A stretch of DNA of 64,000 nt from Phycisphaeraceae bacterium (GTDB taxonomy: Bacteria > Planctomycetota > Phycisphaerae > Phycisphaerales > Phycisphaeraceae), in NCBI GenBank assembly GCA_029260715.1, contig JAJDCS010000039.1, positions 124,001-188,000 on the forward strand, in the 5' to 3' direction. Made by a program: the position numbers and the translations under genes. The notes under the pieces were generated by a model. That model worked only from the letters and a program-made list of their open reading frames with translations. It did not search any database and was not told where the DNA came from. Positions 1 through 64,000 of the stretch are shown piece by piece. Every line of letters begins with the position of its first letter. The first letter of the stretch is position 1.

Positions 1-728
1 GCGCTGTTGATGCCTGCGCTGCCGCCGCGGTTGAGCAACAACGGCACAGCGACCATCTCCGAGTCGGTCAGGCCCGTGATGCCCACGATGTGGCCCAACA
101 GGTAGATGCCGTCGGGCGCTTCAAAGGTGCCCCCGCCGTTCTCACCCACCACGTCGTACCGCATGTGGAAGTGCCCGTTGCGGCCGCCATCGGCGTTGAG
201 CGTGTCTTCCACCCAGGTCATCGGGTTCAAACCACCGTCGAGGGTCGTTCTTAAATCAACACTGCCGCCGTCCTGGCGCAGGATGTCGATGCGCACATCG
301 GTGGGCGCGGCGCCGAAGCTGGGCGTCCCGCCCGAGCCGTCCCAGTACAAGAAGTTACCCGAGCCGTTGAGCTTGGAGTGCGACAGCACGGGGTTGGTGA
401 TCTTCAGGTCGCTGTTACCCGGCAGCGGGCTGAAGCCGGGGATGTCGTTGTACGCGGGGTCCCCTGTCACCACGCCGAACGCCGACGGCTGGCCGGCACG
501 CGCGGCGTTTTCATCCAGGCCGGGCGTGGCGCTCGGGTCGAACGCGTCAAAGAACGTATCGAACGCGCCGGACACCACGCGGTCCGGGGCGAACCCGCTG
601 CCTTCGTCGACAAACGTGTGGATCTTGCCCTGGGCGTCCTGCGCGGGCAGGTAGCTATGCTGGGCCTGGGCGAACGTCGCCGCGGCCAACACAGCCGAGG
701 CGGAAACAATAAGAGTTGAAGTCTTCAT
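1..728 (-). CDS. Secreted protein, resembles Zur-repressed all3515-type PEP-CTERM proteins (C-terminus off window)
   Basis: The reading frame is open from an ATG at 728 to the left edge, so 242 residues are visible and the C-terminus is missing. The start has a GGAG ribosome site ten bases upstream. Residues 1-22 form a signal peptide ending AQAQ. The mature part opens with HSYLPAQDAQGKIHTF, then has an acidic/Gly-rich middle (NDIPGF, SGNFLYWDG) and a GHFHMRY segment followed by GIYLLGHIVG and a Ser-Glu-rich turn. This order resembles the all3515 family of Zur-repressed PEP-CTERM proteins, but a sorting tag cannot be seen because the gene is cut. A hairpin lies in the leader and a palindrome lies about 80-100 bases upstream. 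The secreted call is firm; the family call is tentative. Confidence 0.75.
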   Translation of the reverse strand, partial: MKTSTLIVSASAVLAAATFAQAQHSYLPAQDAQGKIHTFVDEGSGFAPDRVVSGAFDTFFDAFDPSATPGLDENAARAGQPSAFGVVTGDPAYNDIPGFSPLPGNSDLKITNPVLSHSKLNGSGNFLYWDGSGGTPSFGAAPTDVRIDILRQDGGSVDLRTTLDGGLNPMTWVEDTLNADGGRNGHFHMRYDVVGENGGGTFEAPDGIYLLGHIVGITGLTDSEMVAVPLLLNRGGSAGINS

Positions 729-749
729 AATCAAAATTCTCCGTTTTCT

Positions 750-770
750 CCCTCACCGGTTAGGCGAGGG
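750..770 (-). other. Leader hairpin in front of the left-edge secreted gene
   Basis: On the minus strand CCCTCGCC and GGTGAGGG pair around a short loop just upstream of the ribosome site of the gene starting at 728. It may protect the mRNA or affect translation. No T-run follows, so it is not an obvious terminator. Confidence 0.35.
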
Positions 771-806
771 CACCATTTAGGTACTTAACAAACACAACTA
801 GATTCT

Positions 807-828
807 TTGTTGCTCGATTGGGCAACAA
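807..828. promoter_or_regulatory. Palindromic operator candidate TTGTTGC-N8-GCAACAA
   Basis: A perfect 7+7 inverted repeat with an 8-base centre lies 79-100 bases upstream of the secreted gene starting at 728. The same TGTTG-N10-CAACA core occurs at 1437-1456 upstream of the Cys-rich gene, which argues for a shared repressor site. The regulator is unknown. A Fur/Zur-like dimer is a guess based only on the resemblance of the downstream gene to Zur-repressed proteins. Confidence 0.5.
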
Positions 829-946
829 TCAGATAAAATCCTTAGCTTCAAATTGTGGGTAAAGAAGGCCTTATAGGCTGGCGATACACGGGGCGGACCG
901 TACCCCCTTCGTTGCGTGCCACGCTCGGGGGGGTGCGTTCGCCCTA

Positions 947-1375
947 TCAACCCAGTAAGGCGGAGGCGGGGCGTGGGGGGCCTCGCTCCCAGATGTTGTT
1001 GACCTGATCAACCACCGGCCGCTGTTCGGGTCGGGCATGGGCCGGTCCATGACTAAAGGCGTTGAGCACCGCCGGGGCCGCGCCGGTCGGCACGGGCGCC
1101 GGCAGTGTCACCACCGCCGAGCAATCCCCGTTGCAGCAGTCCGTGGAGCGGGTGGGAGGGACACCGCCGCCGTCATGCGTGGGCGGCTGAGCCGTGGCGG
1201 AGTAGGGTTGACCTGAGCCGCAGCAGAGGTTGCACTTGGCGTCTTCCGCGGCTTGTGGGGAAACAACGCTCGATGCGTCGGGTTTGTCGTCGCAGGTACA
1301 GCGCGCAAGCCACGTCAACCCCTTCGCGTAGAAGGGGGCAGCCAACACCAGGGCTATGACAAGCGCTTTCCTCAT
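947..1375 (-). CDS. Small exported cysteine-rich protein, function unknown
   Basis: The ATG at 1375 is preferred over a longer start at 1462 because it gives a clean signal segment (MRKALVIALVLAAPFYAKG) and has GAGG just ahead, although the spacing is very short. The 142-residue product carries clustered cysteines: CTC, CNLCC and DCCNGDC. The rest is Pro/Ala/His-rich and of low complexity. Such clusters suggest metal binding or a disulfide-stabilised periplasmic protein. A second small Cys-rich exported protein lies immediately upstream on the same strand, and the TGTTG-N10-CAACA palindrome overlaps the leader. I do not recognise a named family. A role in metal homeostasis is inferred from composition and context only. 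Confidence 0.6.
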   Translation of the reverse strand: MRKALVIALVLAAPFYAKGLTWLARCTCDDKPDASSVVSPQAAEDAKCNLCCGSGQPYSATAQPPTHDGGGVPPTRSTDCCNGDCSAVVTLPAPVPTGAAPAVLNAFSHGPAHARPEQRPVVDQVNNIWERGPPRPASALLG

Positions 1376-1436
1376 CACCTCGTTGGGCCGCGCCGACGCG
1401 TCAACGCGTGCGCGACTTTTCCTCCTAACAAACAGT

Positions 1437-1456
1437 TGTTGTTGACAAATGCAACA
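1437..1456. promoter_or_regulatory. Second TGTTG-N10-CAACA palindrome
   Basis: The half-sites and the 10-base spacing match the site at 808-827. It lies about 60-80 bases upstream of the ATG at 1375, a normal operator position for the Cys-rich gene. The longer flanks (TTGTTG on the left, GCAACAT on the right) are less symmetric than in the first copy. Confidence 0.45.
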
Positions 1457-1556
1457 TCTCAATCATTCTTAATCCGTACAGCCGATCTTTAACAGATCAA
1501 ACGCAGGGACAAAATAGAAATGACAGATGGATTCGGTGGAGCGGTCTTAAGCGACC

Positions 1557-1973
1557 TTATGCGAGGCTGGGCGGGGCGCGGGCGTGTGCGGAGGTGAGCG
1601 AGAGCAGGTACGGCAGTTTAGAAGCCGAAACCTGTTCCAAACCGGTTTCCAATGCGGTCAAAGCCGGGGTCGGCAGTTCCAAAGCCGCGAAGGTGTGCAC
1701 CGTCGCCAGCATCCGGCAGGTGGGGCATTTCTCGCTTCTTTCACGCGGGGACGGTCCTGTGGGGTGGGGCGTCGTTTCGCCCGTAAATGCGCCAGCCAAA
1801 ACGGCGGTTGTGTTGGGCTGACTGTCGCAGCAACCGCTGGTTGGCTTCTCCCGCTGCCCGACCACCGGGCAATCGGGTGCCAACTCAAATATCACATAAG
1901 CGATACGGGACAGGTCGCTGACCTGAAACAGCAGGGCCAAGGAAAACGAAAGATGTAGAACGCGACTTCTCAT
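1557..1973 (-). CDS. Small exported protein with CC and CxxC motifs, function unknown
   Basis: The 138-residue product starts with a hydrophobic N-terminal segment (LHLSFSLALLFQV) that fits a signal peptide or anchor. A vicinal pair (SGCCDSQ) is followed by KCPTC, a CxxC motif about forty residues later. The C-terminal third is Leu/Ala-rich. Size, export signal and paired cysteines resemble the neighbouring product of 947-1375, so the two may act together, for example as small metal-handling proteins. The ribosome site is weak. An overlapping plus-strand frame is also open, but it lacks an export signal and any recognisable motif. No named family is recognised. Confidence 0.5.
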   Translation of the reverse strand: MRSRVLHLSFSLALLFQVSDLSRIAYVIFELAPDCPVVGQREKPTSGCCDSQPNTTAVLAGAFTGETTPHPTGPSPRERSEKCPTCRMLATVHTFAALELPTPALTALETGLEQVSASKLPYLLSLTSAHARAPPSLA

Positions 1974-2950
1974 AAGTTTGTAGTCATTCTAATTATAAAG
2001 CAGACCGAGTTTATTTTCAAGTATTTTTTGTGCCTCACGTGGCTATTTTTATACCGCTTATACCGCGTGAATTTGGGGGAAATGACGGCGCCACTCAGAC
2101 AAGCGGCGCCGCCGTATGAATTGGTCCATGAATCAACACACTATGCCCGCGCACCGCCACGCCGCTTGAGCCCGATCAGCCCCACCCACGCCTGCCGACC
2201 TAACCGCTGAAACCGTGGCTGCCATTAAAAATCTTTCCATACCGATCTCCCTCAAATTAGAAGTGTGAATGAAAACATTGACTGCGACCCACTGGACCAA
2301 CAGTTGGCCCAAGAACGTGGCGTGGAATTGATCGCTCCATACAAACGCAATCGGGGTAAGCCGGCAACCCAAAAGGGAGGTTCAATGAAGGGTGCTCGAC
2401 GCCACAAATATGGGCCTAACAGCACAACCGACGCTCAACCCGTGTCACTGACACACTCGAAAGCCGACGGCGTCTGAGGTGGGCTTGGAAGCTAATCAAG
2501 AACGAAATAGAACAGTATTAAACCTCGTACTTTTTTGGATCACTGCGTAAGGGGATGCCCTTAAAAGAACGCCCCATTCGCGTTGTTATCGCCCCTTCTA
2601 GGCCGCCGATAATCTCGACCCCAGCGTAAATGTTCGCGGAAACCTTAAGTCTTTTTTCCGTTGTAACGATTGTATAAGTGGATTGCTGAATTATTTTTTT
2701 CTTCTGGCTGAGGGTGTGCGCGTGGGTTATAGCTGCATACCAAACAATAAAGCCAGGACAATGTGACGGACTTCGTGTCCAAGGAAAGAGGGGCCCAAAT
2801 GGGCGGCAAGACGATGAACGGTCTCTTCTTAGCCAGCCTACGGGCACACGGAGATCCTTCCGCAACTTGCTATGCGGCGATGTCAATGACAGCAGGGATG
2901 GGGTTGTGTGGGTGTATTTGGGGGCCCAACTTTGAGATTGCTTCCGCATT
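1974..2950. other. Gene-poor stretch with one transposase remnant
   Basis: This 977-base region has lower GC than its surroundings and holds no intact gene I can support. The only coding trace is the IS5-type transposase fragment near 2265-2415. The open frames at 2518-2970 (minus) and 2714-2966 (plus) are short and have no motif. The promoter for the secretion trio starting at 2951 should lie in the last 200 bases, but I see no clear -35/-10 pair. Confidence 0.6.
2265..2415 (+). pseudogene. Remnant of an IS5-type DDE transposase
   Basis: The translated stretch contains DCDPLDQQL, then RGVELIAPYKRNR and KPATQKGG. This matches the late region of IS5-type transposases, where a D-S-D-P-L-D segment is followed by a G-[IV]-E-[ML]-I-A-P-H-R motif and a K-x-Q-D-G segment just before the catalytic Glu region. 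The motif then runs into unrelated sequence, the RRWKVER-like block is missing, and no upstream DDE portion is found in any nearby frame. It is a decayed fragment and marks an old insertion beside the secretion locus. No terminal repeats are visible. Confidence 0.6.
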
Positions 2951-5194
2951 ATGGGATGGATCGTAGACAACTTATCTCGTGTAACCCGAGCGGTGAAGCG
3001 TCTGAAACCAAAGGGGACGTGGTTGCGCTATACGAGTGCGATCGCGTCTGTGGTCTTAATTGTAGCTTTGGCAATGTTTGTCAATCACCAAGAGCCGACG
3101 CCGCGTCCTAGCACCGCCAACCCGCATCGGCCTGAAATTGTGCTCAGACAGACGGGCCCGCCCATTGTGCGATCGAATTCACCATCGACAGGTAGCGGGT
3201 CAAGTTCGGAAGAGCGCGACCATCTTGTAAAGCTGCCCCTGCCGCGTTTTAGACCCAAACCCGCGAGCGAACCGCCGCCTAAGCAGGCCGACACCGCGGC
3301 GCCCCCGTCAAACGCCGACCCGCCCACGGGGCCAAGGGCACTAGGGCCCTCGCGTGCCCCCCCCAAAGCCGCGCCCGGCACGGCAAAAATACCGGAAAAG
3401 AAGGGGCAAGGTGGCAACACCAACCAACAACTCCCCGAGGTTTTCTCCGTAAGCGGGGTCCGCTTTGAGGGTGTGTCCGGCCACGCCGTAACGGAATCGC
3501 AGCTCCGTGAGGTGTCCATCTCACTCTCCGAAAACGGGGGCGTGTACACCGCGGCCACGGAAGAGCTGCCTGTCAAGACGTTCAAGCTAGGCGACTTGAG
3601 CGGTGACGACGGGGCGAGCCGGCGGCGGATGTCCGCGTCCGCGCTCAATGAGCTGGTGAAAGCGGTTTCAGGCGCTTATGTCGACCATCGCTTTGCCGCT
3701 ATTCGGGTCACGATCCTTAAGGATGCGGTGCTGGGCCTGGTCAACGAGTCATCAGACGGCGTCCTTACGATCAACGTCGACGAGGGAACGGTGGCCGACC
3801 TGCGGACCGTGGCGCATTCGGGCCAAGACCCGTCTTCAAATATTAACGATGAGCGGCACAAACGGATTAAGAAAAACTCCCCGGTGCAGAAGGGTGACAT
3901 CGTCAACCTGGATTCCGTGGAGCGGTATGTATCGCTGCTGAACCGCTACCCCGGGCGGCGGGTCGATGTGGCGCTGGCGCCCGGCCCACAGCCGCACCAA
4001 CTGACCTTCGATTACCTGATCACTGAAGCCAACCCGCTGACGCTGTACTTTCAAGGCTCCAACACGGGGACGAAACAAACCGCCGAGTGGCGCGAGCGAT
4101 TCGGCTTGATCCACCGGAACCTGACGGGCCAAGACGACATCCTGTCGCTGAGCTACACGACCGGGAATTTTGATACGACACACGCGGTGTACGCCAGCTA
4201 CGAGCGCCCGCTGCCGGACCTGCCCAGGGTCAGGGGCAAGCTCTTCGCGGACTGGAGCGAATACGACGCGTCGGAAGTGGGCATTGTCACCGCGTCATTC
4301 AGTGGCGAGAGCGTGGGCGTTGGGGGTGAGTTGGCTTGGAACGTCTTCCAAAAAAATACACTTTTTATTGATGCGGTCGGGGGCATTCAGTACAGGCACG
4401 CCGAGACCGAAAACGGCCTGGCGGCGGTGCGGGGAAGCACCGGGTTTTTGCTGCCTTACGTCGGCATTAGAGGCGAGCAGCGTAAACGCCAGACCAGTAC
4501 GAGCACTTGGTTCTCCGCTCTCCTGGAGTTCAACCTACCGGATTTGGTGGACACCGAGGGCGACGAATTGATACGCCTGGGCAGATCGGAGGCCGACCGG
4601 GATTGGGCCGTCCTGCGCTACAGCGCCGAGCACTCGTGTTTCCTAGACCCGCTGTGGGAGAAAGACTGGGGCACGCCGGGCAGCGGCTCGACCCTTGCCC
4701 ACGAGCTCTACCTGTCTGGGCGGGGTCAGTTCGTGTTCAGCGACCACCGCTTATCGCCAAGCTTCACACAAACCGCGGGTGGTTTTTACACGGTGCGGGG
4801 GTATCCCGAATCGTTTACGTCAGCGGACAACGCGTTCATCGGCACGCTCGAATACCGCTTTCACCTGCCGCGATTTCTAACACCCGACGCGCAACCGGGG
4901 TCACTCTTTGGGCAGGCGTTCCGCTTCAGGCCTCAGCAAGAATTAGCCGTGCCGGACTGGGACCTGATCCTGCGTGCTTTCTTGGACGTGGGGCGTGTCT
5001 GGCACAACAAGCGGCTGAGCTTCGAGCGCGACACCACGCTCGTGGGCGCGGGGATAGGGATGGAATTCACCCTAAAGCAAAACCTAAGCATGCGCGTGGA
5101 CTGGGGCTGGGCGATGAAAGACACCCCCAACGGCTCGGGGCAAGTTACCGCCGGGTCCAGCCAGGTGCACCTGTTGTTTTCGCTTTTTTATTAG
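2951..5194 (+). CDS. TpsB-type outer-membrane transporter (ShlB/FhaC/HecB family)
   Basis: The 747-residue protein has an N-terminal hydrophobic signal segment (about 27-44), a Pro-rich low-complexity stretch (about 50-155), a POTRA-like region beginning FSVSGVRFEG near residue 164 and a C-terminal Omp85-type barrel. The barrel has the conserved VRGY motif (615-618) that plugs the pore in this superfamily, and FLDVGRVWH near the C-terminus. TpsB proteins recognise the N-terminal TPS domain of a partner exoprotein in the periplasm and thread it across the outer membrane. The partner starts 40 bases downstream, so the pair is almost certainly co-transcribed. The long Pro-rich segment before the POTRA part is unusual. 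The start at 2951 is fixed by an in-frame stop a few codons upstream. No clear ribosome site is visible. Confidence 0.9.
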   Translation: MGWIVDNLSRVTRAVKRLKPKGTWLRYTSAIASVVLIVALAMFVNHQEPTPRPSTANPHRPEIVLRQTGPPIVRSNSPSTGSGSSSEERDHLVKLPLPRFRPKPASEPPPKQADTAAPPSNADPPTGPRALGPSRAPPKAAPGTAKIPEKKGQGGNTNQQLPEVFSVSGVRFEGVSGHAVTESQLREVSISLSENGGVYTAATEELPVKTFKLGDLSGDDGASRRRMSASALNELVKAVSGAYVDHRFAAIRVTILKDAVLGLVNESSDGVLTINVDEGTVADLRTVAHSGQDPSSNINDERHKRIKKNSPVQKGDIVNLDSVERYVSLLNRYPGRRVDVALAPGPQPHQLTFDYLITEANPLTLYFQGSNTGTKQTAEWRERFGLIHRNLTGQDDILSLSYTTGNFDTTHAVYASYERPLPDLPRVRGKLFADWSEYDASEVGIVTASFSGESVGVGGELAWNVFQKNTLFIDAVGGIQYRHAETENGLAAVRGSTGFLLPYVGIRGEQRKRQTSTSTWFSALLEFNLPDLVDTEGDELIRLGRSEADRDWAVLRYSAEHSCFLDPLWEKDWGTPGSGSTLAHELYLSGRGQFVFSDHRLSPSFTQTAGGFYTVRGYPESFTSADNAFIGTLEYRFHLPRFLTPDAQPGSLFGQAFRFRPQQELAVPDWDLILRAFLDVGRVWHNKRLSFERDTTLVGAGIGMEFTLKQNLSMRVDWGWAMKDTPNGSGQVTAGSSQVHLLFSLFY

Positions 5195-5233
5195 CCGGGG
5201 AGTTTGTTGAAACTTTAGTTCATGAGGCAAACG

Positions 5234-8200
5234 ATGGAGCCAAGAACAAATAGCTTACGGGGCGGATGGGGGAGAAAGACACGCTCTGCTTTGAGAGAGC
5301 TTGTGGTCATGACGCTGTGTATCAACATGGCGATACCGGCCTGGGCACAGCCCGCGGGGAATGTGCAGGTGAACCAAGTGGTCCAAGGGCAGGCCCAATT
5401 CACCCAGGACGGGTCGCACACGACGATCCACGCGGCTGACAACACCATCATCAACTACAACCAGTTCAATGTCCCTTCGGACGCGGTGGTGCAGTTTGTT
5501 CAGCCCAGCGCCCAGAGCAGAGTGTTAAACCGCGTGCTCGGGTCCGACCCGTCGAACATCCAGGGCTCGCTATTGGCGAACGGGATCGTGTATCTCGTAA
5601 ACCCCTCGGGTGTGATCTTCGGCCCCGGCGCGGTGGTGGACGCCGCCCAGTTCCACGCGGCGGCGGGCAATATCAGCAACCAAGATTTTCTTAATAACAT
5701 CAACCATTTCATCACGGACCACGGCACGGTGATGAACGAGGGCGCGATCCGCACAATCGACGGCGCCAACCTGCTGGGGCACAAAGTTGTCAACACGGGC
5801 ACGATCGTCGCCCAGCGGGGGATTGTCACGCTGACGTCCGGCAAAGACGTTTACCTAAGCGAATCGGGTTCGTCGGTCATGGTCCGTGTCGACCACGTCG
5901 ACGCGGCGACAGGCCACAGCGGCCACCGCCCCGCCGACGTGCCCCAAGAGTCGGGCTTGGTCAACGAGGGCACCGTCGAGGCCGACGAGGTGATGTTCGC
6001 CAGCGGCGACGTGTATTCGCTGGCGCTTATCAACCGCGGCACGGTCCGCTCACCCGGGGGCGATGTCACCCTCAGCGGCAACGGCCTTGTGCTCAATGAA
6101 GGCACGATTGATGTTTCCGACCGCCGTGCGGGCGAAACAGGCGGAACGGTGAAAATGCTCGGCGAGCACGTTGGCTTGGTGGGCGGCACGATCGACGCCT
6201 CCGGCGACGCCGGCGGCGGTGAGGTATTGATCGGCGGTGAATACATGGGCGAGGGGAGCCTGCGAAACGCCTCTGGCACATTCCTTGGCGCGGATTCAGC
6301 CATCCACGCCGACGCAATCACCACCGGCGACGGCGGGCGTGTGATTGTCTGGGCCGATCAAGCCACACGTGCACACGGCGTGATCACCGCGCGCGGAGGC
6401 CGTGACTCGGGCAACGGGGGGTTTGTCGAGACGTCAGGAAAAATATTCCTCGACGCCACACAGCCTGCCGACGTCGGTGCGGCCAACGGCCAACCCGGCA
6501 CGTGGCTGCTCGACCCGTCGAACGTCACCATCCAATTAGCCGGCGGGCTGCTCGATATACTCTCGCCGCTATTCATCGCAGGCGTCATCAACTCCACCAT
6601 TTCGGCGGCCGTTCTTAGCCTGGCCTTAAACCTTGGCGGCAATGTGGTGATCTCCACCAACCACCTGCTTGGCGGTCAGACCGGCAACATTGTGGTCAAC
6701 GCCGATGCACCGATTACAAAAACAGCGGCGGGGATCACCAACCTCTCACTCTTATCAGCCACTGATATTCAGATTGACGGCGCTATCACCGCGACCGCCG
6801 GCACGTTAAACGTGACGCTGACCGCCAACGACGGCTCACAGGCAGGGCACGACCCCGACACGACCGCCGGCAACATCGATATCAACGCGGCCATCAGCAC
6901 CAACGGCGGAACGTTCAGCTCCACCGGTGTCGATTTCGACAACACCGGCGGCACGATCACCACGGCCGGCGGCAGCCTGACACTCAACCAAGACGGCCTG
7001 GTTACCATCGGTGCACAGATCAACGCCGGAGACGGAGCGGTCGACATCGACGCCACGGGCGTGGGCTCAACGGTTGATATCGACGCCCCGATTATCGGGG
7101 GCACGGGCAATGTGAACATCGACGCGGTCGGCCTCACAACGATCTCGAACACAGGCAGCATCACCACGACCACCGGCAACGTCTCCATTGGTGGGGCGCT
7201 GGCCGGCCTGCTCAGCCTCGGGGGCAATATCACCTCCGTGGGCGGCGATATCACGCTTAACAACGCCGCTACGCTCATCGATAGCGTCGTAATCAACACG
7301 GGGGCTGGCGCAGGCAATCTGACAGTTGGCAGCACCGTCGACGGGGCCAACCCGCTGACCGTCAACGTGGGCCTGGGTGATATCACACTCCAAGCAGACG
7401 TCGGGTCAACCGTCGAACTAACCAGCGTCGACCTCACCGCGGGCAACCTCATCGACCTGCAAGCAGACGTGCTCACAACAGGCGCGCAGACCTACAACGG
7501 GCCGCTGCAGACCGCCGGCACGCTCGCTAGCTCCGTGGCCGGGGCGTGCATCATCAACGGGGCACTCACCCTCGCGGGAACCACGATCATCAACACCGCC
7601 GGAGCCATCACAGACGACGTCACGATCACAGGCCCCGTCGATGGGGCCAACTTGCTGACCATTAACGTAGGCCTGGGTGACATCACACTACAAGCTGACG
7701 TCGGGTCAACCGTCGAACTAACCAGCGTCGACCTCACCGCGGGCAATCTCATCGACCTGCAAGCAGACGTGCTCACAACAGGCGCACAAACCTACAACGG
7801 GCCGCTTCAGACCGCCGGCACGCTCGCTAGCTCTGTAGCCGGGGCGTGCATTATCAACGGGGCACTCACCCTCGCGGGAACCACGATCATCAACACCGCC
7901 GGGGCTATCACCGACGACGTCACAATCACAGGCACCGTCGACGGCGCCAACCCGCTGACCGTCAACGTAGGCCTGGGTGATATCACACTCCAAGCAGACG
8001 TCGGGTCAACCACCGAGTTGGCTAGCGTCGATATGACCGCTGCCAACCTCATCGATTTACAAGCGGACGTGCTCACAACAGGCGCGCAGACCTACAACGG
8101 GCCCATACAAACTGCCGGCACGCTCGCCAGCTCCGCAGCGGGGGCCGTCAACCTCAACGGACTGCTCACGCTCGCCGGCGCGACCATCATCAACACCGCG

Positions 8201-11200
8201 GGGGCCATCACAGACGACGTCACGATCACCGGTCCCGTCGATGGGGCCAACTTGCTGACCATTAACGTAGGCCTGGGTGATATCACACTACAAGCCGACG
8301 TCGGGTCAACCGTCGAACTAGCCAGCGTTGACCTGACCGCTGCCAACCTCATCGACCTGCAAGCGGACGTCACCACCACAGGCATACAAATTTACAACGG
8401 ACCCGTTTCAGTCGGCGGCGTGATTGCCACCACTAATTCCGACGTCACGATCAATGGCGACATGATTATCCCTGAATCCACTGCCGCCGTTATTAGCACA
8501 GGCCCAGGCGAAGGTGATATCACCGTCACCGGCAGCACCGGTGGAACAGCGGGTATCGCGACAGAACTTCTTACGCTCGACGCCGGCACCGGCAACGTTA
8601 CATTGGTCGATACGGTTGCCGGTGCGGCCGGCGCCGCCGACGCCACGGGGCTTACCTCGGTAACGATCACCGACGCGGAAATCGTGCAACTGCCCGCCTT
8701 TGTTATTTCGGGCCCATTGACCACAACCAATCCGCTAACAGGCCCCCTCACCGCAGGCGGGGCCTTACAGACCGGATCGCTTTCGCTGTCGGGCACCGAT
8801 CTGAATCTAAACAGCGGTTTTATTTCCGGTGGAACGACTTCATTGACTTCATCGGGCACAACAAACCTCGCCGGGCCAGGCAGCAGTTCAACCGGAGTGT
8901 TCAGCGTCACGGGCGCGACGGTTCTCGCTACCGACCTAACCACCACCAACGCGGCCGTTACGTTTAATAGCCCCATCACGCTCGGTGGCAACGCGACCAT
9001 AGACACGGGCGCCGGCCTTGGCGACGTGACATTTGTCGATACCATCGACGGCGCGAACCAACTTATGATCAACGCCGGGGGGGGCGACATCATAATACAA
9101 GCCGACATCGGCGCCACCACGCCTCTGGCTAACCTGACCGCCACCGCCAACACCATCGACGCTCAGATTGATGTCGCCACCATAGGCGCACAAATCTACA
9201 ACGGTAACATTTCAATTGGCGGCACATTTACCACGAACGGTTCGGACCTCACCGTCAACGGTGACATGTTGATCCCTGAAGCTCAGGCCGCAATATTGAT
9301 TACAGGGCCGGGAGAAGGCGACATCACTGTCACCGGAATCACCAGCGGTACGGCGGGCGCATTGGCAGAATCAGTAACGTTCAATGCCGGCACCGGCGAT
9401 CTTACGCTGGGCAATACGGTCTCCGGTGCAGCCGGCGTGGCCGACGCCACGGGGCTTACCTCAGTGACGATCACCGACGCGGAAATCGTGCAACTGCCCG
9501 CCTTCGTCGTTTCGGGCCCATTGACCACAACCAATCCGTTAACAGGCCCCCTCACCGCAGGCGGGGCCTTGCAGACCGGATCGCTTTCGCTGTCGGGCAC
9601 CGACCTGAATCTGAACAGCGGCTTTGTTTCCGACGGAACCGCCACGCTCACGTCGTCGGGCACGTTGACCGTGGCCGGGCCGGGCAGCAGTTCAACCGGA
9701 GCGTTCACCGCCATAGGCGCAACGGTTCTGAATTCAGACCTCACCACAACCAATTCACCGGTTACGTTCAACAGCCCCGTCACGCTCGGCGGGGGCGCGA
9801 TCGTCAGCACCGGCCCAGGGGCGGGCGACGTGACATTCGTGGATACCATTGACGGAGCGAGCCAACTGACGATCAACGCCGGCGGCGGCGACGTCGACCT
9901 CCAGGGCAACCTGGGGGCCACCACACCGCTGACCAGCCTCTCCGTTACGGGCAACATGATTGACGCCCAGGTCGGCGTCGCCACCACCGGAGCCCAGACC
10001 TACACGGGCGACACCACGCTTGGCGGCACCATAGCCAGCACCACCGCCGGGGCGGTCGACCTTATCGGCAACGTCACGCTCGCGGCCACGACAGCCATTA
10101 CCACCGCAGGCGCCGCCACCGACGACATCACCATCACCGGCGCGATTGACGGGGCCAACCCGCTGACCATCAACGCCGGCGGCGGTGACATCGACCTGCA
10201 GAGTGACCTGGGCGCCACCACACCGTTGACCAGCCTGACCGCCACCGCCAACACCATCGACGCACAGATCGACGTCGCCACCACAGGCGCACAGACCTAC
10301 ACCGGCGATACCACCCTTGGCGGCACCATAGCCAGCACCACCGCCGGGGCGGTCAACCTCATCGGCAACGTCACGCTCGCGGCCACGACAGCTATTACCA
10401 CCGCAGGCGCCGCCACCGACGACATCACCATCACCGGCGCGATCGACGGGGCCAACCCGCTGACCATCAACGCCGGCGGCGGCGATATCGCGCTACAGAG
10501 CGACCTCGGAACTACCACCCCATTGACCAGTCTGGCCGCCACCGGCAATACCATCGACGCCGAAGTCGACGTTGCCACCACCGGCGCCCAGACCTACACC
10601 GGCAATACAACACTGGGCGGCACCCTAGCCAGCACCACCGCCGGGGCGATCAATCTCATCGGCAACGTCACACTCGGCGGCGTCACCCTCATCAACACCG
10701 CGGGCGCCGGCACCGACGACGTGACCGTCACCGGCACGATCGACGGGGCCAACCCGCTAGCCATCAACGTCGGTGGCGGCGATATCGACCTGCAAAGTGA
10801 CGCGGGATCAATCACGCCGCTGACTGATTTCACCATTACCCAAGCGAATACTGCCACCCTCAACGGCCTAGCGGTCGTAGACGACATCAGCCTCACCGCG
10901 GACGAGCTTGATTTTATCGGCGGGGCCGGTTCACTCACCACAAGCAGCGTGGGCACATTGTTGATGCAGCCCACCGGCAGCTTGGTCTCGATCGACGTCG
11001 GATCGCCCGCGGGCGGCAGCGGGACGCTGGACCTATCCGATACCGATCTGGCGGCTCTTGGTGACGGCTTTGGCGGTGTGACCATCGGCCGTGCCGACGG
11101 TCAACACGCGATCACCGTGGGCTCGGTATCCGTATCCGACCCGCTGACACTGCAATCGCCAAGCGGCGGCGCCATCACCGTAAATGACCTGATCACCGGC

Positions 11201-13783
11201 ACCGGCAATGCCTCGCTGACACTGCAAGCACTCATCGCCGTCCTGAATGCGGGCATGCTCACGTCCGGTCAACCGATCACGCTTAACACCACCATCATTC
11301 TCGGGCAGAGTGTAGCGCTCGACACGACCGGCGGTGGCGGGTCTCCGATCGGTGCCGATATCGTCTTTGCAAACCCGCTCAACGCTACCACACCCGGCAC
11401 GGAAGCCTTGTCGCTCGATGCCGGCTCGGGTGGTGATATTACCTTCAACGACGCGCTGGGCGCGGTCACCAAACTTGGTGCTATCACGGTCACCAACGCT
11501 CAAGATGTCACCAGCGCCGCGGGCATCACCGCTTCTTCATTCACACAGACCGCCGGCACCGGTGACACCTTGCTCCAAGGCGCGTTGGACACTTCGGGGT
11601 TGGCAGACGCAGCCGGCGGCGTTGTGCAGATCACCACCGCTGGCGCGATATCCGCTTTAGGGTTGATCGATACCAGTGGCGGGACCGCCTCGGGCGGCAA
11701 CGCGGGGCAGGCCGGCGGGGGCGTCACCCTGACGTCAACGGGCGGGGCGGCGATAGTCTCCGGTATCACAACGTCCGGCAGTGCGGCCGCAGGCGGGTCA
11801 AATTTAGCCGGGGGCGACGCGGGGGGTGTCTTGGTTCAACCCGCATCCGGCTTAACACTGGGTGGAAAGGGCGTGGACGACGTGCGCCCTGATGGGTTGA
11901 TCACGATCCTGGGTGCGATCACATCGCTGGGAGGCCTCGGGGACGGCGCCGGTGCCGACGGCGCAGGCGGCGATATCCAACTGGCGCCCACCGGCCGTAT
12001 CAACGAACCCAGTGTCGCGACGATCATCGGAAACCCCAACGGAGGCGATATAACGATCAACACCAGCGGCGACATCACGGTGGGTCAGAACGAAAAGATC
12101 AGCGCGCTAGACACAGTCACCCCATCGGGGCTAGGCAGCATCTCCCTTACTTCGGACGGCGGCACGATCACCATCGGCGACTTAAGCGCCAAAGGAGACA
12201 TCACCGTAGACGCAGGCCCAACGGGTGTGATCGACCTGCTGGTGCGGCCCATTGGCGGCGTGCTGCTGAGCAACAACACGCTGATGCAAGACGAGGGCCT
12301 CGACATCCTGGCCGATGGGCTGATCTCTCTGCTGAGCCCGATTACGATCGGTGGTGTTGGCGGGCCCACGCCGCTGTTCGCCTCGACGGACCAGGCCAAC
12401 ATCCTCCCGGCCATTCTCGCCGACCCCCGATTCCTCGTGGCTGAACTGTTGACACCGCTTGCGCTGAGGGCGTCGGCAATCCTTGACGGGTTTGCTCTAG
12501 CGCCGTTGATTATCGTGGGTGGCGGCGGGGATGGTGGGCTTCCTGACATTATCAGCGGTGTCATCGACAGCCAGCGCCCGAGGCCTCAAGGCCCCGATGG
12601 GGGCGGCGGCGGTAACGGCGGCGGCTCGGAAGGGATACTGGGCATACTGCCGGATATCTTTGACAACAACCTGCTGAATTCGGTGTTAGATGTCTTCGGG
12701 GTTGAGTTGGCCGATGATCAGGCGGGGGTCGCTTTGACAACACGCAGCCGGTCATTCCGATTGGCGGGCGAAGGGTTTGTCCACGACGACTTCGCCGGCG
12801 CCGCGGCCGCAGCCACTGTCCCGACACAGATCACCATCAACCGACTGAACTCGGCGGCGGCAAGACGGCTGAACTCACGGATCCGGGCGTTCCAGACTCG
12901 GCGGCTTATCGCCTATCGCACGAATCTCGGCCGGGAATACAAAGACATCATGGGCAACCGCGACGCAGCGGACGGCTTGAACTCTTTACAACGCGCCGTC
13001 TTACTCGTTGATCGTATCTCCAAAGAACGCCCGCAACTGTACAACGACCTGGAGGACGTTGCCGGCATGATCGAATCAATCGAGACGATGAGCTGCACCG
13101 ATTTTGAGAAGCAATGGCTCGCGTCGTCTCTGGTTGAACTGACGCGATCGGAAGACGTTGGTTATGAGGTCATGGTTGAGTCCCTGAAAATAATCCGCCC
13201 CTCAAGCTCGGCGTTGCTCAACTCCCTGACGCTAGACGAGCCGCGGGTCGCCAGCCTCAAGACCGACTACCTGTCCAACTTCTTGCGATTTACCAGGTGG
13301 CCTGACAACGCGTTCGCTTCCACAGATAGCCCCCTGGTGATCACCATGGTAGGCCAAGACAGGTTCGCATCGGTTTTTGATGCGTCCATCCAGTCCAGGC
13401 CAATCGCCGCCAGGAATGTCCGAGTCCTGCGGCTGCAGCACCCGGCGGCGCAGGACAACGCGCCGCAGGGCGCCGCTTTAAATGAAGCGGTCGCGGCGTT
13501 CAATCAACAACTGGCCGACTCCCACGTCGTCTATATAGGCGGCTCCGAGGCGCCGAGGCTGGGCTCGATCCTCTCGGGGCTAGCCGGCGCCGATGCGCTT
13601 ACCGTTAGCACCATCCCCGGTTTTGTTGAGCAAGGCGGGATGCTCGGGATGGTGCAGACGGGAAACGACATCCGGTTTGACTCAAACACGGACGCGATCC
13701 AACGATCGCAATTGAAAGTTAGCTCGAAACTCCTCGATCTGTCTCGAACAATCGAGGCGGGCCAGCAGCGGGGTAATTACTGA
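5234..13783 (+). CDS. Giant TpsA-type exoprotein (filamentous haemagglutinin-like) with C-terminal YfiR domain
   Basis: The product is about 2849 residues. ATG 5234 is preferred over 5222 because GAGG sits six bases ahead of it. The signal peptide ends near IPAWAQ, and numbering below is from 5222. A TPS domain (about 42-330) has VYLVNPSGVIFGPG with the NPSG turn at 127-130. The middle (about 500-2400) is beta-helical repeats in three families whose DNA is nearly identical between copies. A Gly/Pro linker (about 2450-2472, GPDGGGGGNGGG) precedes a helical segment (about 2540-2670) and a YfiR/DUF4154 domain (about 2679-2845: LSNFLRFTRWP, PLVITMVGQD, VVYIGGSE, GGMLGMV, LKVSSKLLDLSR). The protein should be exported by the TpsB encoded just upstream. 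Its stop codon overlaps the start of a hybrid kinase. The YfiR fusion is the outstanding feature. Confidence 0.9.
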   Translation: MEPRTNSLRGGWGRKTRSALRELVVMTLCINMAIPAWAQPAGNVQVNQVVQGQAQFTQDGSHTTIHAADNTIINYNQFNVPSDAVVQFVQPSAQSRVLNRVLGSDPSNIQGSLLANGIVYLVNPSGVIFGPGAVVDAAQFHAAAGNISNQDFLNNINHFITDHGTVMNEGAIRTIDGANLLGHKVVNTGTIVAQRGIVTLTSGKDVYLSESGSSVMVRVDHVDAATGHSGHRPADVPQESGLVNEGTVEADEVMFASGDVYSLALINRGTVRSPGGDVTLSGNGLVLNEGTIDVSDRRAGETGGTVKMLGEHVGLVGGTIDASGDAGGGEVLIGGEYMGEGSLRNASGTFLGADSAIHADAITTGDGGRVIVWADQATRAHGVITARGGRDSGNGGFVETSGKIFLDATQPADVGAANGQPGTWLLDPSNVTIQLAGGLLDILSPLFIAGVINSTISAAVLSLALNLGGNVVISTNHLLGGQTGNIVVNADAPITKTAAGITNLSLLSATDIQIDGAITATAGTLNVTLTANDGSQAGHDPDTTAGNIDINAAISTNGGTFSSTGVDFDNTGGTITTAGGSLTLNQDGLVTIGAQINAGDGAVDIDATGVGSTVDIDAPIIGGTGNVNIDAVGLTTISNTGSITTTTGNVSIGGALAGLLSLGGNITSVGGDITLNNAATLIDSVVINTGAGAGNLTVGSTVDGANPLTVNVGLGDITLQADVGSTVELTSVDLTAGNLIDLQADVLTTGAQTYNGPLQTAGTLASSVAGACIINGALTLAGTTIINTAGAITDDVTITGPVDGANLLTINVGLGDITLQADVGSTVELTSVDLTAGNLIDLQADVLTTGAQTYNGPLQTAGTLASSVAGACIINGALTLAGTTIINTAGAITDDVTITGTVDGANPLTVNVGLGDITLQADVGSTTELASVDMTAANLIDLQADVLTTGAQTYNGPIQTAGTLASSAAGAVNLNGLLTLAGATIINTAGAITDDVTITGPVDGANLLTINVGLGDITLQADVGSTVELASVDLTAANLIDLQADVTTTGIQIYNGPVSVGGVIATTNSDVTINGDMIIPESTAAVISTGPGEGDITVTGSTGGTAGIATELLTLDAGTGNVTLVDTVAGAAGAADATGLTSVTITDAEIVQLPAFVISGPLTTTNPLTGPLTAGGALQTGSLSLSGTDLNLNSGFISGGTTSLTSSGTTNLAGPGSSSTGVFSVTGATVLATDLTTTNAAVTFNSPITLGGNATIDTGAGLGDVTFVDTIDGANQLMINAGGGDIIIQADIGATTPLANLTATANTIDAQIDVATIGAQIYNGNISIGGTFTTNGSDLTVNGDMLIPEAQAAILITGPGEGDITVTGITSGTAGALAESVTFNAGTGDLTLGNTVSGAAGVADATGLTSVTITDAEIVQLPAFVVSGPLTTTNPLTGPLTAGGALQTGSLSLSGTDLNLNSGFVSDGTATLTSSGTLTVAGPGSSSTGAFTAIGATVLNSDLTTTNSPVTFNSPVTLGGGAIVSTGPGAGDVTFVDTIDGASQLTINAGGGDVDLQGNLGATTPLTSLSVTGNMIDAQVGVATTGAQTYTGDTTLGGTIASTTAGAVDLIGNVTLAATTAITTAGAATDDITITGAIDGANPLTINAGGGDIDLQSDLGATTPLTSLTATANTIDAQIDVATTGAQTYTGDTTLGGTIASTTAGAVNLIGNVTLAATTAITTAGAATDDITITGAIDGANPLTINAGGGDIALQSDLGTTTPLTSLAATGNTIDAEVDVATTGAQTYTGNTTLGGTLASTTAGAINLIGNVTLGGVTLINTAGAGTDDVTVTGTIDGANPLAINVGGGDIDLQSDAGSITPLTDFTITQANTATLNGLAVVDDISLTADELDFIGGAGSLTTSSVGTLLMQPTGSLVSIDVGSPAGGSGTLDLSDTDLAALGDGFGGVTIGRADGQHAITVGSVSVSDPLTLQSPSGGAITVNDLITGTGNASLTLQALIAVLNAGMLTSGQPITLNTTIILGQSVALDTTGGGGSPIGADIVFANPLNATTPGTEALSLDAGSGGDITFNDALGAVTKLGAITVTNAQDVTSAAGITASSFTQTAGTGDTLLQGALDTSGLADAAGGVVQITTAGAISALGLIDTSGGTASGGNAGQAGGGVTLTSTGGAAIVSGITTSGSAAAGGSNLAGGDAGGVLVQPASGLTLGGKGVDDVRPDGLITILGAITSLGGLGDGAGADGAGGDIQLAPTGRINEPSVATIIGNPNGGDITINTSGDITVGQNEKISALDTVTPSGLGSISLTSDGGTITIGDLSAKGDITVDAGPTGVIDLLVRPIGGVLLSNNTLMQDEGLDILADGLISLLSPITIGGVGGPTPLFASTDQANILPAILADPRFLVAELLTPLALRASAILDGFALAPLIIVGGGGDGGLPDIISGVIDSQRPRPQGPDGGGGGNGGGSEGILGILPDIFDNNLLNSVLDVFGVELADDQAGVALTTRSRSFRLAGEGFVHDDFAGAAAAATVPTQITINRLNSAAARRLNSRIRAFQTRRLIAYRTNLGREYKDIMGNRDAADGLNSLQRAVLLVDRISKERPQLYNDLEDVAGMIESIETMSCTDFEKQWLASSLVELTRSEDVGYEVMVESLKIIRPSSSALLNSLTLDEPRVASLKTDYLSNFLRFTRWPDNAFASTDSPLVITMVGQDRFASVFDASIQSRPIAARNVRVLRLQHPAAQDNAPQGAALNEAVAAFNQQLADSHVVYIGGSEAPRLGSILSGLAGADALTVSTIPGFVEQGGMLGMVQTGNDIRFDSNTDAIQRSQLKVSSKLLDLSRTIEAGQQRGNY
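7321..8400 (+). repeat. 300-bp tandem repeat, about 3.6 copies, inside the exoprotein gene
   Basis: Units start near 7336, 7636, 7936 and 8236 at an exact 300-base period (100 residues). They are nearly identical in DNA; GTGCTCACAACAGGCGC, for example, recurs unchanged. Each unit encodes a DGAN-L-(T/I)-NVGLGD-I-TLQADVGS block, typical of a beta-helix rung. The high identity implies recent duplication or gene conversion. Confidence 0.9.
8393..10000 (+). repeat. Two-copy 804-bp repeat inside the exoprotein gene
   Basis: Copies run about 8393-9196 and 9197-10000, with a period of 804 bases (268 residues). Long stretches are almost unchanged, for instance the block encoding VTITDAEIVQLPAFV followed by SGPLTTTNPLTGPL. 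It is a second-order duplication of a longer module downstream of the 300-bp array. Confidence 0.85.
10000..10890 (+). repeat. 297-bp tandem repeat, three copies, inside the exoprotein gene
   Basis: Units begin near 10000, 10297 and 10594, a period of 297 bases (99 residues). Each encodes TYTG-TTLGG-ASTTAGA then NLIGNVTL and INAGGGDI-LQSDLG. The family is related to, but distinct from, the 300-bp family. Confidence 0.85.
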
Positions 13784-15759
13784 TGGGTTTTAAAAAAATC
13801 AACTCGTTCGGCCTAAAAATCATGCTGCTGATTGTCACCACCAGCGGCTCGGCTGTGCTGCTTGTCATCGGCACAATACTCACCACAGACGTCATCCGGC
13901 TCCAGCAGTCCGCCGCCGACAACCTAACCGCACAGGCTAACACATTAGCGAATCACAGCGTCGCGGCCTTGATGTTTTCAGATCAGGACGCCGTTGCCGA
14001 AACGCTCGGGGCACTAAAGCACATCCCGAACATCGCTCATGCCTCCATTTACAACACCGACAAGACCTTGTTTGTTACTTATGAGAGAAAAGCCAACGGC
14101 GAGTATCAAATAAACACAAGCGGCAATGCCGACGCCTTCCCTGAGGGGAACCGCGGAGCCCTAACAATCAGTCAACCCATCGTGTTCGACCAAGAAAGGC
14201 TTGGGACGCTGTACCTGGTCTACGATCTCACCCAGCACTACCGCCAACTCAACCGCAAGAGCGCCATGGCGATTGGCGCCGGGCTGTTTGCGATGGCCGT
14301 CTCCGTCCTGCTGGCCATGCGCCTAAAGAAAACCCTCACCCGGCCGATCCACGAGCTGTCCCGTGTCGCGGTGCACGTCGCGAAGACGAAAGACTACGGG
14401 GTTCGCGTGGCTAAATACATGAACGATGAAATCGGTGCGCTGACCGATACCTTCAACGGCATGCTCAGCGAGATCCAGGCCAGAAACGCGCAACTCGAAC
14501 GCGTGCGGGGCGAATTGAAGAACCGTGTCGAGGAGCGGACCGCCGACGTGAACCGCGCCATGGCCGAGGTGCAGGCCGCGACCCAGGCCAAGGCCGAATT
14601 CCTCGCGAACATGAGCCACGAGATCCGCACACCCATGACCGCCATCCTCGGTTACACGGACATCCTGCTCGAAGATAAATTTTCACCCGAGAAACGCGCC
14701 GAATACCTCCACACCATCCAGCGCAGCGGCCAACACCTGCTGAAGGTGATTAACGACATCCTCGACCTGTCAAAGATTCAAGCGGGCAAGCTGGACATCG
14801 AACATCTCCGTATCTCGCCGATTGAAGCCATTACCGAAGTCGCTTCGCTGATGCGTCCCCGTGCCCTTGAAAAGGGCCTGACCTTCGACGTTGATTACTG
14901 CGGCAACATCCCCAAGACCATCTCGTCGGACCCAACACGGCTGCGCCAGGTTATGTTGAATCTCCTGAGCAACGCTCTCAAGTTCACCCACGAGGGCGGC
15001 ATCCGCATCCGCACCAAGCTGATCACACGTGGCAATACGAAAAACCACTGCCTGAGGATTGATGTTATCGACACGGGTATCGGCATGACCCCGGAACAGC
15101 AAAAGAAACTCTTCAATGCCTTTACACAGGCGGACACGTCTACCACGCGTCGGTACGGCGGCACGGGCTTGGGGCTGATCATCTCCAAACGGCTGGCCCA
15201 GATGCTCGGCGGCGACATCATCATCGACAGCACCGCGGGCAAGGGCACGCGCACTTCTTTGACTTTGGCCACCGGGCCTTTAGAGGGCATTGGGTTGATC
15301 GAAAACCCACAAGAAGCCGAGAGGCTCGCTGTGCCCGCAGCCAAGCCAGCAGCCCACCAGTTGAAGCTGAACACCCATGTCCTGCTTGCCGAAGACAGCG
15401 CCGACAATCAAAGGCTTGTCAGTTATGTTCTCAAAAAAGCGGGCGCCAAGGTCACTGTCGTTGAAAACGGGAGGCTTGCTTGCGACCAGGCGCTCGATGC
15501 GTTGCACCACGGTCGACCTTACGACGTCATATTAATGGACATGCAGATGCCCGAGATGGACGGGTACGCCGCGACCCGAGAGCTCCGTGGAGCCGGGTAT
15601 ACACACCCGATCATCGCGCTCACAGCCCACGCCATGAGCACCGATCGCGATAAATGCATCCAAGCGGGGTGCGACGACTACACCACCAAACCGATTAAGA
15701 GAGACGCGCTGCTGGCCATGATAGAGCGTTACGCGGACAGCAAGTCGGCGGCTGCGTAA
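13783..15759 (+). CDS. CHASE8-HAMP hybrid histidine kinase, translationally coupled to the exoprotein
   Basis: The ATG overlaps the exoprotein stop (TGATG), so the two proteins are probably made in a coupled way. The 658-residue product has TM1 (about 10-33), a periplasmic segment matching CHASE8 (LTAQANTLANHSVAALMFSD and IPNIAHASIY), TM2 (about 161-181), HAMP (about 182-235), HisKA with the phospho-accepting H279 in NMSHEIRTPM, HATPase (N397 in the N box, DTGIGM, GGTGLGL) and a receiver with phospho-acceptor D586 in ILMDMQMPEMDG. CHASE8 is the sensor domain of YfiN, which YfiR represses in the periplasm. The preceding protein ends in YfiR, so a direct regulatory contact is the obvious model. 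There is no HPt domain, so an external HPt protein is required if the signal passes on. Confidence 0.92.
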   Translation: MGFKKINSFGLKIMLLIVTTSGSAVLLVIGTILTTDVIRLQQSAADNLTAQANTLANHSVAALMFSDQDAVAETLGALKHIPNIAHASIYNTDKTLFVTYERKANGEYQINTSGNADAFPEGNRGALTISQPIVFDQERLGTLYLVYDLTQHYRQLNRKSAMAIGAGLFAMAVSVLLAMRLKKTLTRPIHELSRVAVHVAKTKDYGVRVAKYMNDEIGALTDTFNGMLSEIQARNAQLERVRGELKNRVEERTADVNRAMAEVQAATQAKAEFLANMSHEIRTPMTAILGYTDILLEDKFSPEKRAEYLHTIQRSGQHLLKVINDILDLSKIQAGKLDIEHLRISPIEAITEVASLMRPRALEKGLTFDVDYCGNIPKTISSDPTRLRQVMLNLLSNALKFTHEGGIRIRTKLITRGNTKNHCLRIDVIDTGIGMTPEQQKKLFNAFTQADTSTTRRYGGTGLGLIISKRLAQMLGGDIIIDSTAGKGTRTSLTLATGPLEGIGLIENPQEAERLAVPAAKPAAHQLKLNTHVLLAEDSADNQRLVSYVLKKAGAKVTVVENGRLACDQALDALHHGRPYDVILMDMQMPEMDGYAATRELRGAGYTHPIIALTAHAMSTDRDKCIQAGCDDYTTKPIKRDALLAMIERYADSKSAAA

Positions 15760-15914
15760 GGACGCGGGAGATAAATTTTACGGGGCGGTATTGGCCCAAT
15801 GCGCTGAATGGGCGTTGATAAACTTATCTCAACCGGAGCGATCGTAAACCCGCGAGCCGCGCCGGCGATCGAGCCGGATACGCTAACAGTAGCGTTCGGC
15901 GTGGGTTGTCGAAA

Positions 15915-15987
<73 letters not shown>

Positions 15988-16331
15988 GTGTCTATACGCG
16001 AACGTACAGCACGTTTATGGCTGAGAATATAGGCTGCCCTTTCCACAACTTCAAGTGCCTCAAATGCTTCGCTTGTGTCTGGTCGTCTCTGAACCGACGA
16101 AGCGGGCGATCCAGCCCAGGCCCGCGGCGCGGCCCGTCTGACACATATCGGCCGTTGGGAGTTTGTCGAGACACCTTTTACAGGGGTCGGGGGCGGACGC
16201 CGGGCCGCTTGGGCGGGCGGCGGTGCTAAGCCTAACAAGTAACCGCGGGTACTTCGGCCGACGCAGTTCACTTCGCCCGCCACAGATGATAGACTAGTAG
16301 GGATACGGCTATTGTCACCCTGGAGTATTGC
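15988..16331. other. Intergenic region between tRNA-Ala and the zinc-ribbon gene
   Basis: No gene is supported in these 344 bases. The region should contain the tRNA promoter (minus strand) and the promoter of the gene at 16332, whose TGGAG ribosome site is at its right end. A search for RNase P RNA or other conserved RNA signatures by eye found none. Confidence 0.5.
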
Positions 16332-17084
16332 ATGTCGCTATTAGATGACCTGCGTGAGCTTTTTCACCTTGACCAGCAGGTCCGGGGGATGCAGAAGCGG
16401 CTCGACGCAGCCACCCGAAGACACAACGCCCAACAGACCAAGCTTTCGCAGCTTAACCAGCAATCGCAAGAGGTCGCTGACCAACTCAAGCAAGCCAAGG
16501 TCAAGGCCTCCACCCTCGAAAACCAAACCAAAGAAGCCGAGCAGCGCATCGAGCATCTCCGCGAACAGATGCAGAGCGTGCGGAGCAATAAGGAGTATTC
16601 AGCCGTATTGGTCGAGCTCAATACCCTGAAGGTTGATAACGGCAAGGTGGAAGACGAGCTTTTAGCGCAGCTTGGCGAGATCGACCGTCTCAACGAACAG
16701 GCCGAGGCGTTCGAGGCCCGCGTCGCGGATCAACAGAAGCTTGTGAACAACGCGCAGGCTGAGATCGAGTCCTGCCGCGCTGAGATTGGCCACGAGCTTG
16801 ACAGCGTTACCGCGAAGCGAGGCGAAGCCGAGCAGCGGCTGCCGACCGAGATACGTGAGCAGTTCAACCGTACGGCCCATGTTCACGAGGGCGAGGCCAT
16901 GGCGGTGGTCATCGAAGAAAACCGGCGGCGCATGGAGTACACCTGTGGCGGGTGCTACATGGCGATCCCGGTTGAGCGGGTTAACTCGCTGATGACACTG
17001 AAAGATCAGATTATCTTCTGCCCCAACTGCAGCCGCATCCTCTATATCGATCAAGAGCTCAAAGAGTCGATCGGTAGCAAATAG
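16332..17084 (+). CDS. CdsZ-type coiled-coil zinc-ribbon protein (DUF164 / zf-RING_7 family)
   Basis: Of 250 residues, about 1-180 form a long antiparallel coiled coil rich in Gln, Glu and Leu, with the family signature MQSVRSNKEYSAV near residue 80. The C-terminus is a C4 zinc ribbon: CGGCYMAIPVERVN and, 26 residues on, FCPNCSRILYI. The start has TGGAG seven bases ahead. Members of this family are cytoplasmic and widespread. They have been associated with ribosomes and nucleic-acid metabolism, and in actinobacteria they are encoded next to an RNase HI, as here (the RNase H gene starts 87 bases downstream). The family is clear; the exact role is not. Confidence 0.88.
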   Translation: MSLLDDLRELFHLDQQVRGMQKRLDAATRRHNAQQTKLSQLNQQSQEVADQLKQAKVKASTLENQTKEAEQRIEHLREQMQSVRSNKEYSAVLVELNTLKVDNGKVEDELLAQLGEIDRLNEQAEAFEARVADQQKLVNNAQAEIESCRAEIGHELDSVTAKRGEAEQRLPTEIREQFNRTAHVHEGEAMAVVIEENRRRMEYTCGGCYMAIPVERVNSLMTLKDQIIFCPNCSRILYIDQELKESIGSK

Positions 17085-17171
17085 TCGCCAGCCGATCGAC
17101 ACCGCCTTAAGCTTGGCATCGCCTACCGGGTTGGCGAACAAAAGCGACAGCAAGCAGTCGGTCTCATCACC

Positions 17172-17909
17172 ATGGCTGAACTGAGTGTTTATTTTGACGG
17201 CGGCGCCCGTGGCAACCCAGGCCCGGCGGCGGCGGGTGTGGTGGTCCACGCGGGCGACCCGACCCGGCCTATCCACGAGGCGGGGTACTTCCTTGGGCAC
17301 ATGACCAACAACATGGCCGAATACAACGGGCTGCTGCGGGCGCTTGATATCGTGCTGGGGATGGATCCCGACGCGGTGAGCATCCACAGCGACTCTCAAC
17401 TGCTCGTCCAGCAGATCAACGGCAAGTACCGCGTAAAATCGCCGGCGTTGGCGCCGCTGTACCGCGAGGCGATGGGCCGGCTCAAAGGGCTTCGTGCCTG
17501 GCGGATCGGGCATGTCCGACGCGAGTTCAACTCACGGGCAGACGAGTTGGCCAACCTCGCGATGGACGCTGGCCACGACGTGACCGTGGTATCGGCTTCG
17601 GAGCCGGGCGCCGACGACGAGCGTCTTGAAAACAACCCTGAATCACCCGCGGCTACGGGATCACCGGACGGCGTTTGCTGGGACGCTTGTTTGACGGAGC
17701 CGCCCGGCGACACCTGCCCCGCTTCCATGCGCAGGGGTTCGGTGTACCGCTTCGGGCCAACCGTCCCGGAAGGATTCTGCATCCACGCGGCGAGGGACGT
17801 GCTGGCGGTGGGCCTGACCAAAGCAGGCCGCCCAATGCCGGACAGCGAAGTAGGCTGCCACCACTGCGGGGCGGCGTTCAAGATCAGAACGGCACACGAC
17901 GGGCGGTGA
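17172..17909 (+). CDS. Ribonuclease HI-like protein with Cys-containing C-terminal module
   Basis: Residues 1-140 are an RNase H fold with the complete metal-binding set D9 (YFDGGARGNPGP), E50 (MAEYNG), D74 (HSDSQL) and D124 (SRADELAN). The enzyme cuts RNA in RNA:DNA hybrids. A linker (about 140-175) leads to a C-terminal module of about 70 residues with TCPASMRRGSVYRFG, PEGFCIHAARDVL and CHHCGAAFKI. The order C...G...PEG-C..A...C resembles small TIGR04076-type domains. The module is absent from classical RNase HI (about 150 residues) and may bind metal. The upstream zinc-ribbon gene is a conserved partner of RNase H genes in other phyla. RNase H is certain; the C-terminal assignment is tentative. 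Confidence 0.88.
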   Translation: MAELSVYFDGGARGNPGPAAAGVVVHAGDPTRPIHEAGYFLGHMTNNMAEYNGLLRALDIVLGMDPDAVSIHSDSQLLVQQINGKYRVKSPALAPLYREAMGRLKGLRAWRIGHVRREFNSRADELANLAMDAGHDVTVVSASEPGADDERLENNPESPAATGSPDGVCWDACLTEPPGDTCPASMRRGSVYRFGPTVPEGFCIHAARDVLAVGLTKAGRPMPDSEVGCHHCGAAFKIRTAHDGR

Positions 17910-18198
17910 AGCGGCGTGGGCCGGGCCGATTCCGTGTGGGAGTGTTCTTGTCAAACCATGGGCGGGGGCCCGATTGAGGGTCGAGGCCGCGGGCCGGTTG
18001 GGACTTCCGCTTGAGAATTGCTAAAATCCTGAATCAGGGCCTGCGTCGCTAGCCAAGGGTACACCAAAGTATCTCGCGGCCAGGCCCGATCAGAAAGAAT
18101 CGGGAGGGGTTGATTTAATATGAGTGCGCAGAAGCCGGGCGCCAAGCACGGTGGGTGTCGGCTAGAGTTTGTCCGTGTTGCCGCTTTTGGTAGTGCTA

Positions 18199-19233
18199 AT
18201 GGCAGAGCAGACAGAAAAAAAATCCGAGTGGGGCTCGTCGCTGCGGCTGTTTATCATTGCCTACCTGCTGGCTGTGCAGGCGGCGGTGATCGTGGCGTTC
18301 GCGGTAACGCTTGTGCCGACGCTTGAGTCGATCTGGCTCCAGAGCGTGGCCACGGCGGTGCTGGGCTTGTTCGTGCTGGCGATCATCATGAGCGCCGCGG
18401 CGAGTTTCGGGACGGCTGTGATGCGGTGGGCCGTGTCGGTTTCGAGCCTGCGCCAACTCGATCGGTTGCACGCCAGCATCGAAGACACCCACCGGGTGAT
18501 CCGCAAGATCAGCGACCGCCTGCTGATGAGCGACACGACCAAACGTATCGCGTACCGCGAAAACGAACGCCAGATCATCCGCAAAGCGCTCCAAGAAGAC
18601 ATCAAGAAGGGCAACCTTAGCCAGGCAATGTCGCTGGCCAAGCTCATGAGCCAGCTCTTCGGCGACCACGAGGAAGCCGAGGATTTCAGGGAGCAGATCC
18701 GCAACGCACGCACCACGGTGATGGCCGCCAAAGTGGAAGAGGCGATCCTTAAACTCGACAGCATCCTTGCCCGCTACGACTGGGATCAGGCAGCCATCGA
18801 AGCGGCGAAAATCCAGCGGCAGTTCCAAGGCTCACCCAAAATCCGTGGGCTCGACCAGCGTGTGGCCGACGCGAAGGAGAACCACAAACGCCACCTCGAA
18901 GAGCAGTTCCGCCTCGAAGCGGAGCGCGAAAACGTGGACGTGGCGATCAGCCTGCTGCGTGAGTTGGACAAGTACCTCACCGAGGAAGAGGCTGCGCCGT
19001 TCCGCGAAATCGCCAGGGGTGTGATCGGCAAGCAGCGGGAGAACCTGGGCGTGCAGTTCAAGCTCGCCGTTCACGACAAAGAATGGGGCGTGGCCATCGG
19101 CGTGGGCGAGCAGATCATCCGTGAGTTTCCCAACACGAAGATGGCCGACGAGGTCCGCAGCATGCTCGACCTGCTACGCGAGCGGGCCGCGGGCAAGCAA
19201 GCCGTGAACGCCGATGGGGGCAGCGCCGGGTAG
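18199..19233 (+). CDS. Membrane-anchored helical-repeat protein, function unknown
   Basis: ATG 18199 (MAEQTEKK) is preferred over an upstream TTG at 18169, giving 344 residues. Two transmembrane helices (about 15-40 and 50-78: LRLFIIAYLLAVQAAVIVAF and a second Ala/Leu-rich segment) are followed by a cytoplasmic region of about 260 residues. That region is almost wholly charged helix, with repeated motifs of the form LAKLMSQLFGDHEEAEDFREQ that resemble tetratricopeptide-like or coiled-coil solenoids. Such two-TM plus solenoid proteins are common as lineage-specific proteins in planctomycetes. I cannot name a family. Neighbours give no functional link; the next gene is convergent. Confidence 0.75.
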   Translation: MAEQTEKKSEWGSSLRLFIIAYLLAVQAAVIVAFAVTLVPTLESIWLQSVATAVLGLFVLAIIMSAAASFGTAVMRWAVSVSSLRQLDRLHASIEDTHRVIRKISDRLLMSDTTKRIAYRENERQIIRKALQEDIKKGNLSQAMSLAKLMSQLFGDHEEAEDFREQIRNARTTVMAAKVEEAILKLDSILARYDWDQAAIEAAKIQRQFQGSPKIRGLDQRVADAKENHKRHLEEQFRLEAERENVDVAISLLRELDKYLTEEEAAPFREIARGVIGKQRENLGVQFKLAVHDKEWGVAIGVGEQIIREFPNTKMADEVRSMLDLLRERAAGKQAVNADGGSAG

Positions 19234-19307
19234 CGTCATTTTCAGATCAGCTTGGTATGCCGCCGCTTTGTTTTTGTGCGAGGCGGGCAGCCACCGGCAC
19301 GCTGGGG

Positions 19308-22076
19308 TCAGTGCCCTTCGCCCGACAACTCCATGTTCAGCACCGCCGGCCCGACGCTCTCGCGCACGCCCACGCGCACGCCGTGCTCCTTGAGCATGTC
19401 ACCGCCGCCGCGGAACAGGAACCGCCGCACCACCAGCTGGCCGGGGGTTAACTGGGCAACGATCCGCTCCTGGCGTGGTGTGCCTCTGAGTGTGGCGAAC
19501 GTGTACAGCGAGAGGATTTCATCGGATTTGTTGGTGATCATCTGCGTGACGACCACGTCCTCTTTGAGCCCCGTTTCCGGGTTCACGATCAGCTCGACCG
19601 TGGCGTCAAAGTCCACGTTGGCAAGCCCAAGCTTGACCGGGGCGCTGATGTCCACATCGTAATGCTGGCTGCCGGCGGTGAACTCGAAGCGGGCCACGAC
19701 CCGCTTGGCGCCGGCGGTTTCGGTGATTGGGAAGCTGACCTCAACGGGGATCTTGACCGTCTGCCCCGGCGCCAGCGAGAAGTGGTGGACGCGCGGCTGG
19801 ATGTCCCACTTGGACGGCCCGACGATACGCATGTGCCCGTTGATGGTCATCGGCCAGGGGTTGGTGAACTGGATGCTCCGCTGGTGGGGCTTGGACAACG
19901 ACTCAATAAACGCGGGCAGCATCTTGAACGACGCCCGCAGCATCGCCAACGGCGCGTCAATGCCCTCGATAAAAGTAGGCGTGGTGGTGAGCGTTAGCCG
20001 GTGCTGCCTGCCCACCAACGGCACAGGCACGCGGTTGCCCCACACGTCCACCGCTTCGGGTTGGTTGCCCAGGTACATCTCGACGACCGCTTCGTCTTGC
20101 GGGGCCGATTCGTTCCACGCCGCAAGCATGCCCCTGCTGGGGCCGTTGAGGATCATGCACCGCATCCCCTCACCCAAGGGCAAGCGCGACATCACGCGAC
20201 GCCCCGCTAGCCGGTGAGCCACACACGTGAACACACCCAACAGCGGGTCTGGCATCAACGAGACGTGCCGCCCCCCGGTGAACGCCCAGGGCCTAGGGAT
20301 TGCAATCCCCGTGGGCTCGGTCTCCCAGGCGTGGAGCATACGCAAGGTTAGGTCTTGGACGCGTCGGTCGTGGATCATCTCCGTGGCGGTCGGCTCGTTG
20401 AGGTACAGCCAAAAATCCGTGCCGGGCGAGTCGTGCCACTGGTCGGTGTATTGGCCGATGAGGTGGGACATAACCCACGTGGGTATGTCGATCGCGTAGC
20501 TGACGTCCCCCTCGACCCCCGGCCGACGCGATTGGTCCAACCGCCAAGGCAGCACCAACCGCGGCTGAGGCGTCATGCCGCGAAGCGTTTTTATAATCCC
20601 GACGATCCGGCTGGGAAGGTCGGGCTTATAAAACAGCCCGGGGCGGTCCATCGAGCCGAGCTGCCACTGGTGTATCCGCTGGCCGTGACGCATCAACGGC
20701 GGCATCAAGAACGGTGTCCAGGCTTCGGTCGGCTTCTCAAAAATCGCGGACGGGTCATCGCTGGGGATATCGTGGTTCTGCGACAACTCGTGGGGGATCG
20801 GGTTAAGGGTCATGACCAATTCTCGCCCACGCCCGACCACCGTCTGTGTGATATCTCCGAGCATACGCTGGCGTTCGTCGATGTTGGACACGGTGGTGTC
20901 CTGCGCCCAGGCGCTGATGGTCAGCGAATCCAGCCGCGACTTGTCCAGCAGAAGCGGCATGAGCATCAGCTCCTGGTCGGGGCCGTCATCGGCCACAACG
21001 CGGAACCGCGTGGCGTCCTCGGCAAACATCAGCGACTCGTCTGGCAGCCACAACATGGAGGACATGGTGCGGGCGATCCGAAGCGAATTGGTATCGCCCT
21101 GGCCAGCCTCGCGCACTTTCAAGTCAACCAAGTGCCAGCCGAACTTCTCCAAGTTCGGCTGCCATTTCCATGTGGCTGGCGCCCACTCGTCGATCTGGCG
21201 GCTGGTGGAGTCGACTTTGCGCATGCGGTAGTCGTATACGTCGACGTCCACAATCAGCGGCCGGGCCGTGAGGTCGCGCACGCGCAGGTCCAGCTGCGGC
21301 TTGTCAGGCCAACGGACGATATTCACAGGGCTCTGGGACGCGATCATCACGTTTGGCAACTGCCAGACGCTCACATCGTCGAACCACGCGTCGCCTTTGA
21401 CGTCTTGGTAGGGCACCTCGTGGCGGTCCGTTTGGCGACCCTGCTGCTGAGGCTGAAGCAGTTCGACCTGCAGCCCGATCCACGCCGCGTCGGGGTATTC
21501 GCCTTCGAGCCGCACAGCCAACAGGTCTTCGCGCCCGCCGGTCTGGTTCAGATCGCTGCTGCGGACGCTGTCATCGATGCGCCGACCGCGCTCGTCCACG
21601 AAGTATGCCAAAATGCGCGCACGCGCGTATTGCAGGCTTGTGGTGGTCACTTTGGCGGTGACCAGGTAATCGCTCTGGGGCACAGCAGGCAGCGCCCCCA
21701 TCTCGACAAACGCGCCCACGCTGCCGCCGTTGAGCCCGAGGTGCAACCGGTGCTCGCCGCTTTCGCGCTGTGGGCGATCGAAACCGACCGTGGTGTAGGC
21801 GGGGAAGCCGGGCTGGTTGACCAAATTGTTGTGCAGCGGCTGGCGGAGGAAGTTGCGGTCGGTGGTCTGGGCGTCCCTGCCGATCGCAAACCAGTACATA
21901 GGCAGGTCTTCGTAATTGTTGAATTTGGCTTCTTCGAAGTCGAACTTTTGGATCAGGCGCCGGCCCCGGATCGGCTGTACCTGGTACGGCTGGGGCTGGG
22001 CCCAGGCAGACACCCCCTCCAGCAGCAGCCCCAGGCAGACCGCTGCCCAACAGATTTGAGTCCGAAACCTCGTCAT
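19308..22076 (-). CDS. Large exported protein, possibly glycoside-hydrolase-like, function unknown
   Basis: The 922-residue product has a signal peptide ending VSAWAQP. The N-terminal third (about 30-240) looks like a carbohydrate-binding beta-sandwich (FDFEEAKFNNYEDLPMYW, GDAWFDDVSVWQ). The middle (about 340-650) alternates helix and strand with conserved aromatics (LVLPWRLDQSR, DFWLYLNEPTATEM), like a TIM-barrel hydrolase of the clan-A type with a candidate acidic residue in NEPTA. The C-terminal part (about 700-920) looks like Ig-like beta domains (LAPGQTVKIPVEVSF). This resembles large planctomycete-specific exported proteins. Hydrolase activity is inference from fold-like patterns. The gene is convergent with 18199-19233. 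Confidence 0.75.
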   Translation of the reverse strand: MTRFRTQICWAAVCLGLLLEGVSAWAQPQPYQVQPIRGRRLIQKFDFEEAKFNNYEDLPMYWFAIGRDAQTTDRNFLRQPLHNNLVNQPGFPAYTTVGFDRPQRESGEHRLHLGLNGGSVGAFVEMGALPAVPQSDYLVTAKVTTTSLQYARARILAYFVDERGRRIDDSVRSSDLNQTGGREDLLAVRLEGEYPDAAWIGLQVELLQPQQQGRQTDRHEVPYQDVKGDAWFDDVSVWQLPNVMIASQSPVNIVRWPDKPQLDLRVRDLTARPLIVDVDVYDYRMRKVDSTSRQIDEWAPATWKWQPNLEKFGWHLVDLKVREAGQGDTNSLRIARTMSSMLWLPDESLMFAEDATRFRVVADDGPDQELMLMPLLLDKSRLDSLTISAWAQDTTVSNIDERQRMLGDITQTVVGRGRELVMTLNPIPHELSQNHDIPSDDPSAIFEKPTEAWTPFLMPPLMRHGQRIHQWQLGSMDRPGLFYKPDLPSRIVGIIKTLRGMTPQPRLVLPWRLDQSRRPGVEGDVSYAIDIPTWVMSHLIGQYTDQWHDSPGTDFWLYLNEPTATEMIHDRRVQDLTLRMLHAWETEPTGIAIPRPWAFTGGRHVSLMPDPLLGVFTCVAHRLAGRRVMSRLPLGEGMRCMILNGPSRGMLAAWNESAPQDEAVVEMYLGNQPEAVDVWGNRVPVPLVGRQHRLTLTTTPTFIEGIDAPLAMLRASFKMLPAFIESLSKPHQRSIQFTNPWPMTINGHMRIVGPSKWDIQPRVHHFSLAPGQTVKIPVEVSFPITETAGAKRVVARFEFTAGSQHYDVDISAPVKLGLANVDFDATVELIVNPETGLKEDVVVTQMITNKSDEILSLYTFATLRGTPRQERIVAQLTPGQLVVRRFLFRGGGDMLKEHGVRVGVRESVGPAVLNMELSGEGH

Positions 22077-22128
22077 TTAAAATTGTTATCGGATGATCCC
22101 CCGCCCCCGCTGCAGTCCCGGGAGGGGC

Positions 22129-23211
22129 TTACAACGCCGCTAGGCGCTGGGCGCGGTCCTGGGCAATCAAGGCTTCGACCAACTCGTCTAAATCGCCGTT
22201 GAGCAAGCCCTGGAGCCCGAACGACCTGTTTAGGCGGTGGTCCACCGCGATGTTTTCCTTATTGCGGTAGGTGCGGATGCGCTCAGACCGCCCGCCCGAG
22301 CCGATCATCTCTGACCGAGCGTCGGCGCGTTCGGCGTCCCTGATCCGTTGGTAGTGGTCGTAAACCCTTGCCCGCAAAAGCTGCCAGGCCTTGATCCGGT
22401 TCTGGTGCTGGCTCTTGGATTCCTGCATGCGCACCTCGATGCCCGTGGGGATGTGCACCATGTTCACCGCCGTGGCTACTTTGTTCACGTTCTGCCCACC
22501 GGGGCCTTGGGCGGTGGTGATGTGCATCTTCACGTCCGATTCGGGGATATCGATCTGCAGCTTGTCGGGCTCGGGCAGCACGGCCACGGTGGCGGTTGAG
22601 GTGTGCACGCGCCCCTGCGTTTCGGTGGCGGGCACGCGTTTGACGCAGTGCACCCCGCCCTCGTAGCCCAACCCCTGCCAGACGCCGGTGCCTTCCACAT
22701 TCGCCACCGCCTGGCGCACGCCGCCTTGCTCGCCGGGCGAAAAGTCCATGGGAGTGAACGACCACTTGTGGCGCGTCGCGTACCGCTGGTACATCTCGAA
22801 CAAGTCGCCCGCCCACAGCGCCGCCTCGGCACCGCCCGTGCCGGCGCGCACCTCCAGAATCACCGAGCCCACGGTGCGGTCCTGGGCGGTGACCAGTTCG
22901 TTGGATATCGCTTCTAGCAGGGCGTCTGCCTGCTCTTGCAAGCCCGGCAGTTCCTCCTTGGCTAAGCTCACCAACTCGGCGTCCGCGCCTTCGGCGATGA
23001 TCTGCTGATGCTCTTGGACCTGGCTATGCAAGGCTTGGTACTGGCGGTACTGCTCGACCAACCCGCTTATCGCGGCGCGTTTAACCGACAGTTCCTGGAC
23101 ACGGCGGTGGTCCGTCACCACGTCGGGCTCGGACAGTTGCCGCTGCAGGTCGTCGTGCTGAACGGCCAGCGCGTCGAGCTTGATGATCAGGTTGGCGTGT
23201 GCTTCGGGCAT
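22129..23211 (-). CDS. prfA: Peptide chain release factor 1
   Basis: At 360 residues the length is typical for RF1. Domain 2 carries VKRVPATETQGRVHTS, which includes the P-A-T codon-recognition tripeptide of RF1 type (UAA/UAG). Domain 3 has GPGGQNVNKVATAV with the GGQ motif that triggers peptidyl-tRNA hydrolysis. The N-terminal coiled-coil domain and the C-terminal helix are intact. The rpmE gene lies 138 bases upstream on the same strand, a classic neighbour of prfA. Confidence 0.97.
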   Translation of the reverse strand: MPEAHANLIIKLDALAVQHDDLQRQLSEPDVVTDHRRVQELSVKRAAISGLVEQYRQYQALHSQVQEHQQIIAEGADAELVSLAKEELPGLQEQADALLEAISNELVTAQDRTVGSVILEVRAGTGGAEAALWAGDLFEMYQRYATRHKWSFTPMDFSPGEQGGVRQAVANVEGTGVWQGLGYEGGVHCVKRVPATETQGRVHTSTATVAVLPEPDKLQIDIPESDVKMHITTAQGPGGQNVNKVATAVNMVHIPTGIEVRMQESKSQHQNRIKAWQLLRARVYDHYQRIRDAERADARSEMIGSGGRSERIRTYRNKENIAVDHRLNRSFGLQGLLNGDLDELVEALIAQDRAQRLAAL

Positions 23212-23349
23212 CGGTTCGATGCAAACCGGGGGAGGGGATCGACAATAACACTCAGTGCGTTTTGATACTCCAATGGATGGGGAACCGGGTCGCTTTGCGC
23301 ATGGCCCCCCCTCCGCGCCCCGGAAACGCGGGTCATGGCGATGGCGTGG

Positions 23350-23580
23350 CTAGGCCTTGCCGGCGCCGGCTTGCCCGAAGTAAGCGCCTTTGAATTTTTT
23401 CTGGAACTTCTCGACCCGGCCGGCGGTGTCGACGAACTTCTGCTTGCCCGTAAAGAAGGGGTGGCATTCGCTACAGATATCCACGTGCAGCTTTGGAAGC
23501 GTACAGTGTGTGGTGAAACTGTTGCCGCACGCGCAGGTGACCTTGCACTCAACGTAATCAGGATGGATATCAGGCTTCAT
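23350..23580 (-). CDS. rpmE: 50S ribosomal protein L31 (zinc-binding type)
   Basis: The 76-residue protein begins [11 protein letters not shown], as L31 does. Its Cys pairs CACGNSF and [13 protein letters not shown] make the zinc-binding (C+) form. The C-terminal tail ends GQAGAGKA and is slightly longer than average. It sits upstream of prfA on the same strand. The zinc-bound form is often exchanged for a zinc-free paralogue under zinc limitation; no paralogue is seen here. Confidence 0.96.
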
Positions 23581-23679
23581 GCCTCACAGGCTCCTTGGGC
23601 CATGGGTCTCATGACAGATTAGAATCAAGGATTATATCACCCCGGCAGCGGGATTCAATCACCCTTGTGAAGGACCGGT

Positions 23680-24576
23680 ATGCAAGTCTACCTTAACGGC
23701 CAAATGCTCGACCCAGCCGACGCCCACGTCAATGCCGACGACGCGGGTATTCAGCACGCCGTGGGGCTGTTTGAGACCATGAGCGCCCGGCACGGGCGGG
23801 TGTTCCGCCTCCAGGCACACCTGGCTAGGCTAGCCCGAAGCGCCCAGGCGCTGGGGCTGGCGCGTCAGCTCGACACCGCTCCGCTGACTAAGGCTGCTGA
23901 GACAACGCTTAGTCACAACCAACTAACTGAGGCACGTTTGCGCCTGACGCTGACCCCCGGAAATGTCTCATTGTTGGGTGGCCCGTCTGACGTATCGCCG
24001 CCTGAGCCTACCGTGATGGTGGTGCCTACCCCCCCCACCGTGTACGACCCGGCTTTTTTTGAAGCGGGTGTGATGGCTACCATCGCGGCCGCCGCGGCGA
24101 ACCCGTTCGACCCGACGGCCGGGCACAAGACGCTTGCTTACTGGTCGCGGCTGATCACGCTGCGCCAGGCGGCGGCGGCCGGAGCAGGCGAGACGATCTG
24201 GCTCGACACGACCAACCACCTGGCTAGCGGTGCGGTGAGCAACGTGTTCCTGGTCAACGGGGATCAGCTATTGACGCCGATCGCGCGGGGTGAAGAAGTG
24301 CAAGGCGGTTTGCCCGCCCCGGTCCTGCCCGGCGTGACGCGCGACGCAATCATCGAGCTAGCCCCGCAAGCCGGCTTACGGGTTCAGAAGCGCATGCTCA
24401 CGGTCAACGACTTGCTCGACGCCGACGAGGTGTTCCTGACGAACTCAAGTTGGCTGGTGCTGCCGGTGTCGCGCGTGGAGAAAAAAGTAATTGGTGGCGG
24501 TGGTGTGGGGGAAGCGACGACGAAGCTGCGCGCGGCGGTGCTTGAGCTTGTGGAAAGCGAGACCGGCGGAGATTAG
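23680..24576 (+). CDS. Class IV PLP aminotransferase (aminodeoxychorismate lyase or branched-chain aminotransferase type)
   Basis: The 298-residue protein belongs to fold-type IV PLP enzymes. It starts with YLNGQMLDPADAHVNADD and has the G-L-F-E-T-M segment. The PLP lysine lies in GHKTLAYWS, and the phosphate-contact region includes ASGAVSNVFLV followed by TP-x-GVTRD-type residues (LPGVTRDAII) and EVFLTNSSW. AAGGA-type ribosome site AAGGA precedes the ATG. Length and the FLTNSS motif fit both D-amino-acid/branched-chain transaminases and PabC. A pabB gene elsewhere in the window (56694-58190) makes PabC attractive, but substrate cannot be read from sequence alone. The gene overlaps the 3' end of the convergent DUF89 gene by four bases. 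Confidence 0.85.
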   Translation: MQVYLNGQMLDPADAHVNADDAGIQHAVGLFETMSARHGRVFRLQAHLARLARSAQALGLARQLDTAPLTKAAETTLSHNQLTEARLRLTLTPGNVSLLGGPSDVSPPEPTVMVVPTPPTVYDPAFFEAGVMATIAAAAANPFDPTAGHKTLAYWSRLITLRQAAAAGAGETIWLDTTNHLASGAVSNVFLVNGDQLLTPIARGEEVQGGLPAPVLPGVTRDAIIELAPQAGLRVQKRMLTVNDLLDADEVFLTNSSWLVLPVSRVEKKVIGGGGVGEATTKLRAAVLELVESETGGD

Positions 24577-25676
24577 GGGGCGGGCTCGTACCGAAACACC
24601 AAATCGAACAGTTCCCCGCCGTAGACTTTCATGACGCCCAGGTCTTTGATCATGGCGATTTTCATGGTGTCACACGTCAAGCGTGCGTGGAAGTTGGTTT
24701 CCAACGCTCTGCCCATGCCCTCTAAGACGACTAGGTCGGCGTTGCGTCGCGTGACCGCTTCCGCCAATTCAACCGAGCACTGGGTCAGGTCGATCAGCGG
24801 CACGCCGTTGCCGCTGGGGACGAGTTCCAACGATCCGTCGCGGAGGGCGGAGGCGATGGTGTCGTCCCACTGGGCGATGCGATCGATCAGGTCGGCTAGC
24901 TCCGCGTGGGTGATGTCGTTGAGTGAAGCCGTCGAGTTAGCTGTGAGGATCACGCCGGTGCCGCGCTGAAGCAGGCTGCGTGCGAACGGGATCATGCCAA
25001 GCACGATGTCGAACCCGGCGTTGTCGACGAATAAGACGGCGCAGCGGTGCGGCGGGTTGCCCCCCCACCGCTTTAGCCAGGCGTCTAGGTCGTCCATGAG
25101 CCAGGGTCGCGGCTTGAGTTGGGCGCGTGTGGCGTAGAAATCCAAGCCACCCGATTCGAAGAGCTCCAGCGTGGGCTTGACGCCAAGGTCGAAGATATTG
25201 CCGGCGAACACACCCTCGATCAGGCACATGTTGCGCTGAACGAGCGGCATGGCGTCCAACTCGCTTAGCACCTTGGGCAGCAGCTTCAACGCGGCTTCGT
25301 TCTCGTTGGACTTCGCTAGACGGTAAGGATCGGCGATGCCGCACTGCCGCAGCACGCGTTCGCGGTGGTCGCAGATGGCCAGGATGTCCAGCCGCCCGTG
25401 TTTTTCCGGCTCGGCGGTCACTTCGTCCAAATAGGCGTAAAACGCGCGCGTCGCGGCGTCGCAAGCCTGGCGGATCGTCGCTTCACCTACGCCGCGTGCT
25501 ACGGCTTCCCCCACCGCGTGCTCCACGAGGCTAGGGAAGTGCCCCCGGAACAGGTCGAGCCAATACGCGCGGCGGTCGGTGTCGGCGCCCAGGTCCACCC
25601 CGCAAGCGACGTACCCCGCCTGGTCGGCCAGCAGCGGGAACACACAGCCGTTGATATTGGATTGGTTCATGGGCAA
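24573..25676 (-). CDS. DUF89/ARMT1-like damage-control phosphatase
   Basis: The 367-residue protein matches the metal-dependent DUF89 phosphatase fold. It has an N-terminal helical region with CGVDLGADTDRR, then VLFVDNAGFDIVLGMIPFAR with the D-N-A-G metal-binding signature, and VILTANSTASLNDITHAEL with the catalytic Asn-Asp pair. Near the C-terminus are VVLEGMGRALETN and IKDLGVMKV. The family removes phosphate from damaged metabolites such as oxidised 4'-phosphopantetheine or phosphosugars. This form resembles the DUF89 half of pantothenate kinase 4. Substrate is not predictable here. A gap of about 140 bases with a dispersed repeat separates it from hisH downstream on the same strand. Confidence 0.85.
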   Translation of the reverse strand: MPMNQSNINGCVFPLLADQAGYVACGVDLGADTDRRAYWLDLFRGHFPSLVEHAVGEAVARGVGEATIRQACDAATRAFYAYLDEVTAEPEKHGRLDILAICDHRERVLRQCGIADPYRLAKSNENEAALKLLPKVLSELDAMPLVQRNMCLIEGVFAGNIFDLGVKPTLELFESGGLDFYATRAQLKPRPWLMDDLDAWLKRWGGNPPHRCAVLFVDNAGFDIVLGMIPFARSLLQRGTGVILTANSTASLNDITHAELADLIDRIAQWDDTIASALRDGSLELVPSGNGVPLIDLTQCSVELAEAVTRRNADLVVLEGMGRALETNFHARLTCDTMKIAMIKDLGVMKVYGGELFDLVFRYEPAP

Positions 25677-25755
25677 AGAATGTAGACCCGAATCGTGTGT
25701 GAAAAATCGAGTTCTATTCGTAGATCCCGTTCAAGATCAAGGCGTTGTACCACCC

Positions 25756-25788
25756 GGACCGCTCCCTGACGGTCGCGGCTCGTGGCGG
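25756..25788 (+). repeat. Dispersed intergenic repeat, copy A
   Basis: The sequence reads GGACCGCTCCCTGACGGTCG followed by CGGCTCGTGGCGG. It is a member of the family also found at 37718-37745, 37806-37838, 46226-46252 and 46866-46897. This copy lies between hisH and the DUF89 gene. Confidence 0.75.
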
Positions 25789-25817
25789 GGCATATTCATT
25801 ACACACGCTCTCATTTT

Positions 25818-26459
25818 TTACATCGCCGCGAAGTTGGCCAGGATTTTCAGGCCCACTTTCTGCGATTTTTCCGGGTGGAACTGCGTGGCCCAGATGTTGT
25901 CTCGCCAGGCGGTGGCGCAGAATGGGTGGCCGTAGTCGGCGGTGGCGCTGACTACGGATTGGTTTTGTGAATCTATTGGGCGTGCGTAGTAGCCGTGTAC
26001 GAAGTAGACAGCGTCGCCCTGGGCTAGGCCTCGCAGCAGCGGGTCGTCCCGCTGCCAGGTGATGGCGTTCCAACCCATGTGGGGCACCTTGAGTGGGCAG
26101 CCCGGCTTGGTGTCGTGATCGAACCGCACGACCTTCCCCCGGAAGACGCCCAACCCCTCTACCAAAGCGTCGGGCGACGGGGCCCCTTCTTCGGAGCCTT
26201 CGAACAGAAGTTGCAGCCCCAGGCATATGCCCAAGAACGGGCGGCCCGATGCGATGAACCGGCTGATGGCGTCTACCCATCCACCACGACGCAAATGTTC
26301 CATGCCATCGGCGAACGCGCCGACGCCAGGCAGCACGAGCTTGTCCACGCCCGCAGCTTCACTGGCCGACGACAGGATCGACGCGCCGGCGCCCACGTGC
26401 TCGAACGCTTTCTGCACGCTGCGCAGGTTGCCCATCTGATAATCGATGATGCCGATCAT
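25818..26459 (-). CDS. hisH: Imidazole glycerol phosphate synthase, glutamine amidotransferase subunit
   Basis: The 213-residue class I glutaminase has the nucleophile C79 in PFLGICLGLQLL and H195/E197 in QFHPEKS, completing the Cys-His-Glu triad. It starts MIGIIDYQMGNLRSV, typical of HisH. The oxyanion strand segment (LVLPGVGAF) and VPHMGWN are also present. It supplies ammonia to HisF in histidine biosynthesis. No hisF or other his gene lies next to it, so histidine genes are dispersed in this genome. The upstream region holds a degenerate repeat and a strong hairpin. Confidence 0.96.
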   Translation of the reverse strand: MIGIIDYQMGNLRSVQKAFEHVGAGASILSSASEAAGVDKLVLPGVGAFADGMEHLRRGGWVDAISRFIASGRPFLGICLGLQLLFEGSEEGAPSPDALVEGLGVFRGKVVRFDHDTKPGCPLKVPHMGWNAITWQRDDPLLRGLAQGDAVYFVHGYYARPIDSQNQSVVSATADYGHPFCATAWRDNIWATQFHPEKSQKVGLKILANFAAM

Positions 26460-26567
26460 GTGAACACGGAGCCTGGTGTTAAAACGCGCCTCGGTCTTTC
26501 AGAACGTGCGTTTACAGTTGCGTGTGCCGCGAGGATCGCGCCAAAAATCAGATGATGGTGCCACGCG

Positions 26568-26605
26568 GACCGCTGCCTGATCCGCCTGAGGCGGATGGCT
26601 CGCAG
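26568..26605. repeat. Degenerate repeat copy with strong hairpin, between lipoprotein gene and hisH
   Basis: GGACCGCTGCCTGA and TGGCTCGCAGCGG match the two ends of the dispersed repeat. The centre is replaced by ATCCGCC-TGA-GGCGGAT (26580-26596), a perfect 7-base stem. It lies just downstream of the OmpA-type gene on the minus strand and could terminate or stabilise that mRNA. No T-run follows the stem. Confidence 0.45.
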
Positions 26606-26638
26606 CGGCCACTCTACTGCAATCGAAATTAGGGTGCG

Positions 26639-27271
26639 CTACTGCAGCGCGACGATGATCTCCACGCGTCTGCTCTTGGCTTTGGACTCGCGCGGGTGCC
26701 ACTGGCCCTGCCCGACGGCCTGCATGCGGGTGGGCTCGATCCCCTGTTTTTCGAGGTGTCGGAAGACGGTGGCTGAGCGGTGCAGGCTCAGCTCGAGGTT
26801 GTCTCGCCACTTGCTCTTGCGGATGGGGTCGGTGTCGGTGAAGCCCTTGACGAAAATGGTGTTGGTGGGGTAGTCGCGCTTGATGACCGCGGCGATCTGG
26901 TCGAGTGTCTTTTGCGCTGCCGTTCTGAGCCCGGCTTGGCCGGGGGCGAACAGCACGTCGCCTGGCACGCTGACGGTGATCCGATCGGGCCCTTGGATCG
27001 CTTCGATGCCTTGGATCTCGCCGAAGCCGGTGTTGGCGGCTGCGGTGGTGGGCATGACATTAACCGGCTGCTGGTTTAGGAGGCTCTGTCGCTCACGCTC
27101 TGAGGCGTCCAGTGCTAAACGGCTGCGGGTCAGCTCGTCTTGCAACTCTTTGTTCTGTGACCACAGCGCGTCGTTCTCTTCTTTGAGCTGTTCGTACTGG
27201 CAGCCCATGAATGAGCCGGTCAGCACCACAAGCACAGCACCCCGCACAAGCCACATCCCTTGACGCTTCAT
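26639..27271 (-). CDS. OmpA/MotB-domain lipoprotein
   Basis: The 210-residue product has a lipoprotein signal with lipobox GSFMGC (Cys near residue 24). A short heptad coiled coil follows (about 26-68: QLKEENDALWSQNKELQDEL). The C-terminal OmpA-like domain (about 95-210) has VLFAPGQAGLR, IFVKGFTDTDP, LSLHRSATVFRHL and a final SRRVEIIVAL. Such proteins anchor the outer membrane to peptidoglycan. Lipoprotein plus coiled coil plus OmpA is a Pal/Lpp-like layout. GGCGG lies five bases ahead of the start. A peptidoglycan-binding function fits the SpoIID-type gene elsewhere in the window. Confidence 0.9.
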   Translation of the reverse strand: MKRQGMWLVRGAVLVVLTGSFMGCQYEQLKEENDALWSQNKELQDELTRSRLALDASERERQSLLNQQPVNVMPTTAAANTGFGEIQGIEAIQGPDRITVSVPGDVLFAPGQAGLRTAAQKTLDQIAAVIKRDYPTNTIFVKGFTDTDPIRKSKWRDNLELSLHRSATVFRHLEKQGIEPTRMQAVGQGQWHPRESKAKSRRVEIIVALQ

Positions 27272-27349
27272 CGTATCCGCCTTTCAAATTAAACACTTAG
27301 CAGCGAAATATCCGCTAATCGCTTCAGCTATCACGCTCTAGAAGCTCAA

Positions 27350-29929
27350 TCATAGCTCTTTAGCGTGCATGATCAAGAAGGGCGAGTCGCCGGAGGCGGC
27401 GTGTCGCCGGGCCAATACCGACCACCACACAATCCCCGCAAGAACGACGCCCAACGCCCCCGGCTCGGGTACCGCTTGGATCGCACCCGTGGTCAATAGG
27501 GATGATGCGTCCCAGGCCATACCCCCGCCAAGCAACGGCAGATCGACTCGTGTGAACCCGCCCGAAATATTTGTGAAATGAAAGAGGTCGAAGGTATCGC
27601 CGGGGCGCGGCTCGAAGCCGTTGATTAATCGGACCTCCAACACGCCGCCCGCGGCCAGGCTGCCACCCGTTAGCCGGTCGTGCTCTAAGCCGGGCAGTAC
27701 CCCGCCAAGCTCAACGGTAAGCGTCGCGGTGTGGCCGAGTGTCAAGCTGCCTTCAAAGCCTGCTTGACCGGGGCTGAGCCCCGGGCTGAATCGGCCACGG
27801 AATTCGATGTTGCCGGTGTAGCTGCCCACGCCGTTTACGTTGCTGGTGAAGACGAGAAACTCATCTGGCGCGGTCGGCCCGTGGATCAGGCCGTTGTTGA
27901 CCATATCGCCAAGCACGGTGGCCGGGCCGGTGGTGGTGATGGCGTCGGTTGCGGTGAGCCTTGCGCCGTTGCCGGTATCGAGGCGGCCGTTGGTGGCGAG
28001 GTTGGTGTTGACGCCGAGCTCGGCCAGGTCGTCGTCTAGGAGGATGACCAGGTTTGAGCCGACGTTGAGCGTGCCGTCAAACGCGACGCCGTTGGGATCG
28101 GTGATGTCGCCGATGACCAGCGCGTCCGTCGCGGTGATGACCCCATTGCCAGTGATGGGGCGGTTGACTACGCCGCCGGCACGTAGTTCGGCGGCGGCGG
28201 CCACGGTCACCGGCAAGCCCGCAGCGCCCATGCCTTTGGGCAATTCGAGTATGCCCGCGCTGACGGTGGTATCGCCGGTATGTGAGAGCGCCCCGCCGAT
28301 TATTAGTCTGCCGGCGCCTGTTTTGGTTACGCCGCCGGTGCCGGTGACCTTGGCGTTTGTTAGGCCGTCCGCTTCTTGACTGAACACAAGCTCGCCGTGA
28401 TTGACGATTGTGCCCTGTAGCGAGCCGCTCGGGCCCGTCAGTGTGCCTTGGAGGACGGTGGTGCCCCCGCTGTAGGCGTTGACGCCGCGCAAGTCCAAGA
28501 CGCCCGAACCGGCCTTGACCAGCGAACCGCTGCCGGTGATCTGCCCGGCGAAGAATGAGCCGTCGTCGGTGTCGCGATCAACCGTCAGCGTGCCCGACCC
28601 CAGGTGTGCCACCCCGCCGTCACCGCTTAACCCGCTGACCGTCTGCTGAAAGCCTGCCAGTGAAAGCAGCCCGTCTTCGTCGATAGTCACGTGCGCGTTC
28701 GCGTCAAGCTGATCGGAGCCGCCCAGGGTGACTTGGGCGTTGTCTTGGATCACCAGGCTGTGCCTGATCACCGCTTCGATCCTTGGGTCGGTGCGGCTGG
28801 ACTGCCCGGGCACGCTGATAATGGGTGTCCCATCAAGGGTGACGGACCTGCCCGGCGGGACGGTGGTCAGGGTGGGAGTGACCGTGACGGTGCCGGCGAG
28901 GCCGGGTTGAGCGTCCAGCGACCCGGATGTTCCCCCCGCTGTGTTGATGCTTAGCCCGGCCAGCGGTGTGCCCAGCGTGTGGTTGATGTTCATGTCGCCG
29001 ATGACCGCGACGCGGCCGCCCGCCCCGCCGCCGCCGCGCGTGCCGCCGCCGGGGCCGCCCTGGGCAGACAACGCGCCGGATAGGCTGACCGTCTGCGCGT
29101 GGATGAACAGTGCCCCCCCGCTGCCGCCGCCTGCGTCTAGTAAATTATCGCCGCCTGATCCGCCTTTCGTGGTGATCTGCCCGGACAATGCCAAATGCCC
29201 AACGGCACCGACTTCGACCGCCCCGCCGCCGCCGCCGCCTCCGGCGTTCGTGCGCCCCCCGCCGCCGCCGCTGCCGCCTTGGAGTTTCTGGGTCAAGTCG
29301 CCGTAAGCCTCACCACCGGCGCCGGGGACGAGGCCTTTGCCTCCGGGTCCGCCAAACCCACCGCCGCCGCCGTCATGGTTGATCCCCATCGGCGGCCCGC
29401 CGCCGCCGCCGGGGCCCGTACCGAAACCGCCGTCGCCCGAGCCGCCTGCCATCCCGCCGGCCGGGCCGCCCGCGCCGGGTAAGCCCGTGTTACCCCCGTT
29501 GACGCCGCTGACATTGATGTTCGACGCGATGGCCGCGTCCCCCCGCGACAACAACGCCAGCGCCCGTGTGCCCGTCACCGTGACCTGAACCTGTGACGAT
29601 AGATCGATGCCGTCATAGGCGTACACCGCGATCTGTGGGATAAAATCTTGCGTGCCTGTGTTGCCGGGCTGAGTGTGTATAGCGCCCTGTTCACTGGTGC
29701 TGGCGCCGCCTTGGTAGAAAACCGTGACGATTGGGATTGACACGCCGCCGTCGCCGCCGGTGTTGAACACCACGCGGTCAACTACGCCGGCGTCCATCAC
29801 GCTGTTTAGCGTACCCAACGACGGGAACGCCAATGGGTCCAGCGGCACAGCGTGCGCTAGCGGCACGCCGACAACCCAAGCCGCAACCAGCCCCCCAAGG
29901 CAATAAAGTGGGTGACAACGCAGACGCAT
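27350..29929 (-). CDS. PEP-CTERM protein with autotransporter-associated beta-strand repeats
   Basis: ATG 29929 has GGAG at correct spacing and gives about 859 residues; an in-frame start at 29962 is less likely. After a signal peptide (ending PLAHA) comes a region extremely rich in GG-x-GG (about 130-320). Autotransporter-associated repeats follow (about 440-640: GSGSLVKAGSGVLDLRG, YSGGTTVLQGTL, TGAGRLIIGGAL). A further beta-rich domain ends in AVPEPGALGVVLAGIVWW, then ARR, the PEP-CTERM sorting signal. Such proteins are processed by an exosortase (not in this window) and reach the cell surface or extracellular polymer. A 17-residue tail follows the Arg cluster, longer than usual. Confidence 0.88.
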   Translation of the reverse strand: MRLRCHPLYCLGGLVAAWVVGVPLAHAVPLDPLAFPSLGTLNSVMDAGVVDRVVFNTGGDGGVSIPIVTVFYQGGASTSEQGAIHTQPGNTGTQDFIPQIAVYAYDGIDLSSQVQVTVTGTRALALLSRGDAAIASNINVSGVNGGNTGLPGAGGPAGGMAGGSGDGGFGTGPGGGGGPPMGINHDGGGGGFGGPGGKGLVPGAGGEAYGDLTQKLQGGSGGGGGRTNAGGGGGGGAVEVGAVGHLALSGQITTKGGSGGDNLLDAGGGSGGALFIHAQTVSLSGALSAQGGPGGGTRGGGGAGGRVAVIGDMNINHTLGTPLAGLSINTAGGTSGSLDAQPGLAGTVTVTPTLTTVPPGRSVTLDGTPIISVPGQSSRTDPRIEAVIRHSLVIQDNAQVTLGGSDQLDANAHVTIDEDGLLSLAGFQQTVSGLSGDGGVAHLGSGTLTVDRDTDDGSFFAGQITGSGSLVKAGSGVLDLRGVNAYSGGTTVLQGTLTGPSGSLQGTIVNHGELVFSQEADGLTNAKVTGTGGVTKTGAGRLIIGGALSHTGDTTVSAGILELPKGMGAAGLPVTVAAAAELRAGGVVNRPITGNGVITATDALVIGDITDPNGVAFDGTLNVGSNLVILLDDDLAELGVNTNLATNGRLDTGNGARLTATDAITTTGPATVLGDMVNNGLIHGPTAPDEFLVFTSNVNGVGSYTGNIEFRGRFSPGLSPGQAGFEGSLTLGHTATLTVELGGVLPGLEHDRLTGGSLAAGGVLEVRLINGFEPRPGDTFDLFHFTNISGGFTRVDLPLLGGGMAWDASSLLTTGAIQAVPEPGALGVVLAGIVWWSVLARRHAASGDSPFLIMHAKEL

Positions 29930-30028
29930 CGACCGCTCTCCACTCACGGGTTTATCAAACAAGCAGGGTTACCAATCTCCCCGGCAGGTAGACATTAGTT
30001 TAACGCGTTTTTGCCAAGGCAGAAACAG

Positions 30029-30043
30029 GCCCAAAAGTTGGGC
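30029..30043 (-). terminator. Hairpin downstream of the pectate-lyase gene
   Basis: GCCCAA-AAG-TTGGGC forms a perfect 6-base stem about 70 bases after the lyase stop and upstream of the PEP-CTERM gene. A T-containing but imperfect tract follows on the minus strand. It is a possible weak terminator. Confidence 0.3.
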
Positions 30044-30109
30044 TGTGCCTGATCCGCTCGGCGTGGTTTTTTAAGGTTGGTGCCGGCGTCGGGCTGGACA
30101 GGGCCCGGC

Positions 30110-31861
30110 TTACTTATCGCTTCGTATCACGCGGAGATTGGGCAGTGTCTTTTTCAAATCTTGAACCGCCGCATCGGAAACACCGGCTGGCACGTACAGC
30201 ACAAGCAAGCTGGCGAGGGGTCTGAGGTGCACGAGGCCCGCGTCGGTGACGGCGGTGTCGGCCAGGCTCAACGCGCGTAAGGAGGGCAACTTATTTAAGT
30301 GCCGCAGCCCGGCGTCGGTGATGCCTGTGTTTTTCAGGCTTAGGGCTTGGAGGTTCGGCAATGCGTCGAGCTTCGCCAGCCCGCGGTCCGTCACGCGGCT
30401 GCCCGTTAGGTGTACGGCTTCGAGTTCCGCGCGGCCACGCAGGGTGGCGATGTCTTGGTCGTCTGCTTGTGGCGCGAAGGTGGCGGTCTGCTTGACGATA
30501 TTGACACGGGGGTTGGCGGTGTTTGACATGGTCTCCGCGGCTGACCAGGGCTCGACGCGCGGCGCGTGCTGGGCGATGAGCCGTTGAGCTGACCAGTTGA
30601 GGTATTCCTCGATCGCGGTGTAGCCGGAGGGCATCTGCATCAGATCGTCCTGAATGTCGGTGTTCAAGCCGTTGGCGACTTCCCACACGTCGGGCATGCC
30701 GTCGCCGTCGCTATCGGGCAACGCGCGTTCGGGCGTGAGCCCGGCCATGAGATTGGTCGGCTCGTGGCGCCCCCAGGCGCCCTTGCCTAGGCGGACCTCC
30801 TCAACCGTTCTGCGCGTGACGGGGTCGCGTGGGAACGCGCCGGCCCGCGCCAGCACCAACTCGTACGCCTCGATCGGTGAGTGCTCGGTGATCGTTGGGC
30901 CTTTGACAGGCTTGTCGAGCTTGGCGCCTTTGCCCGCGTAATACATCAGGCCGGGGTGTTTTTTGGCTTCCGCCCAGGGGTCTTGGATCACGCCCACGCC
31001 TTCGATGTAGTTGTTCCGCAGGTAGTACTCCCCGTGGGGTGTGAAGTTGAAAGGGAAGATCTCCGGGTCGCTGGGGCCCGCTTTGTAGTAGTTGCCGATG
31101 ATGTTGAACCCGCCCAGTGCCGGGGCGCGTTCGTCGTCGTATTGCGTGAAGCCGTCGCGCACGTCGTAGACAATGTTGTTCACGACGTCGGCCGGGCCGG
31201 TCTTGATCAGCGGGTTGCGCGAGTGGTGGTGGGCGAAGAGGTTGTGGTGGATGGAGACCTGTTTGGCGGTCTCGCCGCAGATCAGCCCGGTGTTGTGGTT
31301 GGTGTTGGGGTCCCACTGCGACTCTTCGATGGTGCACCACTGCACGGAGGCGTTTGTGCTGCGGTACAGATCGATCGTTTCGTCGCTGGCCCAGGAGGCG
31401 GAGACGTGGTCGAGGATCAGGTGGTCCACGGCTGAGAGTTGGATGGCGTCGTCGACGCCTTCCGGTCGGACGCGGATGAAGCGGATCACCACGTGCTCCA
31501 TCCTGCGGCCGCTCCTGAGCGAGCCCCGCAGCGTGATCCCCCCGCCCGGCGCGGTCTGCCCGGCGATGGTGATGTGTGAATCGCGGATCACCACGTGGCC
31601 GGGTATCACGCCGCTGACGTCGAACACGACGATGCGGGGCCCCTCCGCGGCGCAGGCCGCCGCAAATGAACCGGGGCCTCTTTCGTTGAGATTGGTGACC
31701 TTGATCACGCGCCCGTTGCGCCCGCCCATGGTCAACGCGCCCCAGCCCTGCGCGCCCGGGAACGCGGGTAAGAAAGCGTCTTGGGCGCGAACTGACAAAC
31801 CAGGCAACGACAAGCCAGCCAACAAGACCACCGCGGCGATTTTACGCTCGTACAACGGCAT
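30110..31861 (-). CDS. Exported pectate lyase-like (PL1) protein with C-terminal leucine-rich repeats
   Basis: ATG 31861 has GGAGAG just ahead and a good signal peptide (MPLYERKIAAVVLLAGLSL, cleaved near VRAQ), giving 583 residues. Upstream in-frame ATGs at 31879 and 31927 are less favourable. The mature N-terminal part is a right-handed beta-helix typical of family 1 polysaccharide lyases (FPGAQGWGALT, VFDVSGVI, ITIAGQTAPGGGI, DHVSASW, IHHNLFAHHHSRNPL). A Ca-binding-like DSDGDGMPDVWE loop comes near residue 405. About 110 C-terminal residues are leucine-rich repeats (LQALSLKNTGITDAGLRHL and relatives). It probably cleaves pectin-like polymers outside the cytoplasm. The LRR fusion is uncommon outside planctomycetes. 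Confidence 0.87.
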   Translation of the reverse strand: MPLYERKIAAVVLLAGLSLPGLSVRAQDAFLPAFPGAQGWGALTMGGRNGRVIKVTNLNERGPGSFAAACAAEGPRIVVFDVSGVIPGHVVIRDSHITIAGQTAPGGGITLRGSLRSGRRMEHVVIRFIRVRPEGVDDAIQLSAVDHLILDHVSASWASDETIDLYRSTNASVQWCTIEESQWDPNTNHNTGLICGETAKQVSIHHNLFAHHHSRNPLIKTGPADVVNNIVYDVRDGFTQYDDERAPALGGFNIIGNYYKAGPSDPEIFPFNFTPHGEYYLRNNYIEGVGVIQDPWAEAKKHPGLMYYAGKGAKLDKPVKGPTITEHSPIEAYELVLARAGAFPRDPVTRRTVEEVRLGKGAWGRHEPTNLMAGLTPERALPDSDGDGMPDVWEVANGLNTDIQDDLMQMPSGYTAIEEYLNWSAQRLIAQHAPRVEPWSAAETMSNTANPRVNIVKQTATFAPQADDQDIATLRGRAELEAVHLTGSRVTDRGLAKLDALPNLQALSLKNTGITDAGLRHLNKLPSLRALSLADTAVTDAGLVHLRPLASLLVLYVPAGVSDAAVQDLKKTLPNLRVIRSDK

Positions 31862-32001
31862 GGCTCTCCCGGGGTTCATTGGGTAGTACGCGACTCCTAG
31901 AAATGCGTAGCGGTGCGTATGGGACACAACGCATCTACCGATTAGATGATAGGTGCGTATCCGTAATTTGTCATGAGGCCGCGTTGATAGGCAAACCCGG
32001 C

Positions 32002-32994
32002 TTAGGGCTCTAGCAAGACTTTTACAATGTCGGGCTGGGCGGCGGTGTTCAGGGCGTCCACGCCGTCTGCTAGCTTCGCCCGCCGTGAAATTAGGCTCAA
32101 CACGTCGACCTTCTGCTGACTCAACGCGCTCAACGCCTCCGTGAACGGGCCGCAGCGGCTGCCGATGAGTTGGATCTCGTGGACGACCAGTGGCGACAGA
32201 TCAACCGGCGGGTTCTTGGCGTTGGGCGCGACCGTGGTCTTGAGCACGATTTTCCCACGCGGCCGAACCATGCGCATCGCCGTCCCCAAACCGCTTGCCG
32301 ACCCGGTGCAGTCCACCACGATGTCTTGATCGGCGCGCATGCCCACGTCTTCGAGCAGGCGGTGCTTGACGCCCCACTTCTCGCATAAGGCGAGTTTGTC
32401 GGTGTGCTTGCCCACGCAGCGGACGGTGGCGTTGAGTTGGCTCATGACTTGGGCGCACAGCAGCCCCAAACGCCCGTCGCCCAAGACGGTGACGAAGGGT
32501 CGGCCCTCGATGGTGAGCTGGCGCACGATCTGGTACGCGGCGGCCAGCGGCTCGGTGAACACCGCATGGTCGTCGTCCACGTGTTCGGGCACCTCCAGCA
32601 GGTTGCGGAGCGGCAGGGTGAACAGATCGGCGAAGCATCCGTCGCGCCCGGCGATGCCCAGCACGGTGCGGTCGCGGCAGTGCTCGGGCAGGCCGCCTCG
32701 GCACATGTCGCACTTGCCGCACACACAATTAATCGTGCCCACCACGCGCTTGCCGATCCAGTCCTTGGCGGACTTCTTGCCCACCTGCTCAACGACACCG
32801 ACAAACTCGTGGCCCAGCACGCCGGTGAAGCCCATGTACCCCCGGCAGATTTCCAGGTCCGTCGCGCACACACCCATGCGCAGCGGGCGGATGACCGCCT
32901 CGTCCACGCCGGGCTGCGGGTCTTGGTAGTTTGGGTCTAGCTTCAGCTTATTATCGGCGTCAAAGACAAGGGCTTGCAATGGCACGCACTCCAC
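32002..32994 (-). CDS. Zinc-type medium-chain alcohol dehydrogenase family protein
   Basis: The 330-residue MDR protein has a catalytic zinc-site Cys in MGVCATDLEI, GHEFVGVVEQVG, and a structural zinc lobe with four Cys (CVCGKCDMCRGGLPEHC). A Rossmann segment follows (VTVLGDGRLGLLCAQV). The second zinc ligand region is TEPLAAAYQI, where Glu is typical of sorbitol/threonine-dehydrogenase-like members. The GTG start at 32994 is weak; a TTG at 32979 with GGAG nine bases ahead would give MQALVFD, closer to family norms. Substrate is unknown. The next gene (nadK) is divergent. Confidence 0.87.
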   Translation of the reverse strand: MECVPLQALVFDADNKLKLDPNYQDPQPGVDEAVIRPLRMGVCATDLEICRGYMGFTGVLGHEFVGVVEQVGKKSAKDWIGKRVVGTINCVCGKCDMCRGGLPEHCRDRTVLGIAGRDGCFADLFTLPLRNLLEVPEHVDDDHAVFTEPLAAAYQIVRQLTIEGRPFVTVLGDGRLGLLCAQVMSQLNATVRCVGKHTDKLALCEKWGVKHRLLEDVGMRADQDIVVDCTGSASGLGTAMRMVRPRGKIVLKTTVAPNAKNPPVDLSPLVVHEIQLIGSRCGPFTEALSALSQQKVDVLSLISRRAKLADGVDALNTAAQPDIVKVLLEP

Positions 32995-33185
32995 AAGTTA
33001 GCCTGACCGATCCGCTTAGAGCGTATAATCCCCAAATGGCATACGCGCGCACGGCTTTGGGTGTGTATCGGTCAGCGTGAACCAGTACTATACCTACCCT
33101 TCGATGGGGCGCCGGCCGAACGGTGCGCGATTGTGTTAAAAACCATTGTGACAAACACATCATTTAAAAACAGCGAAGCACACGC

Positions 33186-34091
33186 ATGGCAAACACCCGC
33201 AAGCGACTGATCATCCTGGCCAACCACGCCAAGGCGCAGGTGACCGAGGCGCTCGAGGAGCTTCGGCCGTGGCTTAGCGAGCGGGCGACCATCGCCGCGG
33301 AGTTGGCTATGGACAAGGTGGAGGACGCCAGCTCGGCCCTGGACCTGCCCGCCGCGGACATGGGGATTGTGCTGGGCGGCGACGGCACCATGCTGGCGCT
33401 GGGTCAACACGCGGTGGAGCGTGGCTTGCCGATCCTGGGCGTGAACTTCGGCAAGCTGGGCTTCCTTGCGGAGTTCAGCATGGACGACCTGCACCAACAC
33501 TGGGAAACGGTGGTGTCGGATCGGTGCACGATCAGCAAGCGGATCATGCTGGAGGTGATGATCCACCCCGCGGGCAAGGCTGACCTGACGGACCCGTTCG
33601 ACGCGGCTGCGTGCAGCTTCCGGGGTGTGGCGCTCAATGACGCGATGGTCACCGCGGGCGAGCCGTTCCGCATGATCGACCTGGAACTGGCGATCAACCC
33701 CAGCGCCCAGCAAACGAGCACGACGATCTGCACGGGTGACGGGATGATCGTGTCCACCGCCAGCGGCTCGACGGCTTACAACCTCAGCGCCGGCGGGCCG
33801 ATCGTCAGCCCCGGCGTGGCGGGGATGTGCATCACGCCGATCTGCCCGCACAGCTTGGCGTTCCGATCGATCGTGGTTAACGCCGACGACCGACTGTGCC
33901 TGCGCGTGTTGCGGCCAAACGAGGGGACCACCCTGGTGATCGACGGGCGCGTGCCGGTGAAGCTGCAAGAGGGTGAGCTGGTTTTGATCCGCCGGTACAG
34001 CAAGCAACTGTCCCTGATCAACAACCCGCGCCTAAACTATTGGGAGATGCTGGCCAAAAAGATGCACTGGGCAGCGCGCCCCCGAAGCTGA
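33186..34091 (+). CDS. nadK: NAD kinase
   Basis: The 301-residue enzyme contains the diagnostic GGDGT motif at residues 64-68 (IVLGGDGTMLALG), then ILGVNFGKLGFLAEF. The second conserved block is DGMIVSTASGSTAYNLSAGGPI, and ITPICPHSLAFRSIV closes the site. It makes NADP from NAD and ATP in the cytoplasm. The sppA gene starts 21 bases after its stop, so the two are probably co-transcribed. An insertion around residues 130-150 is slightly longer than in E. coli NadK. Confidence 0.95.
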   Translation: MANTRKRLIILANHAKAQVTEALEELRPWLSERATIAAELAMDKVEDASSALDLPAADMGIVLGGDGTMLALGQHAVERGLPILGVNFGKLGFLAEFSMDDLHQHWETVVSDRCTISKRIMLEVMIHPAGKADLTDPFDAAACSFRGVALNDAMVTAGEPFRMIDLELAINPSAQQTSTTICTGDGMIVSTASGSTAYNLSAGGPIVSPGVAGMCITPICPHSLAFRSIVVNADDRLCLRVLRPNEGTTLVIDGRVPVKLQEGELVLIRRYSKQLSLINNPRLNYWEMLAKKMHWAARPRS

Positions 34092-34112
34092 AATTTTAAT
34101 AGGACCGCTGAG

Positions 34113-36005
34113 ATGACAACGCACACCCGCTTCCGAATCGCTTGGCTGTTTTTTGTTTTGTTGACCGCTGTCTTTGTGCTTACCCAACACGCCGCACTCG
34201 CCGACGAGCCCGAACCGACGGCTACAGCGTCGCACGACGAAGCCGGAGACGAGGGGCAAGCGGAGGAAGCCGCGCCCCAGGATGATTTTGACGAAGACGA
34301 AGAGCCCCTGTTGGTAGGGTGGATGGAGCTGTCGGGCGTGCTCAAAGAGGGGCCGGCGCCGTATAGCTGGCTGGCGGCGGAGAATATGGAGCCAACGCTC
34401 CAACGCGTGATCGATGAGTTGCGTAACGTCGAGTTGGATCACCGCTACGGCGGCGTTGTGATCTACCTCAACGACGTGAGCCTCAGCTCCAGCCAAATCG
34501 ATGAGCTTAGCCGTGCTATCGGCGCGGTGCGCGACGCGGGGGCGAAGGTGCTCGTCTTTGCCCAGCAGTACGACCTTCGCAGCTACCTGTTGGCGTGCCA
34601 GGCCGACCGCGTGTTGCTCCAGAATAAGGGGATGATCCTGTTCAACGGGCTGAACGTGGAGGAGCTGTACCTGGCGGGGCTGCTGGAAAAAATAGGTGCA
34701 CGGGCGGACTTCTTGCAGGTCGGCCAGTTCAAGGGCGCCCAGGAGCCGCTGACGCGCACGGGCCCCAGCGAGCAGTGGAACCAGAACATCGACCCCCTGC
34801 TGAACGACCTTTACGACTCGATCCTTGAGAAGATCGCCGAGGGGCGCGGCCTCGACCGCCAAGAGACCGAGCGCCTGCTTGGTGATTGCTGGGTGTTAAG
34901 CGATCAGCAGTACGTGGAGCGTGGCCTGGTCGACGAGCTGACCGAGCGCGACCTGACAGCCGCGACGGGCGACGCGTTTGGCGAGAACTTCCATTGGGTG
35001 GACCTGCTGGACCCGCACGACGGCCAGGAGCAAGTGGAAAACCCGTTTGTGTTATTCCGCATGCTCTTCGAGAAGCCGAAGGTGAAGGTCAACCGCGCGT
35101 CGCTGGCGGTGGTGCACGCGGCCGGTCCGATTACCGGCGGCGAGGGCCAGCCGGGGCACACGTTCGGGGGGCAGACCATCGGCAGCGACACGCTTGTGCG
35201 CGCGTTGAACCAGGCTCGCGACAACGACAAGATCAAAGGCGTGGTGCTGCGGATCGATTCGCCGGGCGGTTCGGCGCTTGCCAGCGAGCTGATCTGGCAG
35301 GCGGCGCGGAAGCTGGCCAAGGCCAAGCCGCTGTACGTCAGCGTCGGTGCGATGGCTGCCAGCGGCGGGTACTACATCGCCTCGGCCGGGCACCAGGTCT
35401 ACGCCACACCCGGCTCAATCTTGGGGTCGATCGGCGTGGTGGGTGGGAAGATTGTGATCGGCGGGCTGTACGAAAAACTGGGCATCGCGGTGCACCGCCG
35501 CAGCCGCGGGCCGCTGGGGGACATGTTTAATAGCGTCGAGCCGTTCACCGAGCAGCAACAGTCCACGCTCCAAACGGCGTTTGAGCGTACCTACGAACAA
35601 TTCACCGGGCGGGTGATGACCGGGCGCGGCGAGCGCATCGCGGATATCGACGCGGTGGCGCAGGGCCGGCTGTTCACCGGGCGGCAGGCGGTGGGCAATG
35701 GTCTGGCGGACGAGGTAGGCGGGCTGGAGACGGCGCTTGCGGATTTGGCCCACGAGACCGGGCTGGACGATGGTGACTACGACATCATCGATCTGCCGCT
35801 GCCTCAGAGCTTCTCAGACTATTTGGAGGAGATGTTCAGCCTGCGGTCGCGCGGCGGTGTGGCGATACCCGAATCGTTGCAGGCGGTGCGGGCGGTGCTG
35901 GACCCGCGCGCGTGGCACGCGGTGGAGCAAGTCTTAACCGGGCTGATGCTGCTGCGACAAGAGCCAGTCTTGATGCTCATGCCAAACGCGATTGTGATCC
36001 GGTAG
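34113..36005 (+). CDS. sppA: Signal peptide peptidase SppA, double-domain (67K) type
   Basis: The 630-residue membrane-anchored serine protease has one N-terminal hydrophobic helix (about 9-30) and an acidic linker. Two tandem SppA domains follow. The general-base Lys is K207 (GQFKGAQEP) in the first domain and the nucleophile Ser is S417 (AMAASGGYYIASAG) in the second, the split Ser-Lys dyad of E. coli-type SppA. It degrades cleaved signal peptides in the membrane. AGGA precedes the start, and nadK lies just upstream with ispD downstream in the same direction. Confidence 0.93.
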   Translation: MTTHTRFRIAWLFFVLLTAVFVLTQHAALADEPEPTATASHDEAGDEGQAEEAAPQDDFDEDEEPLLVGWMELSGVLKEGPAPYSWLAAENMEPTLQRVIDELRNVELDHRYGGVVIYLNDVSLSSSQIDELSRAIGAVRDAGAKVLVFAQQYDLRSYLLACQADRVLLQNKGMILFNGLNVEELYLAGLLEKIGARADFLQVGQFKGAQEPLTRTGPSEQWNQNIDPLLNDLYDSILEKIAEGRGLDRQETERLLGDCWVLSDQQYVERGLVDELTERDLTAATGDAFGENFHWVDLLDPHDGQEQVENPFVLFRMLFEKPKVKVNRASLAVVHAAGPITGGEGQPGHTFGGQTIGSDTLVRALNQARDNDKIKGVVLRIDSPGGSALASELIWQAARKLAKAKPLYVSVGAMAASGGYYIASAGHQVYATPGSILGSIGVVGGKIVIGGLYEKLGIAVHRRSRGPLGDMFNSVEPFTEQQQSTLQTAFERTYEQFTGRVMTGRGERIADIDAVAQGRLFTGRQAVGNGLADEVGGLETALADLAHETGLDDGDYDIIDLPLPQSFSDYLEEMFSLRSRGGVAIPESLQAVRAVLDPRAWHAVEQVLTGLMLLRQEPVLMLMPNAIVIR

Positions 36006-36064
36006 AATCCGTTCGGCACTATCGTTTTTAACCTAGCCATATCCATCAGCAAGGATCGTGCATC

Positions 36065-36922
36065 ATGATCAAGGCGGCTGTAATCATCCCCGCCGCGGGG
36101 TCGAGCCGGCGTTTCCAATCGTCGCGGGCGGGCGTCCTGGGCAGCGCGACGAAGAGCAAAATTGAAGCGGACCTAGCCGGACGCCCGGTGTTCTTGCGTT
36201 CGGTTGAGCTATTCGTGAACCGGCCCGACGTGGGGCAGGTGATCTTGGCGGTGCCGCCTGACGGCTTGGCGGACTTTAAGTTTCGCTGGGGCGACAAGCT
36301 GGGGTTCCACGGCGTAGACATTGTGGCGGGTGGTGAAACTGACCGGTGGCAGACGGTGCTCAAGGCTCTGGAGGCGGTCAAGGAAGACTGTACGCATGTG
36401 GCGGTACACGACGGGGCACGCCCGCTGACCAGTGAGCGATTGATTGACCGGGTGTTTCAAGCGGCTGTGCGTTACAAGGCGGTCGTCCCCGCGCAGCCTG
36501 TTACGTCAACGCTCAAAGAAGTGGCTGATGTGGACGAAGCCGCCCATGAACCGAGCGATCCGGTTGACGCTATTTTAGGGTCCGCAGGGCGGCCTGAGAC
36601 CGCGGTGAGACGGGTTATAAAAACGGTGGTCCGGGCGTCTCTCGCAGCGGCGCAGACGCCGCAGGTGTTTGAGGTTGGCTTGCTTCGGCGGGCTTATGCT
36701 CAGATCGCAGCAGGCAAGCTGGACCCTGCCGGCGTGACCGACGACGCGTGCGTGGTCGAGGCGCTTGGCGAAACCGTCTACACCGTCGAAGGCGAGCCGA
36801 CGAACCTGAAAATCACCCAAAATCAAGACATGGAACTGGCGGCTGCGATTGTGCGGACCCGTGAACACGGCAAAACCGCCACACTGGGCAAGAGACGGTT
36901 GTTCGCGGATGACGAGGATTGA
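36065..36922 (+). CDS. ispD: 2-C-methyl-D-erythritol 4-phosphate cytidylyltransferase
   Basis: The 285-residue protein shows the IspD nucleotide-binding start (AAVIIPAAGSSRRF), a conserved substrate segment (THVAVHDGARPLTS) and TPQVFEVGLLRRAY. It also has DDACVVEALG and the C-terminal NLKITQNQDMELA. It makes CDP-methylerythritol in the MEP isoprenoid pathway. The protein is longer than average (about 230), with extra residues around 20-35 and after 150 (a DVDEAAHEPSDPVDAIL stretch) and a C-terminal extension. AAGGA lies ahead of the start. Confidence 0.92.
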   Translation: MIKAAVIIPAAGSSRRFQSSRAGVLGSATKSKIEADLAGRPVFLRSVELFVNRPDVGQVILAVPPDGLADFKFRWGDKLGFHGVDIVAGGETDRWQTVLKALEAVKEDCTHVAVHDGARPLTSERLIDRVFQAAVRYKAVVPAQPVTSTLKEVADVDEAAHEPSDPVDAILGSAGRPETAVRRVIKTVVRASLAAAQTPQVFEVGLLRRAYAQIAAGKLDPAGVTDDACVVEALGETVYTVEGEPTNLKITQNQDMELAAAIVRTREHGKTATLGKRRLFADDED

Positions 36923-36934
36923 CCCAGCGGCTGG

Positions 36935-36997
36935 TCACAGCAGCGAGCAGAACACCATCGCTGCGAGAAACCACTTTGGCAGGCGGATTAAGATCAT
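36935..36997 (-). CDS. Possible 20-residue hydrophobic peptide
   Basis: The peptide MILIRLPKWFLAAMVFCSLL starts at an ATG with a full GGAGG nine bases ahead. It has two early Arg/Lys and a single membrane-spanning length. A TACAAT-like -10 lies about 60 bases upstream. Membrane peptides this small exist in bacteria, but a chance frame with a chance ribosome site cannot be excluded without conservation. Confidence 0.3.
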   Translation of the reverse strand: MILIRLPKWFLAAMVFCSLL

Positions 36998-37111
36998 GGC
37001 CCCACACCTCCATGCCTGTTACACACGACAGGCTTACGCTGACATTGTACCAAAACTTTTGAAATGAGTAAGGCCTGTTTGTGGGTCGGCGCGTGGTTTT
37101 TGTGCCGCGAT

Positions 37112-37612
37112 TTACTGCGATAACGCGGTCAGGGCCAGACGTCGTGCGAAGGTCATGGCGATGCCGATGGCGTCGGCGACGTCGGGCGGGCTGGGCAGCG
37201 TGGCCAGGCGGCACTGGGTCTGGACGGCGGCTTGCATCTGGTGCTTTGAGGCGTGGCCGTAGCCGGTGATGGCGCGTTTGACCTCGGTAGAAGGCAGGTG
37301 GATGACGGGCAGGCGGTGCTGCCGGGCAGCCAGGAGCACGACGCCGCGGGCGTGGGCCATGAGGATCGCGGTGCGCGGGTGCTTGTAGTGAGCGTAGAGC
37401 TTCTCAACCGCGAGGTGGTCGGGTTTTAACTCCTCAATGACCAGGGTCAGGTCGCGGTGCAGTTGGTCGAGGCGGTCTTCGAGCGAGAGCTTGGCGTCGA
37501 GGGTGATGACGCCGGCTTCGAGCAGGCTTGGCTCGATCTGCCCGTCGTTGACCACAACCACGCCGTAGCCGGTCAGACGGAGCCCTGGGTCGATGCCTAG
37601 CACACGCTGCAT
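37112..37612 (-). CDS. ruvC: Crossover junction endodeoxyribonuclease RuvC
   Basis: The 166-residue Holliday-junction resolvase has all four acidic catalytic positions: D8 (LGIDPGLRLTGYG), E70 (LAVEKLY), D144 and D147 (PPDVADAIGIA). Length and motif order are standard. The usual neighbours ruvA and ruvB are not in the window. A region with the dispersed inverted repeat lies upstream. Confidence 0.95.
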   Translation of the reverse strand: MQRVLGIDPGLRLTGYGVVVVNDGQIEPSLLEAGVITLDAKLSLEDRLDQLHRDLTLVIEELKPDHLAVEKLYAHYKHPRTAILMAHARGVVLLAARQHRLPVIHLPSTEVKRAITGYGHASKHQMQAAVQTQCRLATLPSPPDVADAIGIAMTFARRLALTALSQ

Positions 37613-37717
37613 GGGTGTATAAGGTACGCACCGGGGCCGCCGCCGCCAAGGCGGCGCGTGGCTTGTCTGGCGGCGGGGGCTGGCTTATCGTGGCTGGGAG
37701 TGAAAGTAACCGCCGTG

Positions 37718-37838
37718 ACGAGCCGCGACCGTGAGGGAGCGGACCGGGTGGTGAGACGGCCCAATGCACGAAAAAAAGTCTCAATTATAAGATTGCTTTC
37801 TGTTCGGACCGCTCCCTCACGGTCACGGCTCGTAGCGA
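37718..37838. repeat. Inverted pair of the dispersed repeat (copies B and C)
   Basis: Copy B (37718-37745) is the reverse complement of copy C (37806-37838), with 26 of 28 bases matching. They are separated by 60 bases with an A-run and TCTCAATTATAAGA. The arrangement looks like a small non-autonomous element or a long hairpin in the leader of the downstream topoisomerase gene. No target duplication is obvious. Confidence 0.7.
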
Positions 37839-37863
37839 ATGATTTTTTAACCAGCGGTGACTC

Positions 37864-40251
37864 TTGGCTAAACGACGCAAAAAACAACCCGAACGATCGC
37901 TGTTCGACGAGCAGGGCGGGACCGATAGCGGATCACCCAAGGGCAACGGGCAGGCGGTGGAGCTGCACGAAGCGGCGCAGGAGCGGTACCTGAACTACGC
38001 CTTGTCTGTGATCACCAGCCGGGCGCTTCCGGACGTGCGAGACGGGCTCAAGCCGGTGCAGCGGCGAATCCTGTACACGATGTGGCAGCAGCGGCTGACG
38101 TTCGACGCCAAGCACCGCAAGTGTGCCAAGGTGGTCGGCGACGTGATGGGTAACTACCACCCGCACGGGGACTCGGCGATTTATGACGCGCTGGTGCGTA
38201 TGGCCCAGCCGTTCTCGCTGCGCGTGCCGCTGGTCGACGGCAGCGGAAACTTCGGGTCGCTCGACGGTGACGCGGCCGCGGCGATGCGGTACACCGAGTG
38301 CCGCTTGGCGCGTATCGCCGACGAGATTCTTTCTGAGATCAGCCAAGACACCGTACACTTCAGGCCCAACTACGACGGGAGCAAAGAAGAGCCGGTGGTG
38401 CTGCCATCGCGCGTGCCGAGCATCCTGGTAAACGGCGCCACGGGCATCGCCGTGGGCATGGCTACCAACATCCCGCCGCACAACCTGGGCGAGGTCTGCA
38501 CGGCGTTGGTCAAGCTGCTAGACAACCCCGAGCTTAAGACCCACCATTTGTGTCGGCACATCAAAGGCCCGGATTTTCCCACCGGCGGGCAGTTGCTCAA
38601 CACGCCCGAGGAACTCAAGGAGATCTACAAAACCGGGTCCGGCACGCTGCGTGTGCGCGCGTTGTACGAACCGGGGCCGGTCACGCGGTCCGCTAAGACG
38701 CTGCACATCACGGCGATCCCCTACACGGTGAACAAGGCCACACTCGTGGAACGCATCGCCGACATCATCATCGCACGGAAGCTACCGCCGCTGGTCAACG
38801 TCATGGACCTGTCCACGGACGAGGTGTGTATCGAGTTGGAATTGAAGAAAGAGGCCGACGAGCAGAAGGTGATGGCCTACCTGTTCAAGCACACACCGTT
38901 GCAGACGAACTTCAACGTGAACATGACGTGCCTAGTGCCCACGGAGAACCCGCTTCTGGGCCGGCCCGAGCGGTTGGAGCTGCGCGAGGTTTTGTGGAAC
39001 TTCCTGTTATTCCGCATGCAGGTGGTCACGCGGCGGCTGGAACACGAACTCGCAGCCCTCAAAAAACGCATCCATATCCTCGAAGGGTTCGAGGCTGTGT
39101 TCGACGCGCTGGACCAGATCATCAAAATCATCCGCGCTTCGGACGGCAAAGCCGACGCGGCGGAGAAGATCATCGCCAAGTTCAAGCTCGACGCCGAGCA
39201 GACCGACGCGATCTTGGAGTTGAAACTCTACCGGCTAGCCAAGCTGGAAATCTTGATCATCCAGCAGGAGCTTAAGGACAAGCGTAAACGGGCGAAAGAG
39301 ATCGGGCGGCTGTTGAGCGATGAAGAGGGACGCTGGGGCATCGTCCGCCAAGAGATCGAAGAGGTCCGCGAGCAATACGGCAAGACCGACAAGCGACGCA
39401 CCGTGATCGCCGCGGCCGACGATGAGCCGGAGTACCAGGCGGAGGACTTCATCGTCGAGGAAGACAACGTCGTGATCGTCTCGCGCGACGGGTGGGTGAA
39501 GCGGCAGAAAGAGGTGCGCGACCTATCCACCACGCGCCTGCGCGAGGGCGATTCGGTGTTGTGCGCCCAGGCGGGCAGCACGCGCGCGACGATTGTGTTT
39601 ATGACCAACTTCGGTGTGGCGTACACGTGCCGGATCGACACGATCTCCGCCACGACGGGGTACGGCGAGCCGATCCAGAAGCTGTTCAAGCTCAAGGACG
39701 GGGAGCGTGTGGTCACGGCGATGAGCCTCGACCCGCGCGTGACGACCGACATCGCCCCCGCTAAGCCCGAGACCCCCCCACCCACCCACGCGGTTGCGGT
39801 GACCAGCGACGGGTACAGCCTGCGATTTAGCCTCGAGCCGTTTGTCGAGCCCAGCACGCGCAGCGGGCGTCGCTACGCCAGGCCGGCCAAGAGCGCGGAG
39901 GTGATCGGCGTGTCAGCCATTCACGGCACGGAGACCATGATCGCCGCCACGCGCCAGGCGCGTGTGATGATCTGCAAAGCTAAGGAGGTGAACTTTCTCG
40001 CCGGGCCTGGCAAGGGCGTGATGCTGATCAAGCTCGGCAAGGAAGACCGTGTGTTGGGGTTTGTGGCTTCGATGGGCAAGCAAGACCCGCTGGTCGTGCA
40101 GACCAACCGGGGGGGCACTCGCAAGATCAGCACAGATAAATACGCTGCGACCGGTCGCGGGGGCAAGGGGCGGGAGATCCTAAAATCCGGGAAAATTATG
40201 GGGATTGTAGCCGACGAGCCGGCCGTCCCCGTGATGCTGGATGAGCCGTAA
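37864..40251 (+). CDS. DNA topoisomerase type IIA subunit A (ParC/GyrA family)
   Basis: The 795-residue protein starts at TTG 37864. It shows [50 protein letters not shown] and the DNA-linking tyrosine Y143 ([10 protein letters not shown]). The tower/coiled-coil region and a C-terminal beta-pinwheel follow (from about 520: [13 protein letters not shown]). The canonical GyrA-box is not seen (the loops read TSDGYSLRF and [11 protein letters not shown]), so decatenase (topoisomerase IV) rather than gyrase is more likely. The partner B subunit is at 44220-46190 in the same direction, separated by two ankyrin genes and a lipoprotein gene. The complex relaxes and decatenates DNA with ATP. Confidence 0.93.
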
Positions 40252-40384
40252 GCGGCCTGCGTATCCGCCGTTATCGCGGCCACCGGGGCTTTTTCCCACC
40301 CCGCAAAGATATCAAAAAAAACAAAACAAAATACGCTTGAGAGCCGTATAAATAAGACATCTTAAGCGCAGGGGACACATCCAT

Positions 40385-41722
40385 TTGTTAGGGAAATCGT
40401 ACACCTCAGTCATTATCTTGTTTGTGGCGCTATTCATGACCGCGGCATCGCTAGGCGGGCCGCTGCACGACGCTGTCGATCGCGACAAACTTACCGAGGT
40501 TGTGTTCTTGATTAAAAACGGTGTAAACGTTAACGGCCAAGACCTAGCCGGCCAAACCCCGTTGCACCGGGCGGCCGCGAAGGGTTACGCGGGCATCGCC
40601 CAGGCGTTGCTGGATCACAAGGCCGACGTGAACGCCCGCGAAAAATCCGGGTGGTCGCCGCTTCACTTCGCCGTGTTCCATGGGCATGTTGATATCGCCG
40701 AGATGCTGTTAGAAAAAGGGGCCAACCTTAACGACCTGCAGCGCGACCAATGGACGCCGCTGCATCTGGCGGTTTCCAATGGGCGTCTGGAAGTCGCCAA
40801 ATGGCTGTTGGCCCGCGGCGCGAAGGTTGACACACGCTCGACTCACGGCGTTACCGCGTTGCACACCGCCGCGGCGAAGGGGCACACCGAGTTGGTGGCG
40901 TTGCTGCTGGATCATGAGGCCGACATCAACACCGCAAGCCAGAACGGGCAGACCCCGCTGCACGCCGCGGTCATGGGCAATCACACAGAGACTATTGACA
41001 CGCTGTTGGCCCGGAGGGCCTCCATCAACGCCATGGACCACGAAGGCTACACACCGCTGTACTTCGCCGTGGAGGCGGGTCGAACCGAATTGACACGGTC
41101 GCTTCTCGATCATGGCGCTGATATAGCGCCGGCCGGCAAAACCGGCCTGACCCTGCTGCACGTCGCCGCACAAGGCGGGCATGCGGGCTTGGTGGCTCTG
41201 CTGATCGAGCGCGGCGCGGCGGTCGATGGGGAAGGCGCCGTGGGCGGCTACACGCCGCTGCACGCCGCGGTGGCGTTCGGCCGTTTGGAAACAGCGGAGG
41301 CACTTCTGAAAAACGGTGCGGACGTAAACCGTAAGAAGCAAAACGGGTGGTCGCCGTTGCACACCGCGGCGCACCGAGGCGACTTGGCGGTCGTCCGGCT
41401 GCTGCTGAACTATGCCGCGGCGGCCAATGCCCAAGCGCCCGACGCCGGCACCCCGCTGCACCTGGCAAGCGAGCAGGGCCACGCGGAGGTGGTGGACTGC
41501 CTGCTGGCTAACGGCGCGCAAGCGAACGTCAAAACAGAAAAAGGCACGACCCCGCTACACCTGGCGGTGGTCCACGGCGACAAGCGTATCACCGAAGCCC
41601 TACTGGACCACGGGGCGGATGTGGACGCGGAAAACGAGAGCGGGCGCACCGCGCTGCAACTGGCGATGCTCAACGGGTCGGCCGACGTAGCCGACGTGCT
41701 GCGCGAACACGCGAACCGCTGA
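40385..41722 (+). CDS. Exported ankyrin-repeat protein 1
   Basis: The 445-residue product starts at TTG with GGGGA ahead. Residues 1-24 form a signal peptide (SVIILFVALFMTAASLGG). The rest is about twelve to thirteen ankyrin repeats of 33 residues, with the usual TPLH-AA--GH and LLL--GA-(D/N) pattern (TPLHRAAAKGYAGIAQALLD). Ankyrin solenoids bind proteins, and here the stack should face the periplasm or exterior. A paralogue with the same layout follows downstream, and both sit between the topoisomerase subunits. No enzymatic domain is present. Confidence 0.9.
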   Translation: MLGKSYTSVIILFVALFMTAASLGGPLHDAVDRDKLTEVVFLIKNGVNVNGQDLAGQTPLHRAAAKGYAGIAQALLDHKADVNAREKSGWSPLHFAVFHGHVDIAEMLLEKGANLNDLQRDQWTPLHLAVSNGRLEVAKWLLARGAKVDTRSTHGVTALHTAAAKGHTELVALLLDHEADINTASQNGQTPLHAAVMGNHTETIDTLLARRASINAMDHEGYTPLYFAVEAGRTELTRSLLDHGADIAPAGKTGLTLLHVAAQGGHAGLVALLIERGAAVDGEGAVGGYTPLHAAVAFGRLETAEALLKNGADVNRKKQNGWSPLHTAAHRGDLAVVRLLLNYAAAANAQAPDAGTPLHLASEQGHAEVVDCLLANGAQANVKTEKGTTPLHLAVVHGDKRITEALLDHGADVDAENESGRTALQLAMLNGSADVADVLREHANR

Positions 41723-41785
41723 AAGCCCCGTCCCCCCCACCACGCGACCCATCGCCCATCACAGGAATGTCAGGGTCTGCTAGGT

Positions 41786-41791
41786 TATAAT
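41786..41791 (+). promoter_or_regulatory. Candidate -10 element TATAAT for the second ankyrin gene
   Basis: A consensus TATAAT lies about 50 bases upstream of ATG 41843 in an AT-rich patch. No good -35 hexamer is seen at 16-18 bases, so it may be a weak or activator-dependent promoter. Confidence 0.35.
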
Positions 41792-41842
41792 AGTAATATT
41801 GCCTAAGGGGCCGGTATCGAGGGGACTAGCAGCGGGCGTGAC

Positions 41843-43504
41843 ATGGGCGACGCGTTGAGGGAATCGAAACTCGTGGGGGGTTGTCGTGTACACACGGTTT
41901 GGATGGTTGGGGTCTGCGCCGCGGCGTGGGCGGCGGTGTGCTTGGCTTCACCCCTGCACGACGCAATCAAGCTCGGCAACACCCAGTCCGTTCGGTCGCT
42001 GATACGCGACGGCACGAGCGTCAACGAACGCGACGGCCACGGCTTCCTCCCGCTGCACCAAGCGGCCCGTTACGGCAGAGCTGAAATCATTGAAGTGTTG
42101 CTGGACGCCGGGGCCGATATCATGGCCACGACCAACAGGGGCGAAACGGCGTTGCACTGGTCCACTGCGTCCGAACAAATCACCACCACACAATTGCTGC
42201 TTGACCGCGGCGCGCCGATCGGGACCGCCGACCAAAACGGCTTTACGCCGTTGCATTGGGCCGCCACCGTTGGGCACGTCAGGGCCATCGAGTTGATGAT
42301 CGACCGGGGCGCGGAGGTTGACCCGGTCGGCAGTGAGGGCCAGACACCGCTGATCGTCGCGGTTGAAAAAAATCAGGACCGGGCCGTGCGCCTGCTTCTT
42401 GACCACGGGGCTAGCGTCAACACCCGGCAGCGGGAAGGGCTTACGCCCCTGCACATCGCGTGTTTCAACGCCAACCCCGAGATCGCGCTGTTGCTGATCG
42501 AGCACGGCGCGGACGTGGACGCCAGACAGAACGAGGGCGTCACACCGCTTCTGACTGTGGCGATCAACGGCAACGCGGCGATGGCCGGGCTGCTGATCAA
42601 CCACGGTGCGAATATCGACTTGAAAGTCACAGGGAATACAACGCTCTACTACGCGGCGCGTAAGGGTCACTACGAATTGGCCAAGCTCCTGTTGAGCAAA
42701 GGGGCCGGCGTGGACATCAAAAACAGGAAGGGGTGGACCCCCTTGCACGTGGCGGCGTTGGAGGGCGAAGAGGTCGTTGCCCAGCTCCTGGTTGAGTACA
42801 AAGCCGACGTCGACGCTCGGGACAACGACGGCGCCCGCCCGCTGCACATCGCCGCCCAGGCGGGGCAGACGAAGCTCGCCGCGGCGCTGCTGGCTCGCGG
42901 GGCCACGGTCGACGCGCCCAGCCACGTCAAAGCCACACCGCTGCACTACGCGGCCCTCAAGGGCCACGCCCAAGTTTCACAGCTGCTTCTAGAAAAGGGC
43001 GCCGACCCCAACGCCCGGAAGGACGACGGCGCCACCCCGCTGCACGTGGCGTGCCTGATGGGATTCCCGGATGTGGTCAAGGTCCACCTGGCCAACGGCG
43101 CCGACATCAACGCCACGGACATACAAAGCGTCAGCGCGCTTCACTACGCAGCCGCTCAAGGTCGCACAGACGCCGCGGCTGTTCTCCTGGAACACGGCGC
43201 CAAAGTTAACATACGCGATAAGCGCGGGACCACCCCGCTGCACGTCGCGGCCAGACAGGGACACAAACACTTTGTGGAGATGCTGATCGAACGCGGAGCC
43301 GACATCAACATGGCCAACAACGGCGGCGTCACCCCGCTACACTTCGCGACCCTGATGGGGCGGCTTGACGTTATCGAGCTTCTGCTGGCACACGGCGCCG
43401 ACGCCAACATCAAAAACAGCGCGGGCGTCTCACCGCTGGATACGGCCAAGCGTAAAGCCCACACCCGGGTTATCCAGCTTCTTGAAGAGTACGGCGCCAA
43501 ATAA
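41843..43504 (+). CDS. Exported ankyrin-repeat protein 2
   Basis: The 553-residue product has a signal segment (HTVWMVGVCAAAWAAVCLA, cleaved near LASP) and then about fifteen ankyrin repeats (for example TPLHWAATVGHVRAIELMI). It begins PLHDAIKLGN after the signal, closely like PLHDAVDRDK of the upstream paralogue. The two therefore arose by duplication and differ mainly in repeat number. The role is probably protein binding in the envelope. A hairpin with the features of a terminator follows the stop. Confidence 0.9.
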   Translation: MGDALRESKLVGGCRVHTVWMVGVCAAAWAAVCLASPLHDAIKLGNTQSVRSLIRDGTSVNERDGHGFLPLHQAARYGRAEIIEVLLDAGADIMATTNRGETALHWSTASEQITTTQLLLDRGAPIGTADQNGFTPLHWAATVGHVRAIELMIDRGAEVDPVGSEGQTPLIVAVEKNQDRAVRLLLDHGASVNTRQREGLTPLHIACFNANPEIALLLIEHGADVDARQNEGVTPLLTVAINGNAAMAGLLINHGANIDLKVTGNTTLYYAARKGHYELAKLLLSKGAGVDIKNRKGWTPLHVAALEGEEVVAQLLVEYKADVDARDNDGARPLHIAAQAGQTKLAAALLARGATVDAPSHVKATPLHYAALKGHAQVSQLLLEKGADPNARKDDGATPLHVACLMGFPDVVKVHLANGADINATDIQSVSALHYAAAQGRTDAAAVLLEHGAKVNIRDKRGTTPLHVAARQGHKHFVEMLIERGADINMANNGGVTPLHFATLMGRLDVIELLLAHGADANIKNSAGVSPLDTAKRKAHTRVIQLLEEYGAK

Positions 43505-43522
43505 CACCGCTTCTTTCTCAGG

Positions 43523-43553
43523 CGGTATCCCCAGTTAAAAACCTTGGATACCG
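43523..43553 (+). terminator. Hairpin after the second ankyrin gene
   Basis: CGGTATCC and GGATACCG form a perfect 8-base stem around a 15-base loop, starting 19 bases after the stop codon. Only a poor T-tract follows (CTATTTGT), so termination may be partial. Confidence 0.45.
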
Positions 43554-43727
43554 GCTCTATTTGTGCCGATCATAGCATTTAGAATAACTCCAATGCCGGT
43601 CGTGTGGCACGCAGCCCCTCACTTCAGGGGACCGGGACACCGATCATGGGCATGGTAGAAACGGGGCCACATCCGGCGTGGGAAGCAGACACCGCGGCAC
43701 ACCGCCATCCGATAAGGAGCCAATGGC

Positions 43728-44201
43728 ATGACCGATTACGCAAACCGACCCGCGCACGCCGTCTCCTCGCGACGCGTTTCGGGCATGGCTCTGACAGCGA
43801 TCTTGTTAGCGGGCTTGCTGTTTGCCTGCGGGTGCGGCGGCGGTGACGACGGCGGCAGCGCCGAGGCCGGCGAACCGCTGGGCGTCACGATGCCCACCAA
43901 GCTGACTTTCTCTATGACCAATAACACGAAGGACACGCTTGAACAGGTCATGATCGAAGGCTTCGAGCAGAACGTGAAGTTCACCTCGATCGCCAGCGGC
44001 GGCACTCGCTCGCTGCTGGGCATGAAGCCGATGGATATGGCTACGGATATCACCGTGTCGTGGTCCACGCCCAGGGGCAGCGGACGGCGTAGCGCGTCGG
44101 TCGACGGCTCGCTGCCCGATAACTTCAACGGCACGCTCTACTTCACGATCAGCGGCGCCAGCAAAGTATCGCTGCGGCCGGGCACCGTCTCTGCAAATTA
44201 A
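43728..44201 (+). CDS. Small lipoprotein, function unknown
   Basis: The 157-residue product has a long N-region (MTDYANRPAHAVSSRR), a hydrophobic core and a lipobox (LLFACGC, Cys near 34-36), followed by GGGDDGGS as a flexible tether. The remainder (about 50-157) is a beta-rich domain with LTFSMTNNTKDTLEQV and a Ser/Gly-rich C-terminal half, like a small beta-sandwich. An ideal AAGGAG is eight bases ahead of ATG 43728. The topoisomerase B gene starts 18 bases downstream and may share the transcript. No family recognised. Confidence 0.8.
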   Translation: MTDYANRPAHAVSSRRVSGMALTAILLAGLLFACGCGGGDDGGSAEAGEPLGVTMPTKLTFSMTNNTKDTLEQVMIEGFEQNVKFTSIASGGTRSLLGMKPMDMATDITVSWSTPRGSGRRSASVDGSLPDNFNGTLYFTISGASKVSLRPGTVSAN

Positions 44202-44219
44202 GTAGATGACGCGTAAGAT

Positions 44220-46190
<1,971 letters not shown>

Positions 46191-46225
46191 CAAGATTATT
46201 CGCGAAGGAAGAATCTGTTCCACAA

Positions 46226-46252
46226 CTCGCCGCGACCGTCAGGGAGCGGTCC
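46226..46252 (-). repeat. Dispersed intergenic repeat, copy D
   Basis: The reverse complement reads GGACCGCTCCCTGACGGTCG followed by CGGCGAG, matching the family core. It lies upstream of msrA in the orientation opposite to copy E, which lies downstream. Confidence 0.72.
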
Positions 46253-46358
46253 AAACGACATCAATGCCTGATTTTGCGAAAGAATCGACAAACGCTATAC
46301 GCCTCCTTACACGCACCCTAAAATATCCCGAGTAATCCCGTCAAAGGAGCACTGATTC

Positions 46359-46829
46359 ATGGAAACCGCAACCTTCGCAGCTGGCTGTTTTTGGGGCGTA
46401 GAAGCCGCGTTCCGCAGGGTTAAGGGCGTCAGCGCCACAGCCGTGGGGTACACCGGCGGGACGGTGGAGAACCCGGCCTATGAAAACGTCTGCACCGGGC
46501 GCACCGGCCACGCCGAGGCGGTCGAGGTGCAGTTCGATCCGCAACAGGTTACTTACGCACAGCTTTTGGATGTGTTCTGGAGCAGCCACAACCCCACCAC
46601 GCTCAACCGCCAGGGGCCGGACGTGGGCACACAGTACCGGTCGGCTATCTATTACCACTCGCCCCAGCAGCAAACCGAAGCAATCGCGTCTAAGGAAGCT
46701 TCGGAGAAGAGCGGCAAGCACGCGAAGCCGATCGTGACGGAGATCACGTCCGCAGCCACGTTCTACCGGGCTGAAGAGTACCACCAGCAGTACCTGGAGA
46801 AGCGTGGGCAGGCGAGTTGCCATTTGTAG
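46359..46829 (+). CDS. msrA: Peptide methionine sulfoxide reductase A
   Basis: The 156-residue enzyme has the catalytic GCFWG motif with nucleophile C10. It continues [26 protein letters not shown] and has EEYHQQYL near the C-terminus. It repairs methionine-S-sulfoxide in proteins. The C-terminal SCHL cysteine may serve as resolving residue. AAGGAG is nine bases ahead. Inverted copies of the dispersed repeat bracket the gene. Confidence 0.96.
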
Positions 46830-46865
46830 ATTGTGTCATTGCTCGTGATTGGGTGAGCATGAAGA

Positions 46866-46897
46866 GACCGCTCCCTCACGGTCGCGGCTCGTAGCGG
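46866..46897 (+). repeat. Dispersed intergenic repeat, copy E
   Basis: The sequence reads GACCGCTCCCTCACGGTCGC followed by GGCTCGTAGCGG, lying between msrA and the convergent recJ gene. With copy D it brackets msrA as an inverted pair about 610 bases apart. Confidence 0.72.
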
Positions 46898-46915
46898 ACG
46901 GTTTTTGGGTGTGCG

Positions 46916-48688
46916 TTATGCGAGGCGAAGGTCTTTGACGTGCATCTCCGCGCGTTTTCGGCCGTCCCACCAGGAGAGCTTGGGCTCGAACACCACGTCC
47001 AGCGTCACGCCAGCGGGCAGTTGCGTGGCTAGATCGCCCAGCCCGAACCCCACCGCCGAGATCAACCGTCGGCCCTGACGCAGCACCATGCGCAGGTGGT
47101 CGCCGCCCTTGCCCACCTGCCACGCTTGGCGCTCGGTTTGTACGCCCCTCGCACACAAGAGCGGCCGGGGGTTGGCGCGCCCGAACGGGGCGAGGCGGTC
47201 AATCTGCTCGAACAGCTCAACGGACACGTGATCCAGCGTGCAGAAGGCGTCAACGTCGAGCGTGTGGACGAGTTGGTCGGGGCGGAGCTTGTCGTTGACG
47301 AAGGCGACGATGCGGCTGCGGAACGCTTCGACCTGTTGTGCTTTCATGCGCAGGCCCGCGGCCATGGCGTGACCGCCGAAGCTGTCGAGCATGGCGGCGC
47401 AGTGGTCGATGGCGTCGTAGATGGATACGCCGTCAACGCTGCGCGCTGAGCCGTGCGCCTCGGGGCCGTCGTCCCCGTCGCGGTAGTTGAGTACCACCAC
47501 AGGCCGCGCGAACTCGTCGACAAGGCGACTCGCGACGATGCCCACCACGCCCGGGTGCCACCCCTCTTTGCCCAGCACGATCGCGCGGTGGTCGGGGCTG
47601 TTGTACCCGGCGTCGACAACCATCTGCCTTGCCTCTTGAAAGATCGCCTTCTCGGTCGAGCGGCGGCGGTCGTTCTCGGTGGTCAGGAAGTTAGCGATGG
47701 TGGCTGCTTCTTCGGCGTTTTCGGTGGTCAACAATTGCACGGCTCGTTCGGCGTGGCCCATGCGCCCGCAGGCGTTGAGGCGGGGGCCGAGGATGAAGCC
47801 TACGTGGTACGAGTCGATCTTTTCGTCGCGCAGGCGCGAGGCGTCGATCAAGGCGTTGAGGCCCACGAACCGCGTGCGTTTGATCTGGCCTAAGCCATAG
47901 GTCGCCAGCACGCGGTTTTCGTCCACCAGCGGGACCACATCCGCCACGGTGCCAAGCGCCACGTAACTGAGCAGGTCCAAGAGCAGTTGCTTAAACGCTT
48001 CGGGCAGACGGTCGGACCCGCAGTGTTGCTTGGCAAACGCCCAGCCCAGCTTGAACGCCACCGCGGCGCCGCACAGCGACGCGAACGGGTACGCGGAGCC
48101 GGGCAGGTTGGGGTGTACAATCGTGTGCGCATCGGGCAGGCAGCCCGGCTGGGCGTCGAACTGGTGGTGGTCGGTGATGATCAGGTCAATGCCTGCTTGC
48201 TTGGCGACACGCGCCGGTTCGATCGCGGTGATGCCGCAATCGACCGAAACGATCACCGGGTTGTCACCGGCTAATTGCAGGATCGCCTGCTCGTTTAGGC
48301 CGTAACCCTCGTCGACGCGGTGCGGGGTATAGACGCTCACTTGCGCGCCGGCGAGTTGCAGAATATGCCAGAGCACGGCGCTGGCGGTGATGCCGTCCAC
48401 GTCGTAGTCGCCGTAGATCACGATCGGCTGATGATTTTGAACGGCTTGGCAGAGTCGCTGTGCGGCTTGCGTGGCGCCGGGCAGCAGTTCGGGGTCGTGC
48501 AGATCGCTTAGCTTCGGCTCCAAGAACCGGCGGGCGGTGTCCGAGTCATCGCCCCCCCTGGTTTGCAACAGACCGGCCACGAGCGGGTGCAGGCCGAACC
48601 GCGAGGCTAACGGGTCGCGGTGGGCCTGTGAATCGCCACTTGCCTTGGGCAGTCGCCAGTGTTTGCGTATCCCCACGGCGGTTGTCAT
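46916..48688 (-). CDS. recJ: Single-stranded-DNA-specific exonuclease RecJ
   Basis: ATG 48688 (MTTAVGIRKHWRLPK) is preferred over an in-frame start at 48712, giving 590 residues. The DHH-family motifs are intact: VIYGDYDVDGITASAV, SVDCGITA, IITDHHQFD, and ILGPRLNACGRMGHAERAV. The DHHA1 part follows (GHAMAAGL near residue 420), and the C-terminal OB-like region is present. It degrades 5' single-stranded DNA in recombination and mismatch repair. The gene is convergent with msrA. Confidence 0.95.
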   Translation of the reverse strand: MTTAVGIRKHWRLPKASGDSQAHRDPLASRFGLHPLVAGLLQTRGGDDSDTARRFLEPKLSDLHDPELLPGATQAAQRLCQAVQNHQPIVIYGDYDVDGITASAVLWHILQLAGAQVSVYTPHRVDEGYGLNEQAILQLAGDNPVIVSVDCGITAIEPARVAKQAGIDLIITDHHQFDAQPGCLPDAHTIVHPNLPGSAYPFASLCGAAVAFKLGWAFAKQHCGSDRLPEAFKQLLLDLLSYVALGTVADVVPLVDENRVLATYGLGQIKRTRFVGLNALIDASRLRDEKIDSYHVGFILGPRLNACGRMGHAERAVQLLTTENAEEAATIANFLTTENDRRRSTEKAIFQEARQMVVDAGYNSPDHRAIVLGKEGWHPGVVGIVASRLVDEFARPVVVLNYRDGDDGPEAHGSARSVDGVSIYDAIDHCAAMLDSFGGHAMAAGLRMKAQQVEAFRSRIVAFVNDKLRPDQLVHTLDVDAFCTLDHVSVELFEQIDRLAPFGRANPRPLLCARGVQTERQAWQVGKGGDHLRMVLRQGRRLISAVGFGLGDLATQLPAGVTLDVVFEPKLSWWDGRKRAEMHVKDLRLA

Positions 48689-48853
48689 GCCGTTTATCAT
48701 ACCTGTAAACATTCACGTGTGTTGGCCTTACGGCACAGGGCGGCGACTCGACGCGGGGGCTAAAACCACACCCCAAAATGGCCGATAAAAATAGCGTCTG
48801 CACAGTGCCTTCATCACATGTCTTGGAGCCGCCTCTCACTGGGGAAAGACACA

Positions 48854-49333
48854 GTGACCCGAATCATGCTTCGATCGTGTCGCCCCGTCAGGCCTGCCAC
48901 CCGGCGCGTGGCTACAAAGCCGGGGTTCACCCTCGTTGAAATCTTGATCGTTGTGGTCATCTTGGGGATCCTCGCATCGGTCGTGGTGGGCAAGTTTATC
49001 GGTGTGTTCGCCAGCTCGCGCGACAGTTCGATCCAGATGAACCTGTTCCGTATCCGTTCTCAAATCGGCGTGTACCGTGAACAGCACAACGCGTACCCCA
49101 CGTTAGCGAACTTTGTCAACCAGTTGACCATGGCCACCGACATCAGCGGCAACACCGCCGCGCCGGGCACGCCGGGGTTCTTCTTCGGCCCCTACCTCAG
49201 CCGTATGCCGACCAACCCCAACACCAGCGCCAACGCCGTCGGCAACGGCGCGGTCGGCACCAGCGACTGGTTTTATGACGACACCACGGGCGACTTCCAC
49301 GCCAACGACTCCGCGGCCACCTTCGCTTACTGA
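48854..49333 (+). CDS. Type II secretion / type IV pilin-like pseudopilin
   Basis: The prepilin peptidase site and methylation motif are GFTLVEILIVVVILGILAS, followed by a hydrophobic helix. The C-terminal part has a conserved helix (QMNLFRIRSQIGVYREQHN) and YPTLANFVNQLT, like GspG-type pseudopilins. It ends with a Ser/Asp-rich strand. GTG 48854 has GGGGAAAG five bases ahead and gives a 24-residue leader; ATG 48818 or 48866 are alternatives. It would be processed at the inner membrane. No other secretion-pilus gene is nearby, so it is an orphan pseudopilin. Confidence 0.85.
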   Translation: MTRIMLRSCRPVRPATRRVATKPGFTLVEILIVVVILGILASVVVGKFIGVFASSRDSSIQMNLFRIRSQIGVYREQHNAYPTLANFVNQLTMATDISGNTAAPGTPGFFFGPYLSRMPTNPNTSANAVGNGAVGTSDWFYDDTTGDFHANDSAATFAY

Positions 49334-49379
49334 CCCGCCGCCCAGTGTCTCACGGCCCCGCCGCATCCACCGCTAAGCT

Positions 49380-49409
49380 TTGTACAGCGTAAAACCGTGC
49401 GGGTATACT
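49380..49409 (+). promoter_or_regulatory. Sigma-70-like promoter ahead of the SpoIID-type gene
   Basis: TTGTAC (49380-49385) and TATACT (49404-49409) are separated by 18 bases. The expected start of transcription near 49416 suits a coding start at or after 49438. Confidence 0.5.
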
Positions 49410-49437
49410 TAATTTAGTCTGCTTATCGTTTACCCAT

Positions 49438-50844
49438 TTGGGCGGTAACACAGCCCGAATCGGCGGTGCCACACGCAGAGCAATCACCGTGCGAACGATC
49501 GATTCCAACAACCACCGCGGCCGAGACGGCGAGTTGCCCTTCTATATGCTGGGCGGCTTGGCCACAACGTCTGTCATGGCTTGTCTGGCCGTGCTGTTAC
49601 TGCCGGCTTGCCAGCCCAGGCCGGAACACGGCTACGTCAACAGCTCGCTGCTGACCAAGATCAACGCCGAGCCGACGGTGCGTGTGCGCATCGCCAAGGG
49701 TGTGACCCGGGTGCGTCTGGACGGCCCGCCGCGGCTTAGCATCGAGCCGAGGCGAGGCGACCACCCACTGGCGGCTCGCGACGTTGAGCTGAACCTAGTC
49801 ACGCCGGTCATCATCGATCGGCGCAAAGGGGCGTTTCGGGTCCATTCCGCGGACGGGCAGTGGATCATCTGGCGGCTGCCGGGCATGGCGATCGTGTCAC
49901 AATCGGCCGAGCCGATCCGTGTGAACGGCGCGGCTTACCCCGGCAGGATGGTGCTCACCCCCGTGTCCGACAGCGACGGCAAACCCGCCAACCGCATCGA
50001 CGTGGTCAACCACGTGCCCATGGAGCAATACCTGCCGGGCGTCTTGGACAAAGAGTTGTACGCCAACTGGTCGTTGGAGACGTTTAAAGCCCAGGCGATC
50101 GCTGCCAGGTCGTACGCCATCGACCAATGCGCCCGCAACCGCAGCCGCCACTTCGATCTGTCGTCCACAACCGCCAGCCAGGTCTACGGCGGGGCCGTCG
50201 CACACGCGCGAGCGCGTTCCGCGGTTAGCCGAACACGCGGGTTCGTGCTGACTTTCCGCGGTCAGGTGCTGGCTGCTTTCTACTCCAGTTGCTGCGGCGG
50301 CATCGGTCAGGACGCGGCCATCGCCTTCCCCAACGGCCCCGACATCCCACCGCTCGAAGCCCGGCACCACGGCACAACCTGCGCCATCAGCCCCCACTTC
50401 CAGTGGGGGCCGATCACACGCAGCCTGGCCTTGCTCACTCGCCGCTTCGCCGCGTGGGGCAAGGCCAACAGCCACCCCATCGCGGGAATCCGCAGCATCG
50501 CCGCGATCACGGTCACCGGGCGTAACCGTGTCGGGCGCCCGTCGGTGTACACCGTCACAGGCGTGCTTGGCCAACCGTTTGAAATCAATGCCGAACAGCT
50601 TCGCTTCGCCTGCAACTACGAAGAGTTGGGGCTGGAGCAGCTCCCTCAACTCTCCCGTCTCAAGAGTGGTTTTTTTGAGGCTGTCATCGAAGGCGACAAG
50701 GTGGTCTTCACCGGCCACGGTTTTGGCCACGGTGTGGGTATGTGCCAGTGGGGCGCGCACGCCCTGGCGAAGCGAGGCCAATCCGCGGGGCGGATCCTCA
50801 GGTTCTACTACCCCGGCACGGTCATCGAGCGCGCGTACCCGTAA
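49438..50844 (+). CDS. SpoIID/LytB-domain protein (peptidoglycan glycan-strand lytic enzyme type)
   Basis: The 468-residue product reads from TTG 49438; later in-frame starts (49489, 49546) are possible. A lipoprotein signal (AVLLLPACQ) is present at about 45-60. The SpoIID domain (about 200-465) has VPMEQYLPGVLDKELYANWS with the catalytic Glu followed by FKAQAIAARSYAI. It also has FYSSCCGG and the C-terminal GHGFGHGVGMCQWGAHALA. SpoIID cleaves glycan strands lacking peptide stems. This agrees with the view that planctomycetes make peptidoglycan. A promoter is visible just upstream. Confidence 0.9.
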   Translation: MGGNTARIGGATRRAITVRTIDSNNHRGRDGELPFYMLGGLATTSVMACLAVLLLPACQPRPEHGYVNSSLLTKINAEPTVRVRIAKGVTRVRLDGPPRLSIEPRRGDHPLAARDVELNLVTPVIIDRRKGAFRVHSADGQWIIWRLPGMAIVSQSAEPIRVNGAAYPGRMVLTPVSDSDGKPANRIDVVNHVPMEQYLPGVLDKELYANWSLETFKAQAIAARSYAIDQCARNRSRHFDLSSTTASQVYGGAVAHARARSAVSRTRGFVLTFRGQVLAAFYSSCCGGIGQDAAIAFPNGPDIPPLEARHHGTTCAISPHFQWGPITRSLALLTRRFAAWGKANSHPIAGIRSIAAITVTGRNRVGRPSVYTVTGVLGQPFEINAEQLRFACNYEELGLEQLPQLSRLKSGFFEAVIEGDKVVFTGHGFGHGVGMCQWGAHALAKRGQSAGRILRFYYPGTVIERAYP

Positions 50845-50854
50845 AAAGCCATGA

Positions 50855-52990
50855 TTAGAATCGGATCGACACGCCCGCCCCGGCGCCGAAGTCCGAGTGG
50901 TACTGCCCGACGATCGATAGCTCTTTGGTTAGCGTCCACTCCAAACCGGCCAGCCATTCCCAGCGTTCTTCGGTGTCGTATTGGGCTTCGGCGAACGCCG
51001 AGAGGCGGTCCGTGATTTGGATGTCCTTATGCACCGCCGCCCGGAACTCGCCTTCCGTGTCCACCCACAGGCTGCTTTCAATATTGAAAGGCAGCAGGTA
51101 GCGGACGCCGAAGACACCCCGCGTGTGCTCTTCCGTGACATCCACGCCGCCGAACAGCGTTAAGAAACGATCGAAATAACGGTTGTAGGTAGCCTCGACT
51201 TCGAACTGATCGTCGTCGCCTTGGTCCTCCCAGGCCCCTTCCCACTTGACGCTGAATATGTTGCGCGTGTTGGACAGGACGATCTCGCCATCACTCATCT
51301 GCGACAGAAACGCGGCTTGACCCCAGAAGTAAAACGGGTCGTGGTGCATCTCGTTGCCCGGCTCATGGCGGATGGCGGCGATCACGGGGTCGGGCTGTGA
51401 GCCTTCGTAGTGAACGATGCGCGTCATGCCGGACATCATGTGGTACAGCACGTGGCAGTGCATAAACCAATCTTTGTCCTCGCTGCCATAAAACTCAATC
51501 ACTCGCTTGCCGAATGGTGGGATGTCCACGGTGTGCTTGAGCGGGGCGTGGTCGCCTTGGCCGTTGAGCACGCGGAAGAAGTGGCCGTGCAGGTGGATGG
51601 GGTGGTTCATCATCGTCTTGTTCTCGAAGACGATGCGCACGTTCTGGCCCTTGCGCACGACGATGTAATCGGCTTCGGACAGCGTCTTGCCGTTGAACGA
51701 CCAGATGTACCGCTCCATGTCACCGGTGAGGTTCAGGTTGATTGTTTGCCAAGGCCTGTCCGGCGGCAGCGTGGTGGGCTGGGGTGATCGTAGCCGCTCG
51801 TACGGATTACCCGGTCGCGGTGGGTCGGGCTGGCGCGCCGGCGGCTGCATTGCATGACCCCTGCCGTGGTCCATTGCGTGGTGCTCGCCGTGGCCGGTGT
51901 CTTGCTTGGGCATATTCATGTCCGCGTGGCCGCCGTGGTCCATGCCCATGGCGCTGTGTGCTCTGTACAGGTCGGGCTTGGGGATGTCGGGGGCGGCTAC
52001 GCGCTTACCGGTGCCCAGGTAGGCGGACGCGTGCCCCGATCCGTCTTGAGCGGTGGCGCGGAACTCAAACGCCCCACCGCCTTGGGGGATAGTGACCAGC
52101 ACGTCGTAGGTCTCGGCGATCGCCACGAGCATGCGGTCTGTCTCGAATGGCTCAACGTCTAGTCCGTCCGCCGCGACGACACGTATCGGCCCGCCAGCGA
52201 ATTGCAGGTAGAAATATGTCGCCGACGACCCGTTAATGATGCGCAGCAAGACCGTCTGCCCCGGCGCGGCCTCGATCGCGGTTTCCGGTTTGCCGTTGGC
52301 TAAGAAGCGGTCGTAGGCCACATCGGAAATGTCCATCGGCGGCATGCGGTCGAGCGACTGCTGGAGGGTTTCTTTGAGCGCGCCGGTTTGTATCGCCCCG
52401 ATCAGGTTGGGCATCGCCCCTTTTTTGAGCATGTAGTATTCGCTGCCGCGCTTGAGCGTGCGCATCACCTCTTTGGGGTCTTCGTCGGTCCAATCCGACA
52501 GCATGACCACGTGCTCTGCGTCGGCGTGGACGCGTTTTTCTTTGTGATGGATCACGATCGAGCCTAAAACACCCCGCTGTTCCTGGAGGCCTGTGTGGGA
52601 GTGGTACCAGTACGTGCCCGACTGCTTGATCGGGAAGGAGTATGTATAGGTCTGGCCGGGGCGGATCGGCGGTGTAGTCAGGTATGGCACGCCGTCTTCT
52701 TTGTTGGGCAGCAGCAACCCGTGCCAGTGGATGGATGTTTCCACGTCCATGCGGTTGTGGACGCGCACCACGAGGTCGTCGCCTTCGGTCATTTCGAGTG
52801 TTGGGCCGGGGAGCTGCCCGTTGATCGTCATGGCGCGCACGTCTTTGCCGGTGAAGTTGACGGTCTTGTAATCAACGACGAGGTCGTACTCGACGGTCCC
52901 GGCCATAGCGATGCCGCACCACCCTACCAGCAGAGCAAACACGGTTGCGAAATGAACAACCAAAGGTCTTGATTGATTTCTGAGGCGCAT
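50855..52990 (-). CDS. Copper-type multicopper oxidase fused to a C-terminal outer-membrane barrel
   Basis: ATG 52990 is preferred over TTG 53026 and gives 711 residues. Residues 1-30 are a signal peptide. Copper-site motifs are SIHWHG (about 87-92), YWYHSHTG (about 127-134), HPIHLHGHFF (about 462) and WFMHCHVLYHMMSGM (about 510), the full T1/T2/T3 set of CopA-type oxidases. A Met/His-rich insert (MGMDHGGHADMNMPKQ, about 347-385) likely binds copper. From about 550 the sequence changes to alternating amphipathic strands (DPFYFWGQAAFLSQM, RYLLPFNIESSLWVDTEGEF) ending in IRF, a typical barrel terminal aromatic. This part resembles the CopB-type copper outer-membrane protein. The arsI-like gene is divergent. 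Confidence 0.85.
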   Translation of the reverse strand: MRLRNQSRPLVVHFATVFALLVGWCGIAMAGTVEYDLVVDYKTVNFTGKDVRAMTINGQLPGPTLEMTEGDDLVVRVHNRMDVETSIHWHGLLLPNKEDGVPYLTTPPIRPGQTYTYSFPIKQSGTYWYHSHTGLQEQRGVLGSIVIHHKEKRVHADAEHVVMLSDWTDEDPKEVMRTLKRGSEYYMLKKGAMPNLIGAIQTGALKETLQQSLDRMPPMDISDVAYDRFLANGKPETAIEAAPGQTVLLRIINGSSATYFYLQFAGGPIRVVAADGLDVEPFETDRMLVAIAETYDVLVTIPQGGGAFEFRATAQDGSGHASAYLGTGKRVAAPDIPKPDLYRAHSAMGMDHGGHADMNMPKQDTGHGEHHAMDHGRGHAMQPPARQPDPPRPGNPYERLRSPQPTTLPPDRPWQTINLNLTGDMERYIWSFNGKTLSEADYIVVRKGQNVRIVFENKTMMNHPIHLHGHFFRVLNGQGDHAPLKHTVDIPPFGKRVIEFYGSEDKDWFMHCHVLYHMMSGMTRIVHYEGSQPDPVIAAIRHEPGNEMHHDPFYFWGQAAFLSQMSDGEIVLSNTRNIFSVKWEGAWEDQGDDDQFEVEATYNRYFDRFLTLFGGVDVTEEHTRGVFGVRYLLPFNIESSLWVDTEGEFRAAVHKDIQITDRLSAFAEAQYDTEERWEWLAGLEWTLTKELSIVGQYHSDFGAGAGVSIRF

Positions 52991-53290
52991 AACAGTCACG
53001 TTATGCGTGGCAAATGCGGATGACAAGCGACACCGCTCGATCTAAAGGCGAAGCGTCAAGTTACGGCTCTATAAGCCCAGTATTCGTTACAGCCAGGGGT
53101 ATTGCTGGGCAAATCGCTGGCTAGCAGTGACGGGGGTGGCTGGCTCGATTACATATACCAAGTTCGGCACGATCTATTTGTTATCAGCGACTGCGCCAAA
53201 CACTAGGTGAAAGGCTGCGTCTTTTCGGAAGCGGCTCCGTCTATAAAGGTAGGAATGAAACCCGTATTTTCCAATTTAAAGGAGTAAGCC
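52991..53290. other. Divergent intergenic region of the copper/arsenic island
   Basis: These 300 bases separate the divergent multicopper oxidase and arsI-like genes and must hold both promoters. The arsI-like gene has AAAGGAG at the right edge. I find no confident -35/-10 pair and no clear metal-operator palindrome. The TGTTG-N10-CAACA motif of the left end is absent here. Confidence 0.45.
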
Positions 53291-53740
53291 ATGAATCCTC
53301 AACCCTTTGTAGATTTTCCCAACAACAGCCGTATTCACGTAGGGCTAGCCGTTACAGACCTGGAACGGTCTAAACAATTTTACCGTGCGTTATTCGGTAC
53401 GGAACCCGTCAAAGAACGCCCTGGATATGTAAAGTTTGAATCGACCGACCCTTCAGTTAATTTGTCGTTGAATCAAACCGATGCCGAACAAAGACCCATC
53501 AATCCAGCGACGCACTACGGCATACAAGTTAAATCAACACAAGCGGTCGACGAGGCGGCCCGGAGATTTCAAGCCGCGGGCTTAAATACGCTCATGGAAC
53601 GGCACACCACCTGTTGCTACGCTCTACAGGACAAGGCGTGGGTCGTGGACCCTGACGGGAACCGCTGGGAAATCTTTGTGGTTTTGGAGACTAACACGGA
53701 ACACAAGAAAAACGCCAATTCAACCTGTTGTGTCACGTAA
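53291..53740 (+). CDS. ArsI/CadI-family VOC metalloprotein (organoarsenical C-As lyase type)
   Basis: The 149-residue vicinal-oxygen-chelate protein has likely Fe ligands H16 (RIHVGLAVTDL), H75 (THYGIQV) and E127 (DPDGNRWEIF). The vicinal pair C108-C109 (ERHTTCCYALQDKAW) binds trivalent arsenicals in ArsI. A second CC lies near the end (STCCVT). ArsI is an Fe(II) dioxygenase that cleaves C-As bonds; CadI relatives are cadmium-induced. Ideal AAAGGAG precedes the start. A SigZ-like sigma factor starts 42 bases downstream, so they form a likely operon. Confidence 0.9.
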   Translation: MNPQPFVDFPNNSRIHVGLAVTDLERSKQFYRALFGTEPVKERPGYVKFESTDPSVNLSLNQTDAEQRPINPATHYGIQVKSTQAVDEAARRFQAAGLNTLMERHTTCCYALQDKAWVVDPDGNRWEIFVVLETNTEHKKNANSTCCVT

Positions 53741-53782
53741 AACCGATGCGCCGTCTGCCCCAGCGGCGCGGCAGCGAAAACC

Positions 53783-54352
53783 ATGAAACAGAAATTATCC
53801 ACAAAAAGCATATGGGAGCTCCTCAGCGCCAAGCTGAGGGGCTTTATTCTTTCCCGTGTCCACGACGAAAACGTCGCATCGGATTTGGTTCAGGAAACCT
53901 TTCTTCGTATCCATAAGAGCCTGGATACGATCGACGACGATAGCCGGGTCGAGTCCTGGGTCTTTCAGATAGCCAGGCATTTGATCGCGGACTACTACCG
54001 ATCCCAAAAAAAGACGGCTACGCCACTGGGTATTGAACCCGAAAACGGCACCGAAAAATCAGACAACATGAACGACCGTGCCGCTGGCTGGATCGCTGAG
54101 ATGATCGGGCAACTCCCCGACACCTACCGCGAAGCGGTGCGGCTCTATGAGATGGAACACCTACCCCAGCAGGAGATCGCGGACCGCCTGGGGATAACCC
54201 TCTCGGGGACAAAATCCCGGATCCAACGCGGCCGTGAACTCATCAAGGCATCCCTAGACGCCTGCTGCAAATTTGAGTTTGATGCACGCGGCAATATCCT
54301 CGATTATGAAAAGAAGAATACCACGGCTTGTTGCGACACCTGTGATGATTGA
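53783..54352 (+). CDS. SigZ-type sigma-70 family factor with Cys-rich tail
   Basis: The 189-residue factor has sigma region 2 (DLVQETFLRIHKSLDTI, ESWVFQIARHLIADYYRSQKK) and region 4 (LPDTYREAVRLYEMEHLPQQ, then IADRLGITLSGTKSRIQRGRE). The C-terminal tail holds C161-C162 (ACCKFEFDARGNI) and C183, C184, C187 (TACCDTCDD). SigZ family members share the CC-K-F-x-F-D and terminal Cys features. Direct thiol sensing of arsenite, cadmium or similar ions is plausible. No anti-sigma gene is present. It follows the arsI-like gene at 42 bases. Confidence 0.9.
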   Translation: MKQKLSTKSIWELLSAKLRGFILSRVHDENVASDLVQETFLRIHKSLDTIDDDSRVESWVFQIARHLIADYYRSQKKTATPLGIEPENGTEKSDNMNDRAAGWIAEMIGQLPDTYREAVRLYEMEHLPQQEIADRLGITLSGTKSRIQRGRELIKASLDACCKFEFDARGNILDYEKKNTTACCDTCDD

Positions 54353-54460
54353 CCCTCTACCCGACGCCCGGTGTAGCCGGCGCATGTACCGGCGTTAACA
54401 AAGCAATCAAGACGGCCGAACCTTCTTTAGGCGAGCCAAACTTTTACACCCGCGGCCGCT

Positions 54461-55231
54461 TTAGGTGAACGGCTGGCGTGAGGTGGCGGGGTGGCCTGGG
54501 TCGATACCTACGCGCGTTCCCTCGGCGGTCTGCTGGGCGGCGGGGCCGGTGATCTCGGGCGGGCGCGGGCCAAGCCAGCATTCCCCCTCGTAGCATTTGT
54601 GGATGATCTGCACCGCTTCGTCGACGCTGTCGGTCACGCGGAATAGGCTCATGTCCTGCGCGTCGATGTACTCGTTCCGCTGGATCATCTGCTCACGCAT
54701 CCAACCGACCAGCCCGTCCCAGAACGCGTGGCCGATACACACGACCGGGAACGGCTCGACCTTGAGCGTCTGGATCAGCGTGAGGCTCTCGAAGAACTCG
54801 TCCATCGTGCCGAACCCGCCGGGGAAGATGATAAACCCCTTGGCGTACTTGACGAACATGACCTTCCGCACGAAGAAGTACCGGAAGGTCAACTCGTGCG
54901 TCTGGTAGGGGTTGGGCTTCTGCTCCATGGGCAGGCTGATGTTCAGGCCCACCGACTGCCCCCCCGCTTCCATGGCCCCGCGGTTGGCCGCCTCCATGAT
55001 CCCCGGCCCGCCGCCGGTGATCACCGCGAATTTGGTCTCCACCAGCTTGCGCCCGCACTCGACCGCCTGCTGGTACTCGGGCTTGTCTTCGGGTGTGCGT
55101 GACGACCCGAACACCGACACCGCCGGGCCGATCGTGCTGAGCGCTTCGATCCCGTCGACAAACTCCGACAGGATGCGGAACATCATCCACGTCTCTTTGC
55201 TCAGGTTTGCTTCTGTCTGCTTTGAATTCAT
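54461..55231 (-). CDS. LOG family protein (TIGR00730)
   Basis: The 256-residue protein has the Rossmann-like nucleotide-binding motifs SVFGSSRTPE, ITGGGPGIMEAANRGA and the family signature PGGFGTMDEFFE. LOG proteins hydrolyse nucleoside monophosphates such as cytokinin ribotides; some bacterial members are annotated as lysine decarboxylase by mistake. The C-terminal 35 residues (PRPPEITGP onward) are Pro/Gly-rich and not conserved. GGAAAG lies ahead of ATG 55231. Confidence 0.92.
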   Translation of the reverse strand: MNSKQTEANLSKETWMMFRILSEFVDGIEALSTIGPAVSVFGSSRTPEDKPEYQQAVECGRKLVETKFAVITGGGPGIMEAANRGAMEAGGQSVGLNISLPMEQKPNPYQTHELTFRYFFVRKVMFVKYAKGFIIFPGGFGTMDEFFESLTLIQTLKVEPFPVVCIGHAFWDGLVGWMREQMIQRNEYIDAQDMSLFRVTDSVDEAVQIIHKCYEGECWLGPRPPEITGPAAQQTAEGTRVGIDPGHPATSRQPFT

Positions 55232-55673
55232 TGACTTTCTTTCCGTTTCATCAAGGCTTTTAACTTCAACCGCCTTGCCTTGTTATACACGACAGGCGGA
55301 GTGGCAACCCCCTGGCGTTTAGTTTGAAGAATATCGGCTATCGGTTACACAAAACTCCCCACGGCCGTCCTGTAAAGAACCGCCCATAACGCAGATCGTG
55401 CCAGGGCTCGCCCCATCACCACGTGAGTCGGCTGCTTATCTCCCCAAAACAGACAGCACCATCAGATTAGAATTATTATAAACATATCTCTCACAGTGCT
55501 TTAAAAGCCTATCAATTTTTCGCCGCATACAATGGTTGTGAGCCGCAGCAACGCAAAATTTTTCTTCTCACTTCACCCCGATCACGGTAAGCTGGTATTG
55601 GGAAAGGGCGATATGTCCATACCAAACGACCACTTATCCTCTGATCGCCTCATTTTCCGCAAGGAGACCCGTC
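55232..55673. other. Intergenic region between divergent LOG and zinc-ribbon genes
   Basis: These 442 bases contain AT-rich patches (TTAGAATTATTATAAACATA near 55461-55487) likely to hold promoters for both genes. I see no coding frame with a recognisable motif, no tRNA and no clear repeat. The downstream gene has AAGGAG at the right edge. Confidence 0.5.
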
Positions 55674-56258
55674 ATGATCCGGTTCCGATGCTTCCGCTGT
55701 AATCACATGATCCGCTGCCCCGATGAGTACGCGGGCAAGGTGGTCAGGTGCCCTTCGTGCAAGGACATGACATTCGTCCCCCCTACCCTCGATGACGCCG
55801 AAGCTGCGCTGGCGGCGGCTGCCCCCCAACTGCCCGCCCACAGCGACGAGCAACCCGCGGCGGGCCCAGCCGACGAGCAGTCCCTCTCCGCAGCCGCCGC
55901 CGCGGAAGTGTCACAAACAAGGGGGGCCATGAAACGCCACCAGACGCTCAGAGCCCACCACTACGCCTGGCTTAAATTCATGGGCAGTGCGTACATCTCG
56001 CTGGGGGTGGTGGCGGCTATCATGTGTGTGATCCGGATTTTCATGCAGCTAAGCGAGTCGCTGTCGCAGCAAGCTCAAGGTCGCGTGCACAACGCCGCGG
56101 ATATCTTCGCAGCGTGCGTCTGGCTGCTCGGCGGACTGGCGGCGACCCTCACCCTTTTCGCGTTGGGGCAGTGCGTCTTAGCTTTCCGCGATATGGTTAT
56201 CAACTCGTGGGTCACGCGCGAGTTGGCTGTGCTCCAGCGGGCGGGCAACCGGGTGTAA
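55674..56258 (+). CDS. Zinc-ribbon membrane protein, function unknown
   Basis: The 194-residue product begins with a zinc ribbon (RCFRCNHMIRCPDEYAGKVV, then RCPSCKDM), a form common in planctomycete membrane proteins. An Ala/Pro-rich low-complexity linker follows (about 38-90), then two transmembrane helices (about 104-125 and 144-166: YISLGVVAAIMCVIRIF and a second with LLGGLAATLTLFALG). The C-terminus is short. AAGGAG precedes the ATG. Function is not recognised. Confidence 0.8.
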   Translation: MIRFRCFRCNHMIRCPDEYAGKVVRCPSCKDMTFVPPTLDDAEAALAAAAPQLPAHSDEQPAAGPADEQSLSAAAAAEVSQTRGAMKRHQTLRAHHYAWLKFMGSAYISLGVVAAIMCVIRIFMQLSESLSQQAQGRVHNAADIFAACVWLLGGLAATLTLFALGQCVLAFRDMVINSWVTRELAVLQRAGNRV

Positions 56259-56362
56259 TGGGCCGGCGTCCCAGCCGCTTGCCGCACAACGAGACCTGCT
56301 AACATGGGCGTGCAACACACCGACGGATCAACCCCAAGCCCGTACACGAAAGGACCAGCCGC

Positions 56363-56716
56363 ATGAGCGCCCAGACCCCCGAAGAGCTTTCAGGTAAAAA
56401 ATGCGTGCCATGCGAGGGTGGTGTTGAGCCTTACGCTCCCGAAGCGGTCAAAGCCCAATTGGCGCAACTCGACGGCTGGCAACTGACGCACGAAGGCAAA
56501 CGCATCCGCAAGAACTGGTCGGTGAAAAACTTCCTGGCGGCGCTGGCGTTCTTTGGGAAGGTGGCCGAGATCGCCGAGCAGGAAGGCCACCACCCCGATC
56601 TGCACCTGGAAGGCTACCGCCACATTTGGATCGAGATCTGGACCCACGCGATCGGCGGGCTGTCTGAAAACGACTTCATCCTGGCGGCCAAGATCAACCG
56701 ATTGCCGGTTGAGTGA
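56363..56716 (+). CDS. phhB: Pterin-4a-carbinolamine dehydratase (4a-hydroxytetrahydrobiopterin dehydratase)
   Basis: The 117-residue protein carries the family motif EGHHPDLHLEGYRHIWIEIW followed by THAIGGLSENDFILAAKIN. It recycles tetrahydrobiopterin after aromatic amino-acid hydroxylation or acts in related pterin chemistry; some members are transcriptional coactivators. Its 3' end overlaps the convergent pabB gene by 23 bases. The N-terminal CVPCEGG pair is also common in the family. AAGGA is ahead of the ATG. Confidence 0.93.
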   Translation: MSAQTPEELSGKKCVPCEGGVEPYAPEAVKAQLAQLDGWQLTHEGKRIRKNWSVKNFLAALAFFGKVAEIAEQEGHHPDLHLEGYRHIWIEIWTHAIGGLSENDFILAAKINRLPVE

Positions 56717-58190
56717 CCGCGGCCACAACGGGCGGCGGCGGGCTTTGCCCCACCGCTTCCAACGAACTCCGCTCAAGCCCCAGCGCCGTGAGCATGGTCG
56801 CGGCTTTGTCGAGCGACTCGCCATACTCGTCGGCCGGGTCTGAATCCGCCACAACGCCGCTGCCGACTGAAAAATCAACGCGCCCCGCAGCGGGATCAAC
56901 CTGCATCGTGCGGATCGCCACGTTCAGGCACGCCTGATCCTTCGACAGATACCCGATACACCCGCAGTACGGTCCACGGCGGGCAGGCTCAAGCCGGTCG
57001 ATGATCTGCATGACGCGCACCTTCGGCGCGCCCGTCACCGACCCACCCGGCAGTGCCGCGCGTAGCAAGCTAACAATGTCTTTCGACCGGTGCAGCCGCC
57101 CCTCGATCGTCGCCACGCCGTGGTGCACCGTCGGGTGCGACTCGATCACGCGCGGCTCGCTGACACGGACAGAGCCGTAGTCGCACACCCGCCCCAGGTC
57201 GTTTCGCATCAAGTCGACGATCATGGCCAACTCGGCGGTGTCTTTTTCGCTGCGGTACAGCTCGGCGGGGTTCACTGAAGCCGGGCGCGTGCCCTTGATC
57301 GGCCGAGTCACCACGCGGCCGGCGTCCATTTGCAGGAACAACTCGGGCGAGGCGGACAACACAGCTGGGCGTTGGGTGTCGTCAGCCGACAAGCCGCCAA
57401 CGCCCAGCCCCGACGCCAGTTCAAGGTACGCCCCGTACCACGCAGTCGAGGCCGCGGCCAACCGATCGAACAACGCCCGCGTGGGGGTCGGGCCCGCCCC
57501 CGCGAACCGCGCCGTTAGCCGCTGGGCAAGGTTGACCTGGAACACGTCACCCGAAGCGATGTACCGCTTTACTTCCCGCACCGCTTGCTCGAATTGCTCA
57601 CGGGTAAAACCGCTTTGGATGTTTGACGCTTCAATGCTATTGATCGCGGGCGCCGGCTTGCGCAAACGTGCTTCTAGCTGACGGGTCTGGTCCTCCCACG
57701 CCCCGCAGGCGAACCACCGCTGCTCGAGTCCGTCGTAAACCAGATACCCCGGGCAGTACCCCAGTTCAACGATGGGCCAGCCGCGGTCGGCTTTGGCGGT
57801 GCCGGGCCCCGATGGCAGCCGCTCCACCCACCGACCCAAGTCATAGCTTAAGTAGCCGATCCACAAGCCCCGCCCCTCGGTCGCGTTTAACAACGCGCGC
57901 AGATCGTCGAACGGCTTGTGCGTGAACTGTTCAACCGGGCAGGTGCGATCGGCAGCGAGCCACCGGCTTTGCCCACGCGGCGCGCCGCTGGCGTTACCGG
58001 CGGCGCCGGGTTGATCACCTGCTGAAACAAACCGGTACGTGCCCACCGGCTGGGCAAAGACCGACCACCGTGCCCACCGAGCGTCCAACCGCCCCGAGTG
58101 CAGCAGCGCCACGCGGCGGTCACGCGGCCACCGCCCGAGCACCTCAAGCGGGCCCCACCGCCAGTCTAAAGACCTGCCACAGACTTGCAT
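56694..58190 (-). CDS. pabB: Aminodeoxychorismate synthase component I
   Basis: The 498-residue chorismate-utilising enzyme has the active-site block TRPIKGTRPASVN, followed by EKDTAELAMIVDLMRNDLGRV. The C-terminal motif set includes HHGVATIEGRL, LPGGSVTGAPKVRVMQII and RRGPYCGCIGYLS. The PIKGT motif with Lys is characteristic of PabB rather than TrpE (which has PIAGT). With a PabA amidotransferase (not in the window) it forms aminodeoxychorismate for folate. It overlaps the 3' end of phhB and lies divergent from corA. Confidence 0.92.
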   Translation of the reverse strand: MQVCGRSLDWRWGPLEVLGRWPRDRRVALLHSGRLDARWARWSVFAQPVGTYRFVSAGDQPGAAGNASGAPRGQSRWLAADRTCPVEQFTHKPFDDLRALLNATEGRGLWIGYLSYDLGRWVERLPSGPGTAKADRGWPIVELGYCPGYLVYDGLEQRWFACGAWEDQTRQLEARLRKPAPAINSIEASNIQSGFTREQFEQAVREVKRYIASGDVFQVNLAQRLTARFAGAGPTPTRALFDRLAAASTAWYGAYLELASGLGVGGLSADDTQRPAVLSASPELFLQMDAGRVVTRPIKGTRPASVNPAELYRSEKDTAELAMIVDLMRNDLGRVCDYGSVRVSEPRVIESHPTVHHGVATIEGRLHRSKDIVSLLRAALPGGSVTGAPKVRVMQIIDRLEPARRGPYCGCIGYLSKDQACLNVAIRTMQVDPAAGRVDFSVGSGVVADSDPADEYGESLDKAATMLTALGLERSSLEAVGQSPPPPVVAAVTQPAIG

Positions 58191-58311
58191 AAGAGTATGA
58201 TAACCTGCACGCTGTACGACCGGTTGGACTTGACGGGGTCACAATCGTCCGGCCTGCATTGCACACGGCAGCGCATGGCCACCCGACGCCGTGCCATACA
58301 GGAGACGAGCG

Positions 58312-59496
58312 ATGGCCGATCAAGAACCGCAACGCACCACTGCTTCGCACATCACCAACCCGCGCAAGGCGATCCGGGCTGTCAAAACACTCGTCAAAAC
58401 ACCGATGTCGAGGCTGTTTTATAAAGCCACGCCGGGCAGGCGGCCGGGCATTAACCCCGATGATATCGCCGCTTCGCCCACACCCGATCAGGCCGTGGGC
58501 GTCACCTGTATCGACTACGGCACCGACAAGGTTTCCGTTGAGCAGGTTGCCAATCTCGAAGCGTTTTTAGCCCAGCCGCACCCTCAATGGGGACGTGTCC
58601 GGTGGCTTGATATCAACAGCGTGTCTGACCTGAATATCATCAAGATGGTCACAGAGCGCTACGGCCTGCACCCGCTGATCGTCGAGGACATCCTCCACGT
58701 GCCCCAGCGTCCGAAAGCGGAAATCTACCCCGTCGAGGATTCACAGCAGGACTGCCCGGGCATGTTCATTATCGCGCAGATGAACAGGCTGATCGACGGG
58801 CGCATCATCAGCGAGCAGGTGAGCATATGCACAAGCCACAACACCGTATTGACGTTCCAAGAAAAGCCCGGCGACGTGTGGGACCCGATCCGCCAACGGA
58901 TCAACAAGGCTAGTTCCCGCCTGCGGTCCCGAAAAACGGGGTATCTCACCTACGCTTTGCTCGACGCGTTGATCGACCACAACTTCAGTATCCTGGAGCG
59001 CTACGGGGAAGAGCTCGAATCGCTCGAAGAGCTGACCCTTGACAACCCCTCGGCGGCCGCGATCAGCCGCATCCACGCGATGAAGCGAGAACTGCTACTG
59101 CTGCGTCGGCAAGTCTGGCCCACGCGCGAGGTCGTGAGCACGCTACTGCGCGAAGAACACCCCTACTTCAGCGAAGAGACCCGCCTGTTCATGCGAGACG
59201 CGTATGACCACGCCGTGCAGGTCCTGGACGTGGTGGAGACCTACCGCGAGGTCGCCTCCGGCTTAATCGACACACACATGACGGTTGTCGGCAACCGCAT
59301 GAACGACGTCATGAAAACCCTGACCATGGTCGCGACAATTTTCATCCCCATCTCCTTCCTAGCCGGCGTGTTCGGGATGAACATGGATGACCTGCCGGGC
59401 ATGCACACCCCGGGCGCGTTCCTAGGGTTCGCCGTCGCCTGCCTGACCGTCGCCGGCAGCATGCTCGCGTGGTTTAAACACAAGGGGTGGCTGTAG
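58312..59496 (+). CDS. corA: CorA-type magnesium/cobalt transporter
   Basis: ATG 58312 has GGAGA ahead and gives 394 residues; GTG 58291 is also in frame. The N-terminal cytoplasmic funnel (about 60-330) has MVTERYGLHPLIVEDIL and a long helix. Two C-terminal transmembrane helices flank the selectivity motif GMN (FGMNMDDLPGMHTPG). The protein ends HKGWL. It imports Mg2+ through a pentameric channel. The loop after GMN carries DDLPGMH rather than the common PE-rich form. Confidence 0.94.
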   Translation: MADQEPQRTTASHITNPRKAIRAVKTLVKTPMSRLFYKATPGRRPGINPDDIAASPTPDQAVGVTCIDYGTDKVSVEQVANLEAFLAQPHPQWGRVRWLDINSVSDLNIIKMVTERYGLHPLIVEDILHVPQRPKAEIYPVEDSQQDCPGMFIIAQMNRLIDGRIISEQVSICTSHNTVLTFQEKPGDVWDPIRQRINKASSRLRSRKTGYLTYALLDALIDHNFSILERYGEELESLEELTLDNPSAAAISRIHAMKRELLLLRRQVWPTREVVSTLLREEHPYFSEETRLFMRDAYDHAVQVLDVVETYREVASGLIDTHMTVVGNRMNDVMKTLTMVATIFIPISFLAGVFGMNMDDLPGMHTPGAFLGFAVACLTVAGSMLAWFKHKGWL

Positions 59497-59507
59497 CTGC
59501 CGGATGC

Positions 59508-59837
59508 TTATTTCGCGGGTAGCGATTTAGCGAACTCAACCGCCCGCGTCACCCAGCCCTTCAACGCGTCGTCCGTTTTAAACCCCGTGGCGGCCACGTA
59601 GACCATGGTCTTCATGGGCCTGCCGGTAAAGTCCATTGGGCGGGTGTGGGGCCGCTTCAGCGCGGTCGCGGCGGCGGTATCCCCCAGCCGCAGGACAAGG
59701 TCTTTGTCGAGCACGCCGCAGCACATGTTGCCGTTCAACATGAACGCGATACCGCCGAACATCTTTTTTTCTGTGACACCCCTGCGCCGTTTGAGCGTCT
59801 CGCGTACGCGCTGAGCCGTTTTTTCGTCGTAGGCCAT
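59508..59837 (-). CDS. TfoX/Sxy N-terminal domain protein
   Basis: The 109-residue protein has the TfoX N-domain signature VTEKKMFGGIAFMLNGNMCC, followed by DLVLRLG and GRPMKTMVYVA. Only the N-terminal domain is present; the C-terminal helix-hairpin-helix part of full Sxy is missing. Sxy regulates competence in gammaproteobacteria, but short single-domain forms are widespread and of unknown role. It is convergent with corA and divergent from the HEPN-like gene. Confidence 0.88.
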   Translation of the reverse strand: MAYDEKTAQRVRETLKRRRGVTEKKMFGGIAFMLNGNMCCGVLDKDLVLRLGDTAAATALKRPHTRPMDFTGRPMKTMVYVAATGFKTDDALKGWVTRAVEFAKSLPAK

Positions 59838-59910
59838 GGCTGCATATTGTAGCCATGCGTCGAAATGACCTAATATACTGTGTACGAGCTATATTTTCGC
59901 AAGGAGAATT

Positions 59911-60558
59911 ATGGATTCTACAGTGCAACAATCGTGGGAAAATTTTCTGAACCCTGACCTAATGCGTCATCGCCTAATCAGCGCCTCCATCTACATCGCA
60001 GGCTATGAAAGCCTTAAAGATGCCATCATTGATCGGATTCGCTATTTCTTTTGGAATGGCTTTGATCAAACTGGCGATAAGATCGACCCTGAGTATCAAT
60101 CTAGTGTATTAAGCCGAAACAAGAGTCCTTTGTACGCGAGCTTAGACTGGCTAAAACACATGAACGCCATCGACAACGAAGATATTGCTTCATTTGATCG
60201 AATCAAAAATTGCCGAAACGTTCTTGCGCATCGCCTCTTTGCCACGCTTAGCTCCGAAGGCTTGCCATCTAATTTTGAAAAGTGTTTTCATGAAATGGTT
60301 TCGCTTCTACGCAAAGTCGAAGTGTGGTGGATCAAGGAAGTTGAAATCACAACCGATCCAGACTTCGATGGACAAGAAATCGACGAGGATGACATCCAGC
60401 CCGGTCGTGTGCTTGGTCTTCAATTGTTGTGCGATATCGCTCTTGGCGATGCAGAAAGAAGTCGCTTATATTTCGATGAATTCCAAAGGCGAGCGGGAAC
60501 AGATAACCTCCACGATGTGGCTATTGGCATCGGAGATACTTCGCTAGAACAACAATAA
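59911..60558 (+). CDS. HEPN-like protein (Rx4H motif), unknown function
   Basis: The 215-residue product is mostly helical, with CRNVLAHRLF near residues 98-107. It is the Rx4H signature of HEPN RNases, in which Arg and His sit in a helix facing the active site. Its surroundings (NKSPLYASLDWLKH, IASFDRIK) fit HEPN-like families of RiboL-PSP/MAE_28990 kind. AAGGAG is four bases ahead of the ATG. GC content is clearly lower than in the neighbours, so the gene may be horizontally acquired. No MNT-type partner gene is present. An RNase role is inference. Confidence 0.65.
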   Translation: MDSTVQQSWENFLNPDLMRHRLISASIYIAGYESLKDAIIDRIRYFFWNGFDQTGDKIDPEYQSSVLSRNKSPLYASLDWLKHMNAIDNEDIASFDRIKNCRNVLAHRLFATLSSEGLPSNFEKCFHEMVSLLRKVEVWWIKEVEITTDPDFDGQEIDEDDIQPGRVLGLQLLCDIALGDAERSRLYFDEFQRRAGTDNLHDVAIGIGDTSLEQQ

Positions 60559-60576
60559 CGCGGTCAGCTTGCAATC

Positions 60577-62046
60577 TTATGCCCCCTGCTTCTGCAGCTT
60601 GGCCATGCGATCGGCGAAGAGTTTCTTGGCTTCGCCGGCGAGGTAGAAGCTGCCAGTGACGATGATCAGGTCCTCGCGGCTGACGGCGCGGTTGGCTAGC
60701 TGTAGCGCCTCTTCGAGTGTTGGCGCGGCTTGTGCCATCTTGCCGGAGACCTCGGCGAACTGGGTCAGCAAGTCGGCTGGCTCCACGGCGCGGGGGTTGG
60801 CTTTGGCGCGGGTGAAGATGACCTTGTCGGCGCCCAGCGAAACTTGCTTGAGCATGCTGGCCACGCTTTTGTCCTGGCCACAGCCGAAAATGAGCACCAG
60901 CGAGTCGTAGGCGATGTAGGCGCCCAGCGCTTTGATCAGGGATTGGATCGACGCGGCGTTGTGGGCGCCGTCGACGACGACGTGCGGCTTGTCGCAGACG
61001 CGTTCCATGCGTCCGGCGATCGTGGTGGCGGCCAGGCCCTCGGTGACCTGCTCGTCGGAGATCTCAAACCCGGCGCCCTTGAGCTTGTCGAGGATGGCCA
61101 GCGCCAGCCCGCAGTTCAGGGCTTGGTGCTCCCCGCGCAGCGGCACGGGCAGGTGCTCCCACCGGCTGGTGGGGGTGGTGATGCACACGCGCGTGTGCGG
61201 GCCAAGCTCGCGGCTGGCTTGGAAGCGGTAGCTGAAGTCGACTTGCTTGCCGTTGAACTCAATCGGCGCGCCGACGCTCTGGGCGGCTTCTTGGAACACC
61301 TGGGTGACTTCCGGTGATTGCTCGATGCTGACCACCGGGACGTTTTTCTTGAAGATCCCGGCTTTCTCTTTGGCGATCAGAGCCTCGTCCTTGCCGAGGA
61401 TCTGTGTGTGGTCGAGGCTGATCTGGGTCATGCCGCACACAAGGGGCGTGACAATGTTGGTCGCGTCGAGCCGGCCGCCAAGCCCTGTTTCAAGCACGGC
61501 GATGTCCACGGCTTGGTCGGCGAAATACCGCAGGGCCGCGACGGTCATAATCTCATAAAACGTCGGGGGCGTGCCGCCTAGCTTCTTGACCTCGGCGGCG
61601 ATGAGCCGCATGGTTTCGGTGAAGTCTGCGTAGCCGATCATCTGCCCGTCGATCGTGATGCGCTCGCGCAGGTCAACCAGGTGTGGGCTGGTGTACAGCC
61701 CGACCGTGTAGCCGCTGGTCTTGAGCACGCTGGTGACCATGGCGCAGGTCGAGCCCTTGCCCTTGGTACCCGCGACGTGGACAAATTTGAGTTCCTGGTG
61801 CGGCTGGCCCAAGCGGTTCAACAACCGGCGCGTGCGTTCGAGGCTGAACGTGCGGTTGTTGTAGGTGACAATCCGCTGGTGTTCGTGGTTGATGTGGCTG
61901 TAGAGCCAACGACAGGCGGTGGCGTAATTCGTGATGCCCGCCACGCTTAAATCCGTGGCGCCGGTCTTTCTGCGAGACGACGAGCCTGACGCCCTGGGTT
62001 TAGACGATGACCGCTTCGATTTTGTCGATGATGAGGAGGGTGACAT
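60577..62046 (-). CDS. folC: Folylpolyglutamate synthase / dihydrofolate synthase
   Basis: The 489-residue Mur-ligase family enzyme has the ATP-binding loop VAGTKGKGSTCAMV and SPHLVDLRERI. It also has VLETGLGGRLDATNIV, FKKNVPVVSIEQ and DGAHNAASIQSLI, the standard FolC set. It adds glutamate to folates and may also make dihydrofolate. An extra Ser/Lys-rich N-terminal segment (about 1-35) is low complexity and may reflect a wrong start, but no better start has a ribosome site. The leader contains a small repeat structure. Confidence 0.94.
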   Translation of the reverse strand: MSPSSSSTKSKRSSSKPRASGSSSRRKTGATDLSVAGITNYATACRWLYSHINHEHQRIVTYNNRTFSLERTRRLLNRLGQPHQELKFVHVAGTKGKGSTCAMVTSVLKTSGYTVGLYTSPHLVDLRERITIDGQMIGYADFTETMRLIAAEVKKLGGTPPTFYEIMTVAALRYFADQAVDIAVLETGLGGRLDATNIVTPLVCGMTQISLDHTQILGKDEALIAKEKAGIFKKNVPVVSIEQSPEVTQVFQEAAQSVGAPIEFNGKQVDFSYRFQASRELGPHTRVCITTPTSRWEHLPVPLRGEHQALNCGLALAILDKLKGAGFEISDEQVTEGLAATTIAGRMERVCDKPHVVVDGAHNAASIQSLIKALGAYIAYDSLVLIFGCGQDKSVASMLKQVSLGADKVIFTRAKANPRAVEPADLLTQFAEVSGKMAQAAPTLEEALQLANRAVSREDLIIVTGSFYLAGEAKKLFADRMAKLQKQGA

Positions 62047-62087
62047 AAGTCGTAACTATAGCAAAATATGACCCCAACGTCAAATTA

Positions 62088-62143
62088 ATGCGTTTAAATC
62101 GTTTTTGTCTATGCGTTTATGAGTATGACTCGAAATAAACGCA
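62088..62143. promoter_or_regulatory. AT-rich repeat/hairpin cluster upstream of folC
   Basis: ATGCGTTTA occurs at 62088-62096 and 62111-62119, and TAAACGCA at 62136-62143 is the inverse of the second copy. The inner GAGT-ATG-ACTC strengthens a hairpin. It lies in the folC leader/promoter zone. A regulator site or structured leader is possible. Confidence 0.35.
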
Positions 62144-62233
62144 CAGCTTAATCAATGCTATTTATATCGTTATATTGCTTTTTGCTTGACTCCGTGTGCC
62201 TTGGAAGGGTGTAAGAAGCTGCGGCGGCGTTGC

Positions 62234-63553
62234 TTACCGTTTCGATACCCGGTCCATTCCCATCATATACGGCCGAAGCCGGGGCGGGATCGTGATGGAG
62301 CCATCGGCCTGCTGGTACAGTTCCATAATCGGGATCAAGATGCGCGGGCTGGCGATGACGGTGTTGTTGAGCGTGTGGCAGAAATGGACCTTGCCGTCGC
62401 CGTCGCGGTACCGCAGGTTCAGGCGTCTGGCTTGGAAGTCATAAAAGCGCGAGGCCGAGTGCGTCTCGCCCCAACTCTGACGAGATGGCATCCACGTCTC
62501 GATGTCATATTTCGCGGCCTGCCCCTGGCCCAGCTCACCGGTGCATACTTGCACAACGCGGTAAGGCAGCTCCAACGCCTGGAGCACCTCCTCGGCGTTT
62601 TGCAGAATTGTCTGGTGCCACTGCTTGGATTTTTCGTGATCGTTCGCGCACACGACCACTTGCTCGACCTTGTCGAACTGGTGGATGCGGTAGAGCCCGG
62701 CTGTGTCTTTGCCGTACGTGCCCGCCTCCCGCCGGTAGCAAGGGCTCATGGCCACATACCGCAGCGGCAGGTCTTTTTCGTCAACGATCTCGTCCATGTG
62801 GTACGCGGTGAGCGGGACCTCAGCCGTGCCCACCAAGTACGCGGGCGGGTCTTCGTTGCTCATCTCGTAGCTCTGCTGCCTGCCAAGCGGGAAGTACCCC
62901 GTGCCCAGCATGGCCTGCTCGCGCACGAGCACCGGTACGGACATCGGCTTAAACCCCTTTTCAATCATCATCTCCAGCGCCAGCCGCAGCACGGCCTGGT
63001 GTAACAGGGCACCGGCCCCGGTCAGGAAGTAGCTGCGGGAGCCGGCGAGCTTCACCCCACGCTCGGTGTCGATCATGCCTAGCTCGGTGCCCAAAGCAGC
63101 GTGGTCCTTGGGCTCAAAGTCGAATTGACGCACCTGCCCCCACCGGCGTAGCTCCACATTCTCCGAGTCGTCTTTGCCCACAGGCACGTCGCCGTCGGGC
63201 GGCTGAGGGATGCGCATCACCAGTTCCTGCACCCGCTCATGTAGCTGGGCAATGCTCGACTCCAAGTCTTGCTCTTGGCGTTTAAGTTCGGCGGGGCGCT
63301 GCTGCAACTCTTGCATCTGCGCTTGAAGCGAGTTTTTTTCTTGTGGCGAGGCTTTCTTGAGTTGCCCGGCGAGTTGGCCGATCCGCTTGCCGATCTGGTT
63401 CTTCTCAGCGGTGATTTGTTGACAATCGGTCAGGAGCTGGCGGTGCTGGGTGTCGAGTTCCAGCAGCCGGTCCACGTCCGCATCGATGCGTTTGTGTTTG
63501 GCTGCCTCGCGGTAGCGGTCGGGATTCTGACGCAAGTCTTTCAGGTCGATCAT
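62234..63553 (-). CDS. serS: Seryl-tRNA synthetase
   Basis: The 439-residue class II synthetase has an N-terminal coiled-coil tRNA-binding arm (about 28-110, rich in Gln, Glu and Lys). Motif 2 is around MSPCYRREAGTYGKDTAGLY and motif 3 near the C-terminus around HTLNNTVIASPRILIPIMELYQ. TAEVPLTAYH is the serine-binding TxE loop. It charges tRNA-Ser and tRNA-Sec with serine. Length and layout are typical. Confidence 0.97.
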   Translation of the reverse strand: MIDLKDLRQNPDRYREAAKHKRIDADVDRLLELDTQHRQLLTDCQQITAEKNQIGKRIGQLAGQLKKASPQEKNSLQAQMQELQQRPAELKRQEQDLESSIAQLHERVQELVMRIPQPPDGDVPVGKDDSENVELRRWGQVRQFDFEPKDHAALGTELGMIDTERGVKLAGSRSYFLTGAGALLHQAVLRLALEMMIEKGFKPMSVPVLVREQAMLGTGYFPLGRQQSYEMSNEDPPAYLVGTAEVPLTAYHMDEIVDEKDLPLRYVAMSPCYRREAGTYGKDTAGLYRIHQFDKVEQVVVCANDHEKSKQWHQTILQNAEEVLQALELPYRVVQVCTGELGQGQAAKYDIETWMPSRQSWGETHSASRFYDFQARRLNLRYRDGDGKVHFCHTLNNTVIASPRILIPIMELYQQADGSITIPPRLRPYMMGMDRVSKR

Positions 63554-63798
63554 GACAAAGGCCTGTTGCCGACTCTAAAGGTGGTAAATCCGAGCGGCTA
63601 TCTTATACGGATCGCAGAGGGGCTGCTTTAACCGCGGTTGGGGTAATGGAGCGGGTTTATCGAGCGATTTTTACACCACACGCGGGCACCATCCGCCGCT
63701 CCATAGCCGTGTGGCAGCCGGGCCTGGGCCGCTCGGAGGTAGAGAAAATAAAACTGATCGACCTGGTGGGCGTGTTGACGCGACGGACTTGCAGCGGG

Positions 63799-64000
63799 CT
63801 AAGTGTGCGAGTCGCTTGTCAGCGGGTCCGCCTGGTCCGTTGGATCGACAACGAGCCGGTCGGCAAGTGATTGCAACTGCTCAATGGAGCGACTGACGTC
63901 GGCGGTGCCGCTTCGGGCGTCGTCTTCCATTTGCTCGGCCAGGGTGGTCAACACGGGGAACCCAGCGGTGCCGCCGGCGCCCTTGAGCCAGTGCGCTACC
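63799..64000 (-). CDS. HPt-domain protein, C-terminus only (5' end off window)
   Basis: The frame is open from the right edge to a TAG at 63799-63801, and 66 residues are visible. It begins VAHWLKGAGGTAGFPVL, which matches the HPt phospho-accepting helix (AH-x-LKG-x-GG-x-G), with His as the probable phospho-site. TLAEQMEDDARSG continues the second HPt helix. The remaining residues form an acidic tail ending TSDSHT. The protein is either a standalone HPt or the C-terminus of a hybrid kinase. It could in principle serve kinases that lack an HPt, such as the one at 13783-15759. Confidence 0.8.
   Translation of the reverse strand, partial: VAHWLKGAGGTAGFPVLTTLAEQMEDDARSGTADVSRSIEQLQSLADRLVVDPTDQADPLTSDSHT

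Follow-up and report, generated by a model that had tools for sequence, protein, structure and literature searches.

A gene in a 64,000-nucleotide stretch of a Phycisphaeraceae genome (the window) encodes, in a single chain, a CopA-like multicopper oxidase followed by a C-terminal domain homologous to the outer-membrane protein CopB/PcoB. In textbook bacteria, the oxidase (CopA) and the barrel (CopB) are produced from separate neighbouring genes. In the window protein both halves are joined at a junction that recurs in other genomes, and the chain carries an export signal that is not of the twin-arginine (Tat) type. The protein probably acts as a single-chain PcoA-PcoB (CopA-CopB) unit, in which a tethered oxidase would lie beneath its own copper pore. 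Such an arrangement would tether copper oxidation to the outer membrane.

Architecture of the fused protein

The reading frame (Table 1) is open from 50855 to 53026 on the reverse strand, with neither a stop codon nor a frameshift, and a TTG at 53026 is a possible alternative upstream start. Three Pfam Cu-oxidase domains span approximately the first 535 residues and together hold all the T1, T2 and T3 copper ligands. The four copper motifs (HWHG, WYHSH, HPIHLHG and HCHVLYHMMSGM) are intact in the window protein, and all four patterns are matched by 23 of the 24 full-length fused proteins. The best NCBIfam match of this half is TIGR01480, the CopA subfamily (E 1.4e-124), with a score of 416.7 bits that falls below the cut-off of 478.95, so that the oxidase is CopA-like and not, by rule, a member of TIGR01480. 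Between the middle and the last oxidase domains, as in CopA according to the alignment, lies a His/Met-rich insert of the PcoA/CopA type, which, judging from its sequence, is probably a copper-gathering loop.

Table 1. Features of the fused gene and its divergent neighbours, in window coordinates.
Feature	Position	Strand	Evidence or remark
Multicopper oxidase/beta-barrel fusion gene	50855..52990	-	ATG at 52990, stop at 50855-50857, 711 aa
Signal peptide MRLRNQSRPLVVHFATVFALLVGWCGIAMA	52901..52990	-	Sec-type, without twin arginine; cleavage after ...IAMA by inspection
Cu-oxidase_3, with the HWHG and HSH copper motifs	52538..52876	-	PF07732, E 1.5e-48
Cu-oxidase, middle domain	52040..52516	-	PF00394, E 2.8e-22
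His/Met-rich insert MGMDHGGHADMNMPKQDTGHGEHHAMDHGRGHAMQ	51845..51949	-	Sequence; same place in the CopA alignment
Cu-oxidase_2, with HPIHLHG and HCHVLYHMMSGM, T1/T2/T3 ligands	51413..51742	-	PF07731, E 6.7e-30
Oxidase-barrel linker, about 27 residues, HEPGNEMHHD inside	51332..51412	-	Modelled as disordered, residues 1-16 with pLDDT < 50
CopB/PcoB-like C-terminal barrel	50858..51331	-	Predicted to have 12 strands; C-terminal Phe; 28 acidic and 12 basic residues
ArsI/CadI family heavy-metal resistance metalloenzyme	53291..53740	+	NF041414, 147 bits (cut-off 116)
ECF sigma factor SigZ	53783..54352	+	TIGR02959, 190 bits (cut-off 169)

Past the HCHxxxH motif, the window protein continues for about 190 residues, ending in ...GVSIRF, and the available comparisons support the view that this tail is a distant relative of CopB/PcoB, with a predicted 12-stranded barrel like that of PcoB. 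Against the Pfam CopB family (PF05275), the tail gives an E value of 1.6e-5 over profile positions 24-130 of 208, its 25.0 bits lying just under the gathering cut-off of 27; most of the fused members from Bacteroidota show no match to this family. A profile-profile comparison (hhalign) of 26 fused tails with 12 separate CopBs gives 94.7 % and E 6.4e-8 over 138 columns, at 20 % identity. The profiles are reciprocal, in that the fused-tail set recovers the separate CopBs and vice versa, and the fused-barrel profile matches separate CopBs in the phylum of the closest relative found, a Nitrospiraceae bacterium, with E values down to 2e-8. The tail is also amphipathic: in the 26-sequence alignment, the difference between the lag-2 and lag-1 autocorrelations of hydrophobicity is 0.548, a value reached by none of 5000 shuffles, unlike in the oxidase part, where 347 of 5000 shuffles reach the value obtained in the same test. 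This alternation signal is independent of structure prediction.

The AlphaFold2 model of the barrel contains 12 strands (pLDDT 82) and was built from an alignment of the window protein with one relative from Nitrospiraceae and eight fragments of CopB. These fragments, which a good barrel model required, are N-terminal pieces only, the C-terminal pieces having aligned at the wrong place. Their presence may bias the N-terminal half of the model; for the C-terminal half just two rows contribute, yet its pLDDT is mostly 84-91. When the full-length protein was modelled, the oxidase was obtained and the barrel was not (pLDDT about 30), because only two alignment rows covered it. In a Foldseek search of the PDB, the barrel model has as its first match PcoB (7PGE; E 1.5e-4, the sole match below 1e-3), the crystal structure of which is a 12-stranded barrel (PMC9210255). 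The TM-score to 7PGE is only 0.51. A second structural ranking, to which no weight is given, was led by other barrels (OmpG with Z 15, KdgM and FadL) and did not contain PcoB, and when the PDB was searched by sequence, neither the isolated barrel nor its profile retrieved PcoB or any meaningful match.

An earlier sequence-only reading of this DNA had proposed a gene at 50855-52990, the four CopA copper motifs and an amphipathic tail of about 160 residues with a terminal aromatic residue and a likeness to CopB, and in all these respects it is borne out. Its estimate of about eight strands is not supported, since the AlphaFold2 model has as many as PcoB.

The two kinds of oxidase also differ in their export signals. 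A pair of arginines before the hydrophobic core is found in none of the 24 fused proteins and in 10 of the 17 separate CopAs (full-length genes; Fisher p 1.7e-5, which overstates the contrast because the sequences are related), although for two of the 24, L088 and L091, the stretch used stopped short of a clear signal core; the contrast is, moreover, confounded by ancestry, as the fused proteins all belong to a single clade and seven of the separate CopAs also lack the arginine pair. Outer-membrane barrels require unfolded Sec export, so that the absence of a Tat signal is a requirement of a working fusion. PcoA has been reported as a Tat substrate (PMC7558416), and the separate CopA encoded elsewhere in the window's genome has a twin-arginine signal (RRDLLIAA) that the fused protein lacks.

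Distribution, ancestry and genomic setting

The closest relative found, in a Nitrospiraceae metagenome-assembled genome, is 58 % identical along the fusion, and its gene has a frameshift near the oxidase start, away from the junction. The fused barrel is present in 2 of 294 sampled genomes of the window's own phylum and in 5 of 198 of the phylum of the Nitrospiraceae relative (frames of 663-806 aa), where separate CopBs, with frames of about 290-430 aa, account for the weaker matches. Among 247 genomes sampled from Bacteroidota, the phylum of a Lentimicrobiaceae locus, the barrel profile has matches in about 43, one of them weak, and the strong matches are nearly all terminal in frames of 710-966 aa. 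Bacteroidota often carry the fusion, and its occurrence in other phyla is scattered; it is genuine and useful, not unique. The statement of the sequence-only reading that CopA and CopB are usually separate is too general, as it fails for the sampled Bacteroidota, in which the barrel is nearly always fused. Two of the Bacteroidota matches (G425:C11:105115-105729 and G390:C16:142931-143539) occupy short frames of 481 and 479 aa, respectively, which are possibly split or truncated fusions or have another N-terminal partner. Viral contigs searched with the barrel gave no match.

The same junction recurs in several phyla and on finished replicons, and all the fused proteins inspected have 179-216 residues after the HCH motif and an aromatic C-terminal residue. 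Finished plasmids with the fusion come from Hymenobacter, Spirosoma, Pontibacter, Mucilaginibacter, Fibrella, Bernardetia and Ilyobacter polytropus (Fusobacteriota), and several of these plasmids are mobilizable or conjugative. The conjugative plasmid pILYOP02 of I. polytropus, an anaerobe, bears the fused gene together with a second, separate multicopper oxidase gene and a cupredoxin gene. In the Bacteroidota proteins L088 and L091, CPMHPEI...CPKCGMKLV repeats precede the oxidase and resemble heavy-metal-binding domains; if they are such domains, these proteins would be three-part fusions. The CopA of another relative (L026, G003:C2:17277-21386) is found in an unusually long frame of 1449 aa without a C-terminal barrel and with a separate CopB frame nearby, and the N-terminal excess of this frame may be read-through of a GC-rich frame.

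In a tree of the oxidases, 25 fused and 17 separate proteins fall on opposite sides of one branch with a support of 100/100, in a tree without a root and with a separate set chosen for its similarity to the window protein, which means that sampling was not neutral. The window protein clusters with the Nitrospiraceae protein and with a second protein from the window's own phylum (G147). This single-branch split suggests one old fusion followed by transfer. A recent fusion of the host's own copA-copB was also considered and is rejected, as fused and separate oxidases lie across the 100/100 branch.

Next to the fused gene in the window lie the divergent metalloenzyme and sigma factor genes of Table 1 and, on the downstream side and tail to tail, a SpoIID/LytB-domain gene. 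This setting is one of metal resistance and not a copper operon. The metalloenzyme and sigma factor genes make up a small metal-resistance module in a stretch of lower GC. Across the ArsI/CadI gene and the upstream intergenic region, the GC content is 0.51, compared with 0.60-0.66 around them, and this stretch may be an acquired segment. Elsewhere in the window, two adjacent forward-strand genes (40385-43504) encode proteins of 445 and 553 aa that consist mostly of ankyrin-type repeats and have signal-like N-termini; this pair is flanked by gyrase/topoisomerase-like genes. The fused genes of relatives have as neighbours copper P-type ATPases, four-helix copper-binding proteins, DUF305 proteins and metal sensors.

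With regard to separate CopBs, a search with PF05275 in 24 other genomes that carry the fusion gave no match at E 0.01, while the positive control was matched in Caulobacter; the fusion therefore stands in for CopB in those genomes. The window's genome is the exception, since on its contig C25 a canonical copA-copB pair with overlapping genes (copB, E 4.5e-68) shares a copper island with an RND pump and a copper P-type ATPase. Small Met-rich and Cys-rich proteins, a sigma factor, a flavin/ferredoxin reductase and multihaem-like proteins are also encoded in this island (L099, G000:C25:26000-42000).

Probable function of the fused oxidase

In two-gene systems, Cu(I) is oxidised by PcoA. In the single-chain unit, the Sec pathway would export the chain unfolded, the C-terminal part would form a 12-stranded barrel in the outer membrane, its two ends facing the periplasm, and the oxidase would fold and take up copper in the periplasm, directly below the pore. 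There, the oxidase would use O2 to convert Cu(I) to Cu(II), which is less toxic, and the acidic barrel would move copper across the outer membrane, most likely as Cu(II) and in the outward direction. The covalent link would substitute for the docking which, in two-gene systems, the disordered PcoB N-terminus is held to provide, and would fix the ratio of oxidase to pore at 1:1. In Caulobacter, this N-terminus stabilises PcoA and has been proposed as its docking site (PMC12509749). PcoB forms an electronegative pore, for which export has been argued in Caulobacter (PMC12509749) and import in E. coli (PMC9210255). Besides the weak CopB score and the low TM-score of the barrel, the position of the gene outside a copper operon and the presence in the genome of a copA-copB pair in the copper island count against the single-chain copper unit. 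A narrower proposal, to be held only tentatively, is product channelling, whereby Cu(II) leaving the oxidase would be passed straight into its own pore and expelled, an arrangement that would have needed a switch from Tat export (folded) to Sec export (unfolded).

The barrel could instead be an anchor only, holding the oxidase at the outer membrane and conducting no copper. It is shorter than CopB (about 160 residues compared with 208), is far from it in sequence (20 % identity) and contains only 3 His and 1 Met, all of which would suit a plain anchor. This reading is nevertheless unlikely, given that the predicted number of strands equals that of PcoB (PMC9210255), that the barrel is rich in acidic residues like the PcoB pore, and that a separate CopB is absent from the 24 fused genomes.

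It is less probable still that the main substrate is Fe(II), Mn(II) or an organic compound, admitted from outside by the barrel, so that the protein would be a porin-oxidase unit for extracellular oxidation. Multicopper oxidases accept broad substrates, the window gene lies apart from the copper island of its genome, and separate PcoAB pairs have been proposed as a porin-multicopper oxidase system that oxidises Fe(II), although the same study also allows for metal detoxification (PMC5566968). Copper is favoured by the nearest characterised families, which are copper-resistance proteins, by the PcoA-type His/Met-rich insert and by the copper gene clusters in which the relatives sit.

Very improbable is a display system resembling an autotransporter, in which the 12-stranded barrel would carry the N-terminal oxidase to the cell surface. 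The order of passenger and 12-stranded barrel and the terminal aromatic residue do resemble type V secretion, and the structural comparison lists, among general barrels, that of the autotransporter BrkA (Z 11.7); the Pfam search, however, gave no autotransporter family match, the top Foldseek match is PcoB, and the linker is modelled without a pore-plugging helix. Finally, a joining of two genes through sequencing or assembly error, for which only the draft state of the genome (44 contigs) could be adduced, is refuted because many unrelated genomes and finished plasmids show the same junction; the frame is, besides, open throughout.

Comparison with known systems

Whether PcoA and PcoB form a physical unit, and whether PcoB is an exporter or an importer, are unsettled questions. 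A natural fusion is strong genetic evidence that oxidase and channel act jointly at 1:1, and a single-chain protein lends itself to structural work and flux assays. A question of biogenesis also arises, because the Tat route is not readily open to a multicopper oxidase that ends in an outer-membrane barrel, and the fused proteins do carry Sec-type signals.

With PcoA/CopA and PcoB/CopB, the window protein shares the modules and their order, the copper ligands, the His/Met-rich insert and the predicted 12-stranded barrel. It differs from them in being one chain, in having a shorter and only distantly similar barrel, and in its Sec-type, not Tat-type, signal. The N-terminal domain of CopB/PcoB, about 75 residues that are disordered and rich in His and Met, is absent from the window protein, which has the linker of about 27 residues instead.

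The same architecture is found in G2EDV6 of Bizionia argentinensis, a marine flavobacterium, which was described in one sentence in 2024 as a multicopper oxidase whose residues 611-809 are porin-like and somewhat similar to PcoB (PMC11213822). A literature search for CopA-CopB or PcoA-PcoB fusions, covering few subscription journals, returned only this paper and no functional study. In databases, the fused proteins are named merely 'multicopper oxidase domain-containing protein', and many entries under this name are probably outer-membrane proteins. The PcoA-PcoB kind is thus known, the fused form is widespread but unstudied, and the window gene is a rare representative from outside Bacteroidota.

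Two other fusions offer partial parallels. The PcoCD fusion YcnJ of Bacillus subtilis likewise joins pco neighbours, but these are a copper chaperone and an inner-membrane permease. Cyc2 of iron oxidisers likewise places a redox domain on an outer-membrane barrel, but this domain is a cytochrome of unrelated sequence, and it is electrons, not metal, that are thought to cross.

Follow-up and report, generated by a model that had tools for sequence, protein, structure and literature searches.

How is an arsI gene switched on when the gene directly behind it encodes an ECF sigma factor and no arsenic repressor lies nearby? The question is raised by a 64,000-nucleotide stretch of DNA (the window) from a Phycisphaeraceae bacterium, whose genome comprises 3.32 Mb in 44 contigs. 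A preliminary description of the locus reported an ArsI-type gene with vicinal cysteines, followed by a SigZ-type factor with C161/C162 and C183/C184/C187. Both proteins pass their family models and the cysteines are placed correctly. The two-gene unit has the following features:

53216 to 53241, plus strand: putative SigZ-type promoter (TGCGTC at 53216-53221, a 16-nt spacer, CGTC at 53238-53241), beginning 75 nt before the arsI ATG
53278 to 53284, plus strand: likely ribosome-binding site AAAGGAG, a candidate read from the sequence
53291 to 53740, plus strand: arsI (ArsI/CadI family, C-As lyase-like), 149 aa; 147.3 bits against model NF041414 (ArsI_CadI_VOC), cut-off 116
53783 to 54352, plus strand: sigZ (ECF sigma factor of SigZ type with a cysteine tail), 189 aa; 190.2 bits against TIGR02959, cut-off 168.65
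54263 to 54343, plus strand: cysteine-tail codons of sigZ, residues 161-187 (CC, beta-hairpin, CCxxC), the proposed sensor module

The two genes are separated by 42 nt, and a regulatory hairpin in this gap was rejected, since its z-score is -0.34 and 67 of 200 shuffled sequences fold equally well. The sigma factor passes the model of the SigZ family (TIGR02959; e.g. Bacillus subtilis SigZ), narrowly misses a second SigZ model, NF007215 (204.5, cut-off 212), and contains sigma regions 2 and 4 according to Pfam. Window ArsI has a vicinal cysteine pair, C108/C109, and a tail pair, C146/C147. PMC12607644 names the Fe(II)-ligand and vicinal substrate-cysteine residues of ArsI; in an alignment to the residues of the T. 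curvata protein, the putative iron ligands H16, H75 and E127 as well as the substrate cysteines C108-C109 are present in window ArsI, whose best relatives of solved structure are 5c4p and 5d4f. The CC tail of ArsI was discarded as a special mark of pairing with SigZ, because it is usual in ArsI without SigZ too.

The unit is flanked by a divergent multicopper oxidase gene (50855-53026, minus strand) and by a TIGR00730-family gene convergent with sigZ (54461-55231, minus strand). The oxidase, a single reading frame, is CopA-like below the cut-off, and towards its C-terminus it matches CopB weakly. As a member of the regulon it was rejected: it adjoins only the window copy (1 of 34 loci), and no second promoter copy faces it.

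Neither an ArsR nor an anti-sigma gene had been seen at the locus, and profile searches agree. Of five HTH_5 places in the window genome, the nearest, on contig C33, is some 130 kb distant. HTH_5 matches lie within 5 kb of sigZ in two of 20 genomes (G009 and G291), the window genome not among them; in G009 an ArsR gene is found 1.8 kb upstream of sigZ. No zf-HC2 anti-sigma gene is located near sigZ among the 31 zf-HC2 places of six arsI-type genomes, and several zf-HC2 genes in the same six adjoin other ECF genes. The single zf-HC2 match of the window genome is on another contig than sigZ.

Partner genes of SigZ-type loci

The adjacency of sigZ and arsI, set beforehand as a test, was surveyed across genomes. 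Within the window's phylum, the SigZ model had matches at E≤1e-35 in 16 of 246 genomes, and a profile built from 11 of these sequences matched in 34 of 392 genomes at E≤1e-30. Roughly 9 kb of flanking sequence was added to either end of a locus if the contig was long enough. A scan of named contigs yielded ten loci, nine of them SigZ-type (Verrucomicrobiota, Krumholzibacteriota, Bacteroidota, Planctomycetota and one cyanobacterial MAG). The set of 49 loci consists of 33 extended loci, the window's own, seven from named contigs and eight from plasmids. It leaves out L134 (a match at a contig end with no sigma ORF), L031 (a weak, unrelated ECF, E 4e-6), L026 and L030 (on the contigs of L104 and L105) and L039 (a near-copy of L032); L163 enters no count. 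Genome G279 contributes both L131 and L132, two SigZ-like genes with a different cysteine tail and no partner found. As controls we used 20 other ECF genes, nearly all from genomes of the SigZ loci.

The adjacency is conserved: arsI is located directly upstream of sigZ in six of the 34 Planctomycetota loci, the window included, and the same order is seen in L027 (Krumholzibacteriota) and L029 (Verrucomicrobiales), giving eight of 49 loci. ArsI was beside 0 of 20 control ECF genes, whose surroundings contain a single ArsM-like match, weak at 31% over 158 aa and several kb off. The arsI-centred picture of the preliminary description proved too narrow, however, as ArsI is one of several partners. 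An arsM gene is beside sigZ in nine of the 34 Planctomycetota loci (9/49 overall), with ACR3 and ArsC in the same gene run in two; ArsM scored 316 and 294 bits against a cut-off of 263 and ACR3 380 against 283, while the ArsC matches are below their cut-offs. Two loci have a DF-family-like protein upstream of sigZ (50.3 bits, below the 70-bit cut-off). A small cysteine-rich ORF, often only a few nucleotides away, adjoins sigZ in 15 of 49 loci and, by the same rule, none of the 20 control loci; under a looser rule two arginine-rich shadow ORFs appeared among the controls. These small ORFs diverge strongly in sequence between loci. Altogether 34 of 49 loci have an ArsI, ArsM, DF or cysteine-rich partner, and plasmid copies stand with ars genes. 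Because ArsI is just one of these partners, the constant element of the loci, judged from sequence, is the sigma factor together with its promoter.

On a SigZ tree calculated without the tail, the seven partner classes need 19 changes, as compared to 30.6 in shuffles. The ArsI class alone takes four changes, although well-supported branches force only one, and repeated gain of the ArsI partner appears likely. In L123 (L064) and L126 (L067) the gene order is acr3-arsC-sigZ-arsM; L123 belongs to G009, the genome in which ArsR precedes sigZ by 1.8 kb. The SigZ locus L023, from a contig assigned by binning to Acaryochloris, clusters with copies of Pirellulaceae and Puniceicoccaceae, reflecting either transfer or misbinning.

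The promoter pattern

A pattern CTGCGTC[CT]TTT, followed by CGTC at a fixed distance, was first read before arsI in eight arsI-type loci and was defined on six sites. Many ECF promoters have CGTC as their -10 element. In the 64 kb of the window, CTGCGTCYTTTN12CGTC matches exactly once, before arsI, and with up to two mismatches this is still the only place (0.41 expected). The shorter form TGCRTC-N16-CGTC is found on the sense strand in 32 of 49 SigZ-type loci and 0 of 20 control ECF loci; other spacings from 8 to 24 occur in 0 to 3 of 49 loci each, and the antisense strand carries the pattern in 3 of 49. When sigma starts are trimmed to the profile and CGTT is allowed, the counts are 33 of 49 (sense) and 0 of 20. 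The pattern was derived from arsI-type loci, and the 41 loci of other types therefore provide a fair test: 26 of them carry it. By class, the motif is present with ArsI in 7/8, with ArsM in 4/9, with DF in 2/2, in the cysteine-rich class in 13/14, in the residual class of other loci in 4/8 and on plasmids in 3/8.

Does the motif belong to arsI or to the sigma factor? In a comparison that covered 30 of 40 ArsI places, it precedes one of 27 ArsI genes without SigZ vs. two of three with SigZ, and therefore goes with the sigma factor. The earlier proposal that the sigma factor drives the arsI operon thus gains strong computational support from a putative sigma-specific promoter before arsI.

The motif is absent from 16 of the 49 loci, including the arsI-type locus L108, five of the nine arsM-type loci and several plasmid copies; three relatives of acr3/arsC/arsM type (L120, L123 and L126) also have none. 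Because the standard pattern is absent there, the promoter of the acr3-arsC-sigZ-arsM clade (L123, L126) may differ. On plasmids, three alleles with an altered spacer have CGCATC-N16-CGTT before arsD, and two identical alleles have TGCATC-N16-CGTC before a permease gene. In L105, on the same contig as L030, three promoter copies lie near sigZ, at about -133, at +621 and farther downstream, suggesting a small local regulon; the downstream gene encodes a protein with cysteine-rich stretches. L028 (Bacteroidota) has the promoter between sigZ and a downstream 155-aa protein that ends in cysteine and has no NCBIfam match.

Across whole genomes, TGCRTCYTTN13CGTC has a single copy in G291 (7.7 Mb), in G329 and in G135, and each of these copies precedes arsI-sigZ. 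The window genome has four copies, G020 has one and G355 two, those of G020 and G355 all lying away from sigZ; backward-pattern controls gave 0 or 1 match per strand per genome. A wider regulon in the window genome was set aside, as two other exact matches and the one-mismatch sites L158, L159 and L160 are inside reading frames. A further match of the genome-wide pattern is at C21:126825, and no long ORF runs across the one-mismatch site L161.

The cysteine tail and its likeness to CorE

The only cysteines of window SigZ are C161, C162, C183, C184 and C187, in the pattern CC-x20-CC-x2-C; none precedes residue 161. C161, C162, C184 and C187 are invariant in an 11-row alignment of SigZ from Planctomycetota, and C161, C162 and C184 in a nine-sequence alignment. 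A script counted at least three tail cysteines in 46 of 49 SigZ-type loci, and one of its three misses, L024, has five. The last 45 residues of the control ECFs contain no cysteine in 18 of 20 and a single one in the other two. The distal tail cysteines vary in number and spacing among SigZ-type loci. In a moderate-confidence AlphaFold2 model of window SigZ, built on nine sequences (pLDDT 79.8, pTM 0.44), C161 ends the last helix and is followed by a hairpin (strands 162-166 and 172-177) and then by the distal cysteines. Such a hairpin would bring both cysteine groups of the tail together.

The closest precedents are CorE and CorE2 of Myxococcus xanthus (former ECF44, now near ECF238). PMC3107203 and PMC8999054 describe them as ECF sigma factors with a cysteine-rich C-terminal extension and no linked anti-sigma gene, adjoining metal-handling genes and mounting a self-contained metal response, with CorE sensing copper and CorE2 Cd/Zn (PMC8999054). 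The lack of a linked anti-sigma gene is a feature that window-type sigZ shares, as judged from zf-HC2 in the six arsI-type genomes. The preliminary description had called metal control of a sigma factor without an anti-sigma partner uncommon, which is fair, but these two proteins set a precedent.

The likeness does not extend to the details of the cysteine sites. According to PMC3107203, CorE has a 38-residue domain with C181, C184, C189, C192, C194 and C206, of which 181, 184, 192 and 194 are invariant (CxxC ... CxC), a spacing not matched by CC-x20-CCxxC. The linker CXC of CorE is missing from window SigZ; most members of the new ECF238 group have no linker CXC motif either, as PMC8999054 states. 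The partners of CorE are copper genes, whereas those of window-type SigZ are arsenic genes. Membership of window SigZ in the CorE group was rejected on the CXC motif and the cysteine spacing. ECF287 and ECF288 also have cysteine-rich C-terminal extensions, suggesting CorE-like regulation (PMC8999054).

Priestia SigZ shares the tail core CC-x4-D-x2-GN with window SigZ, but keeps only the CC pair and has no distal cysteine cluster; its gene, unlike window sigZ, has no arsenic neighbours. In Priestia megaterium (L032) an exact TGCATC-N16-CGTC is located upstream of sigZ but in the reverse orientation, pointing towards an aldo/keto reductase gene that is divergent from sigZ.

Self-control of the operon, rival readings and plasmid copies

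We hypothesize, with a probability of roughly 0.6, that arsI and sigZ form one self-activated operon in which SigZ reads TGCGTC-N16-CGTC and the cysteine tail acts as a switch for a thiophilic ion without an anti-sigma protein. SigZ would recognise the site before arsI, as the comparison of loci suggests, and would transcribe arsI and its own gene. C161-C162, the hairpin and C183-C184-x2-C187 would form a binding site for a trivalent arsenical or a different thiophilic ion, and this binding would switch SigZ on directly, with CorE as the model. As its family suggests, ArsI would then cleave the C-As bond in methylarsenite or in aromatic arsenicals. In relatives, the same type of sigma factor and promoter would run arsM, small cysteine-rich, metallothionein-like ORFs or plasmid ars genes. 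The operon, its promoter, the self-control, the arsenic-rich context and the conservation of the tail are supported by sequence comparison; that the tail is the receptor and that binding activates SigZ we infer by analogy.

Other ions or other roles of the sigma factor would have to be weighed against this. The same circuit might sense a different thiophilic metal (copper, cadmium, mercury or zinc) instead of arsenic. NF041414 covers CadI besides ArsI, the adjacent divergent gene encodes a multicopper oxidase, a generic cysteine-rich ORF is the partner in 15 of 49 loci, and the ions known for CorE and CorE2 are copper and Cd/Zn; but arsM, ACR3, ArsC, ArsH and ArsD beside the relatives are arsenic genes, the oxidase is confined to one of 34 loci and no promoter copy faces it, and we consider a non-arsenic ion unlikely. 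SigZ could also be an amplifier rather than a sensor, with ArsR or another regulator starting transcription that SigZ then reinforces. ArsR does adjoin the sigma gene on enterobacterial plasmids and is 1.8 kb away in G009, and because of these cases the primary sensor may at some loci be something other than the SigZ-type sigma factor. As a general account, amplification seems rather improbable, for 18 of 20 genomes, that of the window included, have no HTH_5 within 5 kb of sigZ, and the cysteine tail is retained across phyla.

The tail itself allows two further interpretations. Vicinal and paired cysteines would suit a disulfide, and Priestia sigZ has an aldo/keto reductase gene as its divergent neighbour, as might be expected if the tail were a thiol-redox or electrophile switch and not a metal site; the main partners, however, are arsenic genes and cysteine-rich ORFs, which makes such a switch distinctly improbable. 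We are even more doubtful that the upstream cysteine-rich protein, or the cysteine tail of ArsI, serves as a soluble anti-sigma factor or metal buffer that releases SigZ. The proximity of the cysteine-rich ORFs to sigZ and the CC tail of ArsI would fit that role, but CC tails are no less usual where ArsI has no SigZ, and the small ORFs differ widely in sequence between loci.

The arsenic-directed, self-activated operon would be a departure from the usual scheme. The bacterial arsenic response has mostly been described through the ArsR repressor, and a sigma factor with its own thiol site and promoter would constitute a second, activating logic. ArsR-controlled arsI operons such as the skin ars operon of B. 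subtilis (PMC12607644) likewise place arsI under metalloid-related control; they are repressor-based, whereas in the window the sigma factor seems to replace that regulator. The SigZ family probably represents a route, so far given little attention, by which arsenic and metal defences are induced. In the open-licence literature searched we found no role for B. subtilis SigZ and, among the matches listed, no arsenic-responsive SigZ and no report of a TGCRTC-N16-CGTC promoter. The present locus offers a concrete lead on the function of SigZ-type sigma factors, and its identified promoter makes the proposed link to arsI directly testable. A broader proposal, to which we give slightly less than even odds, is a cross-phylum class of arsenical-sensing sigma factors in which a cysteine-clamped beta-hairpin tail makes the sigma factor itself the receptor for As(III)/MAs(III), with a dedicated TGCRTC-N16-CGTC promoter, present as a single copy in some genomes, and interchangeable detoxification partners (arsI, arsM, metallothionein-like ORFs), and which extends to ars clusters on many enterobacterial plasmids. 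If true, it would point to a function for the orphan SigZ of Bacillus.

Among 72,556 plasmid records, 1252 match window SigZ at E≤1e-15, and 1005 of these are from Klebsiella. For 13 of these or related records the genes around the match were inspected. The order on plasmids is either arsR-arsH-sigma-arsD or sigma-permease-thioredoxin divergent from arsR-arsC-arsD-arsA, and one record shows the sigma-permease-thioredoxin run with no ars genes in view. Two plasmid sigma proteins scored 144 and 147 bits, under the SigZ cut-off, and have a rearranged tail, C-x10-CC. In L035, L036, L162, L164 and L165 the SigZ-like gene is part of an ars cluster or (L164) precedes a permease-thioredoxin pair, with a conserved promoter before arsD or the permease gene. 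These genes are annotated merely as a generic sigma factor, and our analysis draws attention to them in the ars clusters of common enterobacterial plasmids. For one KPC plasmid, PMC6286996 lists a hypothetical gene that separates arsH from arsD, in the position that the SigZ-like sigma gene occupies on other plasmids.
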